This document shows positions 1 through 36,163 of a DNA stretch of 36,163 bases, piece after piece. The translations under genes were made by a program, and so were the position numbers. The DNA comes from an uncultured Alphaproteobacteria bacterium (GTDB lineage Bacteria > Pseudomonadota > Alphaproteobacteria > HIMB59 > GCA-002718135), in assembly GCA_902535885.1 (NCBI GenBank), contig CACAVG010000004.1:1-36163 (forward strand), written 5' to 3'. The notes beneath the pieces were generated by a model. It saw only the letters and a list, made by a program, of their open reading frames with translations. It was not told the DNA's origin and did no database searches. Every line of letters starts with the position of its first letter. Position 1 is the first letter of the stretch.

Positions 1-882
1 GATGATAATGTTACATGGAAAGAACCAAAAGATAGACATATAGGCATGGTATTCCAATCTTACGCATTGTACCCAAGTATGACTGTTGAGAAAAATTTAT
101 CATTTGGTTTAAGAATGATGGGTACGGCAAAAGATTTAATTAATGAAAAAATTAAAAAAGCTGCAAATCTCCTACAAATAAATGAATTACTTAAAAGAAA
201 ACCTTCTCAACTCTCTGGAGGTCAAAGGCAGCGTGTTGCTATTGGTAGAGCTTTGGTTAGAGATGCGAAAGTTTTTTTATTTGATGAACCTTTAAGTAAC
301 CTTGATGCAAAATTAAGAGCTGAACTACGCTATGAAATTAAAAAACTTCATAGAGATTTATCAAATACTATGATTTACGTTACTCATGATCAAATAGAAG
401 CTATGACGCTTGCGGACCGCATATCTGTTATGAAAGATGGATTAATACAGCAATTAGATACACCTAAACAAATTTATAACAAACCAGCTAATTTATTTGT
501 GGCTGGGTTTATTGGATCTCCGAGCATGAATTTTTTAAAAGCTAAATTTGATAAATTAAATCAAAATATAATTGTTGACAAAAAACAAATTGATATTTCT
601 AAATATGAAAACATAAATAATTTGATGAATGATCAAGAGATTGTGTTTGGAATAAGACCTGAAAATATAAACATAGAAAAAAATGAACATTCTATGGAAT
701 GTAAAGTTGAATTAGTGGAGCCTATGGGAGCAGATACTCTTGTATGGACTAGTGTTGAGGGTAATCCAATATCTATAAGAATGGAGGGAAGTTCAAACTA
801 TAATTTAAATGATGAAATAAATATCTCTTTTGATATAAAAAAATCTTCAATATTTGATAGTAAATCTGAGGAGAGAATTTAA
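1..882 (+). CDS. Sugar ABC transporter ATP-binding protein (MalK/UgpC-like), 5' truncated by the window edge
   Basis: [36 protein letters not shown] signature/Walker [16 protein letters not shown]-terminal TOBE-like region. The frame is open to position 1, so the ATG at 46 is internal. Confidence 0.9.
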
Positions 883-1655
883 TGAATAGAAACGAAGTAA
901 CAATGCAGTTGTACACCACAAGAAAATTTCAACCTTACGAGCCAATATTTAAATTCCTATCTGAGTCTGGAATTAAAAATATTGAATTATTTGATTTAGA
1001 TAAAATTGATTTAGATAATTTTAAATCAATGATGGAAGAAAATAGTATTTCTATAAAATCTTCTCACATAAGTTTTCAAGCAATTACAAATACAGAAGAA
1101 ACAATTAAAAGGATGAAATATCTAAATATTAAGCATGCGATAGTACCTTCTGTGCCTGAAAAATTTAGTAAAAATTTTGCTTCAAATTTTGATCTTGATG
1201 AAGATACTTGGAATAACTTTGGTAAAGATCTCTCATCATATGTACAAAGGTATGAAGATAATGGTCTAACTCTTGGTTATCATAATCATTCATTTGAATT
1301 TAGACCTCTTCCTAGTGGTAAACTTCCAATAGAATGTATGATGGATCACAATGAAAAACTAAAAATGGAACTTGATCTTGGATGGGCAGTTGCTGGTAAA
1401 GCAGATCCACTTAATTGGATAGAAAAATATAAAAATAAAATTATTGGTTGTCACTTAAAAGATTTTTTTGATGAAACAAAAAACCTTTTAGATCATAGTG
1501 AACAATCTGCTGTAGGAGAAGGTTTCATAGATTGGCCTAAGCTTCTTGCAGAAGTTAAAAAAACTCCATGTGAAGTTTTTGTTCTAGAGCACGATGATCC
1601 AAAAGATTATAAAGAATACACAACAAAGTCTTTAGAATATTTAGATACAATTTAA
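882..1655 (+). CDS. Sugar phosphate isomerase/epimerase (xylose isomerase-like TIM barrel)
   Basis: GYHNHSFEF, MELDLGWAVAGKADP, GCHLKDF and VLEHDDP motifs. Overlaps the preceding stop by 1 nt. Confidence 0.8.
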   Translation: MNRNEVTMQLYTTRKFQPYEPIFKFLSESGIKNIELFDLDKIDLDNFKSMMEENSISIKSSHISFQAITNTEETIKRMKYLNIKHAIVPSVPEKFSKNFASNFDLDEDTWNNFGKDLSSYVQRYEDNGLTLGYHNHSFEFRPLPSGKLPIECMMDHNEKLKMELDLGWAVAGKADPLNWIEKYKNKIIGCHLKDFFDETKNLLDHSEQSAVGEGFIDWPKLLAEVKKTPCEVFVLEHDDPKDYKEYTTKSLEYLDTI

Positions 1656-2779
1656 TGAATATTGGAATTGTTGGTTGTGGGAATATTTCTGAGACTTATT
1701 TTGAATGTCAAAAAATATTCAATAATTTCAAAATAGTTGCTTGCGCTGATATTAATAAAGAAGCTGCATCAAATGCTGCATCTAAATATAATGTTAAAGT
1801 TCTATCAGTTGAAGAAATTGTAGAAAATAATGAAATTGATTTAATTATTAATTTAACAATTCCTGCAGCCCATAAAGAAATTATTACAAAATCTCTTCTT
1901 AATGGAAAACATTGTTTTAGTGAAAAACCATTAGCAATGAATTTTCAAGAAGGTTTAGAAATAGAAAAATTAGCAAACGAAAAAGGTTTGTATGTTGGTT
2001 GCGCTCCAGATACATTTTTAGGAGCGGCAGGACAAAAAGCTAGAAAATTAATTGAAGACAATAAAATAGGTAAAATTGTTCTTGGTACATTTAATTTGAT
2101 GTCTCATGGGATGGAGCATTGGCACCCTAATCCAGATTTTTTCTTTAAACCTGGTGCTGGACCAGTTTTTGATGTTGGAGTTTATTATATTACTCAATTA
2201 GTTAACTTAATTGGACCAGTTAAACAAATAAATGCAATCAGTGGAACAGCTACAAATGAGAGAACAATAACTAGCCAACCAAGGTACGGAGATAAAATTA
2301 AAGTTGAAACACCAACAACCCTTATGGGTTCTTTAGAGTTTCAAAATGGAGCAAAAGTTCAGTTTTTTTGTAGTTGGGATGTCTGGAAAAACAATCATTC
2401 AACTATTGAACTTTATGGACATGATGGCTCAATGATAGTCCCTGATCCAAATTTTTTTAGCGGTGATTTACTAATATCTCAAAGAGATAGCGAATGGAAA
2501 ACTATTAATAATGATGAGATGTTATTGGGCATCCCTAATAAGAGTGATGGAGAGGGTAACAAAAAAGCCAATTATAGAGGAATAGGCCTCTCAGAAATGA
2601 TTGACTCTATATCTAATAATCGAAAAGCAAGATGTTCTCTTGAATTATCTCTTCATGTTCTCGAAATTATGGATGGAATTATAAAATCAGCTGAAGAAAA
2701 AAAACTTTATCAACTGTCTACTAATCCTAATCAACCAAAAATATTAACTGAAGAAGAAATAAAAAATTTAAAAATTTAA
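1655..2779 (+). CDS. Gfo/Idh/MocA family oxidoreductase
   Basis: N-terminal Rossmann GIVGCGNIS; GKHCFSEKPLAMN (EKP motif); operonic with the isomerase. Confidence 0.87.
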   Translation: MNIGIVGCGNISETYFECQKIFNNFKIVACADINKEAASNAASKYNVKVLSVEEIVENNEIDLIINLTIPAAHKEIITKSLLNGKHCFSEKPLAMNFQEGLEIEKLANEKGLYVGCAPDTFLGAAGQKARKLIEDNKIGKIVLGTFNLMSHGMEHWHPNPDFFFKPGAGPVFDVGVYYITQLVNLIGPVKQINAISGTATNERTITSQPRYGDKIKVETPTTLMGSLEFQNGAKVQFFCSWDVWKNNHSTIELYGHDGSMIVPDPNFFSGDLLISQRDSEWKTINNDEMLLGIPNKSDGEGNKKANYRGIGLSEMIDSISNNRKARCSLELSLHVLEIMDGIIKSAEEKKLYQLSTNPNQPKILTEEEIKNLKI

Positions 2780-2801
2780 TCATTCAATATTTTACAATAT
2801 A

Positions 2802-3404
2802 TTATTCTGTGATTTTTTGATAACTTACTTCATTTTGATCATATAAAACTTCATTAAATTTTGAAAGATCGTTATCTACTTTTTTTAACATTGAATTAAA
2901 CTCTGATCTTTTTGTTACAACTAAAGAAATATCAGCAACAATTAAATCAATAATATAAAATCTATCTTTTGATTCTTTTACTCTCCATGTTACAACAACT
3001 GATCCAGTATCTGAAAAAATTTCCATATTAATCAAAGTGACTTGATTTTTGTTGTCATATTTCGATTTTGTTAATTCATATGTTTGGTCTGAATAACCTT
3101 GCATCATTGATGCGATGTTTAAAGCTAAATGTCTTTTAAAATTATCGATAAAGATTCTTTTTGTATTTTTATCCGATTTTTTCCATGCTTCTCCTGCAAC
3201 AAATTTAGCAATTCCAGTACCAGCAAAATTGTTATTAATTGTTTGTTCGACTAGAAGAAACCTATTTATATTAGAGAGGTTTTCATTTTTATAAGCTTCA
3301 AGAATAATGTCTATTTCCCTTTTAAGCCATTCTGAGGTTTCATCAGAATATAAGTTTTTTGAAATAAATATTATAAAAAAAATTATTATTAACTTAGACT
3401 TCAT
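2802..3404 (-). CDS. mlaC: MlaC/Ttg2D family phospholipid-binding protein
   Basis: Signal peptide, W-K-x(n)-F-x-NFKRHLA and Y..QTYEL pattern; adjacent to mlaA. Confidence 0.75.
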   Translation of the reverse strand: MKSKLIIIFFIIFISKNLYSDETSEWLKREIDIILEAYKNENLSNINRFLLVEQTINNNFAGTGIAKFVAGEAWKKSDKNTKRIFIDNFKRHLALNIASMMQGYSDQTYELTKSKYDNKNQVTLINMEIFSDTGSVVVTWRVKESKDRFYIIDLIVADISLVVTKRSEFNSMLKKVDNDLSKFNEVLYDQNEVSYQKITE

Positions 3405-4189
3405 TATTCAAATTCAATACTAATAAGAGGTAAAGGTGTTAATTCTGAGTCATCTACATTGTTAATTGCTGCCTTTCGGTTTTGATAGTAAGAGCTTCTT
3501 ACTGCAGCATAATAATCAACCGAATTATCTCTTAACGCATTAACTTCATCTATTATTTGTGATCTTGTATCAACCGCATTAACTGCTGTTCTCATTGGTA
3601 CTAACCAGGCCTCACCTTCACTTACTGCATAAGCATTAATTGGATCTGTTAACATAGTTAATACCATACCTGATGTATCTCTTAGATTTGAGGGTCCAAA
3701 TAAAGGTAGCACTATATAAAAACCATCTCCAACACCCCAAGTTGCAAGGGTTTGACCATAATCTTCTTCTTTTTCTTCAAGCCCCATCTTTTCAGCTATA
3801 TCAAATAACCCAAATACACCTACTGTACTATTAACTATAAATCTTCCTGATGACTGAACAGCGTTTTCACCTTGACCTTGTAATAATTGATTTACAATAA
3901 CTAATGGAGCTCTTAAATTGCTCAAAAAATTATTTATTCCACTTTGTAATGGAGAAGGTAATTTTTTGTAGCCTTTTGCAATTGGCTCTAAAACAATTCT
4001 ATCAGCTACATTATTGAAACTAAATATAGCTCTATTTACTGGTTCAAAAGGATCATATATTTCGTCCTCAATTGTGGTTGTATCAAAGTCATCTGAGTCG
4101 GTATTTACATGATCGGCTTCACTACTACTTACTTTATAGGATAGTAGACTGAAAAATAGAAAAAATAGAATTAAAAATTTTTTACTCAT
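3404..4189 (-). CDS. mlaA: MlaA/VacJ family lipoprotein
   Basis: YDPFEPVNRAIFSFN, RFIVNSTVGVFGLFDIA, DYGQTLATWGVGDGFYIVLPLFGPSNLRD are MlaA hallmarks. Confidence 0.92.
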   Translation of the reverse strand: MSKKFLILFFLFFSLLSYKVSSSEADHVNTDSDDFDTTTIEDEIYDPFEPVNRAIFSFNNVADRIVLEPIAKGYKKLPSPLQSGINNFLSNLRAPLVIVNQLLQGQGENAVQSSGRFIVNSTVGVFGLFDIAEKMGLEEKEEDYGQTLATWGVGDGFYIVLPLFGPSNLRDTSGMVLTMLTDPINAYAVSEGEAWLVPMRTAVNAVDTRSQIIDEVNALRDNSVDYYAAVRSSYYQNRKAAINNVDDSELTPLPLISIEFE

Positions 4190-4268
4190 AGACTAACCAC
4201 TAATATCTAAACTATTATTTAATATAGTTTATAAATTACATTATATATATCTCTATTATAGCAAAAAA

Positions 4269-6497
4269 ATGACAGAAAATTCGGAAAATTATCTTGATTT
4301 ATTAAATAAAGAGCAAAGAAGTGCTGTACAGAAAACTGATGGCTCGTTACTTGTTTTAGCTGGTGCTGGCAGCGGGAAAACGAGAGTATTAACCTTTAGA
4401 ATCTTAAATATACTAATAAAAAAACTAGCTACTCCTCGGCAAATATTAGCAGTAACTTTCACAAACAAAGCTGCAAGTGAAATGAAGACGCGAATCGGAG
4501 ATGCACTAAATTTACCTATTGATAATATGTGGGTCGGCACATTTCACTCTTTGTCTCTAAGAATACTAAGACAACATTACGAAGAAGTAGGATTAAGAAA
4601 AAATTTTTTAATTATTGATGTTGATGATCAGTTAAAGTTAATTAAAAATATTTGTGAGGTAGAAAAAATAGATACAAAAGAAACTTCACCTAAATATTAT
4701 TTATCAGCAATAGATAATTTAAAAAATAAAGGAATAAGTCCTAATGAATTGAGTGAAAATAAATATAGGAAGAATGATAAAGAAATTCGAAAAATCTATA
4801 GCATTTATCAGTCAGAACTTCTTCGATTAAATAGTGTTGATTTTGGTGATTTAATTTTATTTTGTATTAAAATTTTTCAAAAGAATAATAATATATTATC
4901 AAAGTATCAAAATATTTTTAAATATATTCATGTAGATGAATATCAAGATATTAACCCCTTACAACAACAATGGATTCATTTTTTATATAAAGGAAATAAA
5001 AATATATGTTGTGTTGGTGATGATGATCAATCAATATATTCTTGGAGAGGAGCTGATGTTACTAATTTATTAAATTTTGAAAAAAAATTTGAGAATGTGA
5101 CAATTGTAAGACTAGAACAAAATTATAGATCGACAAAAAATATATTAAGTTGTGCATCAACTCTTATATCCAAAAATAAAGGAAGATATGGAAAAGAATT
5201 ATGGAGTAAAAATCAGATTGGTGAGAAAATTACAATTAATGGATTTTGGGAAACAAAAGAAGAGTCCATTTTTGTAACAGACAAAATAGAAAACATAATA
5301 AAAGATAAAATAAATTTGAGTGAGATCTCAATTTTATTTCGAGTTGCTGCACATACTAGATCTTTTGAAGAAAGATTAATCAATCTTGGACTTCCATATA
5401 AAATAATTGGAGGATTACGATTTTATGAAAGAAAAGAAATCAAAGATATTATTGCATATTTAAGATTAACAAATAATTTATCTGATGATTTAGCTTTTGA
5501 AAGAATAATTAATGTACCTAAAAGAGGAATAGGAAAATCAACAGTTAGTAAGATCAGTAGCTATGCAAGAATGAATAATATTTCTTTATTTGAATCTGCA
5601 CAACAACTGACATTTAAAAGTAATTCTAAAGCTAAGAGTGAATTATACAATTTTACTGATAACATGTTGAAATGGCAAAAGGTTAAAAAGAAATTTGACC
5701 ATATTGAATTAGCTAAAGTAATAATAGAAGACTCTGGTTATTTAGATTATTTAAAAAAAGAGGAAGAGAGTTCAAATAAACCTGACAGCCTATCAAGAAT
5801 AGACAATTTAAATGAATTTATAGAAAGTTTAAAAGAATTTGAAAACATAGAAGGTTTTTTAGAACATGTATCCTTAGTTATGGAAAATATATCAAATACG
5901 TCAGAAGAAACACTAACTCTTATGACAATGCATGCCGCTAAAGGATTAGAGTTTGATTATGTATTCCTTGCTGGTTGGGAGGAAGGAGTTTTTCCAAGTC
6001 AAAGATCAATAGAGGAGTTAGGTAATCAAGGTTTAGAAGAAGAAAGAAGATTGGCTTATGTTGCATTAACGAGAGCAAGAAAAAAAATTTATATTACCTA
6101 TGTAAATCAAAATAGATATTCTTTTGCATCACATGACTATAATTTACCTTCAAGATTTATAAGTGAGCTTCCTGAAGATAAAGTAGAGATAAACGACTCT
6201 AAATACATTCAAGATAATAACTTTTTAGATAACTTTTTAGAAACTGACTCATTTAGTGATGAAATTATTACGCCAGGAAGAAAAAGATTGTTAGAAAACT
6301 CAAAAAAAAATAATATTGATTGGGATTTGAATCAGGATTTTGAATATGAAGTAGATATTTCTAAAGGAAAAAATGTCTATCATCAAAAGTTTGGAAATGG
6401 AAAAATTATAAAACTAGATGGTGATAAAGCTTTAATTGATTTTGAAAATTTTTCTTCAAAAAAAGTATATTTGAAATTTTTGAAAATTATAGATTAA
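4269..6497 (+). CDS. ATP-dependent DNA helicase, UvrD/PcrA family (SF1)
   Basis: [11 protein letters not shown] (Walker A), [61 protein letters not shown]. Confidence 0.95.
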
Positions 6498-9400
6498 TTT
6501 TTTTAAGGAATTCTTTTTCATTTAAAATCTTAATTCCTAATTGTGTTGCTTTATTTATTTTTGAACCTGCTTTTTCTCCGACAATTAGAAAATCTGTTTT
6601 TTTACTTATACTAGAAAGTATTTTTGCTCCTTTAGTTTTCGCTAAGTACTTAGCTTCATCTCTTGATAATTCAGATAAAGTACCAGTAAAAACTAAATGT
6701 TTATTTGAAAAAAAATTATCTAATTCATCATTCTGTATAAATGTAATAGATAAATAATTTTTTAAATTTTTAATAGTATCCTTATTTATATCCTTTGAAA
6801 AAAAGTCTATAATTGAATAAATTGCTTTTGGTCCTAAACCGTCAATATTTTCTAACATGCTTATATTGTTTGAAGATGATACAAATACATCAAGTTTTTT
6901 AAATTCGTTTGCTAAAATTTCAGCATTAACTTCTCCAATAAATCTAATGCCAAGTGAATAAATAAATTTATCAAGTGATATTTTTTTTGAATTATTGATA
7001 GAATTAATTAAATTAGTAAAAGATAATTTACCCCACCCATCTAACTTGATTATTTCTGATTCAAACTTTTCAAGATTAAATATATCTTCCACCTTATTTA
7101 TGTATTTTAAATTAAATAATTGCTTAACTTGTTTCTCACCAAATCCATTAATATTTAGACTTTTTTTACTAACAAAATGAATTATTCTGCCCATTTTTTG
7201 TGAACTACAACCATATGTATTTGTACATCTAAGTATTGCCTCATCTTTCTCTTTTAAAATATTACTATTACAGACAGGACAATTTCTTGGAGGTTTTATT
7301 CTAGTATTCAATTTACTATTTTTTTTAACTAATCTTGTAACATATGGAATAACATCTCCTGCTCTTTCAATTTCAACAAGATCTAAAACATTTATTTTTT
7401 TTTTATTTATTTCATCAAAATTATGTAAAGAAGCATTAGATATAATTACACCACCTAAATTAACAGGTTGCAATCTAGCTACCGGGGTGATTGCACCAGT
7501 TCTTCCAACTTGAAAATCAACAGATTGAATTATAGTATTAGCTTTTTCAGCAGAAAACTTTATAGCAACTGCCCATCTTGGGTTTTTTCCTACATAACCT
7601 AATCTTTCTTGTAGTTTAAAACTATTTATTTTTACAACTAATCCGTCAATATCATAATCAATACCTGATCGTTTTTGATCTATATGATTATAAAATTTAA
7701 TAATTTCTTCCACTGATTGACATTTTTTAATTAAATTATTTGGAGCAATATTCTTATTATCTATATATTTTTTTATCTTGTTGTTATTTTTTGCAATTTT
7801 TAAAACCTTATCTTTGGCTTCCTCATAATCTATTTCTATAATCTCCTTTGTTTTACCATTTATTTGTACTGCAATTTTTATTGTTGACTTTCTCTTTACC
7901 TCTTCATCTACCCAATTTTGATTAATACATAAAGATTCATTTCCAAGCATAGCCCAAATTTCTTCACTAACATGAGGGGCAAATGGCTGTAAAATAATTG
8001 ACAATTTTTTTAAACCCCACTCTAAATTATCTTTAGACAATTTATTTTCCGATATCGAGTCGTTCAGAATATTTACAAATTCATAAATTTTAGCGACAGA
8101 TTTATTAAACTGAAAGTTTTCGATATTTTCTGATACCGCATTAATAAGGCTTTTCAAATTTTCTATTGTCTCAAGGTCGCCAGAATTTTTTGATTCATAT
8201 TTTTTAAATTTTTCAACAAATTCAAATAACTTATTAATAAACTTGTATGATGCAGCTATACCTGTATCACTCCATTGCAAATCTCTTTCTGGTGGGCTAT
8301 CAGACAACATAAACCATCTCGCAGTATCTGCACCATATAAATCAATAATATCATTTGGATCCACAATATTTTTCTTTGATTTACTCATTTTTTCTACCTT
8401 CCCAACCTCAACCAGAAGATTATTATTATCTTTCAAAACATCATTTATTTTTTCTACATTTCTTGGTTCAACCCACTCACTGTTTTTATTTTTATATGTT
8501 ATGTGAGTGACCATTCCCTGGGTAAATAATCCATTAAATGGCTCATCTAATTTAAAATATCCAAGATCTCTAAGAGCTTTTGTAAAAAATCTGGAATATA
8601 AAAGGTGTAATATAGCATGCTCTATTCCACCGATATATTGATCAACTGGCAACCAGTAATCTATATCATCCTCATCAAAAGGCTTATCCAACCTTGCATT
8701 GCAATATCTAAAATAATACCAAGATGATTCAAAAAACGTATCAAAAGTATCAGTTTCTCTATAAGCCTTAAGACCAGTATCAGGACATGTAGTCTCTTTC
8801 CAATCAGGAATATTGCTTAGGGTATTAAGCGATTCACTAAAATCTTCTATTTCTGGTAGTTTAACCGGCAGATCATTTTCTTTAACTGCTAATATTTCTC
8901 CATCCTCTCGATAAATTATAGGTATAGGACATCCCCAAAATCTTTGTCTTGAAACCCCCCAATCTCTAAGTTTATAATTAACCTTCCTTCTTCCAATATT
9001 TTTTTTTTCAATTTTATCAATTACTTTGGATTTTGCCTCATTTATATCTAATCCATTTAGAAATTCAGAATTTATTATTATTCCGTTATCTGTGAAAGCT
9101 TCTTTATCAATTAAAATATCTTCTCCTTTATTGGTTGGTTTAACAACAGGAATTACATCAAGGTCATACTCATTAGCAAAATCTAAATCTCGCTGGTCAT
9201 GAGCAGGACAACCAAAGATTGCTCCTAGCCCATATTCTTTTAAAACAAAATTGGCTACAAATATTGGAATTTTTTTTCCATTTATAAATGGATGATCGGC
9301 TGATAGATCTATATTAAAACCTCTTTTATTTTTTTCAGGATTAATATTTTTACAATCATTGATAAACTTTTGAAGACCTTTGTTATTTTTAGAAATTTGA

Positions 9401-10206
9401 ATTACTAAATCATGTTCAGTAGAAAGAGCTAAAAACGTTGCACCAAAAATAGTATCAGGTCTAGTTGTAAATACAGTAATATATTTATCTCTGTCTGAAA
9501 TTTTAAAATCAATCTCAGCACCTATTGATTTACCAATCCAATTAGATTGCATCACCTTTACTTTGTTGGGCCATTTTTCTAATTTATCTAAGTCATTTAA
9601 AAGCTCATCAGAATATTTACTAATTTTTAAGAACCACTGAGATAATTTTTTCTTTTCTACAATAGCGCCCGATCTCCAACCTTTACCGTCAATTACTTGT
9701 TCATTTGCTAATACTGTTTTATCAACAGGGTCCCAATTCACCTCCGCCTCTTTTTTGTATGCAAGTCCTGCTTTGAACATATCAATAAAAAATTTTTGTT
9801 CATATTTGTAATAATCAGGGTGGCAAGTTGCAATTTCTCTATCCCAATCTAATGATAAACCCATTTGTAATAATTGATTTTTCATAGTTTTAATATTTTG
9901 ATAAGTCCAACTTTCAGGATGTTTTTTTTCTGTTAAAGCTGCATTTTCAGCTGGTAAGCCAAAAGCATCCCATCCCATTGGATGTAGAACATTATAACCC
10001 CTCATTCTTTTATATCTTGCAATTACATCACCTAATGTATAATTCCTAACATGCCCCATATGGATTTTACCAGAAGGATAGGGAAACATTTCTAAAACAT
10101 AATATTTTTGTTTATTCTTATCTTTAGATGATTGAAAAACCTTTTCTCTTGACCAGATTTTCTGCCACTTTTTTTCTATAACTTTATGATTGTATCTTGA
10201 TGACAC
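6487..10206 (-). CDS. In-frame fusion ORF: near-complete leucyl-tRNA synthetase (N-terminal ~819 aa) joined to the C-terminal ~420 aa of NAD+-dependent DNA ligase LigA
   Basis: N-terminal part: [18 protein letters not shown] (HIGH), KMSKSK (KMSKS), ending with [14 protein letters not shown]. From ~7750 downward: [10 protein letters not shown] (ligase motif IV), [11 protein letters not shown] (motif V), [13 protein letters not shown] (OB fold), Cys4 zinc finger CPVCNSNI...CTNTYGC, HhH region and BRCT ([15 protein letters not shown]...[13 protein letters not shown]). LigA KxDG motif absent. Confidence 0.93.
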
Positions 10207-10208
10207 TT

Positions 10209-10814
10209 TTAACTTGATTGAAGTCTTAATTTCTTTGCTTTATTTAGAATAGCATTCTCAATTTTTATATTATTATCTTTATCAACATTTTTATTTACCC
10301 ATATTTGATCCTTAAACTCCTGACAAAAAGATGTCACTTTTAAGTTTTCTGTTTTAAGACTTTTACCTAAAATAAATATATTGAGTTTACACCTTTCGTT
10401 TTGATTTTCAGCCGTTGAATACCAATCAGTTATTATTGTTCCACCTACTGGGTCTGCTGAACTTAAAGGCATAAAATTGACTGTATCTAAAGACCCCCTC
10501 CATAAGAATACATTTATTGACATATTATTGTTAGATAAATTCGAGGAGTTGTTTTCATCTCCATTTAAAATACCACCCAAAGAAAGACCACCCTTACCTA
10601 ATAAACCCCCGCCGGTTTGAAGCCTTGTTTCTGCATCTCTTAGTGCAAGATCCATATCAGATGCTGAATTAAATTTGGTACCTGATCTTCTTATAATCAT
10701 TTCCTTAGTTTGTGCTTTTGACCAAAGCTCTTCCATTTCCTCCTCAGATTTATTGCTATTGCATGCAAATACAAAGAGAAGACAAATAATAAGGATTGTC
10801 TTAATAATAAACAT
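10209..10814 (-). CDS. DUF3576-like lipoprotein
   Basis: Lipoprotein signal (CLLFVFAC), [32 protein letters not shown], position directly upstream of leuS. Confidence 0.65.
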
Positions 10815-10855
10815 GTGAAACTAATTATTGTATTGAGACCTAAATGTAAAACATA

Positions 10856-10888
10856 AAAAAAACGGCACTCGTTAAAGTGCCGTTTTTA
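10856..10888. terminator. Rho-independent (possibly bidirectional) terminator downstream of the porin gene
   Basis: AACGGCACT (10861-10869) CGTTAA AGTGCCGTT (10876-10884), flanked by A-run and T-run. Confidence 0.85.
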
Positions 10889-10906
10889 AAGATATTAAAT
10901 CTTTAA

Positions 10907-11947
10907 TTAAAATGCCATGTTAGCACCGATGTACCAAGCAGATCCATCATTAGTTGATGCACCTTCATCACTTGCTTCAGTACTAGTATAACCAAGTAAT
11001 GCAGTTACACCAGCTGCTACAGCGTAAGATACGCTTGCAGAAGTAGTGTCTAATGAATCAGAAGATCCACCAGTTGAACCATGAGCGTTATCAGTTGATT
11101 CACCAGAAGCAAATCCAACGTTAAACGTTAAGTCCCCAGTTACATACTTAACACCAATTTTTGTAACTTCAGCATCATACTCTCTTGCAGAAGATAAAGC
11201 AGCAGCAGCTACATCACCATCAGCAAAACCAGCTGCCACAGTTAAATCACCAGTTACAGCACTTAGTCCGATATGGTAACCACCAGTGTCATTAGCAACA
11301 GCAGTACCAGTTTTTGAACCGTCAGCAGCAGAAACACCACCACCGATAGTTAATGCAGTATCACCAAGATCAGTTACATATGTTGCACCAATTGCGTAGT
11401 GACTGTCAACTCTGTATGTTGCAGTTGCATCAGCACCAGTATCAGTTGAAGCTGAGAAAGACATTGATAAACCATCTGCTAAGAAATCAGAAGCAGTGTG
11501 ATATTCAACACCTAAGTTAGTTGAAGCAGTTGCAAAGTCTAAGCCATTTGGAGCTGAGTTAGTTGATGTAGTAGCTACACCTTCAGCACCAGCTGAACTT
11601 GGTACAGAGATAGCGTGTGATCCAGAAGCATTACCAGCAGCAATAAGGTCTAGCTTAGAGCCATCAGTAAATGCTAAAGTAAATCCAGCATCGCCGTCAA
11701 CTTTAGTTGTTTCATCCATTACTTTAAAGCTTGATGAAATAGTCATACCACCATCTGTTGTTTCAGATAATGATACTGTAAAGTTGTTATCAAAAGTCTG
11801 AGCATTTGTGTCAGTTCCACCGTTTGGTGAATCAAACTCAATACCAGTTTTGTGGTTACCACTCATAGTAGCTGTTACAGCTTCAGCAACTGAAGCAGCA
11901 CCAAGCGTAGAAACTAGAGCAGTACCCATTAATAGTTCTTTTTTCAT
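10907..11947 (-). CDS. Outer-membrane porin (alphaproteobacterial porin-like beta-barrel)
   Basis: Signal peptide MKKELLMGTALVSTLGAASVAEA, repetitive Gly/Ala/Ser/Thr beta strands, C-terminal aromatic ...WYIGANMAF. Confidence 0.75.
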   Translation of the reverse strand: MKKELLMGTALVSTLGAASVAEAVTATMSGNHKTGIEFDSPNGGTDTNAQTFDNNFTVSLSETTDGGMTISSSFKVMDETTKVDGDAGFTLAFTDGSKLDLIAAGNASGSHAISVPSSAGAEGVATTSTNSAPNGLDFATASTNLGVEYHTASDFLADGLSMSFSASTDTGADATATYRVDSHYAIGATYVTDLGDTALTIGGGVSAADGSKTGTAVANDTGGYHIGLSAVTGDLTVAAGFADGDVAAAALSSAREYDAEVTKIGVKYVTGDLTFNVGFASGESTDNAHGSTGGSSDSLDTTSASVSYAVAAGVTALLGYTSTEASDEGASTNDGSAWYIGANMAF

Positions 11948-12100
11948 AATTACTCCTTTTGAGTTAATGAATATTCATTAAATACAAGAAACAAACTTGT
12001 ATTAAGGTGGTTATTATTTAAAAATTGAATAAAATACAAAAAAAGCATAATATTTTATTATACTTTTTGTGATATTGTTGTTTTTTTACAACATAATTTT

Positions 12101-12739
12101 ATGTTTAATATAGATAAATATAGACAAATAAACGATTTTTTAGAAAAAACAAGTAATTCTGCTAAAATTATAGCTATATCAAAGAACCATCCTATAGAAA
12201 GTATTTTAGAAGCTATAAAGTCCGGTGTTTATATATTTGGTGAAAATAGAGTTCAGGAAGCTAAAGAAAAATTCCAGACAGTAAAACAAAAAAACCCTAA
12301 AATACAATTACACTTAACTGGACCATTACAGTCTAACAAGGTTAAGGCTGCAATTTCTTTGTTTGATGTTTTTCACACATTGGATAGAGAAAAAATCGCT
12401 AGAGAATTCTCCAAATACAAAGATCAGCTTGAGAGTAAAAAAATTTTTCTTCAAATTAATATAGGAAAGGAACAAACAAAAAGTGGGATTTATCCAGAAG
12501 ACACAAAAGATTTCTTATTTTTTTTAAAAAATGAAATGAAATTATCTATTTGTGGTTTAATGTGTATACCCCCTATGGATGATAACCCTGCTTACCATTT
12601 TAAAAAGTTAAAATCTTTAGCAACTAAAAACAATATAAAGGAATTAAGTATTGGTATGAGTGATGACTATAAAATAGCACTACAATTTAATCCAACATAT
12701 ATTAGGCTTGGAACAATCTTATTCGGAAAAAGATTATGA
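12101..12739 (+). CDS. YggS/PROSC family PLP homeostasis protein
   Basis: IAISKNHP, FGENRVQEAKEKF, LHLTGPLQSNKVKAA, LSIGMSDDYKIAL, RLGTILFGKR. Confidence 0.93.
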   Translation: MFNIDKYRQINDFLEKTSNSAKIIAISKNHPIESILEAIKSGVYIFGENRVQEAKEKFQTVKQKNPKIQLHLTGPLQSNKVKAAISLFDVFHTLDREKIAREFSKYKDQLESKKIFLQINIGKEQTKSGIYPEDTKDFLFFLKNEMKLSICGLMCIPPMDDNPAYHFKKLKSLATKNNIKELSIGMSDDYKIALQFNPTYIRLGTILFGKRL

Positions 12740-13338
12740 AAAAAACATTAAACATATTTAGTAATGAAAAAATGAAAAATTTTTTAGTTACAATTTTTTC
12801 CAAATATGAAACAATTTTTATGAATTTGGGAGAAATAGATTATGATGTGCAAAGTTCTAAACCAAATGTTGTTATACTCAATGAAAACAAAGATATCAAT
12901 TTAATTAATTTTAAAAACTTAAACAGCAATTATCTAATTATTTCTAGTTTGAAAAATAATGATATTAAACAAATTAAAAATTTAAAAATATTAAGAGCAC
13001 CTCTTTTTGTTAATCATCTAAAGAATAAAGTTGATAATTTTATTCAAAATATAAAGGTCCAGTTTCATGATATAACTATTCATAATGAAAGATTAATAAA
13101 CTTAAAAAATAACTCTTTTTGTTATTTGACAAAATCTGAAATTGATATTCTAACTTTTCTTTTAATTGAAAAAGAAACAACCAAAAATTTCATAAAAGAA
13201 AATATATTAAATATTAAGTCAAACATTGATACTAATTCACTAGAAAGTCATCTAACGAGAATAAGAAAAAAAATGAACAATATTAATACCATCGTAAAAA
13301 TACATACAAAAAGTGAAAAATTAAGAATTACAATTTAA
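12736..13338 (+). CDS. Possible winged-helix DNA-binding protein (degenerate response-regulator-like C-terminus)
   Basis: C-terminal LTKSEIDILTFLLIEKE...LESHLTRIRKKMN resembles a Trans_reg_C winged helix; 4-nt overlap with the yggS-like gene. Confidence 0.45.
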   Translation: MKKTLNIFSNEKMKNFLVTIFSKYETIFMNLGEIDYDVQSSKPNVVILNENKDINLINFKNLNSNYLIISSLKNNDIKQIKNLKILRAPLFVNHLKNKVDNFIQNIKVQFHDITIHNERLINLKNNSFCYLTKSEIDILTFLLIEKETTKNFIKENILNIKSNIDTNSLESHLTRIRKKMNNINTIVKIHTKSEKLRITI

Positions 13339-13958
13339 TTTAATAACTTGGGGTTTATAAGCTTAAAAAAACGCTTATCATAAATTTCGTTATAGGTATG
13401 ATTATAAATAGATAGCTTTAAAAAATCATCATTCAACCAGACTTCTACTGACCTAAATACTAATGGATTGTTTTCAAAGTACACTTTAATAATAAAATTA
13501 CTATCTTCGTTATTTACACCCTTTTTTTCAAGAATTAACTCATTATTTTTTACTTCAATTGAACTATCTTCAAAGAAATCTGGGTTTCTAAACATATCAT
13601 AAAAAAACCAAGCATTAGTATTTTTAGGATTAAAAAACTCATCCTCCTCCAGTTCATAATTGTAATACATAGCTTTATTCTCATCTAAAATAATCAATAT
13701 TTTAGTTGGTGAAAAATACTCAGCCCTAACCCTTTTATTTCCAATGTACACTTTGCCTTCACTTAGATTTTCCCCATCATTTTGAAGAAATCTAGCTGAA
13801 AAATTATTAAGCGAACTTAAATAATTTAAAATACGTGTTTTATCATCTGCAGCTAAAGCTAGTTCAGGTGAAATAAAAAAAAAAATAAATATTACAAACT
13901 TAAATAAATTTTTTTCATTTTTTAAGTACATGTCTTTTACCCGCATTATTTGCTTCAC
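13335..13958 (-). CDS. lolA: LolA-like outer-membrane lipoprotein carrier protein
   Basis: Signal peptide, NNFSARFLQNDGENLSEGKVYIGNKRVRAEYFSPTKILIILDENKAMYYNYELEE. The true start is probably the internal MYLKN, since the called start overlaps ftsK by 44 nt. Confidence 0.75.
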   Translation of the reverse strand: MKQIMRVKDMYLKNEKNLFKFVIFIFFFISPELALAADDKTRILNYLSSLNNFSARFLQNDGENLSEGKVYIGNKRVRAEYFSPTKILIILDENKAMYYNYELEEDEFFNPKNTNAWFFYDMFRNPDFFEDSSIEVKNNELILEKKGVNNEDSNFIIKVYFENNPLVFRSVEVWLNDDFLKLSIYNHTYNEIYDKRFFKLINPKLLN

Positions 13959-16143
13959 TTATTATTCCCTCTTCTTCCATTTTTTCAACTATTCTAGCAG
14001 CTCTGTTGTATCCAATTTGAAGATATCGCTGAATATAACTCGTTGAGACTTTTTGTTGTTTAACAACAATATCTACAGCTTTACTATAAAGATCATCTTT
14101 ATTGTCAGATATTAGATCCTCTTTCCCACTCGATGCAATACCTTCCTCAGATAATTTAATTTCTTTATTATAATCAAATGTAGCTTGTTTTTTTATTTCA
14201 TTAACAACCCTATCAACCTCACTTTCAGAAACATAACCCCCGTGTAGTCTTTTAATTATACCTCCATTTTCTAAGAACAACATATCACCGCTGCCTAATA
14301 ATTGTTCTGCTCCCATTTCATTTAAAATCGTTCTACTGTCAAACTTACTAGACACTTTATAACTTATACGACTTGGAAAATTTGCTTTTATAGTACCTGT
14401 AATTACGTCAACACTAGGCCTCTGAGTTGCAGTGATTAAATGAATACCCGATGCTCTTGCCATTTGGGCTAATCTTTGAACTAATGACTCAACATCTTTA
14501 CCTGCCACCATCATTAAGTCAGCCATTTCATCGATCACAACCACAATAAAAGGCATTTTTTCCAATACGATTTCTTGTTTTTCTATAATAGGCATTTTAG
14601 TATCATCATCTATACCTGTTTGAACTTCTCTATATAATTTTCTACCTGATGAAATGGTTTTTAAAACTTTATCATTATAAGAATCTATATTCTTTACATT
14701 CAAAGAACTCATCAACTTATATCTATTTTCCATTTCCCTAACAACCCACTTAAGAGCAAAAACAGCTTTCTTTGGGTCAGTAACAACTGGTGTTAATAAA
14801 TGAGGAATATCTTCATAAATACTTAATTCTAACATTTTAGGATCTATTAAAATTAGCTTACATTCGTTAGGTTTGAATTTATAAAGTATACTCAGTATCA
14901 TGGTGTTTATACCCACTGATTTGCCAGAGCCAGTTGTGCCTGCAATTAAGAGATGCGGCATTCGCTCTAAATTGGCAAAAATACTTTTTCCTGATATATC
15001 TTTTCCCAATGCAAGAGTAAGGGAATCATTTTCAATTTCAAATTCATCTTCTTCAATTAAATCACCAAATAAAACACTATCCCTTTTTGTATTTGGTATT
15101 TCGATACCTAAGCTTGTCTTGCCAGGTTGAGTTGAAATTCTAGCGGATATAGAAGACATTGCTCTAGCAATATCATCAGACAAGCCTATTACTTTACTAG
15201 ATTTTATTCCTGCATTTGGAATAAATTCAAATAAAGTTACAATTGGGCCACTACTAAAACCAACTATTTTTCCTTCTACACCATATTCAGACAGTGTTTT
15301 CTGTAACTTAATAGCAGCATCAGTGTTGATTTTTTCCAACTCTCTGTTTTTATTATTTTTAAAATTTGATTTCGAAAGTAAATTTTTGGATGGAAGGCTA
15401 AAGTTAAAATTATCTAGCTCAAGTTGTTTATTAGCTTTAGAATTATTTTTTTTGTTTAAATTAACATAATTTCTTTTCTTAATTGTTGGCTCACTTTTTA
15501 ATGTTTTTTTTGTAATTTTTTTTCTAAAACTTATATATTTAAATAAACCAAATACAGAAAATAAAAATTTTAAATATTTAAAAACTTTTAAGAAAGAAAA
15601 TAATTTATCTATCCAAGAAAAATTTATTCTAAAAGATACAAATATTAAAACTACACCAAATACTAAAAGTAAAAAATTTATAATAAAATAAATAAAAATA
15701 TTTTCTAGAAGATTTAAATTTATACTTGTAAATAAATCGATTAGAAACTGTGAAATTAAACCTGTTTTTAACAAGGTTATATCAACTGATTTTATGGAAA
15801 CATTAATAAGAATTATTCCAGTCAAGTTCGATAAAAATTTCAAAATTATAAATCTGCTAGTAATACCTAAAAACAATTTTCCACCTTCTAGTATTATAAA
15901 AAAAACCAATAAATAACTTAGTGTTCCAATAAAAATTAATGAATAACTTGATAAATAAGCGCCAAAAAAACCCATAAGATTTTCAATATTGCTGTCATTA
16001 ATATTGTAATTTAATTGATTAAAACCGGGATCATTTGCTGAGTATGAGAAAAGACTGGTAAAATAAATTAAACCAAATCCAAATAAAACTATTCCTACTA
16101 AAAATTTAACAATAAAATTTCTAATTGAACCATACTTGAACAT
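13915..16143 (-). CDS. ftsK: DNA translocase FtsK/SpoIIIE
   Basis: N-terminal TM segments, PHLLIAGTTGSGKSVGINTMI, VVVIDEMADLMMVAGK, ATQRPSVDVITGTIKANFPSRISYKV, C-terminal gamma winged helix (TSYIQRYLQIGYNRAARIVEKME). Confidence 0.96.
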   Translation of the reverse strand: MFKYGSIRNFIVKFLVGIVLFGFGLIYFTSLFSYSANDPGFNQLNYNINDSNIENLMGFFGAYLSSYSLIFIGTLSYLLVFFIILEGGKLFLGITSRFIILKFLSNLTGIILINVSIKSVDITLLKTGLISQFLIDLFTSINLNLLENIFIYFIINFLLLVFGVVLIFVSFRINFSWIDKLFSFLKVFKYLKFLFSVFGLFKYISFRKKITKKTLKSEPTIKKRNYVNLNKKNNSKANKQLELDNFNFSLPSKNLLSKSNFKNNKNRELEKINTDAAIKLQKTLSEYGVEGKIVGFSSGPIVTLFEFIPNAGIKSSKVIGLSDDIARAMSSISARISTQPGKTSLGIEIPNTKRDSVLFGDLIEEDEFEIENDSLTLALGKDISGKSIFANLERMPHLLIAGTTGSGKSVGINTMILSILYKFKPNECKLILIDPKMLELSIYEDIPHLLTPVVTDPKKAVFALKWVVREMENRYKLMSSLNVKNIDSYNDKVLKTISSGRKLYREVQTGIDDDTKMPIIEKQEIVLEKMPFIVVVIDEMADLMMVAGKDVESLVQRLAQMARASGIHLITATQRPSVDVITGTIKANFPSRISYKVSSKFDSRTILNEMGAEQLLGSGDMLFLENGGIIKRLHGGYVSESEVDRVVNEIKKQATFDYNKEIKLSEEGIASSGKEDLISDNKDDLYSKAVDIVVKQQKVSTSYIQRYLQIGYNRAARIVEKMEEEGIISEANNAGKRHVLKK

Positions 16144-16190
16144 ATAGTTAGATTGTAATACATTTAGATTATGGTAATTCGAAGAAAATT

Positions 16191-17372
16191 ATGAAAGAAA
16201 TTCAATCAAACATCAATATAATAGGAGGGGGCCTTATAGGAGCTGTTACAGCATATTCACTTTCTAAACTTGGCAATAAAGTAGTAGTTTTAGAGCAAAA
16301 TGCTAAATTTAATCATAAAAATATTTTAGACAAAAGAACAACAGCAATTTCAGAGGGTACGAAAAAATTTCTTGAAGAAATAAATATTTGGAATGAAATT
16401 GGTAATTATGCAGAACCAATAAAGAATATTCAGATAATAGACAGAAATCAATCAAACAAAATTTATTTTGACAACCAAAGAAGAAAATCCAATCTTGGAT
16501 ATATAGTTAAAAACGAATTTATACTAGATTGCTTGTATAAAAAATTACAAAAACAAAAAAATGTAAAAATTTTTAATAATGTTTCTGTTAAAGATATTTT
16601 TTATCAAGGCGACAGGATCACAACCAAGCAAAATAATTTCTATGTTAATACAAATATTCTATTTGCGTGTGATGGGAAAAACAGCTCTATAAGAAAAATT
16701 TTTAAAACACCAATTTATAGAAAAGATTATAAAAAAAAAGCAATAGTAATAAATTTTTACCACTCTAAGAATCACAATAACACTGCTTATGAGTTCTTCT
16801 TTAAAAACGGACCTCTTGCAATTTTACCAATGCAAAAAAATAAAAATCAGTTTCAAAGTTCCATAGTTTGGACAAACACCAATAAATTTATACACTCTTT
16901 ACTTTCTTTAGATGATAATAATATTATTTCCATTCTTAACGAAAAAACACAAGGAGGTGTAGGTGAGATAAAAAAAATAATTACCAAACAAACCTTTCCT
17001 TTAAAAGCTCATTTAAACTCTAAATTTTTTGAGAATAGAATTATTTATTTAGGTGATTCAGCACACTCTTTTCATCCAATTGCAGGGCAAGGATGGAATC
17101 TAGGCATGCAAGATGTAGAAAGTGTATATAATCTTGTTAAAAAATATAACTCTTTAGGTTTGGAATTGGGAGATGAAATATTTTGTAAAGAATTTCAGAA
17201 AGATAATTTTTTCAAAGCTTATAGGCTATATCAAATTACTGATAAAGTTGATAGTGTGTTTAAATTAGACAATACAATTTTTAATTATGCAAGGTTTTCA
17301 GTAATCAATTTAATTGAGAAAAGTAAAAAACTAAAAAATCAGATAAGTGATTTTGCCATGGGTGTTAATTAA
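16191..17372 (+). CDS. UbiH/Coq6 family FAD-dependent monooxygenase
   Basis: GGGLIGAVTAYSLSKLGNKVVVLEQ, YLGDSAHSFHPIAGQGWNLGMQDVESV. Confidence 0.87.
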   Translation: MKEIQSNINIIGGGLIGAVTAYSLSKLGNKVVVLEQNAKFNHKNILDKRTTAISEGTKKFLEEINIWNEIGNYAEPIKNIQIIDRNQSNKIYFDNQRRKSNLGYIVKNEFILDCLYKKLQKQKNVKIFNNVSVKDIFYQGDRITTKQNNFYVNTNILFACDGKNSSIRKIFKTPIYRKDYKKKAIVINFYHSKNHNNTAYEFFFKNGPLAILPMQKNKNQFQSSIVWTNTNKFIHSLLSLDDNNIISILNEKTQGGVGEIKKIITKQTFPLKAHLNSKFFENRIIYLGDSAHSFHPIAGQGWNLGMQDVESVYNLVKKYNSLGLELGDEIFCKEFQKDNFFKAYRLYQITDKVDSVFKLDNTIFNYARFSVINLIEKSKKLKNQISDFAMGVN

Positions 17373-17958
17373 TAGTTTTACTATTATTATCTTCAACGAT
17401 CTCAAGCTCTAAAATTGAATGAAGTTTTTTATAAAAATCACTTAAATTTTTTGTTTCCAAAAGAACCTGTTTTTCAATGTCGCTAAAAGGGGATATCATT
17501 GCTATAAACTTTATAATTTGATTAAAATCAATATTTTGAATTTCTTCTAAGTTTAAGTTAATTTTTTTGACTTTAATATATTGGCTATACTTATCTAAAA
17601 GATTATTTTTTTGTTTTTCATTTATAATGTTTTTATCTTCCTCAAAATCCAACATTTCAGCATCAACCAGTCTAAACTTATATTTTTTTTCTAACTCTTT
17701 CTTAACTTTAAAACAATTAGTACCCTGTAGACTAATTAAATATCGTCCATCTGTTGTTTCACTAAAACTATGAATTTTTCCAATGCAACCAATATTATAA
17801 AGTTTATTTTTTTCATCAGATTGTATCATGCCTATGCACCTTTCCTTTGAAAGAGCGTAGTCAACCATCTCAATATATCTTTTTTCAAATATATTTAGAG
17901 GCAAGCTTGTTCCCGGAAAAAGGACGGCTCCGTTTAGAGGAAAAATAGGGATTTCCAT
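17365..17958 (-). CDS. LON peptidase substrate-binding domain protein
   Basis: IPIFPLNGAVLFPGTSLPLNIFEKRYIEMVDYAL, IGCIGKIHSFSETTDGRYLISLQGTNCFKV. Confidence 0.85.
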   Translation of the reverse strand: MEIPIFPLNGAVLFPGTSLPLNIFEKRYIEMVDYALSKERCIGMIQSDEKNKLYNIGCIGKIHSFSETTDGRYLISLQGTNCFKVKKELEKKYKFRLVDAEMLDFEEDKNIINEKQKNNLLDKYSQYIKVKKINLNLEEIQNIDFNQIIKFIAMISPFSDIEKQVLLETKNLSDFYKKLHSILELEIVEDNNSKTIN

Positions 17959-17959
17959 G

Positions 17960-18826
17960 TTATGAAAACATCAATTGTGAAAGTTTTTTTCTATATTGAA
18001 TTGTAACTTGATCAGTGTTTCCAAGTGCACTAAAAAATTCTACCATCTTATTTTTTATACTATCCTTGTTTTTTGGATAATTTTTTAGAAGCAAATCCAT
18101 TCCATTTTCATATTCTTTCATTGAAAAATATTTATCTGATATTTCTAATATTAAATCGATATTATCTGGTTCATTCTCAAGCTTGCCAAGTAACTCATTA
18201 ATATTTGGTCCGGATGTATTATTTTTCACAATTTCTATTTTTTTTAAAACCTGTTTAACTTCAGCCTTTTCTTGGACATCTTTTTCCAATGAGCTAATGA
18301 ACACCTCAACCTCTTCAAATTGTTTAAGCTCGATCAAACACTCTAAATAAAAACAAATGCCTTTAATTTCATCTGAGTTTTTAGAAATAAATTCTAGAAG
18401 GGTGTCTTTAGTTTCTTCAAACTTATTTTCAGCCATGGCGCTTTCTATTTCATTATAAAATTCAGTGAAGTCTTCATTAATTTTAGATCCTAAGCACTTT
18501 TCAATAAATTCAATAATCTGACCTTCAGGAATCACACCCTGAAATGCATTAACAATTTGTTTATCTTTGAATGCATAGACTGTAGGAATTGATTGAATTC
18601 TTAATTGTGCAGCAATTTGTTGATTTTCATCAATATTAATTTTTACTAAAGTAATTTTATCTACTGATTTTGATACTATTTTTTCTAAAATTGGAGTTAA
18701 TTGTTTACAAGGACCACACCAAGGAGCCCAAAAATCAACAACAATTAATTTACTTTCACTTGCTTCAATAACCTGATCATTAAACTCTGTTTCAGTAACA
18801 TCGATTATATTTGTGACCTCACTCAT
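17960..18826 (-). CDS. Thioredoxin-domain protein with C-terminal TPR-like region (YbbN/CnoX-like)
   Basis: VVDFWAPWCGPCKQLTPILEK active site; long helical C-terminal extension. Confidence 0.88.
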   Translation of the reverse strand: MSEVTNIIDVTETEFNDQVIEASESKLIVVDFWAPWCGPCKQLTPILEKIVSKSVDKITLVKINIDENQQIAAQLRIQSIPTVYAFKDKQIVNAFQGVIPEGQIIEFIEKCLGSKINEDFTEFYNEIESAMAENKFEETKDTLLEFISKNSDEIKGICFYLECLIELKQFEEVEVFISSLEKDVQEKAEVKQVLKKIEIVKNNTSGPNINELLGKLENEPDNIDLILEISDKYFSMKEYENGMDLLLKNYPKNKDSIKNKMVEFFSALGNTDQVTIQYRKKLSQLMFS

Positions 18827-19335
18827 AAAGATTTGACTATACTATAATTATCTAGAGAAAAAATATGAATTTTTTTATTATTTTCAATGAGGAAGCTAAT
18901 AAACTCTGAAGTCTGTATACTTATAGTTGTGGTATTAATTAGGGGGTGGAAGTTAATTATTTCACTTTTAAAAAGTTTTTCATCTAAGTAAAATTCGACA
19001 ACATTATCTTTATCGTTAAGAAGGGCAAATGGTGAGACTGATCCTGGCTTTATACCCAAAAATTGTTCTAAATATACAGCATTAGCAAATGATAAATTCT
19101 TAGCATCTATAGATTTAGAAAATTGCTTTAAATCAACATTTGCATTTTCATCACAACTAAAAAGAAAAAAATTATTTTTTTTATTTTTTAAAAATAAATT
19201 TTTTGTATGTGCCCCTTTAATTTCACCTCTTAGATTTTCAGAATCTTCAACCGTAAATAAAGGATCATGATCATGAATTTGAAAATCTTTATTTTTTACA
19301 CTAAGTAATTCAAATAAATCTGTCTTTGTAAGCAT
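18823..19335 (-). CDS. YbaK/PrdX-like aminoacyl-tRNA deacylase
   Basis: FQIHDHDPLFTVEDSENLRGEIKGAHTKNLFLKNKKNNFFLF, LGIKPGSVSPFALLND. Confidence 0.85.
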   Translation of the reverse strand: MLTKTDLFELLSVKNKDFQIHDHDPLFTVEDSENLRGEIKGAHTKNLFLKNKKNNFFLFSCDENANVDLKQFSKSIDAKNLSFANAVYLEQFLGIKPGSVSPFALLNDKDNVVEFYLDEKLFKSEIINFHPLINTTTISIQTSEFISFLIENNKKIHIFSLDNYSIVKSL

Positions 19336-19392
19336 AAATAATATTATATTTATTAAGAAATAAGGTATTTAAATACAATTACAAAATAAACA

Positions 19393-20868
19393 ATGGGAAA
19401 AAAAGCAGTAGTTATAGGAAGTGGTTTTGGGGGCATTGCGATTAGTTTAAGATTAAAAAAATTAGGCTATGATACAATAATTATTGAAAAACTAAACGAG
19501 CTTGGAGGAAGAGCGAGAGTTTTTGAAGTGAATGGTTTTAAACATGATGCTGGACCAACGGTCATAACAGCGCCATTTCTTTTTGATGAATTATTTAGTT
19601 TGTTTGGAAAAAAAAGACAGAATTATTTAAATTTTGTTCCTCTTGAACCTTGGTATAGGTACTATTTTCATGATGGTAAAACATTTGATTATTGTTCAAC
19701 AATCGAAAAAACCAATAGAGAAATTGGTAAATTTGATAAGAAGGATATAAAAGGATATTATAAACTTTTAAATCAATCAAAAAAAATATTTGATGTAGGG
19801 TTTACACAATTAGCTGACAAACCATTTATTTCTTTTTTTAAAATGTTGGGAGTTATTCCTAATTTGATAATTTTGAAAAGTTATTTCACAGTATCTCAAC
19901 TTGTAAATAGTTATCTAAAAAATCCATATCTTAGAAAAGCATTTTCAATTCACCCACTTTTAGTTGGAGGTGATCCACATACAACAACATCTATATACGC
20001 CTTGATTCATTATTTAGAGAGAAAATGGGGAGTATTTTTTTGTATGGGCGGAACTGGTAAGATCGTATCTGAATTAAAAAAATTAATGATTGATTGTGGT
20101 ATTAAAATTAAAACAAACACAGAGGCAAAAGAGTTTATCGTTGAAAATGATAGGATAACAAAAATATTAACAAACAAAAAAGAAATTTCCAACATAGATC
20201 TAGTTGTTTGTAATGCTGATCCACCCATGGTTTACTCCAAACTTTTGAAAAAACAAAATTTAAAAAGACCTGTATTAAAAGAAAAAAACTTATTGTATTC
20301 AATGGGACTTTTTGTTCTTTTCTTTGGTACAAAAAAACAATACCATAAAGTTGCTCACCATACTATTTGGATGACTGAAAGATTTAAATCTTTACTTCAT
20401 GATATATTTAAAAATAAAATTTTATCTGATGATTTCTCCTTATACATTCACAGACCTACTGCAACAGATAAGTCATTTGCTCCAGAAGGCTGTGATAGTT
20501 TTTATGTTCTATGTCCAGTACCTAATTTACAAGGCAAAATTGACTGGGATGTTGAATCAGAAAATCTTAAAAATAAAATAGTTAAAGAATTATCGCAAAC
20601 AATTATGCCAGATTTAGAAAATAGTATTACAGACGTTTTTTGGATGAATCCTAAAGATTTTAAAAATGATTATAATTCTATGCACGGAGCTGGTTTTTCT
20701 ATAGCTCCGATCTTTACACAGTCAGCTTGGTTTAGATATCACAACAAAGATAAAAAAATTAAAAATCTATATTTTTCAGCGGCAGGCTCTCATCCAGGTG
20801 CTGGAATACCAGGAGTTCTTTCATCAGCTAAAGTTGTAGAAAACATAATTAAAGCTGAATTAAAATAA
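19393..20868 (+). CDS. crtI: Phytoene desaturase
   Basis: VIGSGFGGIAISLRLKKLGYDTIIIEKLNELGGRA; C-terminal SAAGSHPGAGIPGVLSSAKV; operonic with crtB. Confidence 0.94.
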   Translation: MGKKAVVIGSGFGGIAISLRLKKLGYDTIIIEKLNELGGRARVFEVNGFKHDAGPTVITAPFLFDELFSLFGKKRQNYLNFVPLEPWYRYYFHDGKTFDYCSTIEKTNREIGKFDKKDIKGYYKLLNQSKKIFDVGFTQLADKPFISFFKMLGVIPNLIILKSYFTVSQLVNSYLKNPYLRKAFSIHPLLVGGDPHTTTSIYALIHYLERKWGVFFCMGGTGKIVSELKKLMIDCGIKIKTNTEAKEFIVENDRITKILTNKKEISNIDLVVCNADPPMVYSKLLKKQNLKRPVLKEKNLLYSMGLFVLFFGTKKQYHKVAHHTIWMTERFKSLLHDIFKNKILSDDFSLYIHRPTATDKSFAPEGCDSFYVLCPVPNLQGKIDWDVESENLKNKIVKELSQTIMPDLENSITDVFWMNPKDFKNDYNSMHGAGFSIAPIFTQSAWFRYHNKDKKIKNLYFSAAGSHPGAGIPGVLSSAKVVENIIKAELK

Positions 20869-20870
20869 TA

Positions 20871-21752
20871 ATGATTGATTTAAAGCTCAATTCATATGCT
20901 GATCTTAAAAAAGAAGGCAAAAGTTTTTATTGGGCAAGTTTTTTTTTACCAAAAAGTTACAAAAAAAATGCTGGCACTCTTTACTCAATTTGTAGGTATT
21001 TTGATGACATTGCTGATAAATATAGCGAAGATCAAACTATCTATCTTAAAAATTCAATTGAAGAAATAAGGACCAATAAAAATAATAAAGTAAATATTTT
21101 TTTGCAAAAAAATAAAATTAACAATTTAATTTTTATAGATTTAATAGAGGGATTAATCTTGGATCAGAAAAAATTAAGAATTCAAAATAAGGAAGAACTT
21201 ATAAAATACTCTTATCATGTTGCCGGTACCGTTGGATTAATGATGTCTAAAATTATAGGAGTAAAACATAAAAAGGCTGCACAATCTGCAATTGATTTAG
21301 GTATTGGCATGCAACTAACAAATATAGCTCGTGATGTTTACGAAGATTCTAAAATAAATAGAATATATTTACCTGCTAATTGGATACCTGATATATCATT
21401 AGAAAATTTAACTGGTATTTATGAAAATAGTTTAGAAAATGATGAAAAAATATCAAACGCTATTCATGAAGTAATTAACCTTTCAGATAAGTTTTATGAA
21501 AATGGTTTTGCTGGTTTAAAATATATCCCTTTATCTACCAGACTAGGTATTTATATCGCGGCTAATATTTATAGAGGTATAGGTATTAAGATAAAATCTA
21601 ATAAAAAAAAATATTTAAGAGAAAGAGTATATTTAAATATTATAGAAAAATCTTTAATTACAGTTAAATCAATTTTACTTTTTATTTTTATCCCTTTAAT
21701 GAAATATCGTTATCAAAAAATTAGAGATAATCTCCCAAATGAAAATTTATAA
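20871..21752 (+). CDS. crtB: Phytoene synthase
   Basis: SFYWASFFLPKSY, RYFDDIADKY, YHVAGTVGLMM, GIGMQLTNIARDVYEDSKINRIYLP. Confidence 0.94.
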   Translation: MIDLKLNSYADLKKEGKSFYWASFFLPKSYKKNAGTLYSICRYFDDIADKYSEDQTIYLKNSIEEIRTNKNNKVNIFLQKNKINNLIFIDLIEGLILDQKKLRIQNKEELIKYSYHVAGTVGLMMSKIIGVKHKKAAQSAIDLGIGMQLTNIARDVYEDSKINRIYLPANWIPDISLENLTGIYENSLENDEKISNAIHEVINLSDKFYENGFAGLKYIPLSTRLGIYIAANIYRGIGIKIKSNKKKYLRERVYLNIIEKSLITVKSILLFIFIPLMKYRYQKIRDNLPNENL

Positions 21753-22821
21753 AGCTGCAATAATTGGCCTAGGCCCTAGTGGTTTAGCAGTAAATAAAAT
21801 TCTTTATGGAGATAGTAATAATGAAATTATTGCATTTGAAAATGAAGATATAAATAAAAGAGATAATTTTTTTGGTTTTTGGTTAACAGATTGGATGAGA
21901 CCTTTCGAAAACATTATTGAAAAAAAATGGTACGAGTGGACTGTTGGAAACAAAAATACAAACGTAACACATACAAGTATAGATAGACCCTATTGTGTAA
22001 TTAGTTTTAAAGATTGGAAAAATTTTTGCTTAAAAACAAAAAATAATTTAGAAATAAAAAATAAACAAGTTGTTCGATATTTTTCTCAACAAAATTTTTT
22101 TAAAATCATAACTGCAGATAATAAAGAATATTATGCTGAAAAGATATATGACTCACGATCTTCAAAAGAAAAAAAAGGTGAGTTACTTCAACATTTTTTT
22201 GGAATAAATATTTCTGTAGCAGATAATACTTTTAATGATAAAAAACTAACTTTGATGCATTTTACGAAAGAAAATAATATTTTACATTTCATATATATCT
22301 TACCATTTAGTCATAATAAGGCACTTGTTGAATCAACAGTATTTTCAACAGAGGTTTTTGACATTTCTTGGTACAGAGAAAAAATTAGTGATTATTTAAA
22401 ACAAAACAATATCAATGAATTTAATGAAAAAAGCACTGAAAAAGGGATAATACCCATGTTTTTTGCAGAAGAAAAAAAACCAGCTAATTCAAACGTTTTT
22501 AATATTGGTATCAGAGGAGGGGCATGCAAGCCATCAACTGGATACGCCTTTTCATTTCTTATTAAACAAATCCAATTATTAAAAAAATCTAATCAAAACT
22601 ATGTTAATATTCATAAATTTTTAGAAAGAAAAATGGATAAAATTTTTATAAATTTTTTAAAAAATAACAGTGAAGATGGACAGTCTTTTATTAAGCTTGC
22701 ATCTAATTTAAGTGGAAATGAATTTCAAAGTTTTATGATGGGTGAATCAAATTTACTAACTAAGTTAAAAATTATAAAAAGTATGCCCAAGTTACCTTTT
22801 ATTAAAGAACTATTTAAATAA
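21739..22821 (+). CDS. crtY: Lycopene cyclase (CrtY-like)
   Basis: GLGPSGLAVNKIL, NFFGFWLTDWMRPFENII, RGGACKPSTGYAFSFLIKQIQ; position between crtB and blh. Confidence 0.82.
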   Translation: MKIYKAAIIGLGPSGLAVNKILYGDSNNEIIAFENEDINKRDNFFGFWLTDWMRPFENIIEKKWYEWTVGNKNTNVTHTSIDRPYCVISFKDWKNFCLKTKNNLEIKNKQVVRYFSQQNFFKIITADNKEYYAEKIYDSRSSKEKKGELLQHFFGINISVADNTFNDKKLTLMHFTKENNILHFIYILPFSHNKALVESTVFSTEVFDISWYREKISDYLKQNNINEFNEKSTEKGIIPMFFAEEKKPANSNVFNIGIRGGACKPSTGYAFSFLIKQIQLLKKSNQNYVNIHKFLERKMDKIFINFLKNNSEDGQSFIKLASNLSGNEFQSFMMGESNLLTKLKIIKSMPKLPFIKELFK

Positions 22822-22822
22822 T

Positions 22823-23641
22823 ATGTTAGTCGATCTTACAATCCTAAATATTATTTCTTTTTTATTAATTTTTTTTATTGGTCTTCCCCATGGCTCATTT
22901 GATGGTGCAGTTGCTTCCTTAGTAGGCTTTAATAACAGAACTCAATTTTTACAATTTATACTTTATTACCTAATTTTGTTTTTTCTAGTAATTTTATTTT
23001 GGTTATATTTTCCTATTATTGCTTTAACTATTTTTATTATAATGACTATTGCTCATTTTGGATTATGTGATTGGACACATTTTAACATAAATAAATATAA
23101 ATATTCAGTAAGTTTTACTTATGGAATGACTGTTATTTTTGGAATTATATTCTTTAATGAAAATCAATCTTTTTTAATATTTGAATATCTTACAAATAAT
23201 AATATTTATTTAATTCAAAAATATTTTTTTATACCATATTTTTTAACATCCTTATCTATAATATATTTTATTTATCTTTCTTTCTTTGAAAAGAAATTAC
23301 GAAAAGGAATTGTTGAAATATTTTTTCTTTTACTGTTTTTTTATTTCTTTGATCCACTTCTAAGTTTTGCAATATATTTTTGTTTTTTTCATACTTACAA
23401 ACATCTAAAACATTTGATAAATAATGTTTATTTAAATTTAACCAATAAATACTTTGTTATTTACTCAACATTAATTTTTACAGCAATTTCATGGATCGGT
23501 GGTCTAGGAATTGTTTATTACTTAGTTCAAAATTTATCACTATATGAATCGATATTAAAAGTAATTTTTATCGGACTTGCTGCTTTAACTCTTCCCCATA
23601 TGTTACTTGTAGATATTGTATATAGAAGGAGATTTAAATAA
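22823..23641 (+). CDS. blh: Brp/Blh family beta-carotene 15,15'-dioxygenase
   Basis: Multi-TM; GLPHGSFDGAVA, AHFGLCDWTHF, CFFHTYKHLKHL, LPHMLLVD histidine motifs. Confidence 0.87.
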   Translation: MLVDLTILNIISFLLIFFIGLPHGSFDGAVASLVGFNNRTQFLQFILYYLILFFLVILFWLYFPIIALTIFIIMTIAHFGLCDWTHFNINKYKYSVSFTYGMTVIFGIIFFNENQSFLIFEYLTNNNIYLIQKYFFIPYFLTSLSIIYFIYLSFFEKKLRKGIVEIFFLLLFFYFFDPLLSFAIYFCFFHTYKHLKHLINNVYLNLTNKYFVIYSTLIFTAISWIGGLGIVYYLVQNLSLYESILKVIFIGLAALTLPHMLLVDIVYRRRFK

Positions 23642-23657
23642 ATCATTTTCTCAAATA

Positions 23658-23685
23658 TTGACTTATAAATTCAACATGGTAATTG
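23658..23685 (+). promoter_or_regulatory. Putative sigma70 promoter of tRNA-Gly
   Basis: TTGACT (23658-23663), 16-bp spacer, TAATTG (23680-23685), ~10 nt before tRNA position 1. Confidence 0.5.
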
Positions 23686-23695
23686 TGTAACTTAT

Positions 23696-23770
23696 GCGGG
23701 CGTAGCTCAGGGGTAGAGCGCAACCTTGCCAAGGTTGAAGTCGAGGGTTCGAATCCCTTCGCCCGCTCCA
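23696..23770 (+). tRNA. tRNA-Gly(GCC), CCA encoded; left attachment site of island 1
   Basis: GCGGGCG TA GCTC..GAGC G CAACC TTGCCAA GGTTG AAGTC GAGGG TTCGAAT CCCTC.. CGCCCGC T CCA: full cloverleaf, anticodon GCC. Confidence 0.96.
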
Positions 23771-23837
23771 GAAATCCAATAAACCTTCTCTTTTGTCTGT
23801 TAAGTTTTTTCTTAATTTAACTAATAATACAATTTCA

Positions 23838-23855
23838 TTGTGACTGAGTTGTGAC
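23838..23855 (+). repeat. Left-end arm-type repeat pair TTGTGAC-TGAG-TTGTGAC (island 1)
   Basis: Two exact 7-mers at 11-bp period; same arrangement and orientation at 30153-30170. Confidence 0.7.
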
Positions 23856-24129
23856 AGAAAAAAACATTAATAGGGTGCAGACATGTGCCATAGGGGGGGT
23901 GCTATACCTTTATGTTTAACTTTTATATTTTTATCAAATCTGGATGTTAACTAGTTTTACATATATTTAAAAAGCTATCAAAATACTTAATTCTTAAATT
24001 TAATTTTCTTTAGAATTAAAAGAAAAATCTAAACTATTGAGAGGGTAAAAATTTTTATACATATAATAAACTAGGCAATTGCATTTAAGATGAATTGTTA
24101 GAAAACATAAAAAATGTTAAGATGTTTTT

Positions 24130-24363
24130 ATGGAAATAGTAGGTGCTGTAATAACTCTAATAGTTATTGGTATTATTATTGGCATTATAGTAATTCCAAC
24201 ATACTTTATTGAAAACTTAAAAAAAAATGAGAATACTAATAAATTGCTGAAAAAAAATTTTCTTTGGGCAGACGTTCAATCATTTATATATCTTATACTT
24301 TTAATTTTAGGAATTTTATTAGTTGGATTTGTGTTTACTAATCTGGGAGTTGTACTTTTTTAA
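24130..24363 (+). CDS. Small membrane protein, unknown function
   Basis: 77 aa, two hydrophobic segments. Confidence 0.45.
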   Translation: MEIVGAVITLIVIGIIIGIIVIPTYFIENLKKNENTNKLLKKNFLWADVQSFIYLILLILGILLVGFVFTNLGVVLF

Positions 24364-24401
24364 ATTTATTTTTCTTTCTGGTTTCGGGTAATGAAGTAGA
24401 A

Positions 24402-25877
24402 TTAAGAAGATACCCAAGAATACCAACCACTTATATAACTCTCATACAAACCATCATCATTACTTAACACTAAGTTAGCAACCTGTTCTGACCCTACTAT
24501 TTGTTCTTCTGGTTGAATTTCGAGTGGAACTTCTACTTCAAAGTTATCTCTTATTTTGGTTAAAGAACTTTTAACTTTAATCATCGTCTTCATCAGTTTT
24601 TTGTATTCATGTTTCATTTGCGCTCTTAAAGATAATTCAAAGCCAACAGGAACAATGAAGCTATCATGAATGGGTAGTATAACAATATTCTGTTTTTGAA
24701 AGAAGGTCATCAAGCGTTGAGCTATAATTGAATCAAGAAACATTAATTCTAAACCAACACCAGTACTAAAATGATGAACAATAGGTTTATGATAGGTGTT
24801 AACCAGCTTGTTAAGTTGATAATGAGTAAGTTTAAGTTCTTTTAGTTCAGATTTTTTTAACCTGTACTTACCCCCTTCATCATTCAACAATGCATTGGTA
24901 TATAGTTTAACTAGTTCCCTTGCTCTAGTTAAGTATTTGGTATTACCTGTTAGCCCCAAGTCATATAAATCCCTGTCAACATCCATTGGAATGTTTTCTT
25001 TTGAGTATAGTAATCGTAGAGACATCGTTGAGAAGTCAACCTCTACAGTTTTCTTGCCATTAATTGTTATATGATGGCGGTATTTAGAGGGTATAGATTG
25101 CCACCAACCCCCATAAAATCTTCCACCAAGATTATTTTTACCCCTTGCAAATACTCTTCTTAAATGGGTTAAAGAATAGTTAATCGTGTTGTCATGCTCC
25201 TCATTAAAAAAACTTCTTTGTTTTTTTTTCTTATTTAATTCATGAATAATTTTTTTGAATTGGCTATTAGAAACATCCAAAGCAATACAATTTTTACTAA
25301 TAAACTGATTAAAAGATAATAATCGTTTTTGTTGTTGTTTGTAAAAGTCAGTTTTAGGAAGAGGCAGAGTAATTTTTTTGTATTTCTTTTTTTTACCTGT
25401 TGTTTTTACTCTGTCTCTTTTAAATACAAATGTTTCGTCTTTATCTGGAGGGTAATAACGCCACTGAAACCCTATCTTATCTAATAATTTCTCAAGTGTT
25501 CTACTATGTTTAATTCTTGTTACCTGTCTTCGTACTTCACTCCCCTTTATAAGAGTAACTAAACCCCCATTTTCAAGAGCATTAATAACTTTTTTAACAT
25601 TTTTATATCCATATTTTTTACCAGAATAATATTTGGCAGTTAAATTTATTGAGACTAAGTTTTTAGGGAAACTAAAATGTGAGAGGTAAAGAGCATTGAC
25701 TAAATGAATAGTAATATTTCTTTCATTCAACCTTGTATCCGTTGTTACTCCTTTCGTTGTTTTTCTTGAAGACTCAATTTGGGAAAAAACCTTCTCGATA
25801 ATTTTATCTAGTAAGTTGTCTTTTGAAATAGGATACCAATCAAAAAGTTTGTCGTTCATATTTCTTAAAGATAACAC
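24402..25877 (-). CDS. Putative replication protein with possible winged-helix N-terminus and family A / single-subunit polymerase-like palm
   Basis: GGRFYGGWWQSIPSKYRHHITINGKKTVEVDFSTMSLRLLY (motif A-like, D281), TRARELVKLYTNALLN (R-x3-K O-helix-like), IVILPIHDSFIVP (motif C HDS, D405). Confidence 0.6.
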   Translation of the reverse strand: MLSLRNMNDKLFDWYPISKDNLLDKIIEKVFSQIESSRKTTKGVTTDTRLNERNITIHLVNALYLSHFSFPKNLVSINLTAKYYSGKKYGYKNVKKVINALENGGLVTLIKGSEVRRQVTRIKHSRTLEKLLDKIGFQWRYYPPDKDETFVFKRDRVKTTGKKKKYKKITLPLPKTDFYKQQQKRLLSFNQFISKNCIALDVSNSQFKKIIHELNKKKKQRSFFNEEHDNTINYSLTHLRRVFARGKNNLGGRFYGGWWQSIPSKYRHHITINGKKTVEVDFSTMSLRLLYSKENIPMDVDRDLYDLGLTGNTKYLTRARELVKLYTNALLNDEGGKYRLKKSELKELKLTHYQLNKLVNTYHKPIVHHFSTGVGLELMFLDSIIAQRLMTFFQKQNIVILPIHDSFIVPVGFELSLRAQMKHEYKKLMKTMIKVKSSLTKIRDNFEVEVPLEIQPEEQIVGSEQVANLVLSNDDGLYESYISGWYSWVSS

Positions 25878-25921
25878 AATTATTCCTCTTCATTGCCCAA
25901 TTCAAAATCTATAATTAAAAT

Positions 25922-26497
25922 GTGGCACTAATTAAACGTTATGTATTATTTTTTTTCTCCCTGTTAATCATTAATATCCTTCTAGTTGGTGCCACCATAG
26001 CAAATGCTTCATCAATAGGTATTAATGATGATTTACCTAGTTGGAGGATTGAGCCCATAGATAATGATGGTGTGTTAATATCAAGAAATGGTCAAGTCCA
26101 AGTAGGTGATAATTTATATTTCTATATTTCTAAATCAAATTGTAACCACTTAGAGAATTTGTTTAGTTTTTATACCGCTAATAATCATCCTCGCATCAAC
26201 ATGCTATTGGAAGAAAAGGTTTATATTAAAATTAATAATACATCTGGTTGGGCAAAGGTACGTTTTATCTATCCTTTTTTAATGGGTCATTCAGTATGGT
26301 TATCATTAGGTATGTTTAATATGGATGATTTTGCTGAAACACTTAAGCCCCATGATAAATTTGAAGTTGTTATTATTGATAAAGAAAACTTTGTTGCAAA
26401 AGAATATTTTGATATTGAAACCAACTATTGGTATCTCGAAGGCTTAGAAAACGCTCTTCGCAGAGGAAAAAATCTATGTCTAGCCTCATCCTCCTAG
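25922..26497 (+). CDS. Secreted/membrane-anchored protein, unknown function (GTG start)
   Basis: N-terminal signal/TM segment then a soluble domain; divergent from the polymerase-like gene. Confidence 0.6.
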   Translation: MALIKRYVLFFFSLLIINILLVGATIANASSIGINDDLPSWRIEPIDNDGVLISRNGQVQVGDNLYFYISKSNCNHLENLFSFYTANNHPRINMLLEEKVYIKINNTSGWAKVRFIYPFLMGHSVWLSLGMFNMDDFAETLKPHDKFEVVIIDKENFVAKEYFDIETNYWYLEGLENALRRGKNLCLASSS

Positions 26498-26529
26498 AAA
26501 TAATAATAATTATTTTAATTACTAATTAA

Positions 26530-27219
26530 ATGAGAATATTTTCATTCTTTATATCTTCTATAATTCTATTAATTTTTTCTTATTTTGTTTTTGTTCCAAC
26601 AATGGGTTTTTATAAAAATGATATTAAGCCTTTAATGAATGGTTATAAAAAAATAGATAAAAGTAATTTAAAACATAACCATGAAAATATTAATGAAGAT
26701 ATATTTATGTATATTCATTACCTTGTTACGTTTGATGAAGAGGCAAGACAATTTTATTCAATAGAAGAAGCAAATCTAAATGAAGCTTATCTTAGTTGTG
26801 TTGAAGATAATAAAATCTTTAATATTTCCTGTATGAAAACCCTACAAAATAAAGGTCAGAAATTTTTAATTGATGATAAATGTGCCTGGACTTTTTTTGG
26901 GCACTCAAGCGTGGCTAGAGATAAAGATTATTATCTTGTCAGTATGGAAGAAAAAATGTGTGGAACATTTTTAGCTCGTTTTAATACTTATTATGTTTTT
27001 GAATATAAGGATGATTATTTGAGAGTAACTAATGCTTTTTTAACTGGAAAGGATATCTTTAATCCAATTAAATACTATAAAATAAATGATGATAGCTTCT
27101 CTTTTGTTACTGAGGCATGTGCTCATGGAGCAGATACCTGTTGGGGAAGTAAGGCAGATTGGTTGGAGTTAAAATTTGAATATAATCTTAAACAAAATCA
27201 TGTATTACAAAAATTGTAG
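26530..27219 (+). CDS. Membrane-anchored or secreted protein, unknown function
   Basis: N-terminal TM; long ORF with several Cys residues; convergent with the 658-aa gene. Confidence 0.6.
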   Translation: MRIFSFFISSIILLIFSYFVFVPTMGFYKNDIKPLMNGYKKIDKSNLKHNHENINEDIFMYIHYLVTFDEEARQFYSIEEANLNEAYLSCVEDNKIFNISCMKTLQNKGQKFLIDDKCAWTFFGHSSVARDKDYYLVSMEEKMCGTFLARFNTYYVFEYKDDYLRVTNAFLTGKDIFNPIKYYKINDDSFSFVTEACAHGADTCWGSKADWLELKFEYNLKQNHVLQKL

Positions 27220-27223
27220 GATA

Positions 27224-29200
27224 TTAATTACTCCAATAATTATTATTTTTATTAATTCGTTTTGAAATAATATTTATTTTTTCTTCAGCAGAAAAAAATT
27301 CAAGATAATCTACGAACTGTTTCTTTTTTTTGATTAAGCTACTTGCATTGATAAGTAGTTTATTTTTTTTCTTTTTAATTGCTTCTTGTATTACAAAAGA
27401 CTCTTTTGAAGGGTCAATTTTTTCCAGTATGAAGAATGCTGAAGTAAAATCTTCTTTTTTAAGTAGGTGCTTAAATATCTTTTGTAAAAAGTCATATTTG
27501 TATTCTTCAGTATTTATAGAAGTCTTGTTTTTATCTTCAGGAATATATTTTTCAACATACCAATTAGCAATCTTAATTGACTCTGAAAACATATCGTTCA
27601 CAAGTAAATGGTCAAGAAAATCTTCAATCTCGGAAATTTGCCAACTAAATACAGAACTAGTTGTTTCTTTATTTACAAAATCATCAACAAAAGTTGTAAC
27701 TTGTTTTTTGTATTCATTATCTAAATATGACTTTGATGAATAAATTAATAAATCAACAGCTAGTCTAGTGTCATAAACAACAACATCATCTTTATGTTTG
27801 AAAAAAGACTTTTCAAAAATAGGTTCAGAACTTTTTACTTCATTCCACTTATCTATAACTTGAATTGTAAAATTTTTATCATGATTTATTACTGATGCCT
27901 CTGCCAATCTAGATAATAAATAATTTTTAACACCATCTCTCATTGTTGTATTAGCTATCAAATCATTAGCTTCAGAAAATAGTTCAACATTTATAAGAAA
28001 TAAAATAATATTTTTTGCTTCTACCTCGTTCATTACTTTATTATTCAAATTAGAATTCACTACCCAGGTTTTGGCTAGAATTTTTGCAAGTTCATTTTCT
28101 TTATATCTTAAGGCATAATTTGCTAAACTAAGATAAAGATTATCAATTTTTTCACTTTCAGTTTCTCCTTTTGCAAACTTATTTGCTTGATTAAATATAA
28201 CTTTATTTATCTCCTCTAATGCCCCCTTTTTATGCTCATCTGATAATTCTTTAAAATCTTTAATTAAGTTATCTACTATGATTCCAAGTTCAATTGTATC
28301 TACATCAACATTTGTTAGCTGAGAAACTTCATTAATTATTTTGGGATACCACTTGTAAATATCTTGCAAAGATTGTTTATCTATTTTTTCCAATAAAAAA
28401 TATTTACGGAAATAACTTTTCGCTAAATCTAGTTCATTTTCCTTAATAAAAAAAACTAAGATATCAGTAATGTTAAATTCAAATTCACTCTTATTCATTC
28501 TAGATGTAAATTCATTACCTTTTTCAAGATATTGTTTTAAACAATCAATATTTTTAAGACTAAAACATACGCTAATTAACCATTCGTGATTTGGTCTAAT
28601 TTCATCTACGCTCAATTTAAAAAAACGATTAGTCAAATCATCAAAAATAATTTCAGATGAAAGAGAATTTTTTTCAATTAATATTTCTAATATTTGAGCA
28701 TTGTATGAAAGTAAATCAGAAGTAGAATAAAGTGTATCATTTGTAAACAAATCTTCATGTTCTTTGAGCAAGAACAACATCTTGACTTCATTTTTATCTT
28801 TTTTAGAAAAATAGAAAAGATTTACAATTGCACTTTTTTTTGAGTAATTTTCAAGTTTTAATGCATAATCATAAGCACTATCAAATCCATATGTGTAATA
28901 CAAATATGCTATAAAAGAATCTTGAATATACGAATTGTTAATAAATTCATTATTTAAATCTTGTTCATTATAGTTATCTTTCATCACTTCATAAATATAC
29001 AATGCTTTCGCTTTAAATCCGTGTTCACTTAATCCTTTAATAACATCTGATAGATAAAACCATTCTATTTTATCTAGATTACTAACCTTCGGAATGGTTT
29101 CTATTAATTTATCTGCGTAAAAAATAGTGTCTTCATGTAGTTTCTCTTTTGCAAAAGCCAAATTAGAAAATAAAAAAAATATTAACACAATTTTTTTCAT
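27224..29200 (-). CDS. Large secreted helical-repeat (TPR/Sel1-like appearance) protein, unknown function
   Basis: Signal peptide MKKIVLIFFLFSNLAFA; repeated helical segments; ATGA overlap with the integrase stop. Confidence 0.65.
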   Translation of the reverse strand: MKKIVLIFFLFSNLAFAKEKLHEDTIFYADKLIETIPKVSNLDKIEWFYLSDVIKGLSEHGFKAKALYIYEVMKDNYNEQDLNNEFINNSYIQDSFIAYLYYTYGFDSAYDYALKLENYSKKSAIVNLFYFSKKDKNEVKMLFLLKEHEDLFTNDTLYSTSDLLSYNAQILEILIEKNSLSSEIIFDDLTNRFFKLSVDEIRPNHEWLISVCFSLKNIDCLKQYLEKGNEFTSRMNKSEFEFNITDILVFFIKENELDLAKSYFRKYFLLEKIDKQSLQDIYKWYPKIINEVSQLTNVDVDTIELGIIVDNLIKDFKELSDEHKKGALEEINKVIFNQANKFAKGETESEKIDNLYLSLANYALRYKENELAKILAKTWVVNSNLNNKVMNEVEAKNIILFLINVELFSEANDLIANTTMRDGVKNYLLSRLAEASVINHDKNFTIQVIDKWNEVKSSEPIFEKSFFKHKDDVVVYDTRLAVDLLIYSSKSYLDNEYKKQVTTFVDDFVNKETTSSVFSWQISEIEDFLDHLLVNDMFSESIKIANWYVEKYIPEDKNKTSINTEEYKYDFLQKIFKHLLKKEDFTSAFFILEKIDPSKESFVIQEAIKKKKNKLLINASSLIKKKKQFVDYLEFFSAEEKINIISKRINKNNNYWSN

Positions 29201-30141
29201 AGCTTTTTTAATATATCCTCTGCTTTTAAATGAGTATATCTAAAAAGCATTCTTACATCTTTATGTCCAGAAATTAAGGCTACTTCAGGAATACTTAACC
29301 CTTTTTCAAAGAACCGTGAGATAGCTTCATGGCGTAAATCATGGAAGTGTAAATCTTTAATGCTAGCTTTATTTTTTAATCTTTCCCAAGCTAATCTAAC
29401 TGCATTTGCAGACATTGAAAAAGGAAGTTTTGATTTATGCAAAACATATTTAGCTCTTTCAGTCAGAGGAATTAATCTTTGATGACCGTTCTTTGTTATA
29501 GGTACTAATAGTGTGTTAGCTTTGATGTGTTCTTTTTTTATATTTAAAATTTCACCACGTCTCATGCCAGTTTCAATTGCTATCTCAATTATATTTCTAA
29601 GAGTGTTCTGAGAATAGTTTCCTTTAACTAAATAATTATATTCATATTCAGTTAATCTTCTTTCCCTTTTTTGAAAAACTTTTGGTTTAGTTAAATTGTT
29701 ACAAGGATTATTAATTTCATAACCCCATTCTCTTTTTAAAATATTAAAGAAATGTCTAATTAAATTTAGTTCTCTTAGAAATGTTGATGCTTTAACCTTT
29801 TCTAATCTTAAATCTCTATATTCAGATAAGTGTTTAGTTGTAATCTGATTTACAGGTAAGTTAGAAAAAGAAGTTTTTAAGAAATTATTAAAACAATACT
29901 TCTCAAATTCATAACCTCTTTTTTTTATTGAAATATTATTAATATATTTTTCAATTAGTTTTCTTGTTACTGGAAATTTTTGTGGTCTATATTTTATAGC
30001 ACATCTTTGAAGTTCTATCTCTTTCTCTCTTCCCCATTGCAATGCATCTTTTTTATTAATAAATGTTTTACTTGTAGCTCCACAATTTTTTATTCTTATT
30101 TGGATTTGCCATTTATTATTTCTTTTTCGTAGTGTTGCCAT
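29197..30141 (-). CDS. Tyrosine recombinase / phage-type integrase
   Basis: IETGMRRGEIL (catalytic R), HDLRHEAISRFFEKG (HxxR), ISGHKDVRMLFRYTH (H...Y); arm-binding-like N-terminus MATLRKRNNKWQIQIRIK. Confidence 0.95.
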   Translation of the reverse strand: MATLRKRNNKWQIQIRIKNCGATSKTFINKKDALQWGREKEIELQRCAIKYRPQKFPVTRKLIEKYINNISIKKRGYEFEKYCFNNFLKTSFSNLPVNQITTKHLSEYRDLRLEKVKASTFLRELNLIRHFFNILKREWGYEINNPCNNLTKPKVFQKRERRLTEYEYNYLVKGNYSQNTLRNIIEIAIETGMRRGEILNIKKEHIKANTLLVPITKNGHQRLIPLTERAKYVLHKSKLPFSMSANAVRLAWERLKNKASIKDLHFHDLRHEAISRFFEKGLSIPEVALISGHKDVRMLFRYTHLKAEDILKKL

Positions 30142-30152
30142 TTGATATCTCC

Positions 30153-30170
30153 TTGTGACACAGTTGTGAC
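30153..30170 (+). repeat. Right-end arm-type repeat pair TTGTGAC-ACAG-TTGTGAC (island 1)
   Basis: Same heptamer and 11-bp period as at 23838-23855; lies between the integrase start and the second att copy. Confidence 0.7.
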
Positions 30171-30202
30171 AAAGAGAATGTTATTGAGAAAAATGCCCGT
30201 AA

Positions 30203-30277
30203 AGGGGCGTAGCTCAGGGGTAGAGCGCAACCTTGCCAAGGTTGAAGTCGAGGGTTCGAATCCCTTCGCCCGCTCCA
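30203..30277 (+). pseudogene. Near-complete tRNA-Gly(GCC) pseudo-copy: island 1 right att / island 2 left att
   Basis: Identical to 23696-23770 except the first two acceptor bases (AG instead of GC), which break pairs 1-72 and 2-71; no TTGACT promoter upstream. Confidence 0.85.
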
Positions 30278-30299
30278 AATATTGAGCGGGTTAGATTTA

Positions 30300-30321
30300 A
30301 ACGCTCCACTTACGATCCAAT
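30300..30321 (+). repeat. Left-end arm-type repeat of island 2: AACGCTCCACTTACGATCCAAT
   Basis: 20/22 identical to 33844-33865; heptamers ACGCTCC/ACGATCC at 11-bp period. Confidence 0.65.
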
Positions 30322-30353
30322 AGAGCCAAGCTTTTCCTAGAAAGAGAGAAATT

Positions 30354-30602
30354 ATGGCTACTATTCAAAAGCGTAAATATTTAAATAAAACTAGTTACCA
30401 AGTTCGTATAAGGCGATTAGGCATAAAGACAATAACCAAATCTTTCCTCACGAGAACCGAAGCCAAAAGGTGGTCTAGGTCCATGGAAACAAAATTAGAT
30501 AAAGGCGATTACTCGGATTATTCAACAGCTTCCAAAGTAACATTGGGCGATCTTTTTAAACGTTATATTTTTCCAAAATATTCTGCACAATATCGCTGTT
30601 GA
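30354..30602 (+). pseudogene. 5' remnant of a phage-type integrase gene (catalytic domain missing)
   Basis: MATIQKRKYLNKTSYQVRIRRLGIKTITKSFLTRTEAKRWSRSMETKLDKGDYSDYSTASKVTLGDLFKRY is a typical arm-binding/core-binding start, then it runs into the 3' end of the opposite-strand gene. Confidence 0.75.
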
Positions 30603-30769
30603 ACTGCTACTTGTTTGTCAGACATTCCAGGTTTCATAGTCCTTTCTCCAACACACTCATGAAAACTATCATAAGTGAAGAAGTTTTTATAAATTAAATA
30701 ACCAATAATTATCAAAATTACAGAAAATATAATAAGTCCTATCAGTCTAGTCTTTTCATCTTTATTCAT
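30563..30769 (-). CDS. Small single-TM protein, unknown function
   Basis: One TM then a conserved-looking Cys-containing tail (FHECVGERTMKPGMSDKQVAVQQRYC). Confidence 0.5.
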   Translation of the reverse strand: MNKDEKTRLIGLIIFSVILIIIGYLIYKNFFTYDSFHECVGERTMKPGMSDKQVAVQQRYCAEYFGKI

Positions 30770-30778
30770 TAAAATATC

Positions 30779-31147
30779 CTACAAACAAATATCTTTAATA
30801 GAGACAAAAAATAATACGCCCATTGGCTCACTCCATCTTTCAGGGTTATTTGTTAGGTATTTTTCTACAATAGCACGCAACTGTTTATTATTTTCTATTT
30901 TATCCATTAAGCATTTTTTAAGTTCACTAATATCTGAAAGAGCTTCATCAGAGGTACCAATATTTAAATATAACCTTGAAGAGAGTAAACCATCAGCTAC
31001 CCCAATTAAATAATTAGATTTTTCTATATTTGTTAATTTTAAATAATCATTACCTGATAAATAACCCTCATAAACTAATCTTGTTTGGGAATAAGAATAG
31101 TTTGTTAACATTAAAAAAATACTAGTTAATAATAAAAAACATCTCAT
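30779..31147 (-). CDS. Secreted small protein, possibly Rap1a/Tai-like
   Basis: Signal peptide; YLIGVADGLL...LKKCLMDK...IVEKYLTNNPERWSEPMGVLFFVSIKDIC pattern. Confidence 0.45.
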   Translation of the reverse strand: MRCFLLLTSIFLMLTNYSYSQTRLVYEGYLSGNDYLKLTNIEKSNYLIGVADGLLSSRLYLNIGTSDEALSDISELKKCLMDKIENNKQLRAIVEKYLTNNPERWSEPMGVLFFVSIKDICL

Positions 31148-31156
31148 ACTTTACTC

Positions 31157-31182
31157 TACCACCAACTAAGAAGATTGTTAAG
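31157..31182 (-). promoter_or_regulatory. 26-bp repeated leader element, copy 1
   Basis: + strand TACCACCAACTAAGAAGATTGTTAAG, ending 9 nt upstream of the ATG at 31147. Confidence 0.65.
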
Positions 31183-31216
31183 ATCTTCAGACGTCAAATA
31201 TTTAATATAATATAAG

Positions 31217-31723
31217 CTACAAAATATAACTGTAATCATTCTCTCCTTTAAAAAAGCACTGACCTAAGTCAGTTTTATTATCGTAATAATAAACAAATAA
31301 ACCACCATGTATCTTGCTAATAACTAAATTAACAAAGTCAGTTTCATTAATAGTATTTTTATTACTTTCTATTGAAGTTTTGATTTCCAACCATTCAGTT
31401 TTTAAACTTTCTGGTATTTCATAGTATTCAATAGTTTGTATAAATTTATCAAGATTAAAACGAATATTTAAATGAAGCATATTCCTAGATTCATTTTTGA
31501 CATCACCAATTAATATTTTTGTAACGTCCCATCCAAGATTTTCAAAATAGGAAAAAAAATGATCATCAAATTTCCTATTAAAATATATTTTATCAATTTT
31601 ATTATTATCAAAATTTACATCGAGGTAAATTCTCTCTTTAGGAGTATCTTTTAGTAGGCATTCTATTGTCATAGCGTTAACAGAAAAATTACATACTAGG
31701 ATAAATATGATTAAGTATTTCAT
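31217..31723 (-). CDS. Small secreted two-cysteine protein, unknown function
   Basis: Signal peptide MKYLIIFILVCNFSVNA; Cys just after it and near the C-terminus (ECLLKD...GQCFFKG). Confidence 0.55.
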   Translation of the reverse strand: MKYLIIFILVCNFSVNAMTIECLLKDTPKERIYLDVNFDNNKIDKIYFNRKFDDHFFSYFENLGWDVTKILIGDVKNESRNMLHLNIRFNLDKFIQTIEYYEIPESLKTEWLEIKTSIESNKNTINETDFVNLVISKIHGGLFVYYYDNKTDLGQCFFKGENDYSYIL

Positions 31724-31914
31724 TTATCCTCCTTGTTTTTTCTTCGAAGTTCACGAGTTACAACTAGTTTTGGTTTCTTGAAATCTTTTTTCTCTCTATC
31801 CCATTCAAAATATGGGCCAACGTGAATAGTCATAGACGGTTTAGAAAGATCTAGACCACTTTCTTTTTTTACAATTTTGATAAACTCTTCAGAACTAACT
31901 TTTTTAAGAGGCAT
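31720..31914 (-). CDS. Small cytoplasmic basic protein, unknown function
   Basis: 64 aa; 4-nt overlap with the downstream gene. Confidence 0.4.
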   Translation of the reverse strand: MPLKKVSSEEFIKIVKKESGLDLSKPSMTIHVGPYFEWDREKKDFKKPKLVVTRELRRKNKEDK

Positions 31915-32002
31915 TTTAACTCCTTTAGCGTTTTATTTATTGTCCCAGCAATTAGAGTATCTAAATTAGGACAATTAATTCATAACATTTTTTTATAGAA
32001 AT

Positions 32003-32548
32003 TTAAAACTTATTATTTTTAATTTCACAATTCCAATCTAGACTTAGGCCAGAGAATTCTTCATCAAAAAATTCATTGAATCTCTCAGAATAAACAGAGA
32101 TATTCCCATTAGATCTATTTATTGAAACATGAATATCAGACTCACCATAATTTGTTCTGTGAGGCCATGCTCGAAATAATAAACTCCCATTTGTTTCCTT
32201 TATTAAAGGAATAGGCTCATCATTAAATTGAACTGTTAAACTTTTATATTGTCCAAAGATATTTTTATTTATCTCAAAGTAAGCAGCTCTATCTTCTATT
32301 TTCAAATCAGAAGAAGATATTGTTTTTTTAAAATCTCTATAATCTTGCCAAAAAATCCTTTCAAAAGAATATTTTAATTCCTCAAATTCGTTTTTTTTAT
32401 TTTGATTAAATTTTTCTGAATCTAAAAAATCACTTACTTGAAACTTAAAGTAAGTCCACGATTGTTTATCAACTTCGCACAAAAGTCTTTCAACTGAAAA
32501 TGCGCTTGTACAAAAAAATAAAATTATAAGGGTTGTAAAAATTTTCAT
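32003..32548 (-). CDS. Small secreted two-cysteine protein, unknown function
   Basis: Signal peptide; LLCEVDK...SLDWNCEIKNNKF. Confidence 0.55.
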   Translation of the reverse strand: MKIFTTLIILFFCTSAFSVERLLCEVDKQSWTYFKFQVSDFLDSEKFNQNKKNEFEELKYSFERIFWQDYRDFKKTISSSDLKIEDRAAYFEINKNIFGQYKSLTVQFNDEPIPLIKETNGSLLFRAWPHRTNYGESDIHVSINRSNGNISVYSERFNEFFDEEFSGLSLDWNCEIKNNKF

Positions 32549-32937
32549 TTTAACTTCTCATTAATTTCATTTAATTTTTCTAAAATTTTTTCTTGTGCCT
32601 CAGCTTTTGTTTGATAATTATAGTTTATTAATCGATAGAGATTGCCTAAAATAGTAAGTCCTCCCAATATTACTATTATAACATCTCCACTCAATCCAAT
32701 TGCAAAAAGAAATATAAAAACAATATACAAACGTATTAAATCATCTTTGATAGATCCATTTTCTTTAAGAAAAAATTTAGTAATTAAAAACCCAATAAAA
32801 ATTAGAACTGGGACAAGAATTATTACTCTTAATAAAACAAAATAGTAAAGGGCATCAATCAATCTATAAGCGAACTCCAGTTTTTCACTAAGTTCCAAAC
32901 TGTAAATAAAGCTTAAAGCACTGTCTAGAAATTCCAT
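32545..32937 (-). CDS. Small membrane protein, unknown function (start reassigned from 32955 to 32937)
   Basis: Multiple TM segments. The called TTG start lies inside the repeated leader; the internal ATG (MEFLDSALSF) is 9 nt from the leader, like copy 1. Confidence 0.5.
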   Translation of the reverse strand: MEFLDSALSFIYSLELSEKLEFAYRLIDALYYFVLLRVIILVPVLIFIGFLITKFFLKENGSIKDDLIRLYIVFIFLFAIGLSGDVIIVILGGLTILGNLYRLINYNYQTKAEAQEKILEKLNEINEKLK

Positions 32938-32946
32938 TATTAATAC

Positions 32947-32972
32947 TACCACCAACCGTAGAGATTGTTAAG
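32947..32972 (-). promoter_or_regulatory. 26-bp repeated leader element, copy 2
   Basis: + strand TACCACCAACCGTAGAGATTGTTAAG, 9 nt upstream of the ATG at 32937. Confidence 0.65.
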
Positions 32973-33011
32973 TATTCTGGTCAAAAGTATTTAATTTGGT
33001 ATATTCAAAAT

Positions 33012-33272
33012 ATGGATTTCTTGCAATTCAAAGATCTAATTCAACAAACAGGTTATTTAATATTAACTTTGATAATAGCTGCTTCTGTAATTAGCTCACT
33101 TCAAACTATATCAATCCGAATAAATAAAAATGAAATTTCATCTATTGGATTTTTTCTCACCCTTTTTGGTTACACAGTTTTATACGTGATTTTCATTACA
33201 TTTCTAATAGCGTTATTAGCAACTCTTTATAATTTCCTTTTAGATTTTGTAGGACAAGGACCATTTTTTTAG
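33012..33272 (+). CDS. Small membrane protein, unknown function
   Basis: 86 aa with two TM segments; overlaps the next ORF by 1 nt. Confidence 0.45.
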   Translation: MDFLQFKDLIQQTGYLILTLIIAASVISSLQTISIRINKNEISSIGFFLTLFGYTVLYVIFITFLIALLATLYNFLLDFVGQGPFF

Positions 33273-33595
33273 TGAATAAAGTTTTTTTTATAATCTTATT
33301 ATTTTTTTCAACGAGTGTTTTTGCTGAAACATATATTTGCGGATTTGAAAGTGACGGAGAAACTAAAACACAAAAATTTGAAAGATTTGGATTTGATTAT
33401 TTTAAAAAAGAAAATGGATCATTAGAAAATATTATTTTTGAAAACGAGCTTTTTATTCATATTCATACTATTGTCGAACCAGGTACATGGGCAGTACTTA
33501 GGATAATTGACAAAAGAAATAATAAATATACTCAATCACTTGTTGGTAATGATCTACCACCAAATAAGATCACAGGAATTTGTGTTAAAAATTAA
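33272..33595 (+). CDS. Small secreted two-cysteine protein, unknown function (GTG start)
   Basis: Signal peptide NKVFFIILLFFSTSVFA; ETYICGFES...ITGICVKN. Confidence 0.5.
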   Translation: MNKVFFIILLFFSTSVFAETYICGFESDGETKTQKFERFGFDYFKKENGSLENIIFENELFIHIHTIVEPGTWAVLRIIDKRNNKYTQSLVGNDLPPNKITGICVKN

Positions 33596-33668
33596 TTGAA
33601 TAGAGTTCATACCAATAACTAGAAAAGACCACATACTTAAATAATACTTAAGGGCAGTCGAACCACAC

Positions 33669-33842
33669 TACCACAGTTAAAACTCCATTTTTACGTTCTT
33701 ACGTAAATCGCAAACGTAAATATTTAATTTATTTATTAGATTTACGAAAAGAACTGTGGTCTGTGGTGAACTGTCAAAAAACTCAAGTAATCATTGAAAA
33801 ATTAGACCCACAGTAATTTTTTTTAACTGTGGTAACTGTGGT
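33669..33842. repeat. Iteron-like noncoding repeat cluster (AACTGTGGT family, plus inverted repeats)
   Basis: Perfect 14-bp inverted repeat 33669-33682 / 33821-33834; tandem AACTGTGGT 33825-33842; ACTGTGGTCTGTGGT 33753-33767; TTTACGTT 33690-33697 / AACGTAAA 33713-33720. Confidence 0.7.
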
Positions 33843-33843
33843 G

Positions 33844-33865
33844 AACGCTCCTCTTACGCTCCAAT
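33844..33865 (+). repeat. Right-end arm-type repeat of island 2: AACGCTCCTCTTACGCTCCAAT
   Basis: Exact ACGCTCC heptamers at 11-bp period; 20/22 match to 30300-30321. Confidence 0.65.
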
Positions 33866-33930
33866 CAAAAAAAGAATTCAATTTTTATGATATAGTTTCT
33901 TTAGGAAAAGGCCGATCTCAATTGTACATG

Positions 33931-33981
33931 GCAACCTTGCCAAGGTTGAAGTCGAGGGTTCGAATCCCTTCGCCCGCTCCA
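33931..33981 (+). repeat. 51-bp 3' fragment of tRNA-Gly(GCC): right att of island 2
   Basis: Exact match to the 3' 51 nt of the intact tRNA (GCAACCTTGCCAAGG...CGCCCGCTCCA). Confidence 0.9.
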
Positions 33982-34070
33982 ACGTTTCTGCCGTTTTTTC
34001 CAATCAAGTTTTTAGATAGCACCTCAGAGTCGAGCGTGTGTCGATAATCACTTTCAGAAAGAGAGTGAAA

Positions 34071-34130
34071 ATGGCGTATATTAAAAACGTAAACATAAAT
34101 TTTCAACAACCAATGAGATTGTTTATTATT
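34071..34130 (+). pseudogene. Very short, frameshifted 5' remnant of a second integrase gene
   Basis: AGAAAGAGAGTGAAAATGGCGTATATTAAAAACGTAAACATAAA aligns with AGAAAGAGAGAAATTATGGCTACTATTCAAAAGCGTAAATATTTAAA at 30340; adding one A gives MAYIKKRKHK, like MATIQKRKY. Confidence 0.5.
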
Positions 34131-34707
34131 TTTTATTCAGCAGTTTAATTAATAATTTTGCATATTCTCTGGCATCATCTATGGCTTTATGCGTATGTTT
34201 TGTATTATCATGCAATTCTAGAGAGTAATCATCTCTACCTATGTCTCTATAATCTTTTTGTAGCACAGCAGCAGCATAGGATTTGATATCAAAGGCTGCT
34301 TGTCCATTCTTATCAAAAAAAGGCATAGAGAAAGGAATTTTTTCTAATCGTTCTGTAAGAAAAGTTTGAATATACCAATTGATCCACATAAAATCTAATG
34401 GAGCTGGATGAGCAGCCATAACTCGTGGGGTTGGTAACGTGAGAAGCCAATCACCAAATTTATTCATTCCTTCTTTGGGTGAGACTTGATTATGCTGAGT
34501 ATGTTTTAAAGCTTCTGGCGCTTCTGTTGTAAACCAATGCATAGTAGCGGGGTGAGGTTTGGCATTTTCTAGTGGCAAGAAATTAATTTCACATTCTCCA
34601 AAATTTTCTCCTTCTTTATTAACGGCTACAGCACCAAGGCTTATCATAGAATGTGTTCCTGGAATAGGTCCGTCCGCTTCTATGTCACACACAACATAAG
34701 TAGTCAT
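34126..34707 (-). CDS. DEDDh 3'-5' exonuclease (RNase T / DNA pol III epsilon-like); start reassigned from 34731 to 34707
   Basis: VVCDIEADG, HPAPLDFMW, HKAIDDAREYAKLL. The called TTG start lies inside the repeated leader. Confidence 0.8.
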   Translation of the reverse strand: MTTYVVCDIEADGPIPGTHSMISLGAVAVNKEGENFGECEINFLPLENAKPHPATMHWFTTEAPEALKHTQHNQVSPKEGMNKFGDWLLTLPTPRVMAAHPAPLDFMWINWYIQTFLTERLEKIPFSMPFFDKNGQAAFDIKSYAAAVLQKDYRDIGRDDYSLELHDNTKHTHKAIDDAREYAKLLIKLLNKK

Positions 34708-34718
34708 AGTTGAATTAT

Positions 34719-34744
34719 TACCACTAACCAAGGAGATTGTTAAG
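34719..34744 (-). promoter_or_regulatory. 26-bp repeated leader element, copy 3
   Basis: + strand TACCACTAACCAAGGAGATTGTTAAG, 11 nt upstream of the ATG at 34707. Confidence 0.65.
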
Positions 34745-35039
34745 GGGTCTGTTTATATGGGAAGTTTGTATTTACTGTGTAAAGTTTTAAGTTTGATGTC
34801 GTGATATCCAATAATAGATAAAAAAAATAAATAGGAGTACGATAGCTGCCAGAAAGAATAATCTTATTCCAGTTAAATAGAAGGATTGTTATTTATGTTT
34901 TACATTAACATTTGATACTGTTGTTCCAAAAAATACTGTTAAAAAAAATTGAATATTAAAATTTACGATAAAATAAAAAAACTTCATCTTACTTTTTTTC
35001 CTTCAACGTACAGTCAGTTATCTCTCGACTTACATTCGT

Positions 35040-35208
35040 CAATTTATAGCATAAGACGAAGTCTCCTACAATTACCCCAATCTTCAGTGAAGCTCAAAAA
35101 CAAGATTTCTGAGAAATGATTAAACTCTCAGTGAAGTTTTTCCAAAAACCTATATACTGCTTAAAGAATGGGATCTGTGACACGCAACAGAACGCCCCAC
35201 TTTTTTTA
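35040..35208 (+). ncRNA. Possible structured noncoding RNA or transcript end in a ~580-bp gene-free gap
   Basis: CTGAGA/TCTCAG hairpin (35109-35131), duplicated TCAGTGAAG (35084-35092, 35128-35136), imperfect TGGG..CTGT/ACAG..CCCA hairpin followed by T7 at 35201-35207. Confidence 0.25.
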
Positions 35209-35327
35209 TATTATTCAGTAATATCAATAATTTTTTATAAAAATCTCTCTACGAAGTTTACTACGAAGGAAAATATATAATTTATTATTAAATAATGTAA
35301 ATTTTTGGATCTATTTTAACAAATTAA

Positions 35328-35852
35328 TTGATAATGAATTATGAGTCTGAACTAACTGGTGGTCATCCAAATTCACTAGGTAATACAATAAAAGTTGTTG
35401 AACATGTTATTGTTAAAAAAAATAGAATTAATTCATTAATTAAGTGTTATTCAAGCACAGACCAAATAGTAAGATTAAGAACATCAAATGCTTTTAAAAG
35501 AATTTTTAGACAAAAACCAGAATGGTTTTTAGATTTTAAACATATTTTCTTAAACAAAATTTCAAAGATAAAACAATCTTCCATACAATGGACCTGCGCT
35601 CAATTATTTTCAGAATTAGTTAATCAATTAGAAAATAAAGAACAAAAAAAAGCAAAAAAAATTGTATCTGATTATCTTAATAATTCCAGTGATTGGATTG
35701 TTTTATGTCAATCAATGAATGCTCTAATAACTTTCAATAAAATTGATAATAAAACAATAAAAGAAAATATAAAAATTATTAAAAAACTATCAAAAGATAG
35801 AAGAAAGGCAGTTTCTAGACTAGCAAAGAAATTATTATCCTTAATTAAATAA
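35328..35852 (+). CDS. HEAT-repeat-like helical protein
   Basis: Repeated two-helix pattern (STDQIVRLRTSNAFKRIFRQKPEWF, IQWTCAQLFSELVNQL). Confidence 0.5.
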   Translation: MIMNYESELTGGHPNSLGNTIKVVEHVIVKKNRINSLIKCYSSTDQIVRLRTSNAFKRIFRQKPEWFLDFKHIFLNKISKIKQSSIQWTCAQLFSELVNQLENKEQKKAKKIVSDYLNNSSDWIVLCQSMNALITFNKIDNKTIKENIKIIKKLSKDRRKAVSRLAKKLLSLIK

Positions 35853-36089
35853 AAAATAAATAAACATTAAGAAAAAAACAATAGCTGCTAAAACAATAAA
35901 CCACCAAAAAATTATGTAAAACCAATCCCAAAATACTCCAACAAATTTGTATCTTTTTTTTAATTTGGAATTAAACTGATCTAAGCGACCAATTATATAA
36001 AACACAATAAATAATCCTATAGCCCATTGAATTGCTTCTATTTGAAGTAGGCCTAAAACAGTGGAATAAATATAATCTATTATAGGCAT
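35841..36089 (-). CDS. Small membrane protein, unknown function
   Basis: 82 aa, two TM segments. Confidence 0.45.
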   Translation of the reverse strand: MPIIDYIYSTVLGLLQIEAIQWAIGLFIVFYIIGRLDQFNSKLKKRYKFVGVFWDWFYIIFWWFIVLAAIVFFLMFIYFLFN

Positions 36090-36163
36090 TCCAAATATTA
36101 CCTCATTTTATATAAATTTTTTATAAAATTTTTTTTAGCTAATGGACGTTAAAGGTATTTTTC

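Follow-up and report, generated by a model that had tools for sequence, protein, structure and literature searches.

A probable tRNA-Gly integrative element with a tyrosine integrase and a TV-Pol-type family A polymerase in a probable SAR86 genome

The window analysed here is a stretch of 36,163 nucleotides, contig C4 of a genome assembly of 1.0 Mb that is 56% complete, and contains a 6,507-bp unit (unit 1) bounded by two tRNA-Gly copies. Unit 1 is probably an integrative element that inserts at tRNA-Gly by means of its integrase, copies its excised form with a TV-Pol and carries exchangeable cargo. An earlier note, made from the letters of the sequence, had proposed an integrative element with its own polymerase, and the fold and motifs of this protein, its association with integrases and tRNA repeats, and the existence of empty sites all bear this out. 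In the proposed cycle, the integrase would act on the 3′ end of the host tRNA-Gly and recombine it with the att site of the element, in which the tRNA-Gly gene is nearly complete; comparative evidence suggests that the tRNA would stay intact after insertion and a second copy would mark the far end. The integrase would then excise unit 1 as a circle, and the polymerase would copy this circle or convert incoming single strands to duplex, probably in the role of a primase-polymerase. The element could thereby persist long enough for re-integration, or for exit via a helper phage or DNA uptake.

Boundaries, tandem neighbours and gene content of unit 1

The tRNA-Gly(gcc) gene that forms the attachment site and the tRNA-proximal junction (attL; 23696–23770, forward strand; ARAGORN and Rfam) is matched by a second tRNA-Gly(gcc) copy at the distal junction (attR; 30203–30277, forward strand; tRNA call and repeat comparison). 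The two share a perfect repeat of 73 bp (23698–23770 and 30205–30277), in agreement with the segment between tRNA-Gly copies first described, and a chance origin of these repeats is ruled out by shuffled sequence, in which zero matches to the 26-mer att core are expected. Contig C59 of this genome carries an additional 25-bp att core. Both ends of unit 1 contain an arm-like motif of 18 bp, TTGTGACNNAGTTGTGAC. The left end (23771–24039, forward strand), which has ~88% DNA identity to an element in the genome G069, includes the putative arm site TTGTGACTGAGTTGTGAC at 23838–23855, while the right end includes the putative integrase arm site TTGTGACACAGTTGTGAC at 30153–30170 (forward strand). In seven relatives a slightly altered form of the motif occupies the equivalent position beside the integrase, and the motif is also found upstream of the integrase of locus L013, which lies at a different tRNA.

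For an empty-site comparison, window positions 23500–23770 were joined in silico to 30278–30480 and aligned to same-genus genomes. The joined flanks, lacking unit 1, align unbroken through tRNA-Gly with G042 (91.8% over 473 bp) and G030 (92.4% over 433 bp), and in both genomes a left end of the unit 2 type lies directly at tRNA-Gly with unit 1 absent. By this alignment, the locus in these two same-genus SAR86 genomes is a real empty site for unit 1, of the kind that the earlier note had proposed to seek in relatives. Two further genomes (G044 and G008) have one att core each and no integrase match. In the same-genus genomes examined, the carotenoid gene blh is followed by tRNA-Gly, and the sequence 3′ of this tRNA varies between genomes. 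Comparison thus supports the interpretation of unit 1 as a site-specific insertion at tRNA-Gly.

Unit 1 has tandem neighbours that were overlooked in the earlier note. The 3′ part of tRNA-Gly occurs a third time (~50 bases; 33931–33981, forward strand; repeat comparison); this copy contains the att core, ends at 33981 and therefore delimits a second unit at 30278–33981. Unit 2 is a remnant island with a truncated integrase of 82 aa (30354–30602, forward strand), secreted and membrane ORFs and an att core at its right end; its left end also adjoins tRNA-Gly in G030 and G042. A third unit starts at 33982, with its right end beyond the contig, and opens with an RNase_T-type 3′-5′ exonuclease (34126–34731, reverse strand; PF00929, E = 1.1e-6), a 98% copy of which is found within a tRNA-Gly unit of G030. 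In the genus, att copies are commonly found in tandem at tRNA-Gly, some accompanied by integrases and others not.

The tyrosine integrase of unit 1 (29197–30141, reverse strand) is intact, as initially read, and matches both PF00589 (E = 1.8e-24) and a PHROG integrase family (E = 1e-51); in the window, as in close relatives, the gene starts ~112 bp away from the att core. The remaining genes, besides that of the polymerase, encode a small membrane protein of 77 aa (an ORF at 24130–24363, forward strand) and three cargo proteins whose N termini carry signal or membrane segments, as read from the sequence, all present as previously described. The secreted 191-aa protein (25922–26497, forward strand) is encoded divergently from the polymerase gene, 45 bp apart, and a 94% identical copy adjoins a different polymerase in G069. 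The membrane-anchored 229-aa protein (26530–27219, forward strand) has an 88% identical copy in the element of G063 (locus L124). The secreted 658-aa protein (27224–29200, reverse strand) is an orphan, with no Pfam, PADLOC or phage match and no relative in 162 SAR86-order genomes, and sits in the slot occupied by restriction systems in sister elements. Pfam matches of the cargo proteins below the cut-off (DUF2250, ETRAMP, 7TM and others) were disregarded. The secreted proteins may have a role at the envelope, for example against phages; the delivery of envelope-directed cargo proposed in the earlier note was set aside, its support being limited to signal peptides. Searches with Pfam, PHROG and PADLOC found no terminase, capsid, relaxase or conjugation genes, consistent with the original reading, and no helicase, Xis/AlpA or origin was recognized in unit 1, a point against the proposed cycle.

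The 491-aa polymerase and its relatives

The polymerase gene lies at 24402–25877 (reverse strand), with a possible alternative start at 25859, as in the homologue at L013. Its 491-aa product matches phrog_4756, a family of unknown function (E = 2.9e-35), with no meaningful Pfam or NCBIfam match and no match in sequence searches of the PDB with either the single protein or a profile as query. The AlphaFold model (pLDDT 85.5, pTM 0.84) yields top Foldseek matches that are all family A DNA polymerases (apicoplast Pol, Taq and Bst; probability 1.00, E ~2e-4), with low whole-chain TM-scores of 0.26–0.33, as expected if the polymerase core alone is common to both. Matches to phage homologues are far better (best E = 3.5e-20), and one of these homologues, in a Barba phage, is annotated as a DNA polymerase; a Barba phage protein is matched with E = 5e-18. 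POLRMT is also matched, as is the Zamilon replication protein, the latter by fold only (E = 4e-3).

Conservation among relatives agrees with this fold. In an alignment of 62 relatives, R241, G252, R253, W258, R267, D281, K324 and D405 are invariant, the catalytic motifs follow the pattern VExDYSxLH / RxxxK / LPVHDSF, and the fingers residues D303, R320 and K324 are conserved in 59, 61 and 62 members, respectively. In the model, the putative metal-binding residues D281 and D405 are located at palm-type strands, R241 and R253 lie on hairpin strands (239–243 and 251–256), and two helices (177–194 and 204–219) precede the hairpin. No fused nuclease domain was matched by Pfam in any of the 62 members. 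The sugar-gate position of motif A is mostly H, otherwise Q, S, A or other residues, and not Glu; it is Ser in the 491-aa protein. This position is matched to the Glu that excludes ribonucleotides in PolA (Klenow E710), and the position of the O-helix Tyr (Klenow Y766) is Asn in 61 of the 62 sequences. Such an altered sugar pocket would imply a relaxed choice of sugar, compatible with priming. Profile alignment to host-type PolA places motif A in register but weakly (P = 0.023, compared with 0.43 for an unrelated control); the host's own polA is on another contig. As shown by sequence and model, the protein has the make-up of a reduced family A polymerase of the TV-Pol type, which lacks a proofreading domain and has an additional domain at its N terminus; this upholds its earlier description as polymerase-like.

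Relatives of this polymerase are closely associated with integrases. A scan of genome contigs returned 172 polymerase relatives, of which 80 were kept; the closest named relative is in a SAR86 assembly (54%), by which the genome of the window is itself most likely SAR86. A tyrosine integrase is present at 33 of the 34 loci in which the polymerase is flanked by 6 kb or more on each side, against a rough background of two tyrosine integrase genes per megabase in the window's own genome. Loci with a visible tRNA usually have the integrase within ~100 bp of this gene, and many different tRNAs are represented. Between tRNA 3′-end repeats, 16 elements of ~7–12 kb were delimited, all with the polymerase inside and 15 with an integrase; as these were selected for having a repeat, and some repeats are only 14–16 bp, their individual ends are tentative. 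The co-occurrence of the two genes in relatives, which had been put forward as a check, is thus observed in both sets. The distances between polymerases correlate with those between integrases (Mantel r = 0.66, 0/999 permutations), and these two families are the only ones widely common to the loci, the next most shared being found at 15 loci (three members scanned are serine resolvases). At the nearest relative, L013, polymerase and integrase both adjoin a different tRNA, and a 3′-5′ exonuclease gene lies between them.

Sister elements in SAR86 and a lone polymerase

Other SAR86 genomes contain integrases 66–93% identical to that of unit 1, again at this att core of the tRNA-Gly type. Among the cargo of these elements are a type I restriction system in G018, type III restriction systems in G069 and G070, and a DndB-like gene in G063. 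Most of these same-integrase elements lack the polymerase, which is therefore not an obligatory partner of the integrase. The proposition that the polymerase always accompanies this integrase is rejected within SAR86 by six elements with integrase orthologues and without this polymerase, and the polymerase is therefore not needed for integration or excision.

The G069 element has the same left end, 191-aa gene and right end as unit 1 (88–92% DNA identity), with a polymerase between these shared parts that is only 27% identical to that of unit 1. On this comparison, G069 is a polymerase swap within a constant backbone. More broadly, comparison supports a view of the middle of the element as an exchangeable cargo bay, occupied by secreted proteins here and by restriction systems in sister elements.

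In another SAR86 genus, the polymerase occurs alone in a 1.6-kb insertion that lies between the stop codon of a 252-aa gene and the 3′ end of tRNA-Cys, exactly at this 3′ end, with no integrase within the 20 kb examined. Genomes related to the carriers have an exact empty site at this tRNA-Cys, and the lone polymerase is kept in several genomes under purifying selection (dN/dS ~0.1–0.2). It may therefore have a use unrelated to element replication.

Known systems and alternative explanations

TV-Pols are family A-like polymerases of 400–600 aa, defined by an invariant hairpin Arg, RxxxK and two catalytic Asp residues, with an extra N-terminal domain in one subset (PMC2579912). Their described features also include an RRM-like palm with the two Asp residues, a conserved Asp in the fingers, a thumb formed by a bi-helical coiled coil and the absence of a fused nuclease domain. 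In bacteria, marine proteobacteria among them, they are found at integration hotspots with restriction systems, next to lambda-type integrases, gamma-delta resolvases or transposases (PMC2579912), and have been proposed as the primase-polymerases of replicative elements (Iyer, Abhiman and Aravind 2008, PMC2579912). Unit 1 resembles these elements in its polymerase features, accompanying lambda-type integrase, marine host and the restriction systems of its hotspot, and differs in its mapped tRNA-Gly ends, its empty site and its lack of a D5 helicase. No nuclease linkage is described for TV-Pols (PMC2579912), whereas an exonuclease gene separates integrase and polymerase at L013. An ORF of Microcystis phage LMM01 (22746–24266), picked by its size and adjacent transposases and possibly not the TV-Pol named in PMC2579912, matches the family profile no better than other ORFs do (E = 1.1). 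Unit 1 fits the class of TV-Pol elements with lambda-type integrases by the described features tested, rather than by a direct sequence match. The suggestion in the earlier note that this is not a standard element class does not stand, as TV-Pol elements with integrases or resolvases have been known from proteobacteria since 2008 (PMC2579912). The literature searched contained no experiments that directly followed up the integrase-linked branch.

Several other systems share parts of this plan. The 491-aa protein is homologous to divPolA2 (phrog_4756), a second polymerase of tailed phages (Caudoviricetes; PMC11348598), but is located in a small integrative element rather than a tailed phage. 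Homologues are found in large Vibrio, Aeromonas and Rheinheimera phages, and in the Rheinheimera (Barba) phages the gene lies beside another replicative polymerase. The family A polymerase CcPol-MP of SCC elements primes DNA de novo in vitro with a partner (PMC10061031); it and the PolA-SSB primases likewise represent family A polymerases of genomic islands (PMC10061031), but are from Bacillota, have helicase and SSB partners that were not found in unit 1, and are mostly associated with large serine recombinases. Pipolins similarly combine a polymerase and a tyrosine recombinase between tRNA direct repeats with variable cargo, and their self-priming piPolB is proposed to copy the element (PMC7385651); piPolB belongs to family B, whereas the unit 1 polymerase belongs to family A by fold and motifs. 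If the latter were also self-priming, unit 1 would represent the family A equivalent of pipolins, an integrative element that synthesizes itself and is widespread in proteobacteria. On this reading the polymerase gene could also form a minimal unit by itself, mobile or domesticated, of which the 1.6-kb tRNA-Cys insertion is the example; this extension is tentative and has a lesser chance of being correct.

Alternative explanations concern the transfer, activity and biochemistry of unit 1. It is conceivable, if somewhat doubtful, that it is a phage satellite packaged by a helper phage, with the polymerase replicating the element while the helper infects, in the manner of the primases of PICMI- and P4-type satellites; this would be compatible with the main explanation, as it concerns the mode of transfer. 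Small marine satellites with an integrase and a replication gene have a similar size and plan (PMC10803314), and polymerase homologues occur in marine phages. However, unit 1 has no AlpA, capsid-size or packaging gene, and PICMI, though likewise small marine islands, have AlpA, a DUF3987/DUF5906 primase and a fis site, in contrast to the tRNA-Gly site of unit 1 and the absence of those genes by Pfam. A relic array at a tRNA hotspot that has lost mobility would accord with the truncated integrase of unit 2 and the frequency of tandem att copies with and without integrases in the genus, but is very unlikely for unit 1, given its intact integrase and ORFs, both arm sites, perfect 73-bp repeats, and absence from the same site in close relatives.

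The function of the polymerase can also be read differently. It might serve in phage conflict (defence or counter-defence), with the island a mobile cassette, for defence or cargo, moved by the integrase alone or in trans. Most same-integrase SAR86 elements do lack the polymerase, several encode a DndB-like protein or restriction systems of type I or III, the polymerase-only tRNA-Cys insertion is kept under purifying selection, Barba phages among the large phages with homologues have another replicative polymerase beside theirs, and a defence role has been raised for PolA-SSB primases (PMC10061031). This explanation is nevertheless unlikely, as PADLOC returned no match, the polymerase is almost always found with an integrase across proteobacteria and its distances track those of the integrase. 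Similarly, a motif C of 'HDSF', the lack of a Glu gate, the Foldseek match to POLRMT and the RNA polymerase option left open for divPolA2 (PMC11348598) would suit a protein that is not a DNA polymerase but an RNA polymerase or pure primase; the top structural matches are DNA polymerases and the gene lies in an integrase element instead of a transcription unit, making this assignment distinctly improbable. An integrative element whose TV-Pol copies its excised form is the favoured explanation.

What is new at this locus is a TV-Pol element with unusually clear boundaries, in a class known since its prediction in 2008 and still hardly studied. The locus offers exact ends, empty sites, evidence of polymerase exchange and sister elements that share the integrase with and without the polymerase, and the role of the polymerase is therefore directly testable. 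It also suggests how abundant, streamlined ocean bacteria acquire restriction systems and secreted proteins.

The tandem array on tRNA-Gly

At least three units lie in tandem on the tRNA-Gly gene, with the integrative element followed by a second unit at 30278-33981 and a third from 33982 onward. The integrase of the second unit is truncated and of a different type, and the third opens with an RNase_T-type exonuclease (34126-34731), of which a 98% identical copy lies in a unit of G030, a SAR86 genome of the same genus. An additional 25-bp copy of the att core occurs elsewhere in the window's genome, on the small contig C59 (G000:C59:444-468; L187), and is perhaps the right end of the third unit. 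A homologue of the exonuclease is also found in the closest relative element (L013:1625-2206), placed between integrase and polymerase; in this the element differs from the reported neighbourhoods of TV-Pols, which are nuclease-free (Iyer et al. 2008).

A recurring secretion leader

The upstream region and leader (MALIKR...LLVGAT; window 25861-25995) of the gene for the 191-aa secreted protein also occur in other SAR86 elements, with a counterpart at L171:5511-5719 (oriented copy). The mature proteins behind this leader differ (228 aa in L171, 143 aa in L125); judged from these sequences, the leader is conserved and the secreted domains behind it appear exchangeable.

Polymerase genes at other loci

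Several genomes from a different SAR86 genus carry the polymerase gene by itself, with no integrase in the 20 kb covered, in a 1.6-kb insertion located precisely at the tRNA-Cys 3' end (L094:8772-10374; also L095, L099, L100 and L101). The exact empty site is present in related genomes, and the gene has a dN/dS of ~0.1-0.2. The cultured marine strain Glaciecola sp. HTCC2999 carries two loci (L017 and L019), ~22 kb apart, that each pair the polymerase with an integrase; it is a possible experimental model.
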